Assembly: GCA_947589325.1 (NCBI GenBank)
Contig: CANQAM010000001.1
Coordinates: forward strand, 1 to 64,000
Origin: an uncultured Bacteroidales bacterium
Lineage (GTDB): Bacteria; Bacteroidota; Bacteroidia; Bacteroidales; UBA11471
DNA: 64,000 bases
Reading direction: 5' to 3'
Below the pieces are notes generated by a model, which worked only from the letters and a program-made list of their open reading frames with translations, searched no databases and was not told where the DNA came from. The translations under genes and the position numbers were made by a program. Shown piece after piece: positions 1 through 64,000 of this stretch (position 1 is its first letter; the number at the start of each line of letters is the position of its first letter).

Positions 1-2477
1 TCGGCAGCTATGCTTTTTCCGGTTGCACGAGTTTGGCATCGGTAACGATACCCGAGAGTGTTACTTCTATCGGTAGCTATGCTTTTTCCGGTTGCACGGT
101 GTTGGCATCGGTAACGATACCGAATAGGATTTCTACAATAGAATCAAATACATTTGTAAATTGTAGCGGATTGACGGAGGTAATCATCGGGCATAGTGTC
201 GAAACTATCGAAGCTGCGGCTTTCAAGGGCTGCAGCGGGCTGAAAAAAGTAACATCGCTTAACACGACACCGCCCGCTATTACGGCTACGACTTTCGACG
301 AAGAAACAATCAAAGGCGCTACGCTTTATGCCCCGGCAAGTTGTAAAAACATCTATTGGCTGCACCCTTATTGGGAAAATTTTTCTTCAATAGAAAATTC
401 GGATTACGAGGCATACGATTTTGAGGAAAACGGCATTTATTATCATGTAAACGGTTCGACCGAAAGGACGGTCGAAGTAACTTACAAAACACCTTCCGAC
501 AGAGGATATTCCGGCGAGGTGATCATTCCGGAAGAAATACTCCACAACGATACCCTTTATACGATAACGTCGATAGGCAGATATGCATTCCATGATTGCA
601 AGGCATTGGCAGCGATAACTGTCGGCAAGAATATTGCCCGCATTGGCAACGGAGCTTTTTCCGGTTGCACGGGCTTGACGTCGGTAACGATACCCAATAG
701 CGTTACCTCTATCGGCGGCAGTGCTTTTAGTGGCTGTACGGGATTAAAGAATTTACGGATAGAGGACGGTACGAAAACGTTATCGTTAAGCACATCATCT
801 TCCTCGACGCCGTTTGACAATTGCCCGTTGAATACGGTATATATGGGTCGGAATATTGATTACCGTTACTACAGCTCAGGTTATTATAATAATTCACCGT
901 TCAAGAATAAAACAGACCTTGTATCATTGACTATCGGTAACCAAGTTACCTCTATCGGCAGCGATGCTTTTAGTGGCTGTACGGGCTTAAAGAATTTACG
1001 AATAGAGGAGGGTACGGAAACGTTATCGTTAAGCACATCATCTTCCTCGACGCCGTTTGACAACTGTCCGTTGGATACGGTGTATTTAGGACGGAATATC
1101 GATTACAGTTACAGGTCAGGTAGTTCTATTTCCTATAATTCACCGTTCAAGAATAAAACAAGCCTTGTTTTATTAACGATAAGCAAGCAAGTTACCTCTA
1201 TCGGCTACGAGGCTTTTTCAGGATGCTCGGGCTTAAAGAATTTACGAATAGAGGACAGTACGGAAACGTTATCGTTAAGTACATCATCTTCCCCGACGCC
1301 GTTCGACAATTGTCCGTTAGATACGGTGTATCTGGGTCGGAATATCAATTACAGTTATGGGTCAGGTAGTTATATTTACTATAATTCACCGTTCAAGAAT
1401 AAAATAAGCCTTGTTTCATTGACCATTGGCAACCAAGTTACCGCTATCGGCTACGATGCTTTTATCGGGTGTAGTGGTTTAACGTCGGTAACGATAGGTG
1501 AGGGCGTTACGACTATCGGCAGGTCTGCTTTTGAGGGTTGCACGGGCTTGACGTCTGTAACGATAGGAAATGGCGTTCAAACTATCTACTCTGCTTTTTC
1601 CGGTTGCAGTAGTTTGCCGTCGATTACGATACCCGAGAACGTTACCTCTATCGTCGGCGGTGCTTTTTCCGGTTGCACGAGCTTAAAGAATTTACGAATA
1701 GAGAACAGTACGAAAACATTGTTGTTAATTACATCGTTTGCCGATTGTCCGTTGGATACGGTGTATTTAGGACGGAATATTTCTTATGATAATGATTCAC
1801 CATTCAAAGATATCCGTCTTGTTTCATTGACTATCGGTAACCAAGTTACCACTATCGGCTACGAGGCTTTTTCCGGTTGTACGGGCTTAACGGAAATAAC
1901 GATACCCGAGAGTGTTACCACTATTGACTGGTATGCTTTTTCTCGTTGCACAGGCTTGACATCGGTAACGATACCCAATAGTGTTACCGCTATCGGCTAC
2001 CATGCTTTTTCTCGTTGCACAGGCTTGACATCGGTAACAATTCCTGAGGGCGTTACGACTATCGGAGAGTATGCTTTTGGGGGTTGCACCGGCTTGACGT
2101 CGGTAACGGCTTATAATCCGACGCCGGTTAATATAGTTAATATTTACGGGAATTCCGTTTTCGACCGGGTGGATTATAAAGCCTGTAAACTGTATGTACC
2201 TGCAGGTTCGGTAAGCGCCTATAAAGCAGCTGAAGGGTGGAAGGAGTTCGGAACGATATTGCCGATAGAGGGCACAGTCGATCCGAATAATCCCGTTGAC
2301 CCCGATGAACCGGACGAACCGTCATCGATAACGGAGATGACGACAGATGCCGTACACATAACGGTATATAACCTGCAAGGCGTGCCGGTACTCGAAACCG
2401 ATGATGCCGCCGACCTTAAAACGTTACAGAACGGCGCCTACATCGTGAACGGCAAAAAGATGATTATCGCCCGATAG
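1..2477 (+). CDS. BspA-like leucine-rich repeat surface protein, 5' partial
   Basis: The reading frame is open from the left edge, so the true start lies outside; the first available start codon (TTG at 33) falls inside a repeat and is not a real start. The protein is an array of about 23-residue LRR_5/BspA-type repeats (pattern G..AF.GC.GL..VTIP..VT.IG). Four longer modules are interleaved, each carrying a Ser-rich stretch, DNCPLDTVYLGRNI-like residues and NSPFK. A Pro/Asp/Glu linker (VDPNNPVDPDEPDEP) leads to a roughly 50-residue C-terminal segment with VYNLQG, an NGAYIV motif and a basic end (KKMIIAR). That tail resembles the type IX secretion sorting domain family, so export to the cell surface is inferred. 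Proteins of this family are usually adhesins or binding proteins; the ligand is unknown. Confidence 0.9.
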   Translation, partial: GSYAFSGCTSLASVTIPESVTSIGSYAFSGCTVLASVTIPNRISTIESNTFVNCSGLTEVIIGHSVETIEAAAFKGCSGLKKVTSLNTTPPAITATTFDEETIKGATLYAPASCKNIYWLHPYWENFSSIENSDYEAYDFEENGIYYHVNGSTERTVEVTYKTPSDRGYSGEVIIPEEILHNDTLYTITSIGRYAFHDCKALAAITVGKNIARIGNGAFSGCTGLTSVTIPNSVTSIGGSAFSGCTGLKNLRIEDGTKTLSLSTSSSSTPFDNCPLNTVYMGRNIDYRYYSSGYYNNSPFKNKTDLVSLTIGNQVTSIGSDAFSGCTGLKNLRIEEGTETLSLSTSSSSTPFDNCPLDTVYLGRNIDYSYRSGSSISYNSPFKNKTSLVLLTISKQVTSIGYEAFSGCSGLKNLRIEDSTETLSLSTSSSPTPFDNCPLDTVYLGRNINYSYGSGSYIYYNSPFKNKISLVSLTIGNQVTAIGYDAFIGCSGLTSVTIGEGVTTIGRSAFEGCTGLTSVTIGNGVQTIYSAFSGCSSLPSITIPENVTSIVGGAFSGCTSLKNLRIENSTKTLLLITSFADCPLDTVYLGRNISYDNDSPFKDIRLVSLTIGNQVTTIGYEAFSGCTGLTEITIPESVTTIDWYAFSRCTGLTSVTIPNSVTAIGYHAFSRCTGLTSVTIPEGVTTIGEYAFGGCTGLTSVTAYNPTPVNIVNIYGNSVFDRVDYKACKLYVPAGSVSAYKAAEGWKEFGTILPIEGTVDPNNPVDPDEPDEPSSITEMTTDAVHITVYNLQGVPVLETDDAADLKTLQNGAYIVNGKKMIIAR
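744..1850 (+). repeat. Four long internal repeat modules of the LRR gene
   Basis: The 14-base string TTAAAGAATTTACG recurs at about 744, 988, 1233 and 1683. The first three copies are spaced 244-245 bp apart. Each begins a module encoding KNLRIE, a Ser/Thr-rich stretch, NCPL(D/N)TVY, GRNI and NSPFK. The fourth module is shortened in its Ser-rich and Tyr/Ser-rich parts. Near-identical in-frame repeats of this kind can expand or contract by recombination. Confidence 0.8.
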
Positions 2478-2543
2478 AGCGAATATTACAGCAAAAGAGC
2501 ATAGAATGAAAAGAGAATTTCCTGAATAGAAGATCTTTGACCC

Positions 2544-2579
2544 GCCGCCCTGCCATGCGAATGGCGGGGCGGCTTTTTT
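2544..2579 (+). terminator. Intrinsic terminator after the LRR gene
   Basis: A 13-bp GC-rich stem (2544-2556 with 2561-2573, one G-T wobble) with a 4-base loop is followed directly by six T residues. It separates the LRR gene from the purH operon. Confidence 0.88.
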
Positions 2580-2674
2580 ATGAATATGCCCCTGCGGCGA
2601 CGGTGCGTTTTTTTCGGGCGGAATCCGCTCGGAAACGTCAAAAAGAAAAACAATATTTTTTGTGGCGGAAAACT

Positions 2675-2705
2675 TTTGAAAATTATCGGCAAATAACTAC
2701 TTTTG
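2675..2705 (+). promoter_or_regulatory. Bacteroidetes promoter of the purH-mre operon
   Basis: The -33 element TTTG (2675-2678) and the -7 element TACTTTTG (2698-2705) are separated by 19 bp. Both match the Bacteroidetes sigma-ABfr consensus (TTTG, about 19-21 bp, TAnnTTTG). The predicted leader before the purH ATG is about 35 nt. Confidence 0.75.
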
Positions 2706-2743
2706 TAACTTCCAAAATTTTCAAAAGCAAATACCTGATTCTT

Positions 2744-4267
2744 ATGGCTGAAAATAAAAAAATCAAGACGGCGCTGGTCTCTGTCTATCACAAAGACGGC
2801 TTAGATGAGATACTGAAAAAACTGCACGCCGAAGGCGTGGAATTTATCTCCACCGGCGGCACGCAGACTTTCATCGAGTCGCTGGGCATACCCTGCCGCA
2901 CCGTAGAGAGCCTCACCGGCTATCCCTCGATACTGGGCGGTCGGGTGAAAACCCTGCACCCCAAAGTATTCGGCGGCATTCTCAACCGCCGCGACAACGA
3001 CGGCGACCGCCGGCAGATTGCCGAATACGAAATTCCCGAAATCGACCTCGTCATCGTCGATCTCTATCCCTTTGAAGAAACCGTCGCTTCGGGTGCCGAC
3101 CAAAGCGCCATCATCGAGAAAATAGACATAGGCGGCATATCGCTGATACGCGCTGCCGCCAAAAATTTCAAGGACGTCATCATCGTAGCTTCCAAAGCGC
3201 AATACGCTCCGCTGTTGCAGCTCCTCAACGAGAAAGGCGCGGCATCGTCGCTCGACGACCGTTACTGGTTCGCCAAAGAGGCGTTTGCCGTATCGTCGGG
3301 CTACGACACGGCGATTTTCAACTATTTCGACGGCGGCAGTTTCAGTGCGTTCCGCGCCGCCGGCAACCATGCCAAAGCGTTGCGCTACGGCGAGAATCCC
3401 CACCAGAAAGGATTTTTCTTCGGCGATTTCGACGAAATGTTCGAACAGTTGCACGGCAAGGAAATTTCGTACAACAACCTGCTCGACATCGATGCCGCCG
3501 TTTCGCTCATTTCCGAGTTCTCCGAATTGACCTTCGCCATACTCAAACACAACAACGCCTGCGGTCTGGCATCGCGTCCCACCCTGCTCGAAGCGTGGAA
3601 CGCCGCGCTGGCGGGCGACCCCGTATCGGCTTTCGGCGGCGTGTTGATTACCAACGCCGTAATCGATGCCGCCACGGCGGAGGAGATAAACAACCTCTTC
3701 TTTGAAGTAATCATCGCTCCGGGTTACGAGCCGGCGGCGCTCGATATTTTCTACCAAAAGAAAAACCGCATCGTACTGGTGCAGAAAAAAGCGCCGGCAG
3801 CCACCCTGCAATTCCGCTCTCTGCTCAACGGCGTGCTGATGCAGGAAAAAGACCTCCACTGCGAGACGCCCGCCGAGCTGCGGCAGATTACCGACAAAGC
3901 CGTAACCCCCGCCGAAGTCGAAGACCTGCTTTTCGCCAACAAAATCGTGAAGCACAGCAAGTCGAACGCTATCGTCCTCGCCAAAGACAAACAGCTCTAT
4001 GCCAGCGGCGTGGGTCAGACTTCGCGTGTCGATTCCTTGCGCCATGCCATCGAAAAAGCCAAATCGTTCGGCTTCGACCTGCACGGCGCCGTCATGGCTT
4101 CGGACGCTTTCTTCCCCTTCCCCGACTGTGTGGAGATAGCCCACAACGAAGGCATCGACACCGTGATACAACCCGGCGGCTCCGTGCGCGACGACCTCAC
4201 TATCGACTATTGCAATAAAAACGGCGTCGCCATGGTCGTTACCGGCATTCGCCACTTCAAACACTAA
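2744..4267 (+). CDS. purH: Bifunctional AICAR formyltransferase/IMP cyclohydrolase PurH
   Basis: Catalyses the last two steps of IMP synthesis: formylation of AICAR with 10-formyltetrahydrofolate, then cyclisation. The frame stays open back to 2537, but the ATG at 2744 gives MAENKKIKTALVSVYHK, lies just downstream of a good promoter and yields 507 residues, the usual length. The N-terminal MGS-like IMP cyclohydrolase domain shows STGGT and GGRVKTLHPKVFGGI. The C-terminal transformylase domain shows RYGENPHQ and KHNNACG. It is the first gene of the cluster with mreBCD-mrdA-rodA, 25 bp before mreB, an arrangement known in Bacteroidetes. The cytoplasmic enzyme appears intact. Confidence 0.97.
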   Translation: MAENKKIKTALVSVYHKDGLDEILKKLHAEGVEFISTGGTQTFIESLGIPCRTVESLTGYPSILGGRVKTLHPKVFGGILNRRDNDGDRRQIAEYEIPEIDLVIVDLYPFEETVASGADQSAIIEKIDIGGISLIRAAAKNFKDVIIVASKAQYAPLLQLLNEKGAASSLDDRYWFAKEAFAVSSGYDTAIFNYFDGGSFSAFRAAGNHAKALRYGENPHQKGFFFGDFDEMFEQLHGKEISYNNLLDIDAAVSLISEFSELTFAILKHNNACGLASRPTLLEAWNAALAGDPVSAFGGVLITNAVIDAATAEEINNLFFEVIIAPGYEPAALDIFYQKKNRIVLVQKKAPAATLQFRSLLNGVLMQEKDLHCETPAELRQITDKAVTPAEVEDLLFANKIVKHSKSNAIVLAKDKQLYASGVGQTSRVDSLRHAIEKAKSFGFDLHGAVMASDAFFPFPDCVEIAHNEGIDTVIQPGGSVRDDLTIDYCNKNGVAMVVTGIRHFKH

Positions 4268-4292
4268 AAAAAACGATTACACAATTACGAAT

Positions 4293-5312
4293 ATGGGATT
4301 CTTTTCTTTCAATCAGGAAATAGCCATCGACTTGGGAACGGCGAACACCATTATCATTTATAATGGTAAAATCGTCGTCGATGCCCCCTCGATGGTCGCC
4401 CTCGACAACCGCACGGGCAAACTCAAAGCCGTCGGACACGAGGCGCAAGCCATGTACGGACGCGCCCCCGAAAACATTCGGGTTATCCGCCCGCTGCAAA
4501 ACGGTGTGATAGCCGACTTCAACGCCGCCGAACAGATGATGCGCGGCATGATGAAGATGGTTACCATGCGCAATACGCTGTTTGCCTCGTCGCTGCGTAT
4601 GGTCGTATGCATTCCGTCGGGCAGCACCGAAGTGGAGATACGCGCCGTGCGCGACTCGTCCGAGCACGTCGGCGGTCGCGACGTCTATATGATTTACGAG
4701 CCGATGGCTGCCGCCATAGGCGTGGGCATCGACGTCGAAGCCCCCGAAGGCAACATGGTGGTCGATATAGGCGGCGGCACGACCGAGATTGCCGTCATAT
4801 CGCTCGGCGGCATCGTTACCAACAAGTCGATACGCGTTGCCGGCGACGAGTTCAACGAAGATATTCGCGAATATATGGGACGGCAGTACAACATCAAGTT
4901 GGGCGAACGCACGGCGGAGTTGATAAAAATCAACGTCGGCTCGGCGCTCAACGAACTGGAAGACGCCCCCGAAGATTACATCATACACGGTCCCAACCGC
5001 ATGACTTCGCTGCCGATGGAGCTGCCTGTAACCTATCAGGACGTGGCGCACTGCATCGAGAAATCGGTCTCCAAAATAGAAGCCGCCATATTGAGCGCGC
5101 TCGATACGACGCCGCCCGAGCTGTATGCCGACATCGTGCGCAACGGAATCTATCTGACCGGAGGCGGTGCCCTGCTGCGCGGTCTCGACAAGCGTCTCAC
5201 CGACAAAATCGGTATCGTGTTCCACGTTGCCGATGACCCCTTGCACGCCGTTGCACGCGGTACGGGAGTAGCCTTGAAGAACGTCGATAAATTCTCGTTC
5301 CTGATGCGATAA
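4293..5312 (+). CDS. mreB: Rod shape-determining actin homologue MreB
   Basis: Forms membrane-associated, nucleotide-dependent filaments that organise lateral wall synthesis with MreC, MreD, RodA and PBP2. At 339 residues it has the standard length. The N-terminal phosphate-binding motif DLGTANT is at residues 13-19, and the second actin-fold motif VDIGGGTTEIAV starts at residue 157. A late glycine-rich segment (LTGGGALLRGLD) matches the family's nucleotide-binding region. The MGFFSF start and the spacing from purH fit the family. It is the second gene of the operon and is followed 24 bp later by mreC. Confidence 0.97.
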   Translation: MGFFSFNQEIAIDLGTANTIIIYNGKIVVDAPSMVALDNRTGKLKAVGHEAQAMYGRAPENIRVIRPLQNGVIADFNAAEQMMRGMMKMVTMRNTLFASSLRMVVCIPSGSTEVEIRAVRDSSEHVGGRDVYMIYEPMAAAIGVGIDVEAPEGNMVVDIGGGTTEIAVISLGGIVTNKSIRVAGDEFNEDIREYMGRQYNIKLGERTAELIKINVGSALNELEDAPEDYIIHGPNRMTSLPMELPVTYQDVAHCIEKSVSKIEAAILSALDTTPPELYADIVRNGIYLTGGGALLRGLDKRLTDKIGIVFHVADDPLHAVARGTGVALKNVDKFSFLMR

Positions 5313-5336
5313 ATCTTTTAGAGACACCTGTTCCGA

Positions 5337-6176
5337 ATGCGTAAACTGACACGTTTCTTTCTTACCCACAGTTCGGTATTGGTCTATCTCTGCTATGTAA
5401 CGCTCGGTCTTGTTTTGTTGTTTCGCTTCAACGCCTATCAGCAAAGCGTCGGGTTTACTTCCGCCAGCCGCATAGCCGGCTCGGTCTATTCCCTTTCGGG
5501 TGCCGTCACGGGATATTTCGGATTGCAGAGAACGAACAACGAACTTTTGGCTCAGAACGGTAAGCTCCAAGACGAGCTTGCCGTTTTGCGTGATGCCGTT
5601 GCGCGGGCGCAAGCCGTCGATACGCTTCGCGCTGCCGCAACCGGAAGTCCGGAAAACAGTGTTATCGCAAAGGTTATCAACAACAGCGTATCGCGCAGAA
5701 ACAATTACATTACCCTTGACAAGGGAGAAGCCGACGGCATCGTTCCCGAAATGGGGCTGGCAGACCAAAACGGCGTCGTCGGCGTCGTGGCGGCGGTATC
5801 GCCGCAATATGCCGTCGCGCTGTCGCTCCTGAATCCCAATCTGCGGATAAGTTGCAAAATCAAACGGACGGGGCACATCGGCTCGCTGTCGTGGCGGGGC
5901 GAGGACGTGCGCTATGCCGGTCTCGACGACTTGGCTGCGTACATTGAAGTGAATGCCGGCGACACGGTCGTTACGAGCGGCTATTCGGCCGCATTTCCCG
6001 AAGGTCTGATTGTAGGCTTCATCGAAGATGCACAAAAAGTGCGGAAAGACCACTTTTATTCGCTGACCGTGCGTTTGGCTGCCGACTTCTCGAAATTGAA
6101 TTTCGTGCGTGTCATCGACAACCGTAAGCCGCAGGAGCTGGTCGAAATCGAAAAGGAGGTGTCGGGAAATGAATAA
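5337..6176 (+). CDS. mreC: Rod shape-determining protein MreC
   Basis: Bitopic inner-membrane scaffold of the elongasome. The 279-residue protein has a short cytoplasmic N terminus, one membrane segment at about residues 12-30, a heptad-like region around residues 60-100 (NELLAQNGKLQDELAVLRD) and a periplasmic beta-rich MreC domain. That domain includes VINNSVSRRNNYITLDKG and the G(V/L)ADQNGVVG region. It partners MreD, PBP2 and RodA encoded directly downstream. The stop codon overlaps the mreD start by 8 bp, suggesting translational coupling. Confidence 0.95.
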   Translation: MRKLTRFFLTHSSVLVYLCYVTLGLVLLFRFNAYQQSVGFTSASRIAGSVYSLSGAVTGYFGLQRTNNELLAQNGKLQDELAVLRDAVARAQAVDTLRAAATGSPENSVIAKVINNSVSRRNNYITLDKGEADGIVPEMGLADQNGVVGVVAAVSPQYAVALSLLNPNLRISCKIKRTGHIGSLSWRGEDVRYAGLDDLAAYIEVNAGDTVVTSGYSAAFPEGLIVGFIEDAQKVRKDHFYSLTVRLAADFSKLNFVRVIDNRKPQELVEIEKEVSGNE

Positions 6177-6675
6177 AGTCGTCGTTTACCGCATAGCAGC
6201 AGTGCTGCTCGTATTCGTGTTGCAGGTGCTGATGTGCAACCGCATCGCTCTGTGGGGGTATGCCACGCCGTTTCTCGTGGTCTGTCTTTTCCTGAAAATT
6301 CCTTCCGGTGCGAAGTTGAATATCGCCATGACGTTCGCTTTCTTCGTCGGATTGTGCATCGACATATTCACCGGTACGCTCGGAGTATATGCGTTGGCAT
6401 CGGTAACCGCCGTGTTCCCGCACCATTACCTGATAAACCGCGTGCAATACCGGGAGCGGGAAGAAGAATCGTTTACGCCGTCGGCTGAAATTTTGGGCTG
6501 GGGCGGATATACGCTGTATGCCGCGCTCATCACGGCGATTTTCTGCGTCGTGCTGTTCTGCATCGACTCCTTCTCGTTTTTCGCTCCCGCCGTGTTGTTG
6601 GGGCGTATCGTGGGCAGTACGGCATTCACGCTGCTTATCGTGCTGTGCATCGAAATCGTTTCGAAGAAAAAGTAA
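6169..6675 (+). CDS. mreD: Rod shape-determining protein MreD
   Basis: Small polytopic inner-membrane protein of the elongasome, 168 residues with about five hydrophobic helices. The frame is open upstream to 6109, but the ATG at 6169 (MNKVVVYRIAAVLL) overlaps the mreC end by only 8 bp and starts at the first membrane helix. Sequence is weakly conserved in this family, so the call rests on size, hydrophobicity, the segment GLCIDIFTGTLGVYAL and the position between mreC and mrdA. Confidence 0.93.
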   Translation: MNKVVVYRIAAVLLVFVLQVLMCNRIALWGYATPFLVVCLFLKIPSGAKLNIAMTFAFFVGLCIDIFTGTLGVYALASVTAVFPHHYLINRVQYREREEESFTPSAEILGWGGYTLYAALITAIFCVVLFCIDSFSFFAPAVLLGRIVGSTAFTLLIVLCIEIVSKKK

Positions 6676-8543
6676 TGAGAAAAAATCACGATTACGAAAG
6701 ACGGAAATATATTATCGGAGGCTTTATGCTTTTGATAATCCTCTTTTATGTAATCAAACTTTTCGCCTTGCAGGTGCTCGATAACGAGTACAACCGTTTG
6801 GCGGACAACAACGCTATTTTCACCCGCGTGCAATACCCGTCGCGCGGATTGATTTACGACCGCGAGGGGCGCTTGGTGGTCGATAACCAGCCGGTTTACG
6901 ATTTGATGGTCGTTCCGCGCGAAGTCGAGCCGTTCGATACGCTCGACCTCTGCAATACGTTGGGCATTACCCTCGAACAGTATAAACAGCGGTGGAGCAA
7001 TATGCGCAACCGTCGTCTCAATCCGGGATATTCCGCTTATTCCCCGCAGCGCTTCATCGGGCGGCTGTCGGTCGAAGAATACGGCGTTTTGCAGGAAAAG
7101 CTGTATAAATTTCCGGGCTTTTACATACAGAACCAATCGATACGCCGGTATCTGTACGATACGGGTGCGAACGTGCTCGGCAATATCCGTGAAGTTTCGC
7201 CGCAAGAGGTGCAAGCCGATGCCTATTATATGCAGGGCGACAATACCGGCGACCTCGGAATCGAAAAATATTACGAAACCTATCTGCGCGGCGAAAAAGG
7301 CAGGGAACTGTTTTTGCGCGATGCCTACGGACGCATCAAAAGCCGCTACGACGGCGGCGAACAAGATAGAGAGGCGGTAGCCGGAAAAAATCTGACCCTC
7401 GCTATCGACATCGAGTTGCAGCGCTACGGCGAACAGCTGATGCAAAACAAAGTGGGTGCTATCGTGGCGATAGAGCCGGCGACCGGCGAAATATTGGCGC
7501 TGGTGTCGAGCCCGACATATCCTCCCTCTCTGCTGACGGGGCGGGAGCGGGGCGCCAACTACAAACAGCTTTTCGACAATCCGCATAAGCCGCTCTACGA
7601 CCGTGCCATTATGGGCACCTATCCGCCCGGCTCCACGTTCAAGCCTACACAGGGATTGATATTTTTGCAGGAAAAGATACTGACTCCGCAGAAGCTCTAT
7701 CCATGCCGCGAAGGCTTCTCCGCCGCAGGCATCAAGGTGGGCTGCCACGTCCACGAATCGCCGCTCTCGCTGATACCGGCTATCGCCACATCGTGCAACG
7801 CCTATTTTTGTTATGCGTTCAGAGACATGATAGACAATCGGGAGAAATACGGCTCTCCGGCGGAGGCTTTTGAGCGGTGGAAAAAGTATATTGTCGATAT
7901 GGGCTACGGTTATCATCTGGGCGTGGACTTGCCGGGTGAAAGCCGGGGCTTTATTCCGAACAGCGAGTTTTACGGACGTTATTACGGCACGAAAGGCTGG
8001 CAGGCGGTAACGGTTATATCGGTCGCTATCGGGCAGGGCGAAGTGCTCGCCACCCCGTTGCAGATAGCCAATCTGGCTGCCACGATAGCCAACAGAGGTC
8101 ACTATTTTACGCCTCATGTGGTGAAAACCATAGAAAACACCCCTTTGAACACCGCTTATTACGAACCGCACTATACCGGTGTGGATTCGATGCATTACGA
8201 AACGATAATCAAAGGTATGCGCAAAGCGGTAATCGACGGTACGTGCCGCATCGGCGCGATACCCGGCGTGGAGGTGTGCGGCAAGACGGGTACGGCGCAA
8301 AACCCGCACGGACAAGATCACTCGGCATTTATGGGATTCGCCCCATGCGAGAATCCCCGCATCGCCATAGCCGTCTATGTCGAGAATGCCGGTTGGGGAG
8401 CCGCTTACGGAGTGCCTATCGGCAGCCTGATGATGGAAAAATATCTTACGGGTGAAATTGCTCCGTCGCGCAAATGGCTCGAAGAAAGAATGTTGAACGC
8501 GAATACGATGGATATGGAGGTAGCCGATGACACGCAGGAATGA
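6675..8543 (+). CDS. mrdA: Penicillin-binding protein 2, elongasome transpeptidase
   Basis: Cross-links lateral-wall peptidoglycan and pairs with the RodA glycosyltransferase. The protein has 622 residues with one N-terminal membrane anchor at about 15-35. A dimerisation domain follows, with RGLIYDREGRLV. The transpeptidase domain has STFK with catalytic Ser320, SCN at 373-375 and KTG at 537-539. The ATG at 6675 shares one base with the mreD stop; an upstream ATG at 6645 lies inside mreD and is rejected. The last 17 bp overlap rodA. All motifs needed for activity are present. Confidence 0.96.
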   Translation: MRKNHDYERRKYIIGGFMLLIILFYVIKLFALQVLDNEYNRLADNNAIFTRVQYPSRGLIYDREGRLVVDNQPVYDLMVVPREVEPFDTLDLCNTLGITLEQYKQRWSNMRNRRLNPGYSAYSPQRFIGRLSVEEYGVLQEKLYKFPGFYIQNQSIRRYLYDTGANVLGNIREVSPQEVQADAYYMQGDNTGDLGIEKYYETYLRGEKGRELFLRDAYGRIKSRYDGGEQDREAVAGKNLTLAIDIELQRYGEQLMQNKVGAIVAIEPATGEILALVSSPTYPPSLLTGRERGANYKQLFDNPHKPLYDRAIMGTYPPGSTFKPTQGLIFLQEKILTPQKLYPCREGFSAAGIKVGCHVHESPLSLIPAIATSCNAYFCYAFRDMIDNREKYGSPAEAFERWKKYIVDMGYGYHLGVDLPGESRGFIPNSEFYGRYYGTKGWQAVTVISVAIGQGEVLATPLQIANLAATIANRGHYFTPHVVKTIENTPLNTAYYEPHYTGVDSMHYETIIKGMRKAVIDGTCRIGAIPGVEVCGKTGTAQNPHGQDHSAFMGFAPCENPRIAIAVYVENAGWGAAYGVPIGSLMMEKYLTGEIAPSRKWLEERMLNANTMDMEVADDTQE

Positions 8544-9978
8544 CGTATGGGCTTCGCTCGACTGGTACACGGTCGCTTTGTACGTGGCACTTGTCTTGTG
8601 CGGTTGGATAAGCATTTACGCCGCCAGTTTCGATTTCGATGCGACGGGGGCGATATTCGATTTCGGCACCCGTTCCGGCAAGCAGCTGCTGTGGATAGGC
8701 TGTGCGGTCGTCATTGCCTTTTTCGTCTTGATGATAGAGCCGCGCACCTATGTCTCGCTGGCCTATCCGCTGTATATCGTTTTTCTGCTGCTGTCGATTG
8801 TAACGATAGCGGTCGCCCCCGATATAAAAGGTTCGCATTCGTGGCTCGTGTTGGGTCCGGTGCATTTGCAGCTGGCGGAGTTTGTCAAATACGGTACGGC
8901 GCTGGCGCTGGCGAAAATGATGGACAATTACGAGTTCGACCTCGCCCGACCTGCTTGTTTCATTAAAGCCTGCGCCCTTGTGCTGCTGCCCGTCCTGTTG
9001 ATATTGTTGCAAGATGAAACGGGGTCGGCGTTGGTATTCCTTGCACTCGTCGGGGTGTTTTACCGCGAAGGCATGAGCAGCCTTTTTCTTTTTGCCGTGT
9101 TGTGCGCCATTGTCTATTTTGTCATCGCGGTGAAGTATGCGGCGGTGGAAATCCTATATACCCCTGTGGGCGAATGGATTGTGCTGACGCTTATATTGAT
9201 TGTTCTGGCTTACATGGTATCGTCGTACCTGCGCAGCTCCGCATTTTTCAAAATCGCGCTTTCGGCAGCCGCAGTGGTTGAAGTCCTTGCCGCAGTCATA
9301 TCCCGTTACCTGTGGGCGTTCAATTTGTGCTATGTGGCAGGGGCGCTGCTTGGCGTGGCAATTGCCGCTGCGGTGATACTCTATTTCAAAATGATGGAGC
9401 GGCGTTTGTGGATAGCCGTTGTGTTCGCGCTCTTTTCCTGTCTGTTCCTGAAATCGGTCGATTACGCTTTCACCCGAGTGCTCGAACCCCATCAGCGCAC
9501 CCGTATAGAAGTAACGTTGGGAATGAAAGAAGATTTGAAGGGTGTGGGCTATAATGTCAATCAGTCGAAAATCGCTATCGGTTCGGGCGGATTCTGGGGC
9601 AAGGGTTTTCTCAACGGTACGCAGACGAAACTCGAATATGTGCCCGAGCAGGATACCGATTTTATTTTCTGCACCGTCGGCGAAGAAGAGGGCTTTTGGG
9701 GTACGACCGTCGTATTGACACTGTTTGCCTTGCTGCTTGTGCGCATCATACAGTTGGCGGAGCGGCAGCGCTCGGTTTTCGGACGGGTGTACGGGTACAG
9801 TGTGGCGTCCATTCTCTTTTTCCACTTGGCGGTGAATGTGGGTATGGTGATGGGCTTGCTGCCGGTCATCGGCATTCCGTTGCCATTTTTCAGTTATGGA
9901 GGCTCTTCGCTGTGGGGATTCACCATACTGCTGTTTACGCTGTTGTGCATAGATGCTTCGCGAAGCGACACATTGTGA
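8527..9978 (+). CDS. rodA: Rod shape-determining SEDS glycosyltransferase RodA
   Basis: SEDS-family peptidoglycan polymerase working with PBP2. The 483-residue polytopic protein has the FtsW/RodA/SpoVE signatures: an early GWISIYAASF helix, QSKIAIGSGGFWGKGF, PEQDTDFIF and the C-terminal PVIGIPLPFFSYGGSS motif. It is about 100 residues longer than enterobacterial RodA. The extra length is hydrophobic sequence near residues 180-310, commonly seen in Bacteroidetes. It is the last gene of the purH-mre operon and converges on holB, with 23 bp between the stops. Confidence 0.95.
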   Translation: MTRRNDVWASLDWYTVALYVALVLCGWISIYAASFDFDATGAIFDFGTRSGKQLLWIGCAVVIAFFVLMIEPRTYVSLAYPLYIVFLLLSIVTIAVAPDIKGSHSWLVLGPVHLQLAEFVKYGTALALAKMMDNYEFDLARPACFIKACALVLLPVLLILLQDETGSALVFLALVGVFYREGMSSLFLFAVLCAIVYFVIAVKYAAVEILYTPVGEWIVLTLILIVLAYMVSSYLRSSAFFKIALSAAAVVEVLAAVISRYLWAFNLCYVAGALLGVAIAAAVILYFKMMERRLWIAVVFALFSCLFLKSVDYAFTRVLEPHQRTRIEVTLGMKEDLKGVGYNVNQSKIAIGSGGFWGKGFLNGTQTKLEYVPEQDTDFIFCTVGEEEGFWGTTVVLTLFALLLVRIIQLAERQRSVFGRVYGYSVASILFFHLAVNVGMVMGLLPVIGIPLPFFSYGGSSLWGFTILLFTLLCIDASRSDTL

Positions 9979-10001
9979 TGCCGATAGCGGTATTTGCGGG
10001 A

Positions 10002-11141
10002 TTATCGCCGCTCGTTTCCTTTTTTGATAAGAATAATCGTCTGTACGGCAACGTCGAAAAACACGATTTTCCCGTTGGCGTTTTGGGCGATGTCGCGCTC
10101 GGCAAGACGGAAAAGCTCGGTCAGCGCTTCGATGTTCTGTTCGTTGATGAACGGGGCGAAACGCGATAAAAACTGTTCTTCGTCGGGGCGGGTGTAGGTC
10201 AGCTCGGCACGGTGCAGGTTGTGAATGAAGCTCTCCCGCAGCATTTGTTGGCAGTAGCCGATAAACCGCTTTTCGGCTTCTCGTCCCAACGCGGCGACTT
10301 CTTCGCTCCACCGTTTCAATTCTTTCACCTGTCGGGCGTATGCCTGCCGCATCAATGTGATAAAAAGTTCCAGAAATTTCTCCTGCTCGCTGTTGAGGCG
10401 TATCGTCGAAAGGGCTTTCAGATAGTCGCCGCCCGACGTGTGGGCTATGGCGTTTGCCGTCTGGGGGTCGAGCCCTTCGCTTTCGTGCAGGCTGCGGGCG
10501 ACGGCATCGGCAGCGATGGCGTGCAGCTGTATGCGTTGGGTGCGCGAGCGTATCGTTTCGAGCAGCCTTCCGGGCGTATCGCTCACCAACAGAAACACCG
10601 TTTTGTCGAACGGCTCTTCCAACAGTTTCAGTATGGCATTGGCGCAGGCGTCGTTCATCAGGTGCGCCTGCCAGATAATCATGATTTTATATTCCGACTC
10701 GAAACTTTTCAGATTGAGTTTGCGTATGATTTCGCGCGCTTCGTGCACGTAAATCTGCGGCTGGCTGTTGCCGGTGGCGAGAAACTGCTGCCAGCTTTCC
10801 GCCGACGGATACGCGGTCTCTTTCAAGTAGTCGCGCCACTCGGCTATGTAGTCGTCGCATACCGGTTTGGAGCGTTCTTTTTTATTGACGATAGGGAAAA
10901 CGAAATGTACGTCGGGGTGCATCAGCGACGTAAACTGCCGGCACGACGGGCAGACGCCGCAGGCGTCGTCGCCCTTCTCGCCGGTGCACTGTATGTAGCG
11001 GGCGTATGCTAGTGCGAGCGGCAGAGCGCCGTATCCGTCGTTTCCCTCGAACAGTTGGGCATGGGCGATGCGCCCCTCCCGTACCGAATCGATGAGGCGT
11101 TTTTTTACGCTATCCTGTCCGATGACATCTTTGAAGAACAT
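10002..11141 (-). CDS. holB: DNA polymerase III delta-prime subunit
   Basis: Clamp-loader subunit of the replicative polymerase, 379 residues. A RuvB/AAA-like N-terminal region carries a four-cysteine zinc module (Cys52, 61, 64, 67) and FLLVSDTPGRLLETIRSRT, equivalent to the sensor/SRC region. The P-loop position (GNDGYGAL, 33-40) lacks the lysine needed for ATP binding. This is normal for delta-prime, which does not hydrolyse ATP, so it is not decay. It follows metF by 13 bp on the minus strand and is probably co-transcribed with it. Confidence 0.92.
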   Translation of the reverse strand: MFFKDVIGQDSVKKRLIDSVREGRIAHAQLFEGNDGYGALPLALAYARYIQCTGEKGDDACGVCPSCRQFTSLMHPDVHFVFPIVNKKERSKPVCDDYIAEWRDYLKETAYPSAESWQQFLATGNSQPQIYVHEAREIIRKLNLKSFESEYKIMIIWQAHLMNDACANAILKLLEEPFDKTVFLLVSDTPGRLLETIRSRTQRIQLHAIAADAVARSLHESEGLDPQTANAIAHTSGGDYLKALSTIRLNSEQEKFLELFITLMRQAYARQVKELKRWSEEVAALGREAEKRFIGYCQQMLRESFIHNLHRAELTYTRPDEEQFLSRFAPFINEQNIEALTELFRLAERDIAQNANGKIVFFDVAVQTIILIKKGNERR

Positions 11142-11154
11142 ACGTCGCTGGTTG

Positions 11155-12102
11155 TTAATATACGGCGGCGGCTACGCGGCGCACGCTTTCGGTCGCCATG
11201 AGCGAATAGAAATGTATGCTGGGCACGCCCTTCGCTATCAGTTCGCGCGCCTGTGCCGTACACCATTCCACGCCCACCTCTTTGGCGGCACGGTCGTCGC
11301 AGTGCGCCAGCGCCTGTGCCAGCGCTTCCGGCAAATCGACATGAAAGACTTTCGGTAGTACGGTCAGCTGGCTGGCGGCATTGATAGGTTTCAATCCGGG
11401 CACGATAGGCACGGTGATGCCTATGGCGCGGCACCGCTCTACGAAATCGAAATATTTGCTGTTGTCGAAAAACATCTGCGTAACGATGTACGACGCTCCG
11501 GCATCGACTTTCTCTTTCAGGTGGCGAAGGTCGGTTTCGAGGTTGGGCGCTTCGTCGTGCTTTTCGGGATAGCCGGCTACGCCGTATGAAAACGGACGGT
11601 CGAGCGTTATATGCGACCCGTCGAGGAAGAATCCTTCGTTGAAACGGTTTACCTGCCGTTCAAGCTCTATGGCGTGGGAGTGCCCTTCGGGGTGCGGCGT
11701 GAAGCGCGCTTCGTGTTTTGCCTTGTCGCCCCGCAAAACAAGCAGATCGGTGATTCCCAAAAAGTTGAGGTCGATGAGGGCATACTCCGTTTCCTGTTTG
11801 GAAAATCCGCTGCATATCAGATGCGGCACGGCGGGAATGTGATATTTGTATTGTATGGCGGCGGCGACGGCTACCGAGCCCGGTCGGCTTTTTTCCGACA
11901 CTTGGCGGTAGAGTCCGTTTTCGGTCGATTTATATACCAATTCGCTGCGGTGCGATGTAATGTTGATGTATTTCGGGTCGAACTCCCGCAGCGCATCTAT
12001 CGTGGCGAAGACTTTTTCGATGCTGTTTCCTTTCAACGGAGGCAAAACCTCGAAAGAAAAGGCGGTACGCGGCGAATTTTGTATCAATGAAGCAATACTC
12101 AT
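11155..12102 (-). CDS. metF: 5,10-methylenetetrahydrofolate reductase
   Basis: FAD-dependent reduction of methylene-THF to methyl-THF, feeding methionine synthesis. The 315-residue TIM-barrel protein has FSFEVLPP near the N terminus (catalytic Glu18 region), NITSHR, LVLRGDK and a C-terminal barrel segment with TQMFFDN and VPGLKPI. Its length fits bacterial MetF. A -7 box (TATTTTTG) sits about 29 bp upstream. No S-box/SAM riboswitch-like leader is visible. Confidence 0.96.
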   Translation of the reverse strand: MSIASLIQNSPRTAFSFEVLPPLKGNSIEKVFATIDALREFDPKYINITSHRSELVYKSTENGLYRQVSEKSRPGSVAVAAAIQYKYHIPAVPHLICSGFSKQETEYALIDLNFLGITDLLVLRGDKAKHEARFTPHPEGHSHAIELERQVNRFNEGFFLDGSHITLDRPFSYGVAGYPEKHDEAPNLETDLRHLKEKVDAGASYIVTQMFFDNSKYFDFVERCRAIGITVPIVPGLKPINAASQLTVLPKVFHVDLPEALAQALAHCDDRAAKEVGVEWCTAQARELIAKGVPSIHFYSLMATESVRRVAAAVY

Positions 12103-12130
12103 TCAAGTGGGATTTTTATTATCGATTATG

Positions 12131-12138
12131 CAAAAATA
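12131..12138 (-). promoter_or_regulatory. -7 box upstream of metF
   Basis: The minus-strand sequence TATTTTTG matches TAnnTTTG and would give a leader of about 23 nt. No clear -33 TTTG is seen. Confidence 0.5.
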
Positions 12139-12275
12139 CGACTTTTTGCTCTAATTTCCCCGCTCTTTTCCGAATATTGCTTCCTTTTCTTTATTTTTTA
12201 GGGAAAAGCAGAGATTTTATTAAATTTATGTAATTGTTAAACTATTAAAAATCTTAGGGTTATATCAATCGAAAG

Positions 12276-12307
12276 TATTGTCGGTTTGTTATAAAGGCGT
12301 ATATTTG
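12276..12307 (+). promoter_or_regulatory. Promoter of the 12.3-kb candidate RNA
   Basis: A -33-like TATTG (12276-12280), 19 bp of spacer and a perfect -7 TATATTTG (12300-12307) lie in a gene-free stretch. A start site near 12312 is predicted, some 65-70 nt before a strong terminator. Confidence 0.6.
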
Positions 12308-12311
12308 AGAA

Positions 12312-12379
12312 CAGTGTTTTTCATGGTATTAAATTCAGGTTACAGGGATTGGTTATCGGGAGATAATCAATCTTTTTTT
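12312..12379 (+). ncRNA. Candidate small RNA or attenuated leader transcript
   Basis: This stretch lies between metF (minus strand) and the DUF2156-GNAT gene (plus strand). It is bounded by a consensus Bacteroidetes promoter and a strong intrinsic terminator, predicting a stand-alone transcript of about 68 nt. A 22-codon ORF (ATG at 12323, TGA at 12389) runs through the terminator but has no obvious family signature. Alternatives are a long 5' leader of the downstream gene with attenuation, or chance co-occurrence. It matches no RNA family I recognise. Confidence 0.4.
12347..12379 (+). terminator. Strong intrinsic terminator with no plus-strand gene upstream
   Basis: An 11-bp stem (GATTGGTTATC with GATAATCAATC, one wobble), a GGGA loop and seven T residues form it. 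The right arm can alternatively pair over 9 bp with AGATTGATT at 12385-12393. The nearest upstream genes are on the minus strand, so this terminator serves an unannotated transcript. Confidence 0.75.
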
Positions 12380-12405
12380 GTAGAAGATTGATTTACAAAT
12401 AAAAA

Positions 12406-12422
12406 ACTCTCTTTTAGAGAGT
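12406..12422 (-). terminator. Short terminator-like hairpin facing leftwards
   Basis: A 6-bp stem ACTCTC/GAGAGT with a 5-base loop is followed on the minus strand by a run of T (A run at 12401-12405). No minus-strand gene feeds into it, so its role is unclear. It may simply be a structured part of the leader. Confidence 0.4.
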
Positions 12423-12496
12423 CGGTTGCGCCTGATGCGTTTTTTGCCGGAGCGCGAAATTTTTACTTGTCGGAACAATCGAAATAAAAATCCTTG

Positions 12497-12504
12497 TATC
12501 TTCG
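12497..12504 (+). promoter_or_regulatory. -7 box of the DUF2156-GNAT gene
   Basis: TATCTTCG is a one-base variant of TAnnTTTG, placed so that the leader would be about 14 nt. No -33 element is obvious. Confidence 0.5.
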
Positions 12505-12522
12505 CGTCTGTTTTTGTACTCT

Positions 12523-14586
12523 ATGAAAATTCCATTCCGCCCTATTACGCTCGACGACAAAGAAACGATAACCCGATATACCTTGTCGGACGGCTACCGC
12601 AATTGCGATTTTGCTTTTGCCAATATGTGCAGCTGGCAATACCTGTATGGCAGCGAATATGCCGTAGTAGATGACACGCTGCTGATACGTTTTTACCTCG
12701 ACGACGGCCGTCCTGCCTATATGATGCCGCAAGGAGCTTTGCCCTTGACCGAGAGCATCGCCCTGCTGATAGCCGATGCCGCCTCGCTGGGGCACACGCT
12801 CTGCCTGCTGGGCGTGTCGGAGAAAGCGCGTATGTGGCTGCAAGAGGCATTCCCCGAGCGCTTCCATTTCGTGGCGGAGCGTTCCTATTACGATTATATA
12901 TACCTGCGTACCGATTTGGCGGCTTTGACGGGAAAGCGTTTTCAACCCAAACGCAATCATATCAACCGTTTTATCAAGGAAAATCCCGACTACCGGTACG
13001 AACCGCTTACGGCGGAGCTTGTGCCGGTATGCCTGCGCTTCGAAGAACAGTGGTTTGCGGCAAACAGCGACGGCGATGCCGAAAGCCTCAATGAGGAGCG
13101 GAAGGCGATGAGTTTTGCCCTGCACCATTTCGAGGAGCTTGCCCTTGCGGGCGGAACCTTGTGGACGGGCGACCGGTTAGTGGCATTCACTTACGGCTCG
13201 CCGATTACGAACGATACGTTCGGGGTGCACGTAGAGAAAGCCGATGCGGCGGTGGAGGGCGCTTATACGATGATAAACCGCGAATTTGCGGCACGTATTC
13301 CGAAGCAGTACCGCTATGTCAATCGGGAGGAGGACTTGGGGCTTGCCGGTCTGCGGCAGGCGAAGCTGTCGTATCAGCCGTTCCGGCTGTATAAAAAAAT
13401 GGCGGCGTTTTATTCGCATCGGCAGGAATTGTCTGCCGCACCGCTTTCGCTGTCAGACAGCGGAGCGGAAATGTCTGCCGCCGGATATGTCGTCCGCTTC
13501 GCACAGGACGAGGACGACCGCCGTCGCGTGATGGATTTGTGGCAAACCTGTTTCCACGACCGACCCGATTTTCTCGAACTCTTTTTCTCTCGAAAATACA
13601 CGTCGCACAATACCCGTGTGGCGATGCGGGGCGACACCCTTTGCTCGGCGTTGCAGCACCTGCCCTATATGATGTCGTTGTGGAACGGCGAACAGCCGCT
13701 TTCGTACTTCGCCGGACTTTCCACCGCTCCGCAGGAGCGGGGCCGGGGGCTTATGTCGCATCTTATCCGAGAATCTTTTTATACGCTGCACCGGCGCAAC
13801 ATTCCGCTTGCGGCGCTTATTCCCGCAGAGGAATCGCTGTACGGCTATTACCGGCGCTTCGGTTTCGAAACGGTTTTTTATCGGGAGGAGCGCGTGTATC
13901 GCTGTGAGGGCGATGCCGCTGTCGGTGGCGATGCCGGAACGGTTCCCGACGACGATACGCTGTATGAAACGTGGCAGCGGCTTACTGCCGCTCGCCGCTG
14001 TACGGTGCTGCACCTGCACGACGATTTCGCCGTCGTTCTCGCCGATGTACGGAATGCCGGCGGCGATGCCGTGTGCGTGTACGATGCCGACGGTCGTCCG
14101 TCGGCAATGGCTTGGGCTGTTCCTGCCGACGGTACGGTGCGGGTCTTGGACTTGGCTGCCGTCGATAGCGCGGCTTTCGCCGCTTTGTTGCAGACGCTTT
14201 GCCGGCGGTACGGCTGCTGTCGTCTCTCCGTTGCCTGTCCGTCGGAAACGCCCGATGTCGAGCCTGTACACTTTGCCGACGGCGGAACGCCGGTGCCCGA
14301 GAGCAAAACACTTGTGCCGACGGGTATGGCGCGTGTCGTCGATGCGGTGGCGCTGCTCGACGCCTATGCCGAATCCTATCCCAACCGTTCGTTGTCGATA
14401 CGCCTCTCCGACGATATGATTCCCGAAAACACGGGCATATATATAATGAAAGAGGGCTGTTCGCAAAAACAACCCTCTTCCGGTATGGCGGTGGATTATG
14501 ATTTCGATATGCCGGCTTTCACCCGTTGGATTTTCACCGAAGCCGCCGGTACGAAACCGTTTCTCTCGTTGATGTTCAACGAATAG
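12523..14586 (+). CDS. DUF2156 domain fused to a GNAT acetyltransferase
   Basis: The 687-residue protein has two enzyme-like halves. Residues 1 to about 300 match the DUF2156 family (LPG-synthase C-terminal-like, itself a double GNAT fold): FRPITLDDKETI, CDFAFANMCSW and LGLAGLRQAKLSYQP. From about 325 on there is an Eis-like GNAT domain with an acetyl-CoA motif (STAPQERGRGLMSHLI) and YGYYRRFGFE, then a sterol-carrier-like tail ending in FTRWIF. The two halves usually occur as separate proteins, so this looks like a fusion. The ATG at 12523 is preferred over a TTG nine bases upstream. The substrate is unknown; acyl or acetyl transfer is inferred. The stop lies 2 bp from that of convergent lgt. 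Confidence 0.82.
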   Translation: MKIPFRPITLDDKETITRYTLSDGYRNCDFAFANMCSWQYLYGSEYAVVDDTLLIRFYLDDGRPAYMMPQGALPLTESIALLIADAASLGHTLCLLGVSEKARMWLQEAFPERFHFVAERSYYDYIYLRTDLAALTGKRFQPKRNHINRFIKENPDYRYEPLTAELVPVCLRFEEQWFAANSDGDAESLNEERKAMSFALHHFEELALAGGTLWTGDRLVAFTYGSPITNDTFGVHVEKADAAVEGAYTMINREFAARIPKQYRYVNREEDLGLAGLRQAKLSYQPFRLYKKMAAFYSHRQELSAAPLSLSDSGAEMSAAGYVVRFAQDEDDRRRVMDLWQTCFHDRPDFLELFFSRKYTSHNTRVAMRGDTLCSALQHLPYMMSLWNGEQPLSYFAGLSTAPQERGRGLMSHLIRESFYTLHRRNIPLAALIPAEESLYGYYRRFGFETVFYREERVYRCEGDAAVGGDAGTVPDDDTLYETWQRLTAARRCTVLHLHDDFAVVLADVRNAGGDAVCVYDADGRPSAMAWAVPADGTVRVLDLAAVDSAAFAALLQTLCRRYGCCRLSVACPSETPDVEPVHFADGGTPVPESKTLVPTGMARVVDAVALLDAYAESYPNRSLSIRLSDDMIPENTGIYIMKEGCSQKQPSSGMAVDYDFDMPAFTRWIFTEAAGTKPFLSLMFNE
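14450..14479 (+). other. Terminator-like hairpin inside the coding sequence
   Basis: A 12-bp stem (14450-14461 with 14468-14479, one C-A mismatch) with a CGCAAA loop resembles Bacteroidetes terminator stems but lacks a T run. It encodes the linker KEGCSQKQP near the protein's C terminus. Confidence 0.5.
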
Positions 14587-14588
14587 CG

Positions 14589-15461
14589 TTACTGTTTTTT
14601 CATTTTCGCCGTCGCTTTCGGGTCGATGGCGCCCGGCACTTCCGGCAGGCGCAGCGCCCGCACGATAAGCCATACGCCGGCAATGACGAAAGGTATGCTC
14701 AACCATTGTCCCATGTTCAGCACCATATCCGCCTCGAACGCCTCTTGGTCGTTCTTTACGAACTCGATGAAGAAACGGCTGAGGAAAATGCCGATGAAGA
14801 AAATGCCGAGTATCAGACCCGGACGGTCGCCCGCCCTGCGTTTCCAATACATATACATAAGTACCGCAAACACGAGGAGGTAGCACAAGGCTTCGTAAAT
14901 CTGCGTCGGGTGCGACGGCGCCGAAAATACCGGCTCCATGCCGTATGTGTGCCATGCCCCTACATTTTCGATGAACCGGAATCCCCACGGCAGCGTGGTT
15001 GCATGCCCGTAGATTTCGTGATTCATCAGGTTACCGAGCCGGATAAGCACCGCCACGAACGAGGTCGGTATCGCCAGCCTGTCGAGCGCCCACAGCAAAT
15101 TGCGGTGCGTAACCCGCCGCGAGAAAATGTAGAGGGCGATGATGATGCCTATCGTACCGCCGTGGCTGGCAAGTCCCCCTTCCCATATCTTGAAAATGTC
15201 GATAGGGTGGGCGGAGTAATACTCCCAACCGTAGAAAATGCAGTGTCCCAGTCGCGCCCCGATAATGGTGGCGACAATCGTGTAAATAAACACTTTGTCG
15301 CACCAGCCTGCCGGAGCGTTGTCGTGTTTGTAGATGCGGTCTTCTATGGCGTAGCCTATCAGAAAACCGACCGCGAAAAACAGTCCGTACCACCGGATTT
15401 CCCGTCCGAAAATCGAGAATATCGCCGGGTCGGCAGTCCACGTAATGACGTCGGGCAGCAT
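14589..15461 (-). CDS. lgt: Prolipoprotein diacylglyceryl transferase
   Basis: Transfers diacylglycerol from phosphatidylglycerol to the lipobox cysteine of prolipoproteins, in the inner membrane. About seven hydrophobic helices are present. The family signature appears as IRLGNLMNHEIYG, with HGGTIGI, RWYGLFFAVGF and HPTQIYEAL. The ATG at 15461 gives MLPDVITW, 290 residues and a 4-bp gap from ddh; an ATG at 15473 would overlap ddh by 8 bp and is the alternative. It is probably co-transcribed with ddh. The window encodes many lipoproteins that would be its substrates. Confidence 0.95.
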   Translation of the reverse strand: MLPDVITWTADPAIFSIFGREIRWYGLFFAVGFLIGYAIEDRIYKHDNAPAGWCDKVFIYTIVATIIGARLGHCIFYGWEYYSAHPIDIFKIWEGGLASHGGTIGIIIALYIFSRRVTHRNLLWALDRLAIPTSFVAVLIRLGNLMNHEIYGHATTLPWGFRFIENVGAWHTYGMEPVFSAPSHPTQIYEALCYLLVFAVLMYMYWKRRAGDRPGLILGIFFIGIFLSRFFIEFVKNDQEAFEADMVLNMGQWLSIPFVIAGVWLIVRALRLPEVPGAIDPKATAKMKKQ

Positions 15462-15465
15462 ACGA

Positions 15466-16362
15466 TTACACAAGGTGTTTTATCAGTTCTTCTTTGTCGC
15501 CGAAAAGCATATCGACCACCGGAATTTCTATCATCGTGTAGCAACCGGGCTGCCGGCGGAACGATGCGCGGGCGACGCCTACGAGTATTTGCGCCGTCAG
15601 GGCGGGGTTGTTGATTTTCATGTTGAATTCTAAAATCTGGTTTTGCGTCTTGCCCGATACGCCTTTGCGTATCATGTGCACACCGTGTCCCATATCGAGC
15701 AGGTCGTTCACGCACTCCACCTGCATCACGTGCGTTTCGTCGCTGGCGAAGTAGGGGTCGGTCTTGATGTTGTGGGCTACTTCGTCGAATTTGTACCCCT
15801 CTTTCAGTTCGATATATACCATACGGCGGTGAATGCCCGTGCCCAGCGGAATCGTCATCGACAAAGCCGCTTTCACGCCTTCGACCGCTTTCACGGCGAC
15901 GGTGTGTCCCATGCTCATGCCCGGACCGAAGTTGGTGTAGGTGATGCCTTTCGGAGCGGCAGCCTGCATGAGGGTGCGCACGATGGAATCGCTGCCCGGA
16001 TCCCAGCCGGCAGCCGTGATAGCCACCGTGTTGTATTTTTTGCACAAGGCGTCGAGGCGGCTGCGCAGACCGGCTATCTGCGTGTGTATGTCGAAGCTAT
16101 CGACCGTGTGAATACCTTTTGCCAAAATCTTTTCGGCGAAACTTTCCACTTTGCGGGTCGGGGTGCAGAGTATGGCTACATTGACATCATTCAGCTCGTC
16201 GATGCTGCCGACTACCCGGTAGGCTTTCAGTTCGTCGGGCACGTTTGTGGCGTCGCGGCGCACGATGCCCGCAACCTCGAAATCTTCGGCGGCTTGCAGC
16301 GCGTCGAGTACATAATGACCTATATTGCCATAACCTACGATGGCGGCTCTTGTCTTTTTCAT
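15466..16362 (-). CDS. ddh: meso-Diaminopimelate D-dehydrogenase
   Basis: NADPH-dependent enzyme making meso-diaminopimelate directly from tetrahydrodipicolinate, for lysine and peptidoglycan. The 298-residue protein has the N-terminal Rossmann motif AIVGYGNIGHYV. The Ddh-specific blocks VDSFDIH, AAGWDPGSDS, TNFGPGMSMGHTVAVK and the C-terminal INNPALTAQILVG are all present. It is the first gene of the ddh-lgt pair, with a consensus -7 box about 50 bp upstream. Confidence 0.95.
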   Translation of the reverse strand: MKKTRAAIVGYGNIGHYVLDALQAAEDFEVAGIVRRDATNVPDELKAYRVVGSIDELNDVNVAILCTPTRKVESFAEKILAKGIHTVDSFDIHTQIAGLRSRLDALCKKYNTVAITAAGWDPGSDSIVRTLMQAAAPKGITYTNFGPGMSMGHTVAVKAVEGVKAALSMTIPLGTGIHRRMVYIELKEGYKFDEVAHNIKTDPYFASDETHVMQVECVNDLLDMGHGVHMIRKGVSGKTQNQILEFNMKINNPALTAQILVGVARASFRRQPGCYTMIEIPVVDMLFGDKEELIKHLV

Positions 16363-16411
16363 TTTGTGGCGTTTATGATGTATTTATACTTGAATACAGT
16401 CTTTTCTGCCG

Positions 16412-16419
16412 CAAAGGTA
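16412..16419 (-). promoter_or_regulatory. -7 box of ddh-lgt
   Basis: The minus-strand sequence TACCTTTG is a perfect TAnnTTTG match about 50 bp upstream of the ddh ATG. Confidence 0.55.
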
Positions 16420-16525
16420 GCGATTTTATTTGCAAAATGTTCTTTCCCAAAGAAAAGTTTGTGCATATTTTTCTGCATATTGGGGAGATGCCATATAAAA
16501 TTTTTCGGAGTTCGGAAAAATGATG

Positions 16526-16533
16526 TATATTTG
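16526..16533 (+). promoter_or_regulatory. -7 box of the YjbQ-family gene
   Basis: TATATTTG is a perfect TAnnTTTG match ending 26 bp before the ATG at 16560. Confidence 0.55.
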
Positions 16534-16559
16534 ATTTCGGAATTTCAAAAAAACGAACG

Positions 16560-16970
16560 ATGATACGACAGCAGGTTATCGTACTTCCGGCGATGCGTCG
16601 GGGGTATCATCTGATTACAGAGCGGGTGTTGCGGGAGCTGGGCGAATTGCCGCAGGCGGGGTTGCTGCATCTGTTTCTGCAACACACGTCGGCGGCGCTC
16701 ACTATTAATGAAAATGCCGACCCGTCGGTGCGAGCCGATTTCTCTCCCTCGCTCGACAGACTGGCGCCCGAGCGAGCTGCTTACTATACCCATACGCTCG
16801 AAGGCGACGACGATATGCCCGCCCATATCAAATGTTCGCTCTTGGGGGCGTCGCTCACCATACCCGTGCGCGACGGTCGGCTGGCGCTCGGCACGTGGCA
16901 GGGAATTTACCTGTGCGAGTTCCGCTCCGGTGCCGGCGAGCGGCGCATCGTCGCCACGCTGTGGACATGA
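16560..16970 (+). CDS. YjbQ/UPF0047 family protein
   Basis: 136 residues, the standard size for the family. The signature blocks HTSAALTINENADPSV (centre) and LGTWQGIYLCEFR (C-terminal) are intact. These include the His and Asp residues thought to bind metal. Family members have been reported to have secondary thiamine-phosphate synthase activity, but the physiological role is uncertain. It is transcribed alone and converges on the cytidylate-kinase-like gene. Confidence 0.9.
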   Translation: MIRQQVIVLPAMRRGYHLITERVLRELGELPQAGLLHLFLQHTSAALTINENADPSVRADFSPSLDRLAPERAAYYTHTLEGDDDMPAHIKCSLLGASLTIPVRDGRLALGTWQGIYLCEFRSGAGERRIVATLWT

Positions 16971-16977
16971 TGCAGCA

Positions 16978-17001
16978 GCGGCGCACCATCAGATGCGCCG
17001 C
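16978..17001. other. Hairpin between two convergent genes
   Basis: A perfect 8-bp stem GCGGCGCA/TGCGCCGC with an 8-base loop lies in the 56-bp gap between the YjbQ-family and kinase-like genes. There is no T run on either side, so it is only a weak bidirectional terminator candidate. Confidence 0.35.
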
Positions 17002-17026
17002 CGTGTAGGTTGGGAAAATGAGGATT

Positions 17027-17656
17027 TTATCGCGGCAGGGTGGCGAGCCGTTTCTCGACCCACGTGCGTATCAGGGCTGCCGTTTCGAGCGAGCCGAGCA
17101 CCGATGAATTTACCGACAGGTCGTAGGTAGTCGTTACGCCCCATTCCTTGTCGGAGTAGAAATTGTAATATCCCGCGCGTTTTTTGTCGGTCTTTACGGC
17201 TTTGTCGGCAGCCTCTTTTTCCGAGAGTTGCGGTTCGTGTTGCCGTATGCGGGCTATGCGGTCGCGCATATCGGCGTGTATGAATACGGTGAAGCAGCGC
17301 GGGTGTTCGCGCAGAATGTAATCGGCGCAGCGCCCCACGATGACGCACGAGCGGGTTTCGGCGATATGCCGTATCACGTCGGCTTGAAGTTTGAACATAT
17401 TTTCGTTGCACAGTCCGCCGGCGGAATTGAAAGCCGACCACCCCAACAGGGCGTGGCGCAGATTGGTCGGAGCCGTTTCGTCGGCTTGCTCGAAAAACTG
17501 CGGGTCGATACCGCTCTCTTTTGCCGCTTCCTGTATCAGCTCCCTGTCGTAGTAGGCGATGCCCATCAGGCGGGCGAGTTCTTTGCCTATTTCCCGTCCG
17601 CCGCTGCCGAATTGGCGACCGATGGAGATTACGAAATTCTGTTCCATACGCTTCAC
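17027..17656 (-). CDS. Cytidylate kinase-like family protein
   Basis: 209-residue P-loop protein of the AAA_26/cytidylate-kinase-like family, common in Bacteroidetes and Firmicutes. The P-loop appears as SIGRQFGSGGREIG near the N terminus. A central VIVGRCADYILRE and a late YYNFYSDKEWG with a conserved Tyr/Asp pattern follow. True cytidylate kinase (Cmk) is normally a different, about 230-residue protein, so the substrate here is unproven. The gene lies 9 bp after the cation symporter and is probably in its operon. Confidence 0.85.
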   Translation of the reverse strand: MKRMEQNFVISIGRQFGSGGREIGKELARLMGIAYYDRELIQEAAKESGIDPQFFEQADETAPTNLRHALLGWSAFNSAGGLCNENMFKLQADVIRHIAETRSCVIVGRCADYILREHPRCFTVFIHADMRDRIARIRQHEPQLSEKEAADKAVKTDKKRAGYYNFYSDKEWGVTTTYDLSVNSSVLGSLETAALIRTWVEKRLATLPR

Positions 17657-17665
17657 GTTCTTTGG

Positions 17666-18859
17666 TTACAAAGATACATCTTTGTCGGACACGTTGTTCT
17701 GTTTTCCGGCAATTTTATCGACTGCCACGGCGATAGCTCCGTCGCCGGTAACGTTGCACGCCGTGCCGAAACTGTCCATGGCGATGTAGAGGGCAATCAT
17801 CAGCGCCTGAGCCGTTTCGTCGAATCCGAGCATACTTTCCAGCAGTCCGAGTGCCGCCATGATAGCGCCGCCCGGCACGCCCGGAGCAGCCACCATGGCG
17901 ATGCCGAGCATCAGTATGAATCCCGCCATACTCTCCCCTGTTGCGGGCGCGCCGGTCATGTAGAGAATAGCCATGGCGCAGGCGGTGATTTTCATCGCGC
18001 TGCCCGACAGGTGTATGGTGGCGCAGAGGGGTACGGTGAAAGAGGCGATAGGCGTGCGCACGCCGTTTTTCAACGTCTGCGCCAGCGTTACCGGAATGGT
18101 CGCTGCCGACGACTGCGTGCCCAGCGCGGTGGTGTAAGCCGGCAGCATATTTTTCAACAGCCGGAACGGATTTTTGCCGCTTATGCCTCCCGCCACCGCA
18201 AACTGAATGAACAGCAACAGCACGTGGAGCACGAAGATAACGACGATTACTTTCACGAACATCGAAAGCACGTTTGCCACCTGTCCGCTCACCGTCATGT
18301 TCAGGAAGATGCCGAAGATGTGCAGGGGCAGCAGCGGAATGATTGCCGCCCGGATAAGCAGCATGATGATTTTCTGGAAATCGTCGAAAGCCTTTCGCAG
18401 TGTGTCGCCTTCGATGCGCGAAAGCCCCAGCCCGATGGTGAACGAGAGGAGCAGCGCCGTCATAATGTCCATCAGCGGCGGCATCGCTACGGTGAAGTAG
18501 GGCGGCAGCATCAGGTTTTCGGGATTCTCTATGGCGGCAGGGTCGGCGTCGGCGAGGATATGGGGAAAAATAGCCGAGCAGCTGAAAAAAGTGAAAAATC
18601 CCGAAAAGAGGGTGGAGCCGTAGGCGATTAGCGCGGTGAGAAGCAGGAGCTTTCCCGCACCCTTGCCCAAGTCGCCGATAGCCGGCGTTACCAGTCCCAA
18701 GATGATGAGCGGAATGGCGAAGGAGAGAAAATTCCCGAACAGCGAATTGAACGTTACGAAAATGCGCACGATGCTGTCCGGCAGGAATTGTCCGAACGCG
18801 ATGCCCGCCGCAATGGCGATGAGCACTTTGACGAGAAGGGATATTTTCGGCTTTTTCAT
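17666..18859 (-). CDS. Dicarboxylate/amino acid:cation symporter
   Basis: Inner-membrane secondary transporter of the DAACS (GltP/DctA) family with about eight helices and two re-entrant loops. The hairpin motif GTQSSAATIP and the substrate/cation site NVTGDG near the C terminus are both present. The frame extends upstream to 18919 with a charged, unlikely leader; the ATG at 18859 (MKKPKISLLVKVLI) gives 397 residues and fits family starts. The substrate (glutamate, aspartate, C4-dicarboxylate or serine/threonine) cannot be read from the sequence. Confidence 0.92.
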   Translation of the reverse strand: MKKPKISLLVKVLIAIAAGIAFGQFLPDSIVRIFVTFNSLFGNFLSFAIPLIILGLVTPAIGDLGKGAGKLLLLTALIAYGSTLFSGFFTFFSCSAIFPHILADADPAAIENPENLMLPPYFTVAMPPLMDIMTALLLSFTIGLGLSRIEGDTLRKAFDDFQKIIMLLIRAAIIPLLPLHIFGIFLNMTVSGQVANVLSMFVKVIVVIFVLHVLLLFIQFAVAGGISGKNPFRLLKNMLPAYTTALGTQSSAATIPVTLAQTLKNGVRTPIASFTVPLCATIHLSGSAMKITACAMAILYMTGAPATGESMAGFILMLGIAMVAAPGVPGGAIMAALGLLESMLGFDETAQALMIALYIAMDSFGTACNVTGDGAIAVAVDKIAGKQNNVSDKDVSL

Positions 18860-18916
18860 GGGCGTTTGTTCTTGTCGGTGGCGGCGACCGCTGCGGCGGT
18901 CGGTTTGCTTATGTCG

Positions 18917-18924
18917 CAAATGTA
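18917..18924 (-). promoter_or_regulatory. -7 box of the symporter operon
   Basis: The minus-strand sequence TACATTTG is a perfect TAnnTTTG match about 58 bp upstream of the symporter ATG. Confidence 0.5.
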
Positions 18925-18971
18925 ATAAAAATTTTTATGCAATACCCCGATTGGCTTTCTTTGTGCAGTTT

Positions 18972-18998
18972 GCCGATGCCGCTCTATCCGGCATCGGC
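18972..18998. promoter_or_regulatory. Perfect 10-bp inverted repeat between divergent genes
   Basis: GCCGATGCCG (18972-18981) and CGGCATCGGC (18989-18998) flank a 7-base spacer. It lies between the symporter and TPR-gene promoters. It could be an operator or an RNA hairpin; no T run follows on either strand. Confidence 0.4.
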
Positions 18999-19053
18999 TT
19001 AGGCAGTTTGTAATAAAAACTGTTATTCCGGTTCGGAGTTTGTGGAAAATCCG

Positions 19054-19061
19054 TACATTTG
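19054..19061 (+). promoter_or_regulatory. -7 box of the TPR-PP2C pair
   Basis: TACATTTG is a perfect match, 48 bp before the TPR-gene ATG at 19110. A TTG inside it could be misread as an upstream start. Confidence 0.55.
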
Positions 19062-19109
19062 TACGACACATTTATCATATTTGAAAAATTTTTGTTTGTG
19101 CAGAACGTG

Positions 19110-21155
19110 ATGCGTCGGATATTTCTTTGGTGTTTCCTTTTGCTGCCCTGCTGTCTTTTCACGGCGAGGGGGCAGCTCAATACCGAGCGCATTACCCACA
19201 TCGGTCGCAATGCCCTCTATTTCGAGGATTATGTGCTGGCGATACAGTATTTCAATCAAGTGATACAGGTAAAGCCCTATTTGGCGGAGCCTTATTTCTT
19301 GCGCTCGGTGGCGAAACTCAGTCTCGACGATTATCGGGGTGCCGAGAGCGATGCCACAGAGGCGATAAAGCGGAATCCCTTTATCGTCGATGCGTATCAG
19401 GTGCGCGGCATCGCCCGCCAGAATCTCGAAGATTATCAGGGGGCTATCGACGACTACGAAGCAGGGCTGCATTATATGCCGGAGAATCGTCAATTCCTTT
19501 CCAATAAGGCGATTGCCGAAGCGCAGTCGGAACAGTATGCGCAAGCCGACAGCACGTTTGCCCGCCTCATTGCGCTGTATCCCTCGAATTACGAAGCCTA
19601 CCTCAATCGCGGGCGCTACCTCGTGCTGCGGGGCGATACGGCGGGGGCGATTGCCGACCTCGACAAAGCCATTGCCGTCGATCACCGCCGTGCGCCGGCA
19701 TACGCGCTGCGGGCGATTTTGCAGGCGATATACACCCGCGATTACGATGCCGCGCAGACCGACATCGACCACGCCCTGCGCCTCGAACCCAATACGCCCG
19801 CCCTTCTCGTCAATCGCGCGATGATTCGGTATTACAAAGAGGATTTGCGCGGGGCGATGACCGACTACGACAAGGTGGTGGAGTTAGACCCCACTAACCT
19901 GATGGCGCGTTACAATCGCGGCTTGCTCTCTTTTGCCGTCGGCGCCAAAAACGATGCCCTCAACGATTTCGATTACTATATCCGCCACGAACCCGACAAT
20001 TTGCTGGCGCGTTACAACCGCGCCGTATTGTTGAGCGAACTGGGCAAATATCGGGAGGCGATACCCGATTTCGATAAGGTGTTGGAGGCTTATCCCGATT
20101 TCTATCAAGGCTATTACGCCCGTTCCGAAGCCAAGCGCAAGTCGGGCGACACGGCGGGCGGCAAGCAGGACTACGACAAGGCGATGACGCTGTATGAAAA
20201 ATCGAAAACGGCATCGCCCGATGACGAAATGCTCGCCGAAGCCGACCGCGTGCGCAAAGAGTCGGACAAGAACATCAACAAATTCGACCGCCTGCTGGTG
20301 GCTGACAACACCGCCGGCGTCGATCAGAAATATTCCAGCGAGATACGCGGACGCATACAAGACCGTTCGCGCAAGGTGGAGATACTCCCGCCTTATTCCC
20401 TTACCTACTACGAACGGGGCGACAACGTGCGCCGCACGATTGCGTTCGTGCCGGAGCTGGCAGCCCTCAACAATACCCGCCTGTTGCGCCGCCGCTTGCT
20501 GCTCACCAATTCCGTGCAGCCGCTCGATTCGGTGCAAGCCCGCACGCATTTCACGTCGGTGTCCGACTATTCCCGCCTTATCGACATTTCGCCCACCAAT
20601 CCCGTGCCCTATTTCGGCCGGGCTATCGACTTCATGCTTTTGCAGGATTACGACAATGCGTTGAGCGACCTCGACCGCGTGGTCGAGTTGAGCCCTTCGT
20701 TCATGTTCGCCTACTTCGTGCGAGCTTTCGTTCGCCAGCGTCAAATCGAATACAACCGTTCGGCATGGAGCGCCGACGACCGCTTGAAAGGCGGAACGGA
20801 ACGGACGGTGCAATCGCAAAAACTCGTCGAGCTCGGTTTGGTGCGCGACCCCTCGTCGGTCGATTACGAAATGGTACTGCGCGACTACGAGCGCGCCATC
20901 GCTCTTGCTCCCGATTTTGCCTACAACTACTACAATCGCGCCAACGTGCGCTGCGGCAGACAGGATTTCACCGCTGCCGTCGCCGATTACACCGCCGCCA
21001 TAGAGCGCGACCCCGATTTTGCCGAAGCCTACTACAATCGCGGGTTGGTGTATATCTATCTGGGTCGGAACGATGCCGGCATTGCCGACCTGAGCAAGGC
21101 GGGCGAGCTGGGCATCGTGTCGGCGTACAATGTTCTCAAACGTCTTAACGACTGA
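19110..21155 (+). CDS. Exported tetratricopeptide-repeat protein
   Basis: 681 residues from the ATG at 19110, which begins a signal peptide (MRRIFLWCFLLLPCCLF, cleavage near the Ala-Arg-Gly region). The rest is about ten or more TPR units (AYYNRGLVYIYLG, YNRAVLLSELGKY, YYNRANVRCGRQDF). A less regular middle section lies around residues 380-520. TPR arrays mediate protein-protein contacts, probably in the periplasm or on the outer membrane. It is followed 12 bp later by a PP2C-like phosphatase gene, suggesting co-expression. The specific function is unknown. Confidence 0.85.
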   Translation: MRRIFLWCFLLLPCCLFTARGQLNTERITHIGRNALYFEDYVLAIQYFNQVIQVKPYLAEPYFLRSVAKLSLDDYRGAESDATEAIKRNPFIVDAYQVRGIARQNLEDYQGAIDDYEAGLHYMPENRQFLSNKAIAEAQSEQYAQADSTFARLIALYPSNYEAYLNRGRYLVLRGDTAGAIADLDKAIAVDHRRAPAYALRAILQAIYTRDYDAAQTDIDHALRLEPNTPALLVNRAMIRYYKEDLRGAMTDYDKVVELDPTNLMARYNRGLLSFAVGAKNDALNDFDYYIRHEPDNLLARYNRAVLLSELGKYREAIPDFDKVLEAYPDFYQGYYARSEAKRKSGDTAGGKQDYDKAMTLYEKSKTASPDDEMLAEADRVRKESDKNINKFDRLLVADNTAGVDQKYSSEIRGRIQDRSRKVEILPPYSLTYYERGDNVRRTIAFVPELAALNNTRLLRRRLLLTNSVQPLDSVQARTHFTSVSDYSRLIDISPTNPVPYFGRAIDFMLLQDYDNALSDLDRVVELSPSFMFAYFVRAFVRQRQIEYNRSAWSADDRLKGGTERTVQSQKLVELGLVRDPSSVDYEMVLRDYERAIALAPDFAYNYYNRANVRCGRQDFTAAVADYTAAIERDPDFAEAYYNRGLVYIYLGRNDAGIADLSKAGELGIVSAYNVLKRLND

Positions 21156-21167
21156 TTCCCTCCCCGT

Positions 21168-22004
21168 ATGGCATTCACCGTAATCGAGCAGTATGCGGTC
21201 GGGAAATTCGACGACCCCGAACGATGCGAAGATGCCCTCGCCGTTACCCCGCATTTTGCCGCCGTCATCGACGGTGCTACGTCGAAAACGCCCTTTCGCT
21301 TCTCCGGTCGCACGCCCGGGCGGGTGGCGGCGTCGCTGTTGGTGCGGCTCCTTGCCGACCTGCCTGCCGATGCCGATTGCGCCGCGTTTATCGTCCACGC
21401 AAATGAAATGTTTGTCCGATTTTATCGGGAGCATCGCTTGCTCGACCGTGCCCGCGTCGATGCCGCCTGCCGCCTGACGGCGTCGGCGGTCGTATATAGC
21501 GATGCCCGTCGCGAAGTCTGGTCGGTGGGCGACTGCCGTCTGCGCATCGGCGGCGTCGAATACCGGCACGAAAAAGCGATAGACACGCTTTTGTCTTCCC
21601 GCCGCGCCGAGTCGATAGAAAGCTATTTGGCGCAGGGTGGTGCGCCCGATGCCCTTTTCGTGCGCGATGTGGGGCGCGAAGCCATACGGGAGGCGCTGTT
21701 GCGGCAGTACCGCGCACAGAATCCTACGGCGCCCGATACGCCGTTTGCCTACGGCGTGCTCGACGGCTTCCCGCCCTATGCGCCCGATGTGCGCTGCTAT
21801 GCCGTAGAGGCGGGGCAGGAGGTGGTACTCGCCTCTGATGGTTATCCGGCGGTGCTGCCTACGCTCGAAGAGTCGGAGCGCCGCCTGCGGCAGATTCTGC
21901 ACGACGACCCGCACTGCTTCCGTATTTTCAAATCGACCAAAGGCGTGATGCAGGGGCAGACGTCGTTCGACGACCGTGCCTACCTGCGCTTGCGGGCGGA
22001 TTGA
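21168..22004 (+). CDS. PP2C-like protein phosphatase domain protein
   Basis: 278 residues, no signal peptide, so cytoplasmic. The fold is suggested by an N-terminal ED followed by VIDGATS (metal-binding Asp), a central WSVGDCRLRI block and a late VLASDGYPAVLP block with the Asp-Gly expected of PP2C enzymes. The middle of the domain is divergent, so activity is plausible but not certain. It sits directly after the TPR gene and converges on gtrA; no Ser/Thr kinase gene is nearby. Confidence 0.7.
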   Translation: MAFTVIEQYAVGKFDDPERCEDALAVTPHFAAVIDGATSKTPFRFSGRTPGRVAASLLVRLLADLPADADCAAFIVHANEMFVRFYREHRLLDRARVDAACRLTASAVVYSDARREVWSVGDCRLRIGGVEYRHEKAIDTLLSSRRAESIESYLAQGGAPDALFVRDVGREAIREALLRQYRAQNPTAPDTPFAYGVLDGFPPYAPDVRCYAVEAGQEVVLASDGYPAVLPTLEESERRLRQILHDDPHCFRIFKSTKGVMQGQTSFDDRAYLRLRAD

Positions 22005-22037
22005 GCCGCCGGTCTGCCGCACCGTGCCGAACGGCAG

Positions 22038-22502
22038 TTACAGATTCTTTTTCGTTTTGTGAATGCGGAACCGCTGCGATCGCAGCAGCTTGCGCATCAG
22101 CAGGAAATTGATAGGGAAAATGATGACCCACACGGGCACGAGGGCAACCTCCTCCGGCACCCCGAGCGCCACAAAAAGTTTCAACGCCGCATACTGCATC
22201 AGAAAATTGAGCGCCTGACACAGGGTGAAGCGCAGGGCGTTCTCCGCGTCGATAGGGGTGCGGAACGTGTAGTAGTTGGTGAGCAGGAAGTTGCAGATGA
22301 AGCTGACCACAAATCCGGTCGTAAAAGAAATATCGACGCTGAACCCCACGTACAGCATGGCGTAGTAAATGCCGTACAGCACCGCCGTGATGGTGGCTCC
22401 CGTGATGCAGAAGCGCAAAATCTCTTTCTTCGTTTTCGGTTCTTTCGTTTTTTGTTCTTTCGTTTTTTTCCCCTTCGCTTTTTGTTTCCCTTGCCCTTCC
22501 AT
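22038..22502 (-). CDS. GtrA-family membrane protein
   Basis: About 154 residues with four predicted helices (ITAVLYGIYYAMLYVG, FVVSFICNFLLTNYYTF, the ALNFLMQYAAL region and VWVIIFPINFLLM), typical of GtrA-like proteins. These are linked to lipid-linked sugar or cell-surface polysaccharide transfer. The N terminus is a Lys-rich linker with (KTKEx)3-type pentapeptides. Start choice is unsettled: ATG 22517 lies against a -7 box, ATG 22502 aligns with the start of the duplicated upstream copy, and ATG 22625 in that copy is also in frame and would give 195 residues. Confidence 0.8.
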   Translation of the reverse strand: MEGQGKQKAKGKKTKEQKTKEPKTKKEILRFCITGATITAVLYGIYYAMLYVGFSVDISFTTGFVVSFICNFLLTNYYTFRTPIDAENALRFTLCQALNFLMQYAALKLFVALGVPEEVALVPVWVIIFPINFLLMRKLLRSQRFRIHKTKKNL

Positions 22503-22518
22503 ATTCGTAATCGACATG

Positions 22519-22526
22519 CGAAGGTA
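22519..22526 (-). promoter_or_regulatory. Gene-proximal -7 box of gtrA
   Basis: The minus-strand sequence TACCTTCG is a one-base variant of TAnnTTTG. It ends at 22519, so its transcript would start after the ATG at 22517. This argues for initiation at ATG 22502. Confidence 0.4.
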
Positions 22527-22642
22527 ATATAAATTGATTATCCGACGAGCCACAGTGATAGTGGCGCTCGTGATGCAGAAGCGCAAAATCTCTTTCTTCG
22601 TTTTCGGTTTTCCTTGCTCGTCCATGTTCGTAATCGACACGG

Positions 22643-22650
22643 CAAAGATA
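22643..22650 (-). promoter_or_regulatory. Distal (duplicated) -7 box of gtrA
   Basis: The minus-strand sequence TATCTTTG is a perfect match, lying 18 bp before the in-frame ATG at 22625 of the duplicated segment. Confidence 0.5.
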
Positions 22651-22729
22651 ATATAATTTGTTGAAACAGCCGTCTTTTCCGAAATCAATAACCTACAAAT
22701 CGGTAAAGGAAAGCAAAGAGTGAAAGATT

Positions 22730-23314
22730 TTAGTAATTTTCGGTTTCGGAGAGGCGCCCCTCGTCGTCCCATGCGCCGAACATGATGCCTTGCCGCGTGT
22801 TGGCGATGAATTTTTCCAAACGGCTTTGGAAAAGCTGCGGCTGGCGTTTTCGATAGATTTGTATCGTGTCGATGCGCACCCGCCGGTAGAGCGGCGGAAA
22901 TTTCAGAAAGTTGCTCCACACGAGCGGGTCTGCCTGCAAGGCTTCCGATATGGCGTCGTCGATGCGGAAACCTGCCTCCGTCATGTCGGGCAGAGCTGCG
23001 CGTCCCGCGTCGGTCATCAGTCCGAGCCGCTCCATGCGGCGGCATCGCTCTTTGTTCAGCTCCGTCCAGCGGCTGTGCGGCTTGCGCGGCGTGAATCGCT
23101 GCGCCGTAACGGTATCGGATATTCTTTTTGTCGTGCTGTCTATCCAGCCGAAACACAAGGCTTCTTCTACGGCGTCGATGTAGCGGAAGGTGCGCTCGTC
23201 TTTCGCCCGACCCCGCTTTACGGCAATCCAACACTCTTTTTCCGTCCGGTGGTGCTGTTCTAACCATTGCCGGAAATCGCGGCGGTTTTCTATTGGCAGC
23301 AAATTCGTTTTCAT
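22730..23314 (-). CDS. YdeI/OmpD-associated family protein
   Basis: 194 residues from ATG 23314 (MKTNLLPIENRRDFRQWL). The frame is open further upstream inside lpxB but without family similarity. Conserved blocks are the Trp-rich start, YIDAVEEALCFGWIDST and FTPRKPHSRW. The C-terminal part carries NFLKFPPLYRRVRID. The family is annotated as bacteriocin-protection or YdeI-like; its molecular role is not established. It begins 7 bp after the lpxB stop and is probably co-transcribed with it. Confidence 0.85.
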   Translation of the reverse strand: MKTNLLPIENRRDFRQWLEQHHRTEKECWIAVKRGRAKDERTFRYIDAVEEALCFGWIDSTTKRISDTVTAQRFTPRKPHSRWTELNKERCRRMERLGLMTDAGRAALPDMTEAGFRIDDAISEALQADPLVWSNFLKFPPLYRRVRIDTIQIYRKRQPQLFQSRLEKFIANTRQGIMFGAWDDEGRLSETENY

Positions 23315-23321
23315 GCCGGTT

Positions 23322-24458
23322 TTATTTATTTGCTTGCAGGCTTTCGACGATAAGGCGGGCGGCGCGTGTCGGAGCGCCCGCACTGCCGAGCCGTGCCGCC
23401 ACTTCGTCGTATCCTTTCAGCATGGCAGCCCGCTGTGGCGTGTCGCCGAGCAGCGGGGCGAGTTCGCGGCGCAGGTTCTCTACCGAAAAGTGATGCACCA
23501 GCAGCTCTTTGACAATCGGGGCGTCGGCTATCAGATTGACGAGCGAGGCATAATCGACTTTTATCAGCCGGCGGAAAAACGAATAGGTAAATTGTCCGCC
23601 CCGCATATAGTACCCGACCACCTGCGGAACGCGCAGCAAGCCCGTTTCGAGCGTCGCCGTGCCCGACGTTACGAGCGCAGCCCGCGCCTGTTGCAGCAGC
23701 CGGTAGGTTTTACCGAACACAATCGACACCTGCCCTTCGCGCAGGTAGGGCGCGTAAAATGTTTCGGGCACGCCGGGCGCGCCGGCAATGACCGCCTGAT
23801 ATTCGCCGAAGGCGGCGACCGCCTCTATCATGCGGGCGAGGTTGTCGCGTATCTCCGCCAGCCGGCTTCCGGGCAGCAGAGCGATAATCGGTTTGTCGGG
23901 CAGCCGGTTTTCCGACGCGAAGTGGGCGAATGTCTCGTCGGCATCGGGGCGCGCCGCCAGTTCATCGACCGTCGGGTTTCCCACGTAGTCGATGCGGTAG
24001 TCGTGCCGGCGGTAAAAATCGACCTCGAAGGGGAGTATCGAATAGAGCCGGTCGATGTACCGTTTTATCTCTTTGATGCGGTACTCTTTCCACGCCCAGA
24101 TTTTCGGCGATATATAATAATGTACGGGAAGTCCCAGCCGTTCTTTGGCGTAACGGGCGATTTTCAGATTGAAACCCGGATAATCGACCAAAATCAAGAG
24201 GTCGGGGCGATGCTCTTCGATGTCGCGTTTGCACAAGGCGATGTTGCCGAGCACCTGCCGGATATGGAGTGCCACCTGCACGAATCCCATGTAAGCCATA
24301 TCGCGGTAGTGGCGCACCAAGGTGCCGCCTGCCCGCTGCATGGCGTCCCCGCCGAAAAAGCGAAATTCGGCTTGCGGGTCTTCCTGTTGCAGCGCCCGCA
24401 TGAGGTTGGCGGCGTGCAGGTCGCCCGATGCTTCGCCGGCTATCAGATAATATTTCAT
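23322..24458 (-). CDS. lpxB: Lipid-A-disaccharide synthase
   Basis: GT19 glycosyltransferase joining UDP-diacylglucosamine and lipid X during lipid A synthesis, acting at the inner face of the cytoplasmic membrane. The 378-residue protein has the usual length. It shows the N-terminal IAGEASGDLHAANLM, central YYISPKIWAWKEYRI, LLPGSRLAEI and the C-terminal TSGTATLETGLL motif of the family. A -7 box lies 24 bp upstream. Its presence confirms an LPS-bearing Gram-negative envelope. Confidence 0.96.
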   Translation of the reverse strand: MKYYLIAGEASGDLHAANLMRALQQEDPQAEFRFFGGDAMQRAGGTLVRHYRDMAYMGFVQVALHIRQVLGNIALCKRDIEEHRPDLLILVDYPGFNLKIARYAKERLGLPVHYYISPKIWAWKEYRIKEIKRYIDRLYSILPFEVDFYRRHDYRIDYVGNPTVDELAARPDADETFAHFASENRLPDKPIIALLPGSRLAEIRDNLARMIEAVAAFGEYQAVIAGAPGVPETFYAPYLREGQVSIVFGKTYRLLQQARAALVTSGTATLETGLLRVPQVVGYYMRGGQFTYSFFRRLIKVDYASLVNLIADAPIVKELLVHHFSVENLRRELAPLLGDTPQRAAMLKGYDEVAARLGSAGAPTRAARLIVESLQANK

Positions 24459-24481
24459 ATATGCGGCTTTTTTTGTTTCTA

Positions 24482-24489
24482 CAAATGTA
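24482..24489 (-). promoter_or_regulatory. -7 box of lpxB
   Basis: The minus-strand sequence TACATTTG is a perfect TAnnTTTG match 24 bp upstream of the lpxB ATG. Confidence 0.55.
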
Positions 24490-24586
24490 AGCGAAGTTTG
24501 CCGTTTATCCTAATGTCGGTCTGCACTTTCTTGCGAGAAAAGAAAATCGAGGCAATAAAAAGCGGTGAACGGCGTTATTTAACTGT

Positions 24587-26023
24587 ATGAAAAAAGCTGT
24601 GCTCCATACGCTGTTCGCATTGCTCCTGCTGTTTTCGACGGCAGGCTGTTTCGACGAAAAGATAAGCAATGATCCCGCTTGCGTGCTGTCGTTTTCGACC
24701 GACGTCGTGAGCTTCGACACCGTGTTTACCGACAAAGGCACGACGACGGCGATGTTCAGCGTTTACAACCGCAACAAGAAAGCGGTGCGCATCGAGTCGG
24801 TTACGCTGGCAGATGCCGCCCGCTCGGGCTTCTTCATCAACGTTGATGGCGAGAAGGGCCCCGACGTGGGGTCCATTATACTCGATGCGAAAGACAGTTT
24901 GCTCGTATTCGTCGAGGCAAATATCGACCCCACCGATGAAAAGACGCCTTTTCTCGTGCGCGATTCGGTCGTGTTCCTGACCAACGGCGTGCGCCAAGAT
25001 GTGAAACTGCAAGCCTACGGGCAGAATGCCGTCGTGTTCCGTAATGGAAAAATTCTTTCTGCCGACACCCTCTTTTCGGCTGAACTGCCGATTCTCATTT
25101 ACGACAGCCTCGTGGTCGCTCCAGACGTTACGTGGACGCTGACCGAGGGCACGACCCTCTACCTGCACGACAAAGCCTATTTGCGCATCGACGGCCGCAT
25201 GGTAGCGCAAGGCACTGCCGATAAACGGGTTACCCTGCGGGGCGACCGCACCGACAACCTCTTTCCCGACCTGCCTTACGACTATTACTCCGGACAGTGG
25301 GGCGGCGTGCATTTCGGCAGCGGCAGCTACGATAACAGTTGGGATTTCGTCGATATGCACGGCTCGTCGTGGGGCATACGCATCGATTCGAGCGATATCG
25401 CCCGCGAGAAACTCACGCTCAACCATACGATTGTCCACAATTCGGCAGGCACGCTCATTTCCGCCTCGCACGCCCGCATAAACGCCTACAATTGCCAGCT
25501 TTCCAACGCCGGCGCGTCGCTGCTCGACCTTACCGCCTGTCCGTCGGAATGGGTGCACTGCACCATAGTCAATTACTATTTCTGGGATATTATTTCGGCT
25601 CCGATGCTGGTATTTGCCGGCTACAACACCACCGCTTCGGCGGCACCCGACATGCCCTCCGTATCGATAGCCAACAGCATCGTGGTGGGGCGCGGCACGC
25701 TGATGTCGCCCGCCGATATTGTCGGTATGCCTGTTACATTCGACCATTGCCTTTTCGCGGTGGCGGGGACGGACGATGACAATTTCCTGACGTGCGTGTG
25801 GGAGGGCGACCCCGCTTTCGTGGCGACAGGCGAGGATTATATTTACGATTACAGCATCGCCGACTCGTCGTCGGCTCGAGGGGCGGGCGATGTGCGCTAT
25901 CTCAACGACACCACCGCTTTCGACCTCTTCGGAGTGCCCCGCCTCACCGACGGCACGCCGCCCGATCTCGGCGCTGCCAATTATGTGGCGCCTGCCGATG
26001 ACGAACCGAAACCGGCAGAGTAG
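24587..26023 (+). CDS. Lipoprotein with parallel beta-helix character
   Basis: 478 residues with an N-terminal lipoprotein signal (lipobox STAGC, Cys21). Residues about 30-140 look like an immunoglobulin-like region (SFDTVFTDKGTTT). They are followed by a repetitive region with LHDKAYLRIDGRMVAQGT, LNHTIVHNSAGTLI, ANSIVVGRGTLM and DHCLF. Regularly spaced Ile/Val/Asn strands there suggest a right-handed beta-helix. Such conserved Bacteroidetes lipoproteins have no assigned function. It is divergent from lpxB and convergent with the radical SAM gene. Confidence 0.8.
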   Translation: MKKAVLHTLFALLLLFSTAGCFDEKISNDPACVLSFSTDVVSFDTVFTDKGTTTAMFSVYNRNKKAVRIESVTLADAARSGFFINVDGEKGPDVGSIILDAKDSLLVFVEANIDPTDEKTPFLVRDSVVFLTNGVRQDVKLQAYGQNAVVFRNGKILSADTLFSAELPILIYDSLVVAPDVTWTLTEGTTLYLHDKAYLRIDGRMVAQGTADKRVTLRGDRTDNLFPDLPYDYYSGQWGGVHFGSGSYDNSWDFVDMHGSSWGIRIDSSDIAREKLTLNHTIVHNSAGTLISASHARINAYNCQLSNAGASLLDLTACPSEWVHCTIVNYYFWDIISAPMLVFAGYNTTASAAPDMPSVSIANSIVVGRGTLMSPADIVGMPVTFDHCLFAVAGTDDDNFLTCVWEGDPAFVATGEDYIYDYSIADSSSARGAGDVRYLNDTTAFDLFGVPRLTDGTPPDLGAANYVAPADDEPKPAE

Positions 26024-26057
26024 CCAACTCCCTCTTTTATTTTCTCCGATAGAATAT

Positions 26058-26999
26058 TTATTTTCCGACGAACAGCCGCCCCTGCCGGCTGCCCTGTTCG
26101 CGCATACGCCGCAGCAGACGGGCGGTAAACTCGTGGTTTTTCAATCCCCAGCGTGGAGCGATGAGCAGCTCGTCGGGCGACTGCGACACAAACCGTTCCA
26201 CCACGATGTCTGGTCGCAGCCGTTCGATGAAATCGATAGCCAAGTCGATGTATTCATCGACCGTGTAGAGGTGAAAATCCTGCGGCGTTTGGGCATATTC
26301 CTGCGCCATGCGGGTGTGGCGTATCAATTGCAGCTGGTGCAGTTTCAGCGAGGTAATCGGCAGCTCCGATAGTCGGTCGGCGTGTTGCAGCATCTGTTCG
26401 CGGCTCTCGGCGGGCAGCCCCAGTATGAGGTGCGCTCCGACGGGAATCCCCGCTGCCGCCGTGCGCCGTATGGCATCGGCGGCGTCGGCATACGTATGTC
26501 CCCGATTGATGCGGACGAGCGTGGCATCGTCGGTACTCTCCACGCCGTACTCCACCATGACGTAATGCTTTTGCGCCGTGTACGAAAGGTAGTCGAGCAG
26601 CGGCTGCGGCATACAGTCTGGGCGCGTGCCGATAATCAGCCCCTTCACATCGCGGTGATGCAGCGCCTCTTCATAGAGCGCCGTCAGGTGTTCGAGCGTG
26701 CCGTAGGTGTTGGTATAGGATTGGAAGTAAGCCAGATATTTCATTTCGGGATATTTGCGGGCAAAGAAAGCGATGCCCTCCCGCAACTGTTCCGAGATGC
26801 TTTTTCCCGTGAGGCAGTAGTCGGGGCTGAACGTCCGGTTGTTGCAATAGGTACACCCGCCCACCCCTTTCGTACCGTCCCGATTGGGACAAGAAAATCC
26901 CGCGTGGAGCGAGATTTTCTGTACTTTGCAGTCGGGAAAGCAGCGGCGCAGGTAATTTCCGTAATCGGTGTATGGCAGGGTTTCCGCTGTCATCGGCAT
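26058..26999 (-). CDS. Radical SAM protein, TIGR01212/YhcC family
   Basis: 313 residues with a radical SAM cluster motif of unusual spacing (Cys37, Cys49, Cys52; CPNRDGTKGVGGCTYC), typical of the YhcC/TIGR01212 family. Further family blocks are YFQSYTNTYG, GTRPDCMP, MVEYGVES and GAHLILGLP. It should bind a [4Fe-4S] cluster and S-adenosylmethionine in the cytoplasm. The substrate is not established for this subfamily. It is transcribed towards the beta-helix lipoprotein gene, leaving a 34-bp gap. Confidence 0.92.
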   Translation of the reverse strand: MPMTAETLPYTDYGNYLRRCFPDCKVQKISLHAGFSCPNRDGTKGVGGCTYCNNRTFSPDYCLTGKSISEQLREGIAFFARKYPEMKYLAYFQSYTNTYGTLEHLTALYEEALHHRDVKGLIIGTRPDCMPQPLLDYLSYTAQKHYVMVEYGVESTDDATLVRINRGHTYADAADAIRRTAAAGIPVGAHLILGLPAESREQMLQHADRLSELPITSLKLHQLQLIRHTRMAQEYAQTPQDFHLYTVDEYIDLAIDFIERLRPDIVVERFVSQSPDELLIAPRWGLKNHEFTARLLRRMREQGSRQGRLFVGK

Positions 27000-27047
27000 T
27001 CGAGATGTTTGTAAAATTTTATCATGGCTGCGATGCCTTGCACGATA

Positions 27048-28019
27048 TTAATTTTTGTATTTGATTTCCGTCTGTGCGGGGACACATCTGATATCACGAT
27101 TTTTGTTGATGCCTTCCATTTCCCACCCTGTTTTCAGATAGAGCGTTTGCAGCGTTTTCATCGGTGCACAAAGGAGCGGATAATCCCATTTACAGTTGAT
27201 TAAATTCGTGTTGGAAATATCCAATTCCTGAATCCGGTTGTAGTGGCAATACAACGTTGTCAAAGCGGTATTTTTGCTGACGTTCAATTCGGTCAGTTGG
27301 TTGTGGTAGCAATACAAATCCGTCAAAGCCGTATTTTTACTGACGTCCAATGCGGTCAGTTGGTTGTAGTAGCAATGCAAATCCGTCAAAGCCGTATTTT
27401 TACCGATGTCCAATTCAGTCAGTCGGTTATTGGTGCACCCCAAACCCTTCAAAGCTGTATTTTTACTGATGTTCAATTCTGACAGTTGGTTGCCGTCGCA
27501 ATTCAAGCCTGTTAAAGCCGTGTTTTTGCTGACGTCCAGTTCTGTCAGTAGGTTGCCGCTGCAATGAAGCCATTCCAAAAGTGTATTTTGGCTGACGTCT
27601 AATGTGGTCAATTGATTGCCATAGCAGTACAACCTCGTTAAAGTTTTATTTTTACTGAGATTCAGTTCTGTCAGTAGGTTGCCGCTGCAATCCAAAAACG
27701 TCAAAGATGTATTCTTGCTGACGTCCAATTCGGTCAATTGGTTGTTACTACAAACCAACTCTCTCAAAGCCGTGAAATTTTCAATATCTTTCAACGAAGT
27801 AATGCCCATTTCGCGGACATCGAGGTAGGTAACGGTATCTACCTCTTCGACTTCGATGACACCATTTCGGTTGCTGTCGAAATGCTCCAAACAGTATGTC
27901 GTGAAAACGGAGTCTTTCTTAAAAACGGAGTCATCGACTACATCGTCATCGTCGTCGGAGCAGGCGGCGAAAACGGCAATCGCCGCCGCGCACAGAAAAT
28001 AATGCAGGTATTTTTTCAT
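27048..28019 (-). CDS. Leucine-rich-repeat lipoprotein with an EF-hand-like loop
   Basis: 323 residues. The lipoprotein signal ends at Cys20 (FAAC), followed by an Asp run that commonly marks surface-exposed Bacteroidetes lipoproteins. Residues 48-59 (DSNRNGVIEVEE) fit the EF-hand/dockerin calcium loop at positions 1, 3, 5, 6, 8 and 12. Then come about nine 21-residue LRRs of the pattern NQLTELDVSKNTALT.LYC, with a conserved Cys in each. The C-terminal cap has two further Cys. It is probably a surface protein-binding module; the ligand is unknown. It lies 13 bp downstream of the M20 peptidase gene. Confidence 0.85.
   Translation of the reverse strand: MKKYLHYFLCAAAIAVFAACSDDDDDVVDDSVFKKDSVFTTYCLEHFDSNRNGVIEVEEVDTVTYLDVREMGITSLKDIENFTALRELVCSNNQLTELDVSKNTSLTFLDCSGNLLTELNLSKNKTLTRLYCYGNQLTTLDVSQNTLLEWLHCSGNLLTELDVSKNTALTGLNCDGNQLSELNISKNTALKGLGCTNNRLTELDIGKNTALTDLHCYYNQLTALDVSKNTALTDLYCYHNQLTELNVSKNTALTTLYCHYNRIQELDISNTNLINCKWDYPLLCAPMKTLQTLYLKTGWEMEGINKNRDIRCVPAQTEIKYKN
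27230..27740 (-). repeat. 63-bp tandem repeats encoding the LRR array
   Basis: About eight to nine in-frame repeats of 63 bp each encode a 21-residue LRR. Neighbouring units share long identical stretches at the DNA level, such as the recurring CAGTTGGTTG and GTATTTTTAC blocks on the plus strand. Confidence 0.8.
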
Positions 28020-28032
28020 GGTATTATCGTAT

Positions 28033-29391
28033 TTATTTCCCGAAATGCTTGTAAAATCCGATGATTGCCTTGATGCCTTTGCGCATGATGTCGAGCGGCA
28101 TATTTTCGTTGGGCGAATGAGTGGCGTCGCTTTCGAGCCCGAATCCCATCAGTATGGATTTGATGCCCAGCTCTTTCTCGAATACGGCAATGATAGGAAT
28201 GCTTCCGCCGCGCCGCACGGCGAGGGGGCGTTTGCCGAATGCCTCTTCATACCCCTTTTCAGCGGCTTTGTATGCCGGCAGGTCGATGGGGCATACGTAG
28301 CTTTCGCCGCCGTGCATCGACGTGATTTCTATCTGTACGCCGGCGGGAGCGATGCGGCGCAGGTGGTCGATCATCATCTGCGCGATTTTTTCGTGATTCT
28401 GGTGGGGCACCAGCCGGCAGGATATTTTGGCAAAGGCTTTCGACGGCAGGACGGTTTTCGCTCCTTCGCCCGTATATCCGCCCCAGATGCCGCACACGTC
28501 GAATGTCGGGCGTATCGCCGTCCGTTCCAATGTCGTATAGCCTTTCTCTCCGCACAACGCTTGTACGCCGATGTTGGCTTTGTATTTCTCCTCGTCGTAG
28601 GGCACGGCAGCCAGCATGGCGCGTTCTTGCGGCGACACGTTTTCCACGTCGTCGTAAAATCCGGGCAGGGTGATGTGCCCGTCGGCGTCGGTCATGCCGG
28701 CGATGAGTTTGCAGAGCACGTTCACAGGGTTGGCTACCGCGCCGCCGAATATGCCCGAATGGAGGTCGTGGTTGGGACCCGTAACCTCGATTTGCCAGTA
28801 TGCCAGTCCGCGCAGACCGGTCGTAATCGACGGCATTTCCGCGCCCACCATACTGGTATCCGACACCAGCATGATGTCGGCACGCAACAGCTCTTTGTTT
28901 TCCCGACAAAATTCCGCCACGCCGGGCGAGCCGATTTCTTCGCCGCCCTCGATGATGAATTTCACGTTGCAGCGCAGCAGCCTCTCTTTCAGAGCATATT
29001 CAAAGGCTTTGAGCTGCAAGAACGACTGCCCTTTGTCGTCGTCGGCGCCGCGTGCGTATAAAATGTCGTTTTCGATTACCGGCTCGAAAGGCGAGGTTTT
29101 CCACAGTTCGAGCGGCTCGACGGGCATCACGTCGTAGTGCCCGTAAACCAGCACGGTAGGGTAGGAGGCGTCGAGAATCTTCTCGGCGAAAACGACGGGC
29201 GATGTCGATGTGGGCAGCACTTCCGCGCGGTCGACTCCGGCGGCGAGCAGCAGTTCGCGCCACCGTTCGGCGCAAGCCGTCATGTCGGCTTTGTGCGCGG
29301 AATCGGAACTGATGGAGGGAATGCGAATGAGCGAGAACAGCTCTTCGCGGAAACGGGCGCGGTGCGCTTCGAGGTACGATTGAAAGTCCAT
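28033..29391 (-). CDS. M20 family dipeptidase/metallopeptidase
   Basis: 452 residues, cytoplasmic. Metal ligands of the M20 family are visible: VYGHYDVMP (His85, catalytic Asp87), ARGADDDKGQ, the EGGEEIGSPG catalytic Glu pair, LVSDTSM and a late ATHSPNENM His. The dimerisation domain contains DLHSG(I)FGGAVANP. It probably hydrolyses dipeptides or N-acylated amino acids; the exact substrate is not readable. It is 11 bp downstream of aroC on the same strand. Confidence 0.92.
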   Translation of the reverse strand: MDFQSYLEAHRARFREELFSLIRIPSISSDSAHKADMTACAERWRELLLAAGVDRAEVLPTSTSPVVFAEKILDASYPTVLVYGHYDVMPVEPLELWKTSPFEPVIENDILYARGADDDKGQSFLQLKAFEYALKERLLRCNVKFIIEGGEEIGSPGVAEFCRENKELLRADIMLVSDTSMVGAEMPSITTGLRGLAYWQIEVTGPNHDLHSGIFGGAVANPVNVLCKLIAGMTDADGHITLPGFYDDVENVSPQERAMLAAVPYDEEKYKANIGVQALCGEKGYTTLERTAIRPTFDVCGIWGGYTGEGAKTVLPSKAFAKISCRLVPHQNHEKIAQMMIDHLRRIAPAGVQIEITSMHGGESYVCPIDLPAYKAAEKGYEEAFGKRPLAVRRGGSIPIIAVFEKELGIKSILMGFGLESDATHSPNENMPLDIMRKGIKAIIGFYKHFGK

Positions 29392-29402
29392 AGGGGTATA
29401 GG

Positions 29403-30479
29403 TTAAATATGGTGTGTTTTGTTCAGCAGGTAGTGGTCGAGCAGCACCATGGCGGTCATGGCTTCGACCACCGGCACGGCGCGGGGCAGGACGCAGGGGT
29501 CGTGGCGTCCGCGCGCTTTGAGTACGACGGGATTGCCCTCCGCATCGACCGTATCGACTTCTTGCAGCAGCGTGGCGACGGGCTTGAAGGCGACGCGGAA
29601 ACAGATGTCCTGTCCGTTGGATATGCCGCCCTGTATGCCGCCCGAATGGTTGGTCGCCGTCGTTACGACGCCGTCGCGCACGATGAACGCATCGTTCATT
29701 TCCGAACCGCGATGCGCCGCACCGGCAAATCCCATGCCGTATTCAAAGCCTTTCACCGCATTGATTCCCAGCATGGCGGCGCCGAGGTCGGCATGCAGTT
29801 TGTGGAATACCGGTTCGCCCAATCCGGCAGGAATGCCGCGCACCACGCCGGTGATGACACCGCCTATCGTGTCGCCGGCGGCTTTCACTTCCGAAATGAG
29901 GTCTATCATTTGCCGCGCCGTTTCCTCGTCGGGGCAGCGCACGCTGTTGCTGTCGGTTTGCGAAAGGTCGTAATCGGTGTAGGTTCCGGGCAGTACGATG
30001 CCGCCCACCTGCGAGGTGTAGGCGTGTATCTGTATGCCGAGCGGGCGCAGGGCGAGTTTCGCCAGAGCACCCGCCACGCAGCGGGCTATCGTTTCGCGCG
30101 CCGACGAACGGCCTCCGCCCCGATGGTCGCGTATGCCGTATTTCTGCGTGTAGGTGTAATCGGCGTGCGAGGGGCGGTAACAGTTGCGCAACATATCGTA
30201 ATCGGCGGAGTGTTGGTCTTGGTTGTAAACGGCGAAGCCTATCGGCGTGCCGGTGGAGCGTCCCTCGAAAACGCCGGAAAGCAATTCCACGCGGTCGCTC
30301 TCCTGTCGGGCGGTAACGATGTCCGACTGACCCGGGCGCCGGCGGTCGAGCTCCCGCTGTATGAAGTCCATATCGATTTTCACTCCGGCGGGCATTCCGT
30401 CTATCACGCCGCCTACGGCTTTGCCGTGCGACTCCCCGAAAGAGGTAAGCCTGAAAATGTGTCCGAAACTGTTCATCAT
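29403..30479 (-). CDS. aroC: Chorismate synthase
   Basis: Final shikimate-pathway enzyme, converting EPSP to chorismate with reduced FMN. Starting at the ATG at 30479 ([19 protein letters not shown]) the protein has 358 residues, the usual size; the next Met at 30476 is the alternative. Signatures are [42 protein letters not shown] and a C-terminal [18 protein letters not shown] perfect -7 box lies about 64 bp upstream. M20 peptidase and the LRR lipoprotein follow closely. Confidence 0.97.
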
Positions 30480-30542
30480 CGTATCTGTTTTATCGGGTTG
30501 GCGGTGCATATCGGTTTGCCGGTATGCGACCCTTTCCGTAAG

Positions 30543-30550
30543 CAAAGGTA
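30543..30550 (-). promoter_or_regulatory. -7 box of aroC
   Basis: The minus-strand sequence TACCTTTG is a perfect TAnnTTTG match about 64 bp upstream of aroC. Confidence 0.55.
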
Positions 30551-30608
30551 GAAAATTTCTTTGAAAATTCCGTATGTGCGACAAGAATCGTGGTCGATAC
30601 GTTTTTTA

Positions 30609-31460
30609 TTACCAATCGTTTTCTTCGGCGAGCTGGCGCGAGAGCAGTTCGATAGTCCTTTCGGCAAGCTCTTTGTTCTGTTCCAAGCGGCGGACGCGGT
30701 GTTTGAGATAGAGGTATCGGTAGCACTTCTCAAACGAGCGCCGGTTTTCTTTCGACAGATAATAGGAATAGGGGTGTTCGCCGGCATACGAAATTTTTAT
30801 CGGCTTTTCGCCGGTGGTGGCGATGATTTCCACAAAGGGGCGCAGGCTGCGTCCCGTGTAGCATACTACTTCGCTGTACCTGCCGTCGGGACGCATGAAG
30901 CGGTAGTTTCGCGCGTCGTCGTAGGGTACGGTGGGGGTGAGGGCATACGAGCCGTCGGGCAGTTCGGCTTTTGCCGATATGTGCCGCAGCGGTTTTTTGC
31001 CGCAATATACGCTCGATACCCGCGCCCGTCCATCGACGGTAAATTCCATGCGCAGACAGCAGGTGTCGGTGCGTCCGGCGTAGCGGTCGGCAAAGTGGTA
31101 ATAGAGCGTGTCGCTCAAAGATTCGGGGTCGAAGATAGGGACGAACTCCGATGCCATTTTCCGCTCCTCCCTCTGTACCTCCGGCAAAATACTGTCCAAG
31201 TAGGCGAGGTTTCGCCGGTTGTATTCGAGAATGATGCGTTGGTTGAGCATCGTGCCCCGCCGTATCCAGATGAATGCCGTCGCATCGACTTCCGGAATGG
31301 AGTCAATGAGGCGTTGGGCGGCGCTGTATGCGCCCTCTCCGAATGCCTGTTCCGCCCGTCGGTACAGCGTTTCGGCTTCGGTGTGTCTTCGGCACCCGCA
31401 GAAAGAGAGCAGGGCGAGCAGTGCGGCGAGCGGCAGTATGGAAAGGGGGCGGTGTGTCAT
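30609..31460 (-). CDS. Lipoprotein of unknown function
   Basis: 283 residues with a lipoprotein signal (Cys21 or Cys23 in SFCGC). A TPR-like helical start (AETLYRRAEQAFGEGAYSAAQRLID), a beta-rich middle with RMEFTVDGRARVSSVYCGKK and a charged helical C terminus (KHRVRRLEQNKELAERTIELLSRQL) follow. No enzyme motif is seen. It begins 3 bp after the relA/spoT-like gene stop and is almost certainly co-transcribed with it. Confidence 0.75.
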   Translation of the reverse strand: MTHRPLSILPLAALLALLSFCGCRRHTEAETLYRRAEQAFGEGAYSAAQRLIDSIPEVDATAFIWIRRGTMLNQRIILEYNRRNLAYLDSILPEVQREERKMASEFVPIFDPESLSDTLYYHFADRYAGRTDTCCLRMEFTVDGRARVSSVYCGKKPLRHISAKAELPDGSYALTPTVPYDDARNYRFMRPDGRYSEVVCYTGRSLRPFVEIIATTGEKPIKISYAGEHPYSYYLSKENRRSFEKCYRYLYLKHRVRRLEQNKELAERTIELLSRQLAEENDW

Positions 31461-31463
31461 GGG

Positions 31464-33695
31464 TCAATCTTTTTGCGGGTAGAACGTTTCGCGCGTTACG
31501 TTTTTCACCCCTTTGACGGTTTTCAATTTTTTTATTAGGGCGTTGAGTGCTGTCGTGTCATCGACGAGCACGGTGATGTGCCCTTGAAACAGTCCGTCGT
31601 CGGAGTCGATGGAGATGTTGCGCATCATCACCCGTTTCTCTTTGGAGATAATGGAAGTGATGTTGGTTACGATGCCGATGTCGTCGTTGCCCACCACCCG
31701 TAGCACGATGGCGTATTGCGACCCCTGCTTGCCCGACCAGCGCGCCTTGACGATGCGGTAGCCGAACTGCGTCCGCAGGTTTTCGGCGTTGGGGCAGTCG
31801 GTGCGGTGTATCTTGATGCTTCCCTGCGACGAAACGAAGCCGAACACCTTGTCGCCGAATATCGGGTTGCAACACTTCGCTAACTTGTAGTCCAACCCTT
31901 TGATGTTCTGATCGATGACGACTTCGTCTTCGCCCGCTTCATCGACGGACACCGGTGCGGCGACGAAATTTTCCGCCGTGCGGTTTTCGGCATTTTCTTC
32001 GCTCTCTTTCTCTTTCCGCTCTGTTTCGTGGTAGCTGTCGAGCACGTCGTTGGCGTCGATTTTCTCCTGTGCCAGCGCGCAGTAGAAGTCGGTAACGGTT
32101 TTGTAACCCATTTTCCGCATCACCTTCATCAGCACCGATTCGTTCACCTCGATTTTCCGGTTTTTGAAACGGCGGGTGAGCAGCTCTTTCCCGAGATCTG
32201 CCTCTTTGTGCTCTATTTCGTTGAGGGCTTGTTTTATTTTCACTCGCGCTTTCGAGGTAGTGGCAATCGACAGCCACTCCTGTTTGGGCGTTTGGGCGGG
32301 CGCGGTTATCACCTCGATGGTATCGCCGCTTTTGAGTTTGTAGCGTATCGTCTGGTTTTTGCCGTTCACTTTCGCGCCCGTGCATTTGCAGCCGATGCGG
32401 GTGTGTATCAGAAAGGCGAAGTCGAGCACCGTAGCCCCTTTCGCCAGTTTGTAGAGGTCGCCTTTGGGCGAGAACACGAAAACCTCTTTATCGTAGAGGT
32501 CCATGCGAAACTCTTTCATCAGTTCCAGCGGACCGCCCTCGCCCGATTCCAGCACGTCGCGCACGTTGTTGAGCCAATCGTCGAGCCCCTTTTCGCTTTT
32601 GATGCCTTTGTATTTCCAGTGGGCGGCGAGTCCCCGCTCGGCGATTTCGTCCATGCGTTTGGTGCGTATCTGCACCTCCACCCAGCGGTCTTCGGGACCC
32701 CACACGGTGATGTGCAGCGATTCGTAGCCGTTGCTTTTGGGCACCGACAGCCAGTCTTTCAGCCGCTTCGGGTTGGGACGGTACATATCGGTAACGATGG
32801 AGTAGACGTGCCAGCACTCTGCCGACTCTCGGTCGGGCGGCGAGTCGAGCACCACCCGTATGGCAAAGAGGTCGTATATGCCCTCTATATCGACGTTCTG
32901 TTTCCGTATCTTATTCAGAATCGACGAAATGGATTTCACCCGACCCTTTATCTCGAATTTCAGTCCCGCCGCCGTCAGCTTTTCCTGAATGGGGGCGATG
33001 AATGCGCGTATGTATCGGTCGCGCGACTCTTTGGTTTCGCTCAGTTTGCGGGCGATGCGGTCGTAGGCTTCGCGGTTGGTGTATTTCAGCGCGAGGTCTT
33101 CCAGCTCCGTTTTGATGCGGTACAGCCCCAGCCGGTGGGCGAGGGGAGCGTAGAGGTACGACGCCTCGTAAGCCACGTTTTCGCGGAATTTGTTGTTCGG
33201 GTGATGGTTTATCATGCGCATGAGGCACAGCCGGTCGGCAATCATGATGATGATTACCCGCACGTCTTCGGCGAAGGTGAGCAGCAGGTTGCGGAAGTTG
33301 TCGCTTTGCACCGTCTCCTGCTTGGCGTAGAGGCTGTTGGCTTTGATGAGTCCGCGAATGATTTTCACGCAGTCCGCGCCGAAAAGCTCCTCCACCTGTT
33401 CGGTCGCAAGCCGGTTTTCCACCACGAGGTTGCAGGTGAGCACGGCAGCCAGCGTGCTGCGGTCGAGTCCCACCTCCTGCGACAGAATAAGGGCGGTGGC
33501 GATGTCGCGCAGCAGGCGGTTGATGCCGTTGCCGTCGCGCAGGTAGCTGCCCGATTGCACGGCGTCGGAAATGTGCCGTCGCAAAAACAGAAATTCTTTT
33601 TCTCCGATGAGGGTGCGCGCCGAGCGGAACAGCGCCCGATAAAGCGACCAAAACTCTTTTCGTTCGGCGTCGGAAAAATATTCCATTTTCTCCAT
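31464..33695 (-). CDS. RelA/SpoT homologue, predicted (p)ppGpp synthetase with inactive hydrolase site
   Basis: 743-residue long RSH protein. The N-terminal HD domain is degenerate: the HD pair expected in the AA-LLHD-V-ED block is Cys88-Asn89 (AAVLTCNLVVEN), and the earlier His is also missing. The synthetase domain is intact, with GRVKSISSILNKI, YDLFAIR (Asp275), RLKDWLSVPKSNGYESLH (311-328) and EVQIRT (340-345). A TGS domain (VFVFSPKGDLYKLAKG) and a C-terminal ACT domain follow. It should make but not degrade (p)ppGpp, in the cytoplasm, in response to amino-acid starvation. It is followed by a lipoprotein gene. Confidence 0.9.
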   Translation of the reverse strand: MEKMEYFSDAERKEFWSLYRALFRSARTLIGEKEFLFLRRHISDAVQSGSYLRDGNGINRLLRDIATALILSQEVGLDRSTLAAVLTCNLVVENRLATEQVEELFGADCVKIIRGLIKANSLYAKQETVQSDNFRNLLLTFAEDVRVIIIMIADRLCLMRMINHHPNNKFRENVAYEASYLYAPLAHRLGLYRIKTELEDLALKYTNREAYDRIARKLSETKESRDRYIRAFIAPIQEKLTAAGLKFEIKGRVKSISSILNKIRKQNVDIEGIYDLFAIRVVLDSPPDRESAECWHVYSIVTDMYRPNPKRLKDWLSVPKSNGYESLHITVWGPEDRWVEVQIRTKRMDEIAERGLAAHWKYKGIKSEKGLDDWLNNVRDVLESGEGGPLELMKEFRMDLYDKEVFVFSPKGDLYKLAKGATVLDFAFLIHTRIGCKCTGAKVNGKNQTIRYKLKSGDTIEVITAPAQTPKQEWLSIATTSKARVKIKQALNEIEHKEADLGKELLTRRFKNRKIEVNESVLMKVMRKMGYKTVTDFYCALAQEKIDANDVLDSYHETERKEKESEENAENRTAENFVAAPVSVDEAGEDEVVIDQNIKGLDYKLAKCCNPIFGDKVFGFVSSQGSIKIHRTDCPNAENLRTQFGYRIVKARWSGKQGSQYAIVLRVVGNDDIGIVTNITSIISKEKRVMMRNISIDSDDGLFQGHITVLVDDTTALNALIKKLKTVKGVKNVTRETFYPQKD

Positions 33696-33723
33696 GATTT
33701 GCCTCTGAAATTGAAAACCGATT

Positions 33724-33731
33724 CAAATATA
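33724..33731 (-). promoter_or_regulatory. -7 box of the RSH gene
   Basis: The minus-strand sequence TATATTTG is a perfect match 28 bp upstream of the RSH ATG at 33695. Confidence 0.55.
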
Positions 33732-33752
33732 AGATTTTTTTATTCGATGAAT

Positions 33753-33784
33753 GTTGTTTTTCTCGATGTTTTTTTCTAAATTTG
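33753..33784 (+). promoter_or_regulatory. Promoter of the DUF4301 gene
   Basis: A GTTG-type -33 (TTG at 33754-33756), 20 bp of spacer and a perfect -7 TAAATTTG (33777-33784) are present. The leader to the ATG at 33831 would be about 40 nt. Confidence 0.6.
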
Positions 33785-33803
33785 AAAACATTTTGAAAAG
33801 AAT

Positions 33804-33815
33804 GTAATCGATTAC
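33804..33815. promoter_or_regulatory. 12-bp perfect palindrome in the DUF4301 leader
   Basis: GTAATCGATTAC is a self-complementary 12-mer located just after the predicted transcription start and 15 bp before the ATG. The position suits a repressor operator, but a chance palindrome in AT-rich sequence is possible. Confidence 0.35.
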
Positions 33816-33830
33816 TCTAAACAAAATACT

Positions 33831-35348
33831 ATGTTCACACAAGACGATTTGCTTCTGTTGCAGCAAAAAGGCATATCCGAGCAACAGATAAAAGAGCAGC
33901 TGCACTGCTTCGAAACAGGTTTCCCCTATCTGAAATTGGAGGCTTCGGCAAGTTTGGGCAACGGCATTCTCGCTCTCGACGCATCGGCTGCCGACCACTA
34001 TCTTGAAGTGTGGGACGAATATCTCGCCACCAACCCTTCCATCGTAAAATTCGTGCCGGCTTCGGGTGCCGCCAGCCGTATGTTCAAAAATCTTTTTGAA
34101 TTTCTCGATGCCGATTATACCGAACCGACCACCGACTTTGAAAAGAAATTTTTCGACCGCATCGACCGCTTCGCTTTCTTTGCCGACCTCGACGCTGCCT
34201 GCCTCGAAAACGAAGGCAAGGGCGTGAAAGCCCTCATGGCTGCCGGCAATTACAAAGCCGTTGTTTCCAACCTCCTTTCCGACAAGGGGCTGAATTACGG
34301 CTCGCTGCCGAAAGGTATGCTCAAATTCCACCACTATGCGGCAACCGACCGCACCGCTATGGAGGAACACCTCGCCGAAGGCGCCATGTACGCCCGCAAC
34401 GAAGCCGGCGACGTGAACGTGCATTTCACCGTTTCGCACGAACACCTGCCGTATTTCAAAAAACTCGTTGCCGACAAACAGGCGGCTTACGAAAAAGAGT
34501 ACGGCGTGAAGTATCATATCAGTTTCTCCGAACAGAAACCCTCGACCGACACCATTGCCGCCGATATGGAGAACAAACCGTTCCGCGACAAGGGCAAACT
34601 GCTCTTCCGCCCGGGCGGACACGGCGCGCTGATCGAGAACCTCAACGACATCGATGCCGACGTCATCTTCATCAAGAACATCGACAACGTGGTGCCCGAC
34701 CGCATCAAGCCCGAAACCGTGCGCTTCAAGAAAATCATCGGCGGCGTGCTCGTGTCGCTGAAAAAACAAATCGACGCCTACATCGCTCTCCTCGAAAGCG
34801 GTAAATATACGATGGACGACGTGCGCGACGTCATTCTGTTCCTGCAACAGCAGCTCTTTACCCGCCACCCCGACATCAAGAAAATGGAAGATGCCGAACT
34901 TGTGGTTTACCTCTTAAAGAAACTGCGCCGCCCGCTGCGCGTCTGCGGCATGGTGAAAAACGTGGGCGAACCCGGCGGCGGTCCGTTCCTCGCCTACAAC
35001 GCCGACGGCTCCTATTCGCTGCAAATTCTGGAAAGCTCGCAAATCGACCTGAAAAATCCCGCCTCGAAAGCCCTGTTCGACAAATCGACCCACTTCAATC
35101 CCGTCGATTTGGTGTGCGCCGTCAAAGACGGAAAAGGTCGCAAATACGACCTGCCGCAGTACGTCGATAAAAATACGGGATTCATCTCCTTCAAGTCGAA
35201 GAGCGGCAAGGAGTTGAAAGCGCTCGAACTGCCCGGTCTCTGGAACGGTGCCATGTCCGACTGGAACACCCTTTTCGTCGAAGTGCCCATCGGTACGTTC
35301 AATCCCGTAAAGACCGTAAACGACCTCTTGCGCGAACAGCATCAATAG
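33831..35348 (+). CDS. DUF4301 family protein
   Basis: 505 residues, cytoplasmic. It matches the Bacteroidetes DUF4301 family: KFVPASGAASRMFKNLFEFL near residue 75, LPKGMLKFHHY, FRPGGHGALIENLND and RVCGMVKNVGEPGGGPF. The PASGAASRM and PGGHGAL blocks resemble nucleotide-sugar pyrophosphorylases (UDP-sugar uridylyltransferase-like fold), so sugar-nucleotide chemistry is an inference, not shown. It is a monocistronic unit with its own promoter and terminator, divergent from the RSH gene. Confidence 0.85.
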   Translation: MFTQDDLLLLQQKGISEQQIKEQLHCFETGFPYLKLEASASLGNGILALDASAADHYLEVWDEYLATNPSIVKFVPASGAASRMFKNLFEFLDADYTEPTTDFEKKFFDRIDRFAFFADLDAACLENEGKGVKALMAAGNYKAVVSNLLSDKGLNYGSLPKGMLKFHHYAATDRTAMEEHLAEGAMYARNEAGDVNVHFTVSHEHLPYFKKLVADKQAAYEKEYGVKYHISFSEQKPSTDTIAADMENKPFRDKGKLLFRPGGHGALIENLNDIDADVIFIKNIDNVVPDRIKPETVRFKKIIGGVLVSLKKQIDAYIALLESGKYTMDDVRDVILFLQQQLFTRHPDIKKMEDAELVVYLLKKLRRPLRVCGMVKNVGEPGGGPFLAYNADGSYSLQILESSQIDLKNPASKALFDKSTHFNPVDLVCAVKDGKGRKYDLPQYVDKNTGFISFKSKSGKELKALELPGLWNGAMSDWNTLFVEVPIGTFNPVKTVNDLLREQHQ

Positions 35349-35366
35349 GCGTAATGCCTTTCCGAA

Positions 35367-35405
35367 AACCGAGAAAGAGGAGAATCGGAATCCTCTTTTT
35401 CGGTT
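35367..35405 (+). terminator. Intrinsic terminator after the DUF4301 gene
   Basis: A 15-bp stem (35367-35381 with 35391-35405, one wobble) with a 9-base loop; the right arm contains TTTTT and is followed by a T-rich stretch. Confidence 0.7.
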
Positions 35406-35457
35406 TATTTGTCGTTTTTCCCAATAGAATATAGTATAAATATTTTCCGAAAAAATT

Positions 35458-35465
35458 TATCTTTG
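35458..35465 (+). promoter_or_regulatory. -7 box of the esterase-GH105 pair
   Basis: TATCTTTG is a perfect TAnnTTTG match about 61 bp before the ATG at 35527. Confidence 0.6.
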
Positions 35466-35526
35466 TACACTCGCGGTGAGGACGATGCCTTGTGCCTTGC
35501 CGTCGGGACGACAAAAAAGAATACCG

Positions 35527-37062
35527 ATGAAAACGCACAATTTCCTGTGGTCGGCGGTTGCCGCATCGACCCTTCTGTTTTTTCTGCCGGCACGCGCCGA
35601 AGTGAAAATGCCTGCCGTGTTTTCCGACAACATGGTGCTGCAACAGCGCACCGATGCCCCCGTGTGGGGCAAAGCTCGCGCGGGCGAAACGGTTACCGTG
35701 AGCGTTTCGTGGAGCAAAAAGAAAGTCTCGACCGTTGCCGGCGCCGACGGACGTTGGTCGCTAACCGTCGCCACGCCGCGCGCCTCATCGCGCGCCGAAA
35801 CCATGACGGTGAGCGGCGACAACACGATAACGATACGCAACATACTCATCGGCGAAGTGTGGCTCTGTTCGGGACAGTCGAATATGGAGTTCCCCGTCGC
35901 CCGCGACACGGCCAGCCGTTGGAAAACCGCCATGGTCGATGTCGAGGAGCAGCTGCGCGATGCCGACTATCCCGAAATGCGCCTTTTCCGCGTAGAGCAC
36001 CGGCTGGCGCCCGATGCCCCCGTCGATGACTGTACGGGCGTGTGGGAGGTGTGTACTCCCGACGCGGCAGCGCGTTTCTCTGCCGTAGGCTTCGTTTTCG
36101 GGCGGCGGCTGTACAAGGAGCTGCACCGACCTGTCGGGCTGCTGCAAGCCACGTGGGGCGGCACGCACGCCGAGTCGTGGATGCGCCGCGAAGCCATGCA
36201 GGACGACCCGTATTACAAGGAGCTGGACGAATACCAGCACCGCATCATCGAAGCCTATCCCGCCGAGAAAAAACGGTACGACCGCGAAATGGCTGCCTAC
36301 CGCATAGCGAAAGATCTCAATCCCGATACGGCGGTTGCCAAGCCTGCCTCCCCCAAGAAAATCAATGACAACCTGCGCCTCTCCACCCTTTGGAACGGCA
36401 TGATAAATCCCCTCTTGCCTTACGCCCTGCGTGGCGTTATATGGTATCAGGGCGAGAGCAACGACAGCAGGGCTGCCGCCTACGGCAAAGTCTTTTCCGA
36501 CCTGATAGCCGACTGGCGCACCGTGTGGGGGCAGGGAGAATTTCCTTTCTATTTCGTGCAGATAGCCCCCTATTACAAGCAGTCGCCTGAGCTGCGCGAG
36601 TGCCAGACGCGCGTCTGGCTCGAAACCCCGCACACCGGTATGGCGGTGATTACCGATGCCGGCGACTCCACCGACATACACCCCCGCAACAAAAAGATTC
36701 CGGGCGAACGTCTTGCCGCATGGGCATTGTCGCACGACTACGGCAAGCGCGTACCCTACATGGGTCCCGTGTATAAAGGCATGACGGTCGAGGGCAGCGA
36801 GGCGGTGCTCTCGTTCGACTACACGGGCGGCGGACTTGTCGCTGCCGGCGGAGGCGCTTTGCGCGGCTTCGTCGTTGCCGGCGCCGACGGCGTATTTCAC
36901 CCCGCCGCTGCCGAGATACGGGGCGACCGCGTGATCGTTTCGTCGCCCGAAGTTGCCCGACCCGTCGCCGTGCGCTACGGCTGGGACAAATTTTTCCGTG
37001 TCAATCTTGCCAATCGCGAAGGCTTCCCCGCCGTGCCTTTCCGCACCGACGGCGAAAAATAA
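35527..37062 (+). CDS. Sialate O-acetylesterase-like carbohydrate esterase
   Basis: 511 residues from ATG 35527, which begins a signal peptide (MKTHNFLWSAVAASTLLFFLPARA); longer starts are not supported. The SGNH fold is shown by the nucleophile motif CSGQSNMEF (Ser118), GVIWYQGESND in the middle and a late DSTDIHPRNK with the catalytic Asp/His. It matches the family annotated as sialate O-acetylesterase. In this pectin locus it more likely removes acetyl groups from rhamnogalacturonan or its side chains (inference). Periplasmic. It lies 27 bp upstream of a GH105 gene, in one operon. Confidence 0.88.
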   Translation: MKTHNFLWSAVAASTLLFFLPARAEVKMPAVFSDNMVLQQRTDAPVWGKARAGETVTVSVSWSKKKVSTVAGADGRWSLTVATPRASSRAETMTVSGDNTITIRNILIGEVWLCSGQSNMEFPVARDTASRWKTAMVDVEEQLRDADYPEMRLFRVEHRLAPDAPVDDCTGVWEVCTPDAAARFSAVGFVFGRRLYKELHRPVGLLQATWGGTHAESWMRREAMQDDPYYKELDEYQHRIIEAYPAEKKRYDREMAAYRIAKDLNPDTAVAKPASPKKINDNLRLSTLWNGMINPLLPYALRGVIWYQGESNDSRAAAYGKVFSDLIADWRTVWGQGEFPFYFVQIAPYYKQSPELRECQTRVWLETPHTGMAVITDAGDSTDIHPRNKKIPGERLAAWALSHDYGKRVPYMGPVYKGMTVEGSEAVLSFDYTGGGLVAAGGGALRGFVVAGADGVFHPAAAEIRGDRVIVSSPEVARPVAVRYGWDKFFRVNLANREGFPAVPFRTDGEK

Positions 37063-37089
37063 CTTTTGAAAAACATAAAAAATACCGAT

Positions 37090-38277
37090 ATGAAAAAAAT
37101 TATCACGCTGGCTATGACAGCCGCCCTCTTGCTTCCCCTCTCTGCCGCCGCGCAGAAAATGTCGGTCGAGTTTGCCGACTCCGAAATGAAACGCTTTCCC
37201 GAGGCGTGGCAGCTCGACCACGGCAAACGCCTCTTTTTCGGTTACGCGCAGGGCGTGGGCTGCTGCGCCATGCTCGATATGTGGCACTACACCGGCGACC
37301 GCAAATATTACGATTATGTCGCCGTATGGGCTGATACCATCGTCGATAAAGACGGCGGAATATACCTCTACGATATGTCGGAGTACAACCTCGATTTCAT
37401 CAACTCGGGCAAAGTGCTGTTCGACATCTACGCCGAAACGGGCGATGCCCGCTACAAAAAGGCGATGGACCTGCTCGCCCGCCAGCTTGCCCGCCACCCC
37501 CGCACCCACGAGGGTGCATTTTGGCACAAATTGATATATCCTTTCCAGATATGGCTCGACGGGCTTTATATGGCATCGCCTTTTCTGGCGCGCTACGGTG
37601 CGACGTTCGACCGCCCCGACCTCGTCGATGATGCCGTTAATCAATTTATGATATGTGCCCGTCGTACGTACGACAACCGCACGGGATTATATTATCACGC
37701 TTACGACGAAAGCCGCAACCAGCGGTGGGCCGACCCCGTTACGGGGCATTCGCCCAACTTCTGGGGGCGCAGCATGGGCTGGTGGTTTATGGCGTTGGTC
37801 GATGTGCTCGACTATGTGCCCGAAAATCACCCGCATCGCGCCGACCTCATTACCTTCATCAAAGGGCTGGCGGTTTCGCTGCCCGAATATCAGGACAAGG
37901 ACGGATTGTGGTATCAGGTGCTCGACTGCCCCGAACGCGAAGGCAACTTCCCCGAAGCGTCGGTTACCTCCATGTTCATGTACGCCTACGCCAAAGCCGT
38001 GAACAAGGGCTATATCGATGAGGAGTATATCCGCGTGGCGGAGAAAGCCTACGACGGTCTGCGCAAAGTGCTGCTCCGCCGCGAGCCCGACAAGACGTGG
38101 ACGCTCACCCGCTGCTGCGCCGTAGGCGGATTGGGCGGCACCAAATACCGCGACGGCTCGTTCAACTACTATATACACGAACGCATGCGCGACAACGATG
38201 CCAAAGCCACCGGCCCCTTCATCATGGGCTGCATACAGCTCGAACAGTACAAGGCGCGCACTTCGGCGAAAAAATAA
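37090..38277 (+). CDS. GH105 unsaturated rhamnogalacturonyl hydrolase
   Basis: Removes the delta-4,5-unsaturated galacturonic acid left by rhamnogalacturonan lyases. 395 residues from ATG 37090 with a signal peptide (MKKIITLAMTAALLLPLSAAAQ). The (alpha/alpha)6 barrel signature is visible: FQIWLDGLYMASPFLA with the expected catalytic Asp157, and GRSMGWWFMALVDVL. The C terminus shows LGGTKYRDGSFNYY. It is closest to the YteR-type GH88/GH105 group. Periplasmic, second gene of the esterase operon. Confidence 0.92.
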   Translation: MKKIITLAMTAALLLPLSAAAQKMSVEFADSEMKRFPEAWQLDHGKRLFFGYAQGVGCCAMLDMWHYTGDRKYYDYVAVWADTIVDKDGGIYLYDMSEYNLDFINSGKVLFDIYAETGDARYKKAMDLLARQLARHPRTHEGAFWHKLIYPFQIWLDGLYMASPFLARYGATFDRPDLVDDAVNQFMICARRTYDNRTGLYYHAYDESRNQRWADPVTGHSPNFWGRSMGWWFMALVDVLDYVPENHPHRADLITFIKGLAVSLPEYQDKDGLWYQVLDCPEREGNFPEASVTSMFMYAYAKAVNKGYIDEEYIRVAEKAYDGLRKVLLRREPDKTWTLTRCCAVGGLGGTKYRDGSFNYYIHERMRDNDAKATGPFIMGCIQLEQYKARTSAKK

Positions 38278-38346
38278 ATCTTTTCATTAATAAATCTGAA
38301 AGGATAAAAAATACGAAGAAAAAGGCGCTTGTTTCTCAAAAAGTTT

Positions 38347-38354
38347 TACCTTTG
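38347..38354 (+). promoter_or_regulatory. -7 box of ilvE
   Basis: TACCTTTG is a perfect TAnnTTTG match with a leader of about 30 nt to ATG 38390. Confidence 0.6.
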
Positions 38355-38389
38355 TGGATTCCAAACAAAACGTAAAAACAGAAAGAAAT

Positions 38390-39409
38390 ATGGAAAATAT
38401 CGATTGGGCGAATCTGTCGTTCGGCTATATGCGCACCGACTACAATATACGCTGCTACTATCGCGACGGGAAATGGGGTAAGTTGGAACTTTGCTCGGAA
38501 GAAACCATCAACCTGCACATGGCTGCCACGAGCCTGCACTACGGGCAGGAGGCATTCGAGGGGTTGAAAGCCTTTCGCGGAAAAGACGGGAAAATACGCA
38601 TTTTTCGTCCCGAAGCCAATGCCGAGCGTCTGCAAAGCACCTGTCGGGGCATTCTGATGCCGGAGTTGCCGACCGAAACGTTCATCGACGCCGTAAAGAA
38701 AGTCGTCAAAGCCAACGAGCGTTTTATCCCGCCCTACGAAAGCGGCGCATCGCTTTACATACGTCCGCTGCTCATCGGCACGAGTGCGCAGGTGGGCGTG
38801 CACCCCGCGCGCGAATACCTGTTCGTCGTCTTCGTAACGCCGGTGGGTCCCTATTTCAAAGGCGGATTTTCCACCAATCCCTACGTCATCATACGGGAGT
38901 TCGACCGCTCGGCGCCGCTCGGCACGGGCATCTACAAAGTGGGCGGAAACTACGCTGCCAGCCTGCGTGCCAACAAGATGGCGCACGACTTGGGCTATTC
39001 CTGCGAATTTTATCTCGATGCCAAAGAGAAAAAATACATCGACGAATGCGGCGCTGCCAATTTCTTCGGCATCAAGAACAACACTTACGTAACCCCGCTT
39101 TCGACTTCCATTCTGCCCTCCATTACCAACCGCAGCCTCATGCAGCTGGCAGAAGACATGGGCATGAAGGTCGAACGCCGTCCCGTGCCCGAAGAAGAGC
39201 TTACGACATTCGAGGAGGCGGGCGCCTGCGGCACGGCTGCCGTGATAAGCCCTATCCAGCGCATCGACGACCTCGAAAACAAAAAATCATACGTTATCTC
39301 CAAAGACGGCAAGCCCGGTCCCGTATGCACCAAACTCTACAACAAGCTGCGCGGCATACAGTACGGCGACGAACCCGATACGCACGGGTGGGTAACTGTT
39401 CTCGAATAA
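38390..39409 (+). CDS. ilvE: Branched-chain amino acid aminotransferase
   Basis: PLP-dependent class IV aminotransferase interconverting Leu, Ile and Val with their 2-oxo acids. 339 residues from ATG 38390; the open frame further upstream overlaps the promoter. Family marks are LHYGQEAFEGLKAFR, YIRPLLIGTSAQVGV, IYKVGGNYAAS with the PLP lysine at 183, and ECGAANFFGI. Cytoplasmic. It is a housekeeping gene inserted between two parts of the pectin locus and is followed 27 bp later by an HD-domain gene. Confidence 0.96.
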   Translation: MENIDWANLSFGYMRTDYNIRCYYRDGKWGKLELCSEETINLHMAATSLHYGQEAFEGLKAFRGKDGKIRIFRPEANAERLQSTCRGILMPELPTETFIDAVKKVVKANERFIPPYESGASLYIRPLLIGTSAQVGVHPAREYLFVVFVTPVGPYFKGGFSTNPYVIIREFDRSAPLGTGIYKVGGNYAASLRANKMAHDLGYSCEFYLDAKEKKYIDECGAANFFGIKNNTYVTPLSTSILPSITNRSLMQLAEDMGMKVERRPVPEEELTTFEEAGACGTAAVISPIQRIDDLENKKSYVISKDGKPGPVCTKLYNKLRGIQYGDEPDTHGWVTVLE

Positions 39410-39436
39410 TCACCGATTAACCTAAAACCTGTCCGT

Positions 39437-39982
39437 ATGGAGCCTATAACCCTTATCGAGAAATACTATGTATCCGGTACGCCGTTATATGAAGTGCTGA
39501 CGAAACACAGCCGGTGTGTCGCCGAAAAAGCCGTGTCGATAGCCCGCGCCTGTCCGGAGCTGCATGCCGATGAAACGTTCCTTTACGAAGCTGCCATGCT
39601 GCACGATATAGGCATTTATCTGACCGATGCCCCCGACATACACTGTCACGGCACCCGACCCTACATCTGCCACGGCACGCTCGGCAGCGAATTGCTCAAA
39701 AACGAAAATCTCCCCCGTCATGCCCTCGTGTGCGAGCGGCATACGGGTGCGGGGCTTTCGCTCGACGATATTCTGCGGCAGAATCTGCCCATACCTCACC
39801 GCGATATGCTGCCGGTGAGCATCGAAGAGCAAATCATCTGTTATGCCGATAAGTTCTATACGAAATCGGAACCCGACCTCGAAAAAACACCCGAACAGAT
39901 ACGAAAAAGTCTTTCCAAATACGGCGAAGCGGCAGAAAGACGCTTTGAACAGTGGAACAGACTTTTCCGCTGTACCAAATAA
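39437..39982 (+). CDS. HD-domain phosphohydrolase-like protein
   Basis: 181 residues, cytoplasmic. The HD metal-binding pattern is present: His24 (TKHSRCVAEK), His56-Asp57 (AAMLHDIGIY), His residues around 69-79 and a late CYADKFYTKS Asp. Small HDIG-type proteins hydrolyse phosphate monoesters or nucleotides; the substrate is not known here. It is probably co-transcribed with ilvE, and possibly with the downstream esterase gene (71-bp gap). Confidence 0.85.
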   Translation: MEPITLIEKYYVSGTPLYEVLTKHSRCVAEKAVSIARACPELHADETFLYEAAMLHDIGIYLTDAPDIHCHGTRPYICHGTLGSELLKNENLPRHALVCERHTGAGLSLDDILRQNLPIPHRDMLPVSIEEQIICYADKFYTKSEPDLEKTPEQIRKSLSKYGEAAERRFEQWNRLFRCTK

Positions 39983-40053
39983 TGCGGCTGGCTTTTGATG
40001 CCTGTCGTACCGGAAGAGATGAAAATTCATTCCGGAGAAAATGAAGAGAAACC

Positions 40054-40845
40054 ATGAAAAACCTGATTATCGCCCTGCTTGCGGCGTTTGTCCTGCAACC
40101 TTTCTGCGTGACCGATGTGTGTGCGCGCAAAGAGAAGAAAAAAGTTTTCCTTGTCGGCGACTCCACCGTGAAAAACGGCAAAGGTCGCGGCGACAGAGGT
40201 CAATGGGGGTGGGGCAGTTTCCTTTCCGAATATCTCGATGCCGACAAAGCCGAAGTGCACAATCATGCTATCGGCGGTCGCAGCAGCCGCACGTTCATCA
40301 CCGAAGGTCGTTGGGACGTCGTACTCGATTCGCTCCAAAAAGGCGATTACGTGCTGATACAGTTCGGGCACAACGACGGCGGCGAGATATTTACAAGCAA
40401 CCGCCCGCGCGCCTCTCTGCGCGGCATCGGCGATGAAGATACCGTCGGCGTGGTCGAGGAAACCGGCAAAAAAGAAACCGTTTACACGTATGGTGCATAC
40501 CTGCGTAAATATGTACGCGATGCGCGTGCGAAAGGTGCCTGCCCCGTACTCTGCACGCAGATACCCCGCAATCGCTGGACGGCGGAGGGTGTCGTCATGC
40601 GCGACACCGCCCACGTCGTATGGGTGCGGCAGGTCGCAGCCCAAGAGGGCGTGCCCTGTATCGACCTTCATGCCGTCGTTGCCGACCGCTACGATGAAAT
40701 GGGGCAGGAGGCTGTGAAAGAATATTTTACCGATGCCGACTGGACGCATACGTCGGAAAAAGGGGCGCGCCTCAATGCCTCTGTCGTAGCAGAGCAAGCC
40801 CGTCATCTGCCGAAGTGCCATCTTAAAAAACTCGTGAAGAAATGA
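40054..40845 (+). CDS. Rhamnogalacturonan acetylesterase (SGNH hydrolase)
   Basis: Removes acetyl groups from galacturonate in the rhamnogalacturonan-I backbone. 263 residues with a signal peptide. The CE12-like blocks are intact: FLVGDSTV (nucleophile Ser37), NHAIGGRSSRTF, IQFGHNDGG and DWTH (Asp229, His232). Its stop overlaps the GH2 gene start by 4 bp, giving a tight operon of acetylesterase, GH2 and GH106. Periplasmic. Confidence 0.9.
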   Translation: MKNLIIALLAAFVLQPFCVTDVCARKEKKKVFLVGDSTVKNGKGRGDRGQWGWGSFLSEYLDADKAEVHNHAIGGRSSRTFITEGRWDVVLDSLQKGDYVLIQFGHNDGGEIFTSNRPRASLRGIGDEDTVGVVEETGKKETVYTYGAYLRKYVRDARAKGACPVLCTQIPRNRWTAEGVVMRDTAHVVWVRQVAAQEGVPCIDLHAVVADRYDEMGQEAVKEYFTDADWTHTSEKGARLNASVVAEQARHLPKCHLKKLVKK

Positions 40846-43709
40846 AAACGCCTCTCCTTGTCGGACTTTTGGCTGCCGCATTCCTCTTTCCCGCCCGAGC
40901 GCAGGAAACGCAGCGCATCTACCTTTCGGGCACGGGATTCGGAAATACCGTAACGTGGGATTTCTATTGCACCGGCGGGCGCAACAGCGGCAAGTGGAAA
41001 AAGATAGAAGTGCCCTCGCAATGGGAGTTGCAGGGCTTCGGCGAATATACCTACGGTCGTTGGTATAAAGATAAAAACCGAAATTCGGGGCTGGTGCCGC
41101 GCGAAAAAAATCCGAGCATGGAGCAGGGAAAATACCGTTATACCTTTGCCGTGCCGGCTTCGTGGCGCGGACAGCAGGTGTCGCTGGTGTTTGACGGCGT
41201 GATGACCGATGCCGAAGTTACGCTGAACGGCAAGCCGACCGGCGCACGTCATCAGGGCGCGTTCTACCGCTTCTCCTACGACGTTACGGGCTTGCTTGCC
41301 TACGGCAGGAAAAATCGCCTCGAAGTAACCGTATCGAAACACTCCGAAAACAAATCGGTAAACAACGCCGAGCGAAAAGCCGACTGGTGGCTTTTCGGCG
41401 GTATATATCGCCCCGTCTATTTGGAAGTAAAGCCGGCGCAGCATATCGACCGTATGGCGGTCGATGCCCGTGCCGACGGCTCCATAGCGGCGCAAGTGTT
41501 CCTCTCCGGCATGACCGGCGGGGGACGGTTGGTCGCCTCGCTTTCGACGCTCTCAGGCAGTGAAGTGCGCGGCAGCGTGCAGACCCCTGTTTCGGCAGGC
41601 GATACCCTTGCCGTGCTTTCCGGTCGCTGGAACGGCGTGAAAGCGTGGAATCCCGAAGAACCGAATCTCTATCTTCTCACGGTGGAGTTGCGCGACGATG
41701 CCGGTACCGTGCTGCACCGTCATAAGGAGCGCATCGGCTTTCGCACCGTCGATTTCCGTCCGCAGGACGGTCTCTACGTCAATGGCGTGAAAGTCGTGCT
41801 CAAAGGCATCAACCGCCACTCTTTCTGGCCTGACGGCGGCAGAACCACCAACAAACAGATAAGCATCGACGATGTCGAGTTGATAAAGGCGATGAACATG
41901 AACGCCGTGCGGAGCCACTATCCGCCCGACGAGCATTTTCTCGATGCGTGCGATTCGCTGGGGCTTTTCTTCATCGACGAACTTGCCGGCTGGCAAAACT
42001 CCTACGACACCCCAACGGGCGAAAAACTGCTCGGCGAGATGTTGCGGCGCGACGTGAATCACCCCTGCATCATCATTTGGAGCAACGGCAACGAAGGCGG
42101 CTGGAACAAAAAGCTCGACCCGCTTTTCGCGCAATACGACCCGCAGCACCGCCACGTCATTCACCCGTGGGCTGATTTCGACGATCTCGACACTCACCAT
42201 TACCCTGCTTTCCTCACCGGCGTAGCCCGTTTCACCAACGGTTACAAACTTTTCATGCCGACCGAGTTTATGCACGGGCAATACGATCAGGGGCACGGTG
42301 CGGGGCTTGAAGATTTTTGGAACAACTATACGGCGCACCCGCTCTTTGTCGGCGGTTTCATGTGGGCTTTTTGCGACAATGCCGTGCGCCGCACCGACCG
42401 TGACGGCGCTCTCGACTCCGACGGATTCAATGCCCCCGACGGCATTCTCGGACCCTATCGGGAAAAGGAAGGAAGCTATTACACCGTGCGCGATATATGG
42501 GCGCCCCTGCAAGTCGAGAAATTTTTTGTAACCCCCTCGTTCGACGGACGTTTCCGTGTAACGAACAATTATCTTTATACATCGCTCGGCCGTTGTCGCA
42601 TGACGTGGTCGCTGTACAAAATATCGTCGCCGCTTGCCGACGGCAAAGGCACGCGCACGCTCGTCGGCACGGGCGAAGTGCAGCTGCCCGACCTGCAACC
42701 CGGCGAGCGGGGGTATGCCCGCATGGAGCTGCCCGGCGGATTTTTCGATGCCGATATCATGGAACTGAAAGCCTATCACCCCGACGGTCGCGAAATGTGT
42801 ACCCGTTCGTGGAATATCGGGTATGCCGAAGAGTATTGGCAGCGAAACCGTCCCGTTGCAGAAGCGGCAGCGCCGGCAGTTTTCCGTGAAGCGGGAAATG
42901 AAATAACGCTTGCGGCGCAGGGCGTGGAAGTAACTTTCGACAAGACGACCGGCTATATAATGAAAGTAACGAGCAATGGAAAGGTTGTTTCGTTCGGTAA
43001 TGGTCCCGTGCCGGTGGGCATGGTGGCTGCCGTGAAAAACACGGCTGTCCGTATGGACGGCGATACTGCCGTATGGACGGTACGCTACAACGGCAACATC
43101 GACTCTGTGGTGTGGCGCATGGCGCCCGACGGGTTGCTCGACATGGATATGGTGATGCTCAACCGTTCGCGTTTGGGCGGCGGGCTCGACGATGCGGCAA
43201 GTTACGAAAACATACTGAATCTCGGCATTACATTTTCTTATCCCGACAGCCTTGTAACGGGTATGCGCTGGTTGGGCGGCGGCCCCTATCGCGTCTGGAA
43301 AAACCGCCTGCGCGGAGCCAATGCGGGGTTGTGGGAGAAAGCCTATAACAATACCGTTACGGGCGAGAGTTACGACAACCTCGTTTATCCCGAATTTAAG
43401 GGCTATCACGCCGACCTTCACTGGGCGACGGTGCAGAATCGGGAGCAGGATTTCACCGTATATGCTTCAAGCGACGGCGTATATCTGCGAATGCTTACTC
43501 CCGAAGAACCGAAAGATCGGGAGGGTGAGGCGCGCACCATGCCGGAATTTCCTGCCGGCGACATCTCTTTCCTCGTGGAAATACCCGCCATACGCAGCTT
43601 CAAACCCATTTCGCAGCACGGACCGAAAAGTCAGCCCGGCTCTATCCGCATCAAGTCGGGCGATGAGGGCATACGCATGACGCTCGGATTCGATTTCAGA
43701 AAAAAATAA
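40842..43709 (+). CDS. GH2 beta-galactosidase-like glycoside hydrolase
   Basis: 955 residues with a signal peptide ending near ARAQE. Domain order is an N-terminal jelly-roll with VPSQWELQGFG and WWLFGGIYRPVY, an Ig-like domain, and a TIM barrel with NGVKVVLKGINRHSF. The acid/base is Glu418 (IIWSNGNEGGW) and the probable nucleophile Glu475 (MPTEFMHGQY). C-terminal beta domains with an LRGANAGLWE segment resemble the LacZ small-chain domain. The substrate is inferred as beta-galactoside or a related side chain of rhamnogalacturonan from context; GH2 also includes beta-glucuronidases. It is followed 10 bp later by the GH106-like gene. Confidence 0.9.
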   Translation: MKTPLLVGLLAAAFLFPARAQETQRIYLSGTGFGNTVTWDFYCTGGRNSGKWKKIEVPSQWELQGFGEYTYGRWYKDKNRNSGLVPREKNPSMEQGKYRYTFAVPASWRGQQVSLVFDGVMTDAEVTLNGKPTGARHQGAFYRFSYDVTGLLAYGRKNRLEVTVSKHSENKSVNNAERKADWWLFGGIYRPVYLEVKPAQHIDRMAVDARADGSIAAQVFLSGMTGGGRLVASLSTLSGSEVRGSVQTPVSAGDTLAVLSGRWNGVKAWNPEEPNLYLLTVELRDDAGTVLHRHKERIGFRTVDFRPQDGLYVNGVKVVLKGINRHSFWPDGGRTTNKQISIDDVELIKAMNMNAVRSHYPPDEHFLDACDSLGLFFIDELAGWQNSYDTPTGEKLLGEMLRRDVNHPCIIIWSNGNEGGWNKKLDPLFAQYDPQHRHVIHPWADFDDLDTHHYPAFLTGVARFTNGYKLFMPTEFMHGQYDQGHGAGLEDFWNNYTAHPLFVGGFMWAFCDNAVRRTDRDGALDSDGFNAPDGILGPYREKEGSYYTVRDIWAPLQVEKFFVTPSFDGRFRVTNNYLYTSLGRCRMTWSLYKISSPLADGKGTRTLVGTGEVQLPDLQPGERGYARMELPGGFFDADIMELKAYHPDGREMCTRSWNIGYAEEYWQRNRPVAEAAAPAVFREAGNEITLAAQGVEVTFDKTTGYIMKVTSNGKVVSFGNGPVPVGMVAAVKNTAVRMDGDTAVWTVRYNGNIDSVVWRMAPDGLLDMDMVMLNRSRLGGGLDDAASYENILNLGITFSYPDSLVTGMRWLGGGPYRVWKNRLRGANAGLWEKAYNNTVTGESYDNLVYPEFKGYHADLHWATVQNREQDFTVYASSDGVYLRMLTPEEPKDREGEARTMPEFPAGDISFLVEIPAIRSFKPISQHGPKSQPGSIRIKSGDEGIRMTLGFDFRKK

Positions 43710-43719
43710 AGGAAACACC

Positions 43720-46509
43720 ATGATACGCAAAAAACTGTTTTTCGGAGCAGCGGCATTTTTTGCCGCCTTATCCTTGTCGGCACAGGCACCCGCGTGGCCT
43801 GAAATAGAAACGACAGCCCGTCCGGGCGCCCGTTGGTGGTGGTTGGGCAGCGCCGTCGATTCGGCAAATCTTGCCTACAATATGGAAGAATACGCACGAG
43901 CCGGTATGGGCACGCTCGAAATAACTCCCATTTACGGCGTGAAAAACAACGAAGCCAACGACATCGATTACCTCTCGCCCCGTTGGATGCAGATGCTCTC
44001 GTTCGTCATCGAAGAAGGCGACAGCGTGGGGCTGGACATCGACATGAACGGCGGTACGGGGTGGCCTTTCGGCGGCCCCGAAGTTTCGGTCGAAGATGCC
44101 GCCTGCAAGGTAATTTTTCAGAAATACGCCGTAGCGGGAGGGGAGAAACCCGCAGCGATAACCGTCAATGATAAGAAGCAAGCCGATGCAGCCGTACTTT
44201 CTCGGCTGATGGCTTACACTGCCTCCGGAAAATGTTTGAATATCACTTCCCGATACGACCGTAAAACCGGCGAGGTGAACTGGACTGCCCCCGCCGGCGA
44301 CGACTGGACGCTGGTCGCCGTTTTCGTGGGAAAGACTTTTCAGAAAGTGAAACGTGCCGCTCCGGGCGGTGCCGGCTATGTGATGAATCATTTTTCCAAA
44401 GAGGCGGTGGCTCGCTACTTTTCACGCTTCGACAAGGCTTTTGCCTCGTCGGGTGCGCCGGTGCCGAAAACCTTTTTCAACGATTCCTACGAAGTATATG
44501 GCGCCGATTGGACGCCCGACTTCTTCGATCAGTTCGCCCGCCGACGCGGCTACAAGCTCGAAAACCATTTGCTCGAATTTACCGGAGAACAGTGCGACAC
44601 CCGTGCCCGCCTCATCTCCGACTATCGGGAAACGATTGCCGAACTGCTGAAAGAAAACTTTACCAACCAATGGGTGGCGTGGGCGCATAAGCACGGCGCC
44701 TTGACGCGGAATCAGGCGCACGGTTCGCCCGGCAATTTGATAGACCTTTACGCCTCTGTCGATATACCCGAGTGCGAGGGCTTCGGCATTACCGATTTCA
44801 ACATCAAAGGGCTGCGCCGCGATTCGGTGAAAAAAGACAACGATTCCGATTTCTCCATGCTCAAATATGCCTCTTCGGGAGCGCACATAGCCGGCAAGCC
44901 CTACACTTCGTCGGAAACGTTCACGTGGCTCACCGAGCATTTTCGCACCTCGCTCTCCCAGTGCAAGCCCGATATGGATTTGATGTTCGCCGCCGGTGTG
45001 AATCACATGTTCTTCCATGGCACGCCCTATTCCCCGCGCGAAGCCGAATGGCCCGGCTGGCTTTTCTATGCGACCATCAACATGTCGCCCACCAACACCA
45101 TTTGGCGCGACGCTCCGGCGTTTTTCACCTACATAGCCCGCTGTCAGTCGTTTTTGCAGATGGGCAAGCCCGACAACGATTTTCTGGTCTATCTGCCCGT
45201 TTACGATATGTGGTACGAACAGCAAGGCTCGAAACTGGGTTTGGCATTCGATATACACGGCATGGCGAAGCGCGCCCCGCATTTCATCGGAGTTGTCCGT
45301 CAGATTACCGATTCCGGTTACGATGTCGATTACATATCCGACAATTTCGTCCGCACGACCGTTTGCCGGAAAGACGGACTGTTGCAGACTTCGGGCGGTG
45401 CTGCCTATAAGGCGCTGATACTTCCTGCCGTGAAGTTGATGCCCGAGAATGTCTTGAAGCATCTCCTCAGTTTGGCAGAGCAGGGCGCTACGCTCATATT
45501 CGTCGATAACTATCCGCAGGACGTGCCCGGATTCGCTTCTCTCGAAAAGCGGCGCAAAGATTTCCGCAAGGTGCTCGACCGCCTGCCCGATGCGCAGGGC
45601 TTTGCTTCCGAGCAGGTCGTGCCTTACGGCAAGGGGTGCATCATCACCGGCGCCGACTATGCCCGCGTACTCGAAATGACCGGTGTCCCCAAAGAAGATA
45701 TAAAAACGCAGTACGGCGCCTACTTTATCCGTCGCAGCAACGACGAGGGGCACCATTACTTCATCGCCTCGTTGCAGGACAAAGGGGTGGAGGGTTGGAT
45801 TACGCCTGCCGTCGATGGCGAATCGGCTGCCATTTACGACCCCGTTTCGGGACGTTCCGGCATGGCGAAAACCCGCCGGCACGACGGTCGTTTGCAGTAT
45901 TATCTGCAACTTCGCTCGGGCGAGTCGGTAATCGTGCGCATTTACGATAAGCCGACCGATGGCGATGCGTGGGCGTATTACGAACGGCAGCCGTTGAGCC
46001 TTTCTATCGACAACGGTTGGTCGCTCTCCTTTGTCGAGAGTACGCCTGCCATAGAGGGTGCTTTCGACATCGATACGTTGGGCTCGTGGACGTCGCTCCC
46101 CGTGCCCGAAGCCCGCGTCAATAGCGGTACAGCCCGCTATTCCGTTACGTTCGACCTGCCTGCCATTGCCGCCGACGAGTGGCTGCTCGACCTCGGCGAC
46201 GTGCGGGAGAGCGCCCGCGTCGTCATCAACGGCGAACCGGTGGGCACGTTGTGGTCGGTACCTTTCTGCACCTATGTGAAAAAATACTTGCGACAAGGCA
46301 CCAATACGATAGAGGTGGAAGTTACCAATCTTCCCGCCAACCGCATAGCCGACTACGACCGCCGCGGCATCGAGTGGCGGCGCTTCAAAGATGCCAATAT
46401 CAATAATCTGGGCTATAAGACGGGGCTTTACGACCGCTGGCAGCTCATACCTTCGGGCTTGCTCGGCACGGTGCGTCTTGTACCGCTCTACCGGAAAACG
46501 GATTTTTGA
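43720..46509 (+). CDS. GH106-like alpha-L-rhamnosidase
   Basis: 929 residues with a signal peptide (MIRKKLFFGAAAFFAALSLSA). The N-terminal RPGARWWWLGSAV, AGMGTLEITPIYGV, DIDMNGGTGWPFGGP and the mid-region TWLTEHFRTSL and GVNHMFFHGTPYSP blocks are those of GH106-type enzymes. A C-terminal beta-sandwich ends with VEVTNLPANRIADYD. It would release rhamnose from rhamnogalacturonan or its oligosaccharides for the rha genes immediately downstream. It is the last gene before a terminator. Confidence 0.88.
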   Translation: MIRKKLFFGAAAFFAALSLSAQAPAWPEIETTARPGARWWWLGSAVDSANLAYNMEEYARAGMGTLEITPIYGVKNNEANDIDYLSPRWMQMLSFVIEEGDSVGLDIDMNGGTGWPFGGPEVSVEDAACKVIFQKYAVAGGEKPAAITVNDKKQADAAVLSRLMAYTASGKCLNITSRYDRKTGEVNWTAPAGDDWTLVAVFVGKTFQKVKRAAPGGAGYVMNHFSKEAVARYFSRFDKAFASSGAPVPKTFFNDSYEVYGADWTPDFFDQFARRRGYKLENHLLEFTGEQCDTRARLISDYRETIAELLKENFTNQWVAWAHKHGALTRNQAHGSPGNLIDLYASVDIPECEGFGITDFNIKGLRRDSVKKDNDSDFSMLKYASSGAHIAGKPYTSSETFTWLTEHFRTSLSQCKPDMDLMFAAGVNHMFFHGTPYSPREAEWPGWLFYATINMSPTNTIWRDAPAFFTYIARCQSFLQMGKPDNDFLVYLPVYDMWYEQQGSKLGLAFDIHGMAKRAPHFIGVVRQITDSGYDVDYISDNFVRTTVCRKDGLLQTSGGAAYKALILPAVKLMPENVLKHLLSLAEQGATLIFVDNYPQDVPGFASLEKRRKDFRKVLDRLPDAQGFASEQVVPYGKGCIITGADYARVLEMTGVPKEDIKTQYGAYFIRRSNDEGHHYFIASLQDKGVEGWITPAVDGESAAIYDPVSGRSGMAKTRRHDGRLQYYLQLRSGESVIVRIYDKPTDGDAWAYYERQPLSLSIDNGWSLSFVESTPAIEGAFDIDTLGSWTSLPVPEARVNSGTARYSVTFDLPAIAADEWLLDLGDVRESARVVINGEPVGTLWSVPFCTYVKKYLRQGTNTIEVEVTNLPANRIADYDRRGIEWRRFKDANINNLGYKTGLYDRWQLIPSGLLGTVRLVPLYRKTDF

Positions 46510-46524
46510 TAACGCCTCTTTGGC

Positions 46525-46570
46525 AAAAAATAACGGACGTGTAACAAAAAAAAGCGTTCGTTATTTTTTT
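46525..46570 (+). terminator. Intrinsic terminator after the GH106-like gene
   Basis: A 15-bp stem (46525-46539 with 46555-46569, one wobble) with a T-rich right arm. It separates the glycosidase operon from the rha operon. Confidence 0.75.
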
Positions 46571-46586
46571 AATTGGATATTTTCTT

Positions 46587-46594
46587 TATCTTTG
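46587..46594 (+). promoter_or_regulatory. -7 box of the rha operon
   Basis: TATCTTTG is a perfect TAnnTTTG match. The leader to rhaB is about 112 nt, longer than for most genes here, leaving room for regulation. Confidence 0.6.
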
Positions 46595-46711
46595 TCAATC
46601 GGAACGGCTTGAAAAATATCGGCGGATATTTTGGCTGTAAAAGAGCATTTTTTTATTATTAATCGATGCGGCTGCGGTCGCATCGTAAACTAAAAACCGA
46701 AAAAAGTACAC

Positions 46712-48193
46712 ATGAAAACACACCGCTTTTTTGCCGTGGATTTGGGCGCGACCAGCGGTCGCACTATCTTGGGTATTCTTTCCGACGGGAAAGTGGAGAT
46801 GAAAGAGATTACACGTTTTGCCAATCCTATCATCGAAACCGGCGGACACTTCTATTGGGACATTTACGCCCTTTATCTCGAAATTATCAAAGGATTGAGA
46901 AATATCGCCCACGAGGGCGTTGCTATCGAGTCGATAGGCATCGACACGTGGGGCGTCGATTTTGTCATGGTGGGCAAGGACGGTGCTTTTCTCCGCAATC
47001 CCTATTGCTATCGTGACCCCCATACCGTAGGCGCTGTCGAAGAATTTTTCACCCATATTCCCAAAGAACGGGTGTACGAATTGACCGGCATACAGTTTAT
47101 GAACATCAATTCGCTCTTCCAACTCTCGACGCTGCACCGCAACCATTGTTCCGCGCTCGAAGCCGCCGACAAAGTGCTTTTCGTGCCCGACGCCCTCAGC
47201 TATATGCTCACCGGCAAAATGGTAACGGAATACACCATCGCTTCGACGTCGCAGATACTCAATCCCCGCACCAAACAGTTCGAGCAGGAGCTGCTCGATG
47301 TGGTGGGCATGAAGAAAGAACAATTCGCCCCGTTCGTATATCCGGGTGAAAAAATAGGCGTGCTCACGCCCGAAGTGCAAAAACTGACAGGACTTGGCGC
47401 CGTACCCGTCATCGCCGTTGCCGGACACGACACGGCATCGGCTGTGGCAGCCGTTCCTGCACGGAACGAACACTTCGCTTACCTCAGTTCGGGCACGTGG
47501 TCGCTGATGGGCATCGAAGTGAAAGACGCCATTATCACGAAAGAAAGTTTCGATAAGAACTTTACCAACGAAGGCGGCATCGAGGGCACGACCCGATTCC
47601 TCAAAAACATTTGCGGTATGTGGCTGCTCGAACAGTGCCGCCGCGAATGGGCTGCCGCCGGAAACGATTATTCCTATCCCGACCTGATAGCCGCTGCCGA
47701 GAAAGCCCCTGCTTTCCGCAGCATCATCAATCCCGATTCTCCCTGTTTCGCCAATCCCTCATCGATGATAGATGCCATTCGCAGCTATTGCCGGCAGACG
47801 GGACAGGCGGAACCGCAATTCTACGGCGAAATCACCCGCTGCATTTTCGAGAGCCTGCCGCTGCGCTATCGTCAGGTGTTCGGTTATTTGCAGAGCATGG
47901 CGCCGTTCCCCATCGAAAAGCTGCACGTCATCGGCGGCGGCTCGCGCAACAACCTCCTCAACCAGAATACCAGTAATGCCGTAGGCGTTCCTGTCGTGGC
48001 CGGCCCTTCCGAATGCACCGCTATCGGAAACATCATGTTGCAGGCAAAAGCTGCCGGCGACGTGGCAGACATTGCCGCCATGCGGGCGATTATCGCCGAA
48101 TCGATAGAGTCGGCGACGTTTACGCCGCGCGACAAAGCCGTGTGGGACGAGGCTTACAAACGCTACCTCGAAGTGTATCGTGAAAATATTTAA
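46712..48193 (+). CDS. rhaB: Rhamnulokinase
   Basis: ATP-dependent phosphorylation of L-rhamnulose. The 493-residue FGGY-family kinase has the N-terminal phosphate loop VDLGATSGRTIL (from Asp10), TWGVDFVMV, YRDPHT, a central VAGHDTASAV and YLSSGTWSLMG, and the C-terminal adenosine motif VIGGGSRNNLLNQ. Cytoplasmic. It is the first gene of the rhaB-rhaA-rhaT-rhaD operon. Confidence 0.96.
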   Translation: MKTHRFFAVDLGATSGRTILGILSDGKVEMKEITRFANPIIETGGHFYWDIYALYLEIIKGLRNIAHEGVAIESIGIDTWGVDFVMVGKDGAFLRNPYCYRDPHTVGAVEEFFTHIPKERVYELTGIQFMNINSLFQLSTLHRNHCSALEAADKVLFVPDALSYMLTGKMVTEYTIASTSQILNPRTKQFEQELLDVVGMKKEQFAPFVYPGEKIGVLTPEVQKLTGLGAVPVIAVAGHDTASAVAAVPARNEHFAYLSSGTWSLMGIEVKDAIITKESFDKNFTNEGGIEGTTRFLKNICGMWLLEQCRREWAAAGNDYSYPDLIAAAEKAPAFRSIINPDSPCFANPSSMIDAIRSYCRQTGQAEPQFYGEITRCIFESLPLRYRQVFGYLQSMAPFPIEKLHVIGGGSRNNLLNQNTSNAVGVPVVAGPSECTAIGNIMLQAKAAGDVADIAAMRAIIAESIESATFTPRDKAVWDEAYKRYLEVYRENI

Positions 48194-48222
48194 CCGAATA
48201 AAACAAACTAATACATAAAAAC

Positions 48223-49473
48223 ATGAAAGAAAATCTGATTCAAAAGGCGTATGAAATAGCCAAAGAGCGCTATGCCGCCATCGGTGTGAATACTGACGAA
48301 GTATTGAAAACCCTTCAAAATGTGCAAATATCGCTGCACTGCTGGCAGACCGACGACGTTGTCGGCTTCGAGTCGGGCAGCGCGCTGTCGGGCGGTATAC
48401 AGACCACCGGAAACTATCCGGGCAAAGCCCGCAACATCGACGAGGTACGCGCCGACTTGGTAAAAGCCATGTCGTTGATTCCCTCGAAACACCGTGTGAA
48501 TCTGCATGAAATTTACGGCGACTTCGGCGGAAAATTCGTCGATCGCGACCAATGCGAACCCGCCCATTTCGAAAGCTGGATGCAGTGGGCTGCCGAACTC
48601 GGCGTGAAACTCGACTTCAACTCGTCGTCTTTCTCGCACCCGAAATCGGGCAACCTCACGCTTTCCAATCCCGACAAAGGCATTCGCGATTTCTGGATCG
48701 AGCACACCAAACGCTGCCGCGCCATTGCCGAAGAAATGGGTAAACGTCAGGGCGACCCCTGTATCATGAACCTGTGGGTACACGACGGAAGCAAAGATAT
48801 CACCGTAAACCGTATGCTTTACCGTCAATTGTTCGAGCAAAGTCTGGACGAAATATTCTCCGTGAAATACAAGAACATGAAGACCGGTTTGGAATCCAAA
48901 GTATTCGGTATCGGTCTCGAATATTACACCGTGGGCTCCAACGAATTTTGCGTGGGCTATGCTACCAAGAACCAGACGCTTCTCACTATTGACACCGGGC
49001 ACTATCACCCCACCGAAGTGGCTGCCGACAAAGTATCGTCGATGCTGCTCTTCGTTCCGGAACTGATACTCCACGTAAGCCGTCCTATCCGTTGGGACTC
49101 CGACCATGTAACCATCATGGACGACTCCACCGTCGAGCTGTTCCAAGAACTCGTGCGTTGCGACGCCATGAACCGCGTACACATCGCTCTCGACTATTTC
49201 GACGCTTCTATCAACCGCATCGGCGCTTACGTCATCGGTACACGTGCCGCACAGAAATCGATTCTCCGCGCTCTCTTGGAGCCGCTGGCCACCCTGCGCA
49301 AATACGAAGCCGAAGACAAAGGTTTCCAGCGTCTTGCCCTGCTCGAAGAAGCAAAAGCCATGCCGTGGAACGCTGTTTGGGATATGTTCTGCCTCAAAAA
49401 CAACGTGCCCGTAGGCGAGGAGTTCATTCCCGAAGTAGAGAAATACGAAAAGGAAGTTACTTCCAAGAGATAA
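48223..49473 (+). CDS. rhaA: L-rhamnose isomerase
   Basis: Converts L-rhamnose to L-rhamnulose. 416 residues, matching the Bacteroidetes/TIGR02629-type rhamnose isomerase. Metal and substrate motifs are visible: LHCWQTDDVVGFE, LHEIYGDFGGKFVDRDQ, NLWVHDGSKD, TIDTGHYHPTE and SRPIRWDSDHV. Cytoplasmic. It begins 29 bp after rhaB. A strong hairpin separates it from rhaT. Confidence 0.96.
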   Translation: MKENLIQKAYEIAKERYAAIGVNTDEVLKTLQNVQISLHCWQTDDVVGFESGSALSGGIQTTGNYPGKARNIDEVRADLVKAMSLIPSKHRVNLHEIYGDFGGKFVDRDQCEPAHFESWMQWAAELGVKLDFNSSSFSHPKSGNLTLSNPDKGIRDFWIEHTKRCRAIAEEMGKRQGDPCIMNLWVHDGSKDITVNRMLYRQLFEQSLDEIFSVKYKNMKTGLESKVFGIGLEYYTVGSNEFCVGYATKNQTLLTIDTGHYHPTEVAADKVSSMLLFVPELILHVSRPIRWDSDHVTIMDDSTVELFQELVRCDAMNRVHIALDYFDASINRIGAYVIGTRAAQKSILRALLEPLATLRKYEAEDKGFQRLALLEEAKAMPWNAVWDMFCLKNNVPVGEEFIPEVEKYEKEVTSKR

Positions 49474-49488
49474 TTTTTAATGTTCATC

Positions 49489-49527
49489 AAAAGGTTTATG
49501 TCGGGGCAAACCCGACACAAACCTTTT
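49489..49527 (+). terminator. Intra-operon hairpin between rhaA and rhaT
   Basis: A stem of about 17 bp (49489-49505 with 49511-49527, one mismatch) with a 5-base loop. The trailing T run is only four bases and lies within the right arm, so it may act as a partial terminator or mRNA stabiliser that lowers rhaT and rhaD expression relative to rhaBA. Confidence 0.55.
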
Positions 49528-49541
49528 AGCCGTATATAATT

Positions 49542-50735
49542 ATGGATATAGTAATCGGTCTGCTGATTATCGCAATCGGGGCATTCTGCCAATCGAGCTG
49601 TTATGTGCCTATTAACCGCATCAAAGAGTGGAGCTGGGAATCCTACTGGATTGTACAGGGCGTCTTTGCATGGTTGATATTTCCTTTCTTGGGTGCGCTG
49701 CTGGCTGTTCCCGCAGGGCATTCGTTGTGTGAACTCTTTTCGTCCGACAATTCGGTCGATATAGGAATGACGATTCTGTTCGGCGCTCTTTGGGGTGTCG
49801 GCGGCCTCACATTCGGACTTTCGATGCGTTATCTGGGCGTCGCTTTGGGACAATCCATTTCGTTGGGCACCTGCGCCGGCTTGGGTACGATACTCGGACC
49901 GGTGATGCTGCACATCTTCTATCCCGAAGCCGGACATCTCGAAAAACTCACGTGGGCGGTAATCATCGGCGTCATCGTAACGCTGGTGGGTATCTCTATC
50001 ATCGGCGTGGCAGGAAACATGAAAGCCTCCATGCTCTCGGACGAGGAGAAGAAAAAAGCCGTCAAGGACTTCAACTTCCCGAAAGGCATCGCCATTGCGT
50101 TGCTTGCCGGCTTCATGAGCGCCTGCTTCAATGTAGGTCTGGAATTTGGCAGCGGTCTGCACTTCGCCGAAACGGGCGATATGTATAAGACCCTTCCCGC
50201 CACGATGCTCGTAACGCTGGGCGGTTTCGTAACCAATGCCGTTTATTGCTTCTACCAGAATCAAAAGAACAAGACGTGGGGCGACTACGGCAAAACGTCG
50301 CTCTACCTCAATAACCTGCTGTTCTGTGCATTGGCGGGTCTGTTGTGGTACAGTCAGTTCTTCGGACTGAGTTTGGGCAAAGGATTCCTCACCGGTTCGC
50401 CGGCGTTGATGACATTCGCTTTCTGCATATTGATGGCGCTCAACGTCGTGTTCTCCAACGTGTGGGGTATCATATTGAAAGAGTGGAAAGGCTGCTCCCG
50501 CAAAACGATTGTCGTGCTGATAGTCGGCATCATCGTGCTGATTGTCTCCACGTTCCTGCCCGAATTGCTGAAATCGGACAAGAATGAAATGCCGGCTGCT
50601 GAAATAGAAGCCGTTGCCGAAGAAAGCAAAGCACTTCCCATTCCTACCGTGAAAGTGGAAATATCCCTTCCCGATAGTGTGAAAGAGGCAATCGGGGTGG
50701 GCGATTCCGCTCCGACGGAAATTATTGTAGAATAA
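49542..50735 (+). CDS. rhaT: L-rhamnose/H+ symporter with a C-terminal extension
   Basis: Inner-membrane rhamnose importer with about ten helices. N-terminal CQSSCYVPINRIKEWSWE, WGVGGLTFGLSMRYLGVALG and CAGLGTILGP are characteristic RhaT segments. At 397 residues it exceeds the usual size of about 340. The extra roughly 50 residues after the last helix (from LLKSDKNEMP) are hydrophilic, rich in Glu, Ala and Pro, and end in PTEIIVE. That tail has no recognised domain. Confidence 0.93.
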   Translation: MDIVIGLLIIAIGAFCQSSCYVPINRIKEWSWESYWIVQGVFAWLIFPFLGALLAVPAGHSLCELFSSDNSVDIGMTILFGALWGVGGLTFGLSMRYLGVALGQSISLGTCAGLGTILGPVMLHIFYPEAGHLEKLTWAVIIGVIVTLVGISIIGVAGNMKASMLSDEEKKKAVKDFNFPKGIAIALLAGFMSACFNVGLEFGSGLHFAETGDMYKTLPATMLVTLGGFVTNAVYCFYQNQKNKTWGDYGKTSLYLNNLLFCALAGLLWYSQFFGLSLGKGFLTGSPALMTFAFCILMALNVVFSNVWGIILKEWKGCSRKTIVVLIVGIIVLIVSTFLPELLKSDKNEMPAAEIEAVAEESKALPIPTVKVEISLPDSVKEAIGVGDSAPTEIIVE

Positions 50736-50753
50736 AATAAAAGAAAAAACATC

Positions 50754-51563
50754 ATGAAATCGATATTGAACGGGCGTCCCGCCCTGCAACGGGAAATTGA
50801 AAAAGTAGCCGAAGTAGCCGGTTACCTTTGGCAAAAAGGTTGGGCTGAACGCAACGGCGGCAACATCACCATCAACATCACCGAATTTGTCGATGACGAA
50901 ATTCGTAAAATGCCGGCTATCGGACCGGTAACCCCTATCGGCACGACGTTGCCCCATATCAAAGGCTGCTATTTCTTCTGCAAAGGCACGAACAAACGTA
51001 TGCGCGACTTGGCGCGCTACCCGATGGAAAACGGTTCGGTAATCCGCATTCTCGACGATTGCGCCAGTTACGAAATCATTGCCGACAATTTGGTGAAACC
51101 CACTTCGGAACTGCCTGCCCACCTGTCGATGCACAACCTGCTTATCGGTCGCGGCTCCACCTACAAAGCCTCGCTGCACACGCACCCCATCGAGTTGGTG
51201 GCTATGAGCCATAACAAAAAATTCCTTGAAAAAGACGTGCTTACCAACCTGTTGTGGAGCATGATTCCCGAAACCAAAGCCTTCTGTCCGCGCGGACTGG
51301 GAATTATCCCCTATAAAATGCCCAGCTCGGTGGAACTCGCCAATGCCACCATTGCCGAACTCGACGATTACGATGTGGTGATGTGGGAGAAACACGGCGT
51401 ATGTGCTGTGGGTCAGGACATCATGGACGCATTCGACCAAGTCGATGTGTTGAGTAAGTCTGCACAAATATATATTAATGCCAAGTGCATGGGCTTCGAG
51501 CCCGACGGTATGTCGCCCGCCCAGATGAAAGAGCTTAGCGTCGCTTTCAACTTGCCGAAGTAA
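50754..51563 (+). CDS. rhaD: Rhamnulose-1-phosphate aldolase
   Basis: Class II aldolase cleaving L-rhamnulose-1-phosphate to dihydroxyacetone phosphate and L-lactaldehyde. 269 residues, standard length. Motifs are RNGGNITIN, the zinc-binding SLHTHPIELVAMSH, and WEKHGVCAVGQDIMDAFDQVD. Cytoplasmic. It starts 18 bp after rhaT and completes the rhamnose pathway; no lactaldehyde reductase or dehydrogenase is in the window. Confidence 0.95.
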   Translation: MKSILNGRPALQREIEKVAEVAGYLWQKGWAERNGGNITINITEFVDDEIRKMPAIGPVTPIGTTLPHIKGCYFFCKGTNKRMRDLARYPMENGSVIRILDDCASYEIIADNLVKPTSELPAHLSMHNLLIGRGSTYKASLHTHPIELVAMSHNKKFLEKDVLTNLLWSMIPETKAFCPRGLGIIPYKMPSSVELANATIAELDDYDVVMWEKHGVCAVGQDIMDAFDQVDVLSKSAQIYINAKCMGFEPDGMSPAQMKELSVAFNLPK

Positions 51564-51587
51564 AATCGAAGAAGACAGGAAAGAGAT

Positions 51588-52895
51588 ATGAAAAAGTTTG
51601 TTCTATTGACTTTTGCCCTCTCTTTGGGAATGAACGTATGGGCTGCTCCGCCCAAGCGCACGGCAAAAGACGCTGCCGTCGCTATCGCCGACCGCATCGT
51701 GGCAAGCACCACCTATCAATTCAAAAACACCGAGACGGGCGAAACCTATACGACTGTAAAAAAACGCAACAGCAGCGAACCCATCAAAGTTGCCTGCAAG
51801 TACAACGATTGGCACTATACCAACGGTGTGCTGCATATAGCCATGCTCGAGTTGGCGGATAAACTCGGCGACAAGAAGTACGAAGAGTATGTATTGAAAA
51901 ACATGAACTTCGTATTCAACGAAGGTAATCTCGATTTCTTCAAAAAGAAATTCGACAAGGCATTCAAGGAGAAAGGCTGGCAAGGGATACGCAATATCAG
52001 CTGGCACATGATTTTTCGTGGCAAACGCCTCGACGACAACGGACCTATGGGCGCATCGCTCATCGACTTGCAGATGCATCTGCCTTCGCCCGACAAGGCT
52101 TTCCAAGCCTATATCGACGCTACGGCCGAACACCTCAACTATGCCGAGCCGCGCCTCGAAGACGGTACGATTGCCCGTCTGTGGCCGCACGAAAATACCG
52201 TGTGGGCCGACGACCTCTTCATGGCGATTTCCTTTCTCTGCCGTATGGGCGAACTGACCGGCGACATAAAATATTTCGACGATGCCGCCAATCAGGTGCT
52301 GAAATACAACAAATACCTTTGGTGTCCCGAGAAGCAGATTTATTACCACTGCTACCACACCGACACCGATGAGCACGGCGTTGCCCACTGGTCGCGCGCC
52401 AACGGCTGGATACTTATGGCACAGGCCGACTTGCTGACCCGCCTGCCCGAGAACCACCCGCAGCGCGAAGCCCTGTTGGCAAACTTCCGCCAGCAGGTAA
52501 GCGGCGTATGCCGGTATCAGGGCAAGAACGGACTTTGGCATCAGTTGCTCGACAAAACCGATTCGTACGATGAAGTAACCGGCACGGCGATGTTTACCTT
52601 CGCCATTGCACGCGGCGTGAAAATGGGCTGGATTCACAAAGACTTCATCAACGTTGCCGAAGAAGGCTTGAAAGGTATTCTCAGCAAAATATCCGAAGCC
52701 GGCAATCTCGAAGCCATTTGCGTGGGTACGGGCATCATGCCGTCGCTCACTTTCTATTACAACCGGCCCACCCAAAAAGACGACCCCATGGGCGAAGGCC
52801 CCGTGTTGCGCGCGTTGGTGGAGATGATGGACGCCCCCAGATACTCTGAAATCAAAGCCGAGCAGCAATACGACCGTATCGTTGTGAAAAAATAA
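51588..52895 (+). CDS. Second GH88/GH105-type unsaturated glucuronyl/rhamnogalacturonyl hydrolase
   Basis: 435 residues with a signal peptide (MKKFVLLTFALSLGMNVWA). The (alpha/alpha)6 fold is shown by YNDWHYTNGVLHIAMLEL, VWADDLFMAISFLCRMG (Asp208/Asp209), WSRANGWILMAQADLL and YQGKNGLWHQLLD. It differs clearly from the GH105 at 37090, so the two probably act on different unsaturated products. Periplasmic. It begins 24 bp after rhaD, tying polysaccharide cleavage to rhamnose catabolism. Confidence 0.9.
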   Translation: MKKFVLLTFALSLGMNVWAAPPKRTAKDAAVAIADRIVASTTYQFKNTETGETYTTVKKRNSSEPIKVACKYNDWHYTNGVLHIAMLELADKLGDKKYEEYVLKNMNFVFNEGNLDFFKKKFDKAFKEKGWQGIRNISWHMIFRGKRLDDNGPMGASLIDLQMHLPSPDKAFQAYIDATAEHLNYAEPRLEDGTIARLWPHENTVWADDLFMAISFLCRMGELTGDIKYFDDAANQVLKYNKYLWCPEKQIYYHCYHTDTDEHGVAHWSRANGWILMAQADLLTRLPENHPQREALLANFRQQVSGVCRYQGKNGLWHQLLDKTDSYDEVTGTAMFTFAIARGVKMGWIHKDFINVAEEGLKGILSKISEAGNLEAICVGTGIMPSLTFYYNRPTQKDDPMGEGPVLRALVEMMDAPRYSEIKAEQQYDRIVVKK

Positions 52896-52954
52896 CGGAA
52901 AGTCGCATTCTTATATAATAATGTGTAAGAAGCGGCTCTCAAAAAAACAATATT

Positions 52955-54394
52955 ATGAAAAAAATTCTTCTTTTGTGCGCGTGTGCTGTCCTGACGCCGT
53001 CGCTGCTTTTCGCGCAACTTTCTTCCAAAGAGGCGTGGAAACAGGCTGCTAAGATAGAAAAGAACATCAAAAAGACTTCTTTCCCCGACAAGCGCTATGT
53101 CATTACCGACTTCGGAGCCAGACCCGATGTCCCCGATGCACCCTGCCACGATGCCATCAACTTGGCTATCGTTACCTGCAATCAGGCTGGCGGAGGTACG
53201 GTAGTCGTACCTGCCGGAACGTTCTATACGGGCCCTGTTACGCTGAAAAGCAATGTAAATCTTCATCTCGAAGAGGGTGCCGTACTCAAATTCGACACCA
53301 ATCCCGAACTCTATGAACCGGCAGTGCTCACCCGCTGGGAAGGCCTCGACTGTTACAACCTGCACCCCCTTATCTACGCTTATGGCGAAACAAACATCGC
53401 CATTACGGGAAAAGGCGTAATCGATGCGCAAGGTTCTATGGAGCATTGGTGGCCTATGTGCGGTGCGAAAAAATACAATTGGAAAGAAGGTATGATAGGG
53501 CAGAACTGCGGCGGACGCGCCCGCCTGCTGGCGTGGGGCGAATCGGGCGAACCCGTTTACAAACGGGTGTTCTCGTGGAAAGACGGCATGCGCCCCCAGC
53601 TCGTGAATCTCTATCGCTGCAACCGCGTGTTGGTAGAAGACGTAACGTTGAAAAACTCTCCGTTCTGGACGTTGCACCCCTTGTTCTGCGGCAACCTGAT
53701 CGTGCGCGGCGTTACCTTCGACAACCACGGCCCTAACGGAGACGGCTGCGACCCCGAGTCGTGCAACGGCGTGCTGATTGAAAACTGCGTATTCAATACC
53801 GGCGACGACTGCATCGCTATCAAGAGCGGTCGCAACCGCGACGGTCGTACATGGAACGTGCCCAGCCAAAACATCATCGTGCGCAACTGCAAGATGCTCG
53901 ACGGACATGGCGGCGTGGTAGTCGGCAGCGAAATTTCCGGCGGATACAAAAATCTTTTCGTAGAAAACTGCGAAATGGACAGCCCCAACCTCGACCGCGT
54001 GATTCGCATCAAAACCAGCAATTGCCGCGGCGGCGTCATCGAAAATATTTATGTACGCAACATCAAGGTCGGGCAGTGCCGCGAAGCCGTACTGCGCATC
54101 AACCTCCAATACGAAAACAAAGAGCTTTGCGATCGCAATTTCCCGCCGACGGTACGTAACGTGCTTTGCGAGAATATCGTCTGCACCGGAGGCAGCAACC
54201 TCGGCGTTTACTTCGTGGGACTCGAGGGAAGCGACAATGTATATAATATACAGGTTGATAATTGCGAGTTCGACAATGTGAAAAAAGCTGCGAAAGACCC
54301 GCAGGAAGGTATCTTCATTTCGGGCGGCGTAAAAGATGTTCGCTTCAACAACCTCAAAATAAACGGACAACCGGTGTTCTCGCCGGTGAAATAG
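52955..54394 (+). CDS. GH28 polygalacturonase-like pectinase
   Basis: 479 residues with a signal peptide (MKKILLLCACAVLTPSLLFA). The parallel beta-helix has all GH28 catalytic blocks: GDGCDPESC (Asp263/Asp266), NTGDDCIAIKSGR (Asp284/Asp285), GHGGVVVGSE (His318) and RIKTS (Arg351, Lys353). It would hydrolyse galacturonic acid or rhamnogalacturonan linkages. Periplasmic or secreted. It is the last gene before a strong terminator. Confidence 0.93.
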   Translation: MKKILLLCACAVLTPSLLFAQLSSKEAWKQAAKIEKNIKKTSFPDKRYVITDFGARPDVPDAPCHDAINLAIVTCNQAGGGTVVVPAGTFYTGPVTLKSNVNLHLEEGAVLKFDTNPELYEPAVLTRWEGLDCYNLHPLIYAYGETNIAITGKGVIDAQGSMEHWWPMCGAKKYNWKEGMIGQNCGGRARLLAWGESGEPVYKRVFSWKDGMRPQLVNLYRCNRVLVEDVTLKNSPFWTLHPLFCGNLIVRGVTFDNHGPNGDGCDPESCNGVLIENCVFNTGDDCIAIKSGRNRDGRTWNVPSQNIIVRNCKMLDGHGGVVVGSEISGGYKNLFVENCEMDSPNLDRVIRIKTSNCRGGVIENIYVRNIKVGQCREAVLRINLQYENKELCDRNFPPTVRNVLCENIVCTGGSNLGVYFVGLEGSDNVYNIQVDNCEFDNVKKAAKDPQEGIFISGGVKDVRFNNLKINGQPVFSPVK

Positions 54395-54413
54395 GTGAGA
54401 AGTCCCGAATAAA

Positions 54414-54449
54414 AAATCCACTTTGCAACAACCCTTGCAAAGTGGATTT
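54414..54449 (+). terminator. Intrinsic terminator after the GH28 gene
   Basis: A perfect 15-bp stem (54414-54428 with 54435-54449), a 6-base loop, an A-rich left flank and a short T-rich right flank. It marks the end of the rha-GH105-GH28 transcription unit. Confidence 0.82.
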
Positions 54450-54676
54450 CCCTTTATAAATAGGAGATAGTGTGAAAAATATGTCTGCTTGCTCCTGAGA
54501 CTGAAAAATCCCCATCTCCCTGTTTATGGAAAATCTTGATAAATTGATAAAAGAGAGGCGAGGAGTGTGGCATGATTTTTGACGGAACACTCTTGTTCGG
54601 GGGGGGGATAAATGATGGTGTCAAAAAATAAAGTATTTGTATCATTTTAATAATTACCTATCCATACTTCACATTC

Positions 54677-54684
54677 TATCTTTG
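54677..54684 (+). promoter_or_regulatory. -7 box of the 716-residue lipoprotein/FAS1/SusCD unit
   Basis: TATCTTTG is a perfect TAnnTTTG match with a leader of about 25 nt. The G9 tract lies 70 bp further upstream. Confidence 0.6.
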
Positions 54685-54714
54685 TAAAGATATATCGAAT
54701 AATAGGATAATACC

Positions 54715-56865
54715 ATGAAAAAAACAACCGTTACGGTTTTGGCAACGATGTTGCTCATTACTTTGTTTTCATGCCAAAGTAGTGAAAATGAGCGAATTGA
54801 TAGAGTTGCCGTCGTACAACGGAATTGCCCTGTAAACACATCGTTCGATGCCTTGTCGTCGTTGTCGGTAGGCAATGGCGAGTTTGCTTTTACGGTCGAT
54901 GCCACAGGTTTGCAAACCTACCCCGAGCTGTACAGCGCAGGCGTGCCGCTGGGCACACAATCGCAATGGGGGTGGCACTCGTTCCCGAATCCTGAAAAAT
55001 ACCGTTTTGAAGAAACCCTGAAACCCTATAATTTCCGCGGACATGAAGAGCTTTATTCCGTACAGTTCAATGAAGACGGGCGGAACAAAGAGGCTGCCAA
55101 CTGGTACCGTGTCAATCCCCACCGCCTCCATTTGGGAGCAATCGGTCTGGAATTGATGCGTGACGGGAAAAAAGTCGAAGCCGGCGAACTCTCCGGCATC
55201 GACCAGAAACTCGATTTGTGGAGCGGAACAATAAACAGCAGCTTTACCCTCGACGGACAGCCCGTAGCCGTGCAGACGGTGTGCGACGACGCCACCGATG
55301 CCGTCGCCGCCTGCATCGTTTCGCCCTTGTTGGCAACGGGCGAAGTCGCTGTAAATTTGCGCTTCCCTTATCCTACGGGCGGACACTCCGATGACGCCTG
55401 CGATTGGACGAAGCCCGATAAACACACGACCGCCATTGTAGCGCAAGACGACCATAGCGCTCTCCTCTGCCGCAAGCTCGACGAAACGACCTATTATGTA
55501 CGTCTGGCGTGGAACGGCAGCGCATCGCTTCAACAGAAAGAACCTCATTACTACGTGCTGAAACCCGCAGCGGGCGACACGCTTTCGTTTACCTGCGCGT
55601 TCACTGCCGAGATGCCCTCCGGTGCGCCGCTCGATTTTGCTGCCGCATCGGCACACGCTGCCGACTATTGGTGCAACTATTGGACGACCGGCGGCATCGT
55701 CGATTTCTCGCACTGCCGCGATTCCCGCGCTCCCGAGCTCGAACGCCGCGTCATACTTTCGCAATACCTCACCGCCATACAATGCGCCGGCTCCGTGCCT
55801 CCGCAGGAAACGGGACTTACCTATAACAGTTGGTTCGGCAAGTTCCACCTCGAAATGCATTGGTGGCACGGCGTACATTTCGCCTTGTGGGGACACCCCG
55901 AGCTGCTCGAAAAGAGCCTCGACTGGTACAAAACCGCGTACGATAATGCGTGCAGCATAGCCGCCCGTCAAGGTTTTAAGGGCGCGCGGTGGATGAAGAT
56001 GACCGACCCCTCGTCCGTCGAAGCCCCCTCCAAAGTAGGTTCGTTCCTTATTTGGCAGCAGCCACACTTTATTTATATGGCAGAGTTGATATACCGCGCC
56101 AAACCCACCGAAGAAACCCTCAACAAATATAAAGACCTCGTGGCTGCCACCGCAGACTTTATGTTCTCTTTCGCTACCTACGACGAACTCGAAGGCCGTT
56201 ACGTACTCAAAGGCGCCATACCCGCACAGGAAACCTTGCGGGCTGCCGAAACCGTCAATCCGCCGTTCGAGCTTTCCTATTGGTACTATGCTATCAGTGT
56301 GGCGCAGAAGTGGCGCGAACGTCAGGGCCTGAAACGCGACCTGCAATGGGACGAAATGCTCGACAAGCTCTCGCCGCTCGCCTATCAGGACGAAAACGGC
56401 ACCAAGCTCTATCTCGCAGCCGAAACGGCTACCGATACCTATAAAGATATACGCTTCACGTCCGACCACATGGCAGTGCTCGGTGCATACGGCATACTGC
56501 CCAAGTGTCCGCTCGTGCGCGAAGACATCATGCACAACACGCTCGACTGGGTGTGGGACAATTGGAATTGGGGCAAAACGTGGGGTTGGGACTTCGCCAT
56601 GACCGCCATGGACGCCGCCCGTTTGGGCGACACCGACAAAGCCGTCGGCGCCCTGCTCATGGATAAGCGCACCAACACCTATCTCCCCAACGGTCACAAT
56701 TACCAAGATACCCGCCTGCGCATCTATTTGCCCGGTAACGGAGGTCTCCTTACCACTGTGGCGATGATGTGTGCCGGCTGGGACGGGCACGAAAGCGGTA
56801 ATCCCGGATTTCCCGACGACGGAAATTGGGACGTCCGCTGGGAAGGTCTCGCACCGATGCCTTAA
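54715..56865 (+). CDS. Unassigned lipoprotein, probable (alpha/alpha)6 glycosidase-like enzyme
   Basis: 716 residues with a lipoprotein signal ending at Cys20 (LFSC). An N-terminal beta-rich part (LSVGNGEFAFTVDATGLQ, YRVNPHRLHLGAIGLEL) is followed by a helical part. The latter is rich in Trp, His and Tyr (FHLEMHWWHGVHFALWGHPE, KTWGWDFAMTAMDAARLG, LPGNGGLLTTVAMM). This organisation resembles GH65/GH95-type six-hairpin glycosidases, but I cannot place it in a named GH family. Glu and Asp residues in the HLEMHWWH and WGWDFAM blocks are candidates for catalysis. It is the first gene of the unit leading into FAS1-SusC-SusD, so an outer-membrane role in pectin degradation is inferred. Confidence 0.6.
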   Translation: MKKTTVTVLATMLLITLFSCQSSENERIDRVAVVQRNCPVNTSFDALSSLSVGNGEFAFTVDATGLQTYPELYSAGVPLGTQSQWGWHSFPNPEKYRFEETLKPYNFRGHEELYSVQFNEDGRNKEAANWYRVNPHRLHLGAIGLELMRDGKKVEAGELSGIDQKLDLWSGTINSSFTLDGQPVAVQTVCDDATDAVAACIVSPLLATGEVAVNLRFPYPTGGHSDDACDWTKPDKHTTAIVAQDDHSALLCRKLDETTYYVRLAWNGSASLQQKEPHYYVLKPAAGDTLSFTCAFTAEMPSGAPLDFAAASAHAADYWCNYWTTGGIVDFSHCRDSRAPELERRVILSQYLTAIQCAGSVPPQETGLTYNSWFGKFHLEMHWWHGVHFALWGHPELLEKSLDWYKTAYDNACSIAARQGFKGARWMKMTDPSSVEAPSKVGSFLIWQQPHFIYMAELIYRAKPTEETLNKYKDLVAATADFMFSFATYDELEGRYVLKGAIPAQETLRAAETVNPPFELSYWYYAISVAQKWRERQGLKRDLQWDEMLDKLSPLAYQDENGTKLYLAAETATDTYKDIRFTSDHMAVLGAYGILPKCPLVREDIMHNTLDWVWDNWNWGKTWGWDFAMTAMDAARLGDTDKAVGALLMDKRTNTYLPNGHNYQDTRLRIYLPGNGGLLTTVAMMCAGWDGHESGNPGFPDDGNWDVRWEGLAPMP

Positions 56866-56910
56866 AATGGAGAAAATTAATTTTATATACGGAAAAACAT
56901 ACGAAGTATT

Positions 56911-59370
56911 ATGAAAAAATGGACTAATCTTTTAGCCTTGGCTCTTTTGCTTTTCTGCTTTTCTTGTAACGAAATGGACAAGTATTATGACAACGAACGT
57001 CATAGCACCTCCGTTTCTGTCGGAAATGCATGGGATTACCTTTCGGCTCAGGACAACAATTTCTCCATCTTTTTGGATGGGGTCAATAGGGCGGGGTTCA
57101 AGTCGTTGGTCAGCGGTACCGGTCTTGCTACGATTTTCGCCCCGACCAATGAAGCGTTTGAAAAATATTTCGAACGGCACGGTTATACATCGCTCGACGA
57201 TATACCCCTTGCCGAATTGAAAAACATGATTACCTATCACTTGCTTTATTATGGATTCAATGTCAATCAATTCATGGCATACAATCCCAATGGAGTAACG
57301 GCAAATCAAAATAATATAGCCGGTGTCTATCACAAATTTCGTACTAAGAGCCGCGACGAAATAGAAACGGTAACAGACCCTGTAGATAACACAGAGAAAA
57401 AGGTATTCCATGCCGAAAAATATATTCCGGTATTCACTCCGAATGTGTTTGCGAGTGTCAGATCGGCTTCGCCGGCTGATGATTACTCGGCTTTTTATAG
57501 CTCTTTCGGACAAAACCTTTGGAACACAGCCGACGGCGATGATGCCGGTAATTATTTCCGTGTAAGCAATGCCGGAGTAAAGACCGTAAACAAGAACGAA
57601 GGAAAGGAGTACAACATCATTACCGATAACGGTTACCTCTACATTCTCGACGATGTCGTAGAGCCCTTAAAGACCATTCATCAGGTATTGAAAGAAAACG
57701 AAAATTACTCCCAGTTCATCGCTGCCTACGACCGTTTTGCCGATTTTACATACGACGAAATCATTTCGGGCTCCTACGGTTACGGTGATTCCCTCTACCG
57801 CTTTAACCATATCGACCTTCCCAGTATTGCCCAAGAGTGGGTCACTTCAAATTTTTCGCAATACAATATGACCGTGTACAATACGGTGTATGCTCCTAAT
57901 GATGATATAATGGACCGGTTCTTCGATGCTTATTGGAAAGACTATTATTCCTCGCTTGACAAGGTGAATATCAGACCTTTGTATGCCTTGTTGTCGGACC
58001 AAATCGAGGGTTCCAATATATCGGTAATGATAGATGGGGCTAAAGAGCAAATTTATGGAAGCAGCCCTGTTTTTCCGAGCTATATCCGGGACGGTAATGG
58101 GCGGACGCTCCTTACCAACACGCGTGTAGATGCGGGGAAAATTGATAGCTCCATTTATTGTTCCAACGGAATTCTTTACGAAGTGAACGATTTGATGGCA
58201 GTTCCTCGTTACTTTTCTTATGTTACGGCTCCCGCTTTCCTCGACCCGGCATACAACATGTTTCTTTTGCTGATGTACAAGGCGGGATTTGACAGATACA
58301 CATCTGAAAATGCTACTTTCTATGCTTTCTATCCCGACAGTGCTATAATTGCACAAACGCAAACATTCACCAGTTCGTTTCTCAAATACGTCAAAAACTC
58401 CAACAAAGCCGGCGATGAAGATATTTGTTACCAAGACGGCGATGAAATGCCTTCCGTCAGTGCTTCTTTTGCAAGCAATATCGTAAGAAATCATTTTTGC
58501 GACAATGTAATCGAGGTGCGCGGTACGGACGAGAAAATCTACCATACTACGTACGGTACTTTCAACTATCTCTATCGGAAAGGAGACACGATCTATTCCT
58601 CGAGCCTCTACAACGAACTCGTCGGAGATGTTAAGTCCGGCGACATTTCGGGCAACGCAACGACAAGTAAAGAAAATAGAAAGATTATCTGTAAAAAAAT
58701 GACCTTGCCTGCTAGCGTGCAAATAAAGAATGGCGAGGTATATGAACTTACCGGAGGAGAAACAGCTTCGGCATTCCTTACACCGCCTTCCAGTGAACTT
58801 TATACTTTATTTGTCAAAAACGGAGAAACCTATACGATTGATAGAAATACCGTTCCGGCAGACTTGAAAGACGAGAGTGTTCGTCGATCTACTTTTTATT
58901 CGAGATTTATAGATGGACAAGATACGTTGGCTGTGCTCAAAGCCATGCAGGAAGAGAGTGTCGGCGGCAAACTGCCCCGTTTTATTCTTTTCGCTTCTAC
59001 GACACAAGCTGTTTATGATGCCAACCGTGCGCACATCTATGATGACACAAAGCAGGAAACTAAAACAGCTTACAGTTGCAATCTTTACGTTTCCGTTCCG
59101 CGAAGCCGTCTTGCCGACTATCCTTTCCCCGGCGATGGATTAGGCGTTCGTGAGTTGCAGACTTTCAAGAAAAAAACCGCAGCCGATGGCGGTGGATACA
59201 CCTCTATTAAAATCAGAGACGACGGCAGCCATTTGACCGTCATCGATCCCACCGGTCGCGAAGTGAAAGTGAAATATTCATACCCCTACATCTATCCCGA
59301 TGGCGCCATATACGTTCTTGACGGTTATCTCGATTTCGGAGAGTACAATACAAAAGAAAATATCAATTAA
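56911..59370 (+). CDS. Multi-FAS1 (fasciclin) domain lipoprotein
   Basis: 819 residues with a lipoprotein signal ending at Cys19 (FCFSC). The first FAS1 domain is clear (TIFAPTNEAFEKYFERHGY, LKNMITYHLLY). Weaker copies are suggested by TVYAPNDDIMDRFFDAY at about residue 325, ATFYAFYPDSAII at about 470, and a degenerate C-terminal unit. Such lipoproteins occur beside SusC/SusD pairs in Bacteroidetes and may act as an extra surface glycan-binding or complex-stabilising subunit. It lies 17 bp upstream of susC, so it is expressed with it. Confidence 0.85.
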   Translation: MKKWTNLLALALLLFCFSCNEMDKYYDNERHSTSVSVGNAWDYLSAQDNNFSIFLDGVNRAGFKSLVSGTGLATIFAPTNEAFEKYFERHGYTSLDDIPLAELKNMITYHLLYYGFNVNQFMAYNPNGVTANQNNIAGVYHKFRTKSRDEIETVTDPVDNTEKKVFHAEKYIPVFTPNVFASVRSASPADDYSAFYSSFGQNLWNTADGDDAGNYFRVSNAGVKTVNKNEGKEYNIITDNGYLYILDDVVEPLKTIHQVLKENENYSQFIAAYDRFADFTYDEIISGSYGYGDSLYRFNHIDLPSIAQEWVTSNFSQYNMTVYNTVYAPNDDIMDRFFDAYWKDYYSSLDKVNIRPLYALLSDQIEGSNISVMIDGAKEQIYGSSPVFPSYIRDGNGRTLLTNTRVDAGKIDSSIYCSNGILYEVNDLMAVPRYFSYVTAPAFLDPAYNMFLLLMYKAGFDRYTSENATFYAFYPDSAIIAQTQTFTSSFLKYVKNSNKAGDEDICYQDGDEMPSVSASFASNIVRNHFCDNVIEVRGTDEKIYHTTYGTFNYLYRKGDTIYSSSLYNELVGDVKSGDISGNATTSKENRKIICKKMTLPASVQIKNGEVYELTGGETASAFLTPPSSELYTLFVKNGETYTIDRNTVPADLKDESVRRSTFYSRFIDGQDTLAVLKAMQEESVGGKLPRFILFASTTQAVYDANRAHIYDDTKQETKTAYSCNLYVSVPRSRLADYPFPGDGLGVRELQTFKKKTAADGGGYTSIKIRDDGSHLTVIDPTGREVKVKYSYPYIYPDGAIYVLDGYLDFGEYNTKENIN

Positions 59371-59387
59371 CAAGATAATAATACGCT

Positions 59388-62300
59388 ATGAAAATAACAC
59401 GGAAAATATGCCTGTTGCTGGTTGCTTTCGTTGTCTCTCAGACAATGGCGGCACAGTCGGTCTTGACCGGTAAAGTCGAGGACAAATCCTCGGGCGAACC
59501 CCTTGCCGGCGCCAGCGTATTCGTGCAAAACAAAGACGAACGTACTTTGGCAAGTGTCCTTGTCGATGCCAACGGTGAATACCGTATCCGCATTCCCGAA
59601 GGAGACAATCTCGTGATCAAATTCTCGTTCATCGGCATGCAGAGTCAGGACGTGAAATATACGGGGCAGAAAATTCTGAACGTTGCCCTCGTAGAAGAGT
59701 CGCATGAACTCGAAACTGTTGAAGTCTCCGCCAAAAGAGCCGAGCAGAACCAAATGGGTCTTACCCCTCGTGAAGAACTCGGCGCCGTACAGCGTATGAG
59801 TATGGAGGGACTCGAAACGGCTCCCGTAACCTCCGTTGCCGAAGCTCTGCAAGGTGCTCTCTCCAACGTCGATATCATTACCGGCGCCGACCCGGGTTCC
59901 AACTCCACCATTCGTATTCGCGGTACCCAGTCGCTCAACGCCAGCTCCGACCCTCTGATCGTTGTCAATGGCGTGCCTTTCCCCGTAAATACCGATGACT
60001 TCGATTTCGCTGCCGCTTCTACCGACGACTACTCGCAGCTGCTCGATATTTCGCCCGCCGACATCGAGTCCATCGAAGTATTGAAAGACGCCCAAGCCAC
60101 TGCCATTTGGGGTTCCAAAGGCGCCAACGGTGTCTTGGTCATCAATACCAAAAAAGGTGCGAAAGGAAAAATCAGCTTCACTTTCAGCACCAACGCCGAA
60201 GTCAAAAAAGAGGCGAGCACCTATCCTTTGCTCAACGCCTCGCAATACGTATCCCTGTTGCAAGACGCCCTTTGGAATTCTATCAACGACTTGGGATATA
60301 CGAACTCCAACGCACAATTATATATGGAGTTGCTCGATGCCGATGAAATAAACTTCAACCCGGGCTCGCGCCTCTTCAACGAATACAACGTCGATACCAA
60401 ATGGCTCGACGAAGTATCGCGCATCGGTTACACCGTCGATAACAACTTCTCCATGTCGGGCGGCGGCGACAAAGCCACCTACCGTCTCTCGTTGGGTTAC
60501 CTCAATGAAAAAGGTACGACGAAAGGTACCGCTGTACAGCGTTTCTCTACCCGTTTCAACATGAACTACCGCTTCTCGAAGAAACTTCAAATCACCACCG
60601 AATTTTCGTTTACCTACAACGACCGCAACTCCAACTGGTCGGAAGACAGCATCGAGGGCGCCCGTTCCATGGCGATGAAGAAGATGCCGCAGGAAAGCCC
60701 TTACGTCATGACGGAAGACGGCAGCCGCCGCACAGGCACCTACTTCACTCCCTACGAAGATTTCCAACAGACCTTTGAGTCCAACAATAACTACAACCCC
60801 GTGGCATTGGTAAACGAAGGTGTAAACAAACTCCACTCTTACAATACCCGTTTGTCGTTCAATCTTCAATACCAGATAATCCCCGAACTCAGCTACTTCG
60901 GTACGGTAGCGCTCACTGCCGACAGCAAACGCACCAAAAAATTCCTCCCCGTTTCGGTAAGCGGTGTACCTTGGATACAAAGCTCCAATCCACGAAACCC
61001 CAATGAGTGGTACAACCGCAGTTCCGATGCTTCCAATGAGCAGCTCTATCTTTACACCGAAAACCGCTTGGTCTATAAACAAACATTCAACGATATACAC
61101 CGCCTCGTTGCTTCCGGAGTCCTGCAAATAGAGCAAACCTCTGCCACCAGCTATGGTGCCCAGACATCGGGCAACGCCTCTTACTACCTTTCCGACCCCG
61201 CCACCGGCGGCTATCTTGTCGGACTGAGCAGCGGAAAATCCACTACGCGCGAAATGAGCGCCAACATTTCTGCCGAGTATATTCTGATGGACCGCTACAT
61301 GGTCAATGCATCGTTCCGCGGCGAGGCTTCCTCTTCGCTGCCTGCACGGAACCGTTGGGGCAAATTCCCCACCTTCGGTATCGGTTGGCAGCTCGGTGAC
61401 GAAGAGTTCATGCAGAACCAAGACGTCATCTCGCTTTGCAAGATTCGTCTTTCGTGGGGACAAACCGGTAAGGGTCCTTCCGGCGTATCGCCCTATGTGG
61501 GTACATTCGCTTCCGATGCCAACGGCTACATGAATATGCCTTCCATGTACCCCAGCTCTATCGAGCTCGATAACGTAACTTATGAGGTAGTCGATAAATG
61601 GAATGCCGGTATCGATTTCGGTCTTCTCAACGACCGACTGATGTTCACCGTCGATCTCTATAAAAACGTTACCAACAACCTTTTGCAGAAAGGTATGAGC
61701 CTGCCTACTTCTACCGGTTTCTCCAAAGTGGCATGGTACAACTCCGGTAGAATGACCAACAAAGGTTGGGAGTTCCGCGTCGATGCCGACGTGGTGAAAA
61801 CCAAAAATTGGAATTTCTTCCTTTCGTTCAACATTTCGCAGAACGACAACATGATTAACTCCTTCCCCTCCAATGTCGATATGGAGAATTATACGTTCGA
61901 CAACGGAAAATACGCATTCCTCGTCATGGAAGGAAACCCGCTCGGTTCGTTCTACGGCTACCGTTACAAAGGCGTATATCAAGACGTCGAAGACACCTAC
62001 GCCAAAGACGTCAATGGCAATAAGATTTACGACATCAACGGCAAACCGGTGATAACCCGCATCAACACGTGGACTGCCCGCCCGGGCGACGCCAAATACG
62101 AAGATATCAACGGCGACGGTGTAATCAACGCCAACGATATCGTATATCTCGGCAATTACAGCCCGAAATTGCTCGGCGGTATCCAGTTCCGCCTCTCGTA
62201 CAAGACGTGGCAGCTCTCTGCCAACTTCCAGGGTCGTGTCGGACAAAAGGTATTCAACCAAGCCCGACTCAACTCCGAAATGATGCGCAGCAAGACCAAC

Positions 62301-62669
62301 CAGAGTACCGCCACCCTGCGTCGCTGGCGTAACGAAGGCGACGAAACCGATATGCCGCGCGCCCTCTACGGACAGGGTTACAACTCTTTGGGCTCCGACC
62401 GGTACATCGAAGACGCCTCGTTCCTCCGTATGAAGACCCTTACTCTCAAATACGGATTCCCCAGAAACCTCCTCAAGAAAATGCACCTCAAAGGATTCGA
62501 CATCTACGTTACCGCCTACGACTTGTGGACATTGACCAAATATTCGGGTCAAGACCCTGAGGTGAGCGAAAAGAAACAGGACGACAGCGGACTCGTACGC
62601 CTTGCCGTCGATGGAGCCTCCACTCCGAAGCCTATTCGTGTAAAATTCGGTATCAACCTCAGATTCTAA
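59388..62669 (+). CDS. SusC/RagA-family TonB-linked outer membrane transporter
   Basis: 1093 residues with a signal peptide. Domain order is a carboxypeptidase-D regulatory-like domain (residues about 25-100, LTGKVEDKSSGEPLAGASV), a plug with IRIRGTQSLNASSDPLIVVNGVPF and ISPADIESIEVLKDAQATAIWG, and a 22-strand barrel. The C terminus ends in Phe (IRVKFGINLRF). No N-terminal STN signalling domain is present, so it probably does not signal to an anti-sigma factor. It imports oligosaccharides, predicted here to be pectin-derived, with the SusD partner encoded 12 bp downstream. Confidence 0.96.
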   Translation: MKITRKICLLLVAFVVSQTMAAQSVLTGKVEDKSSGEPLAGASVFVQNKDERTLASVLVDANGEYRIRIPEGDNLVIKFSFIGMQSQDVKYTGQKILNVALVEESHELETVEVSAKRAEQNQMGLTPREELGAVQRMSMEGLETAPVTSVAEALQGALSNVDIITGADPGSNSTIRIRGTQSLNASSDPLIVVNGVPFPVNTDDFDFAAASTDDYSQLLDISPADIESIEVLKDAQATAIWGSKGANGVLVINTKKGAKGKISFTFSTNAEVKKEASTYPLLNASQYVSLLQDALWNSINDLGYTNSNAQLYMELLDADEINFNPGSRLFNEYNVDTKWLDEVSRIGYTVDNNFSMSGGGDKATYRLSLGYLNEKGTTKGTAVQRFSTRFNMNYRFSKKLQITTEFSFTYNDRNSNWSEDSIEGARSMAMKKMPQESPYVMTEDGSRRTGTYFTPYEDFQQTFESNNNYNPVALVNEGVNKLHSYNTRLSFNLQYQIIPELSYFGTVALTADSKRTKKFLPVSVSGVPWIQSSNPRNPNEWYNRSSDASNEQLYLYTENRLVYKQTFNDIHRLVASGVLQIEQTSATSYGAQTSGNASYYLSDPATGGYLVGLSSGKSTTREMSANISAEYILMDRYMVNASFRGEASSSLPARNRWGKFPTFGIGWQLGDEEFMQNQDVISLCKIRLSWGQTGKGPSGVSPYVGTFASDANGYMNMPSMYPSSIELDNVTYEVVDKWNAGIDFGLLNDRLMFTVDLYKNVTNNLLQKGMSLPTSTGFSKVAWYNSGRMTNKGWEFRVDADVVKTKNWNFFLSFNISQNDNMINSFPSNVDMENYTFDNGKYAFLVMEGNPLGSFYGYRYKGVYQDVEDTYAKDVNGNKIYDINGKPVITRINTWTARPGDAKYEDINGDGVINANDIVYLGNYSPKLLGGIQFRLSYKTWQLSANFQGRVGQKVFNQARLNSEMMRSKTNQSTATLRRWRNEGDETDMPRALYGQGYNSLGSDRYIEDASFLRMKTLTLKYGFPRNLLKKMHLKGFDIYVTAYDLWTLTKYSGQDPEVSEKKQDDSGLVRLAVDGASTPKPIRVKFGINLRF

Positions 62670-62681
62670 TACTTTACAGAT

Positions 62682-64000
62682 ATGAAAAAGATATATGTAT
62701 ATATATGCGCATCGGCAATGGCTGTCGCCATGATGGCTTGTCAGGACTGGATGAACATCGATCCTGCCGGCGTGCAGACGACCACCACTTTCTGGAAATC
62801 GAAAGGCGATGTCGAGGGCGTCTTGGGAAAAGCCTATCTCTACCTGCGTGATGCGATAAACAGCACCACTTTCATCTATTGGGGCGAGATGCGCGCCTGC
62901 GATCTCGATTTGGTCGAAACAAAAGCCTTGAACATACGAAACGGGAACATTCTTCCCACCAACGACCTCACCGCTTGGAGTTCGGCATACAATATTATCG
63001 GTATGGCAAACTCCGTTATCAAGTATGCTCCCTCCGTCGTCGATAAAGACGCTTCATTCAACGAGTTTGAAATGAACTCTATCGTAGCCGAAGCCCACTT
63101 CCTGCGTGCGCTCTCCTATTTCTATCTGGTGCGCACGTTCAAAGACGTTCCCTACGTTACCGAGCCCTACGTCAATGACGATGCCGAATTTCTTTTGCCG
63201 AAAACCGACGGCAACACCATTCTCGCAAAAGAAATCGATGCCCTGAGCAAATATTATAACTATGCCAAGGAACGCTTCCCCATTACCGAAGACAACAAAG
63301 GACGCGCCACCCGCTGGGCGCTCTACACCCTCACTGCCGATATGTCGCTGTGGTTGGGTTCTTCGATAGCCGATGCCGATTCCTCCAACCACTATTTCAA
63401 CCTTTGCATCGCGTCGTGCGACAGTGTCGATGCCGGTCACTGGGTAGGATTGAAACAAAAAGAAGAATGGTTCTCCAACTTCTTCCCGGGAAACAGCGAG
63501 GAGAGCATCTTTGAAATACAATACTCCCAAGCACTCTCGCAGACCAACAGCTTTATAGAGTGGTTTGCCACCGGTAGTAATACGACCCGCCGGTTCAGAG
63601 CATCGAACACTTTTGTGGCTCGGGCAAATCGCATCATCGACCCCGTAAATGATATTCGCGGCGCCGGAGGTACATGGGGCGATGTTACGCCCGGTATTAC
63701 GGCCGATATGGTGTGGAAATATTACGGACAAGACACCGAGAATACCGTGCGTGTAGATCAAAACGACCAAAACTGGATAATCTACCGGTACGCCGAAGTG
63801 TTGCTGATGAAAGCCGAAGCCTTGGCAAGAACAGGCAACATGGAAGGTGCATTTGACCTCGTCAATCGGGTGCACCAGCGGGGCGGAAGTCCTGCACTCA
63901 CCAACGCGGGCAATGTCATACAAACCATCATCGACGAACGCAGCGTCGAATTTTATGCCGAAGGCAAACGCTGGTTCGACATCTTGCGCGTCGGTTTGTA
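62682..64000 (+). CDS. SusD/RagB-family surface glycan-binding lipoprotein, 3' partial
   Basis: The frame opens at ATG 62682 and runs off the window end after 439 complete codons. A lipoprotein signal ends at Cys20 (MMAC). SusD signatures are present: AEAHFLRALSYFYLVRTFKDVPYVT, RATRWALYTLTADMSLWLG (TPR scaffold), IIYRYAEVLLMKAEALARTG and the C-terminal IIDERSVEFYAEGKRWFDILR. It forms the lid of the SusC transporter at the cell surface. The family is usually about 500-600 residues, so only the end is missing. Confidence 0.95.
   Translation, partial: MKKIYVYICASAMAVAMMACQDWMNIDPAGVQTTTTFWKSKGDVEGVLGKAYLYLRDAINSTTFIYWGEMRACDLDLVETKALNIRNGNILPTNDLTAWSSAYNIIGMANSVIKYAPSVVDKDASFNEFEMNSIVAEAHFLRALSYFYLVRTFKDVPYVTEPYVNDDAEFLLPKTDGNTILAKEIDALSKYYNYAKERFPITEDNKGRATRWALYTLTADMSLWLGSSIADADSSNHYFNLCIASCDSVDAGHWVGLKQKEEWFSNFFPGNSEESIFEIQYSQALSQTNSFIEWFATGSNTTRRFRASNTFVARANRIIDPVNDIRGAGGTWGDVTPGITADMVWKYYGQDTENTVRVDQNDQNWIIYRYAEVLLMKAEALARTGNMEGAFDLVNRVHQRGGSPALTNAGNVIQTIIDERSVEFYAEGKRWFDILRVGL

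Follow-up and report, generated by a model that had tools for sequence, protein, structure and literature searches.

The 420-bp gap between metF and a DUF2156-GNAT gene holds a promoter and a terminator in close succession, and the question it raises is whether they frame a free-standing small RNA or a leader that controls the downstream gene. The initial annotation had entertained both, and every element it described was found in the window, by which we mean the whole 64-kb stretch of DNA analysed here. On the plus strand, a putative -33 element, TATTG (12276-12280, read directly), lies 19 bp from the -7 box TATATTTG (12300-12307), which has the TAnnTTTG form of a sigma-ABfr-type promoter, and the spacer contains TTTGTTATA (12285-12293). 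A terminator hairpin at 12347-12372, supported by folding and covariation, pairs arms 12347-12357 and 12362-12372 through 11 bp (one of them G-U) around a GGGA loop (12358-12361). It runs into a tract of seven T residues (12373-12379) that was evident both by direct reading and in a terminator scan.

Identity of the RNA

We scanned the window against Rfam 15 with cmscan and identified 12314-12380 (+) as BTncRNA_FopS (RF04319; 56.0 bits, E 1.7e-5 computed against 4227 Rfam families over 64 kb). The search had been proposed in the initial annotation, and this was the sole match in the window above a gathering score. The FopS gathering score is 56 bits, so the copy sits exactly at threshold. The alignment is full-length, covering model positions 1-71 of 71, and nt 1-18 match the FopS consensus with no differences. 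The linker 5' of the hairpin is 2 nt shorter; most copies have a longer one. Homology places the RNA start at 12314 and gives a length of 67 nt, close to the 65-70 nt first estimated. When folded alone, the RNA leaves its first 30 nt unpaired ahead of the terminator hairpin. The region around the unit folds at z = -2.28, and this value together with the RF04319 match (E 1.7e-5) places the unit above chance. A sub-threshold Plastid-psbA-3 match in the window was taken as chance.

We conclude, with a probability of roughly 93%, that the sequence from 12276 to 12380 makes up an entire gene encoding a trans-acting small RNA, about 67 nt long, of the FopS family. Transcription would begin at a sigma-ABfr-type promoter of its own and stop at a Rho-independent terminator. 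The gene assignment rests on sequence, homology and covariation. The small RNA first proposed for this gap thus acquires a family name, and the window RNA adds one member to a family that has already been described. FopS has 14 members in Bacteroides thetaiotaomicron, migrates at 65-70 nt on the published northern blot, and is induced by bile salts (PMC11697453). The window copy resembles the family in length, in having its own sigma-ABfr-type promoter and Rho-independent terminator hairpin, in its unstructured 5' seed with consensus nt 1-18, and in being one of several paralogues in its genome. It differs in its shorter linker, its score at threshold, and its setting among four copies rather than the 14 of B. 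thetaiotaomicron.

The 5' R1 seed is also found in GibS (RF04182), a related, longer small RNA with two seeds, and the GibS model aligns to the window RNA at 26.5 bits. The GibS gathering score is 115 over 142 positions, however, and no GibS exceeds the cut-off in this genome. GibS is about twice as long, carries a second seed, and uses another promoter motif (PMC11697453), whereas the window RNA ends at its terminator after 67 nt. We therefore give almost no credence to the reading that the RNA is a GibS. A GibS-like match elsewhere in the genome (C3:118137-118280, 24.5 bits) is for the most part complementary to a gene start carrying TAATACTATGAAAAA and is unconvincing as a small RNA.

Conservation of the unit and its terminator stem

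FopS copies are present in all seven genomes of the genus (G000-G006). In the genome that contains the window (G000; 2.35 Mb, 91% complete), four copies exceed the cut-off and two further candidates are weak. The window copy scores lowest of the four, the others reaching 77.3, 75.7, and 58.9 bits. We compared the metF-DUF2156 gap with those of the two nearest sister species (L033 and L034) and found 21 variable sites among its 420 bp. None fall within the 121 bp of promoter and RNA (12260-12380); all 21 belong to the remaining 299 bp. The initial annotation had stated that its proposal would be refuted if close relatives had lost both promoter and hairpin; we looked for such loss, and the unit is retained.

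More distant congeners separate the unit from its surroundings. In two of them (L026 and L027), a short-linker FopS lies divergent to metF, whose protein is 85% identical in this comparison, and has a different gene downstream. In a third (L024), the copy occupies an unrelated site, and its 3-kb locus has no match to metF or DUF2156. Although the flanking sequence has diverged, all three retain TTTGTTATA, the -7 box, GAGAACA, and the RNA. These observations bear on the possibility that the unit is a transcription attenuator or leader for the DUF2156-GNAT gene, in which an arm of the terminator would switch to a 9-bp pairing with AGATTGATT (12385-12393). In the window and both sister species that gene does follow the unit in the same orientation, but in L024, L026, and L027 it does not. 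AGATTGATT is absent from the orthologues in those three genomes and in the window is located beyond the terminator and the 3' end of the RNA; the unit also matches a family of stand-alone small RNAs. Retention of the unit while its flanks diverge indicates that the promoter and RNA together are the conserved object and effectively excludes a DUF2156 leader, a reading that we regard as very improbable. A terminator-like hairpin on the minus strand (12405-12423), between FopS and the DUF2156 gene, fares no better: the 20 bp at 12406-12425 contain five variable sites between near-identical species. Lack of conservation rules out both this third hairpin and the AGATTGATT pairing as functional parts. 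The minus-strand hairpin is disrupted in one sister species.

Of 53 distinct related promoters, 52 have a TAnnTTTG -7 box 12-14 nt 5' of the RNA, although this motif occurs only about 2.7e-4 times per strand-position in the window. The TATTG at -33 is present and identical in the sister species but only weakly kept in more distant orthologues. What is kept instead is TTTGTTATA, which is invariant in the window, L033, L034, L024, L026, and L027.

The terminator stem provides a further line of evidence. Across 20 copies from the genus, 97.1% of the cells in the 11-bp stem are paired, and five pairs have changed on both sides, so compensatory changes do occur in the 12347-12372 stem. The covariation score of the stem is 0.422 versus 0.220 in shuffled alignments (0 of 500 reach the observed value), and slid versions of the stem all score far lower. 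We also considered that the window copy could be a decayed duplicate, a nonfunctional pseudogene, as its score is the lowest of the four over-threshold copies and its linker is 2 nt short. This is highly unlikely given the compensatory changes in the stem, the contrast between 0/121 changes in the unit and 21/299 across the remainder of the gap, and the recurrence of the short-linker form in three congeners at greater distance, where it again has the -7 box, the seed, and the hairpin.

A second form of FopS also occurs in the genus; its 5' end, ATGTTTTTTCATAGTATTA, carries a CATAG seed like that of GibS, and its -33 element is of the TTTGG type. It was found at L003 (C13:10924-10995 in the same genome as the window), L020-L023, L025, and L029, and it represents seed diversification among paralogues. 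A start codon at C3:118263-118277 in the same genome (L103), with TAATACTATGAAAAA, exactly matches the CATAG-type seed of the FopS copy on C13 and is possibly a target of that paralogue.

Predicted targets of the seed

The seed core of the window RNA (nt 4-18, UUUUUCAUGGUAUUA, 12317-12331 on the plus strand) corresponds to the seed region R1' of PMC11697453. It is antisense to UAAUACCAUGAAAAA and exactly complementary to UAAUACC-AUG-AAAAA. The exact 15-mer occurs at five sites in the whole genome: three FopS genes and two start codons, both in the window. These two are thus the only exact sites genome-wide outside FopS genes. The reversed control pattern has no occurrences, and the window expectation for the 15-mer at up to two mismatches is 0.10. 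One candidate site (28012-28026, minus strand) is perfectly complementary over 15 nt and spans the start codon of a gene for an LRR lipoprotein (27048-28019, minus strand). The other, also an exact complement (54708-54722, plus strand), covers the start codon of a lipoprotein gene (54715-56865) that heads an apparent operon with a fasciclin gene, a SusC gene, and a SusD-like gene. Searches of Pfam, NCBIfam, and PDB sequences gave no match for the 716-aa product of this gene. Its site is found in both sister species, a recurrence that carries little weight because the proteins are 95-96% identical.

In B. thetaiotaomicron, the 5' end of FopS-10 pairs with the start region of the susC gene BT_3983 and with other genes heading polysaccharide-utilization operons; in vitro, FopS-10 blocks translation, an effect that RbpB relieves (PMC11697453). 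By analogy with FopS-10, and given the exact complementarity here, the unstructured 5' end would present a seed antisense to UAAUACC-AUG-AAAAA in the start regions of exported-protein genes. Pairing at the start codon would then block translation initiation of surface-glycan genes, including the gene at 54715 that heads the SusC/SusD operon. We asked how FopS pairs with SusC genes more broadly. Duplex energies at 19 SusC starts exceed those of shuffled FopS (2/500), but these starts show no stronger duplex energy than other gene starts (P = 0.38). Targeting of the 54715 and 28019 genes therefore stays a specific prediction drawn from the sequence, and a wider target set is not established. The exact candidate targets lie in the same window as the FopS gene itself.

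Promoter palindrome, RbpB, and the range of FopS

In 24 of the 53 FopS promoters we identified a palindrome, ATGTT-N4-AACAT (at most one mismatch), whose start lies at a nearly constant distance, between -34 and -37. Shuffled promoters averaged 0.64 such cases and never exceeded 4, a control that overstates significance because some of the 53 promoters are related by descent, though many families are represented. The palindrome is absent from the FopS promoter in the window, unlike many other FopS promoters. Promoters that carry it include one in the same genome (C8:11838-11851, in L001) and those of L008, L009, L013, L018, L070, L074, L075, L077-L079, L081-L083, L086, L089, and L091. A search of this genome returned six palindromic sites, only one of them at a fopS gene; the reversed control returned four, and no regulon can therefore be derived from the search. 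We regard ATGTT-N4-AACAT as a candidate operator for a regulator of FopS. The main text of PMC11697453 leaves the activating regulator of FopS open and mentions neither palindrome nor operator, and the palindrome appears to be new. Being common to many fopS promoters, it offers a handle on that regulator.

FopS from B. thetaiotaomicron associates with RbpB, whereas the genus of the window has no detectable RRM_1 protein and hence no detectable form of this known antagonist. A profile search found no RRM_1 (RbpB-type) protein in the 91%-complete genome containing the window, and at E 0.1 all seven genomes of the genus were negative. A query built from four aligned Bacteroidales RRM proteins gave short matches only (E 0.27 and 0.75). 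We surveyed 295 genomes sampled across the order Bacteroidales and found RRM_1 in 196. FopS was present at E <= 1e-6 in 56 genomes from 20 families, and 24 of these 56 have no detectable RRM_1. In five families (f1, f22, f26, f42, and f111), among them that of the window genome, RRM_1 is missing from every FopS-bearing genome sampled. These absences rest on detection at the level of profiles, and some of the genomes are incomplete. The RbpB antagonist thus seems to be absent from the window genus and from five families. Conservation of FopS is described within the Bacteroidaceae in PMC11697453; its occurrence in at least 20 Bacteroidales families exceeds that range and appears to be new.

We tentatively propose, at somewhat less than even odds, that FopS works without RbpB in whole lineages of Bacteroidales, and that a separate transcription factor may read ATGTT-N4-AACAT at many, though not all, fopS promoters. 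If so, the published circuit, in which the small RNA represses and RbpB relieves, would not be general to FopS. The presence of FopS in a genus with no detectable RbpB-type protein makes the need for an RNA-binding partner testable.
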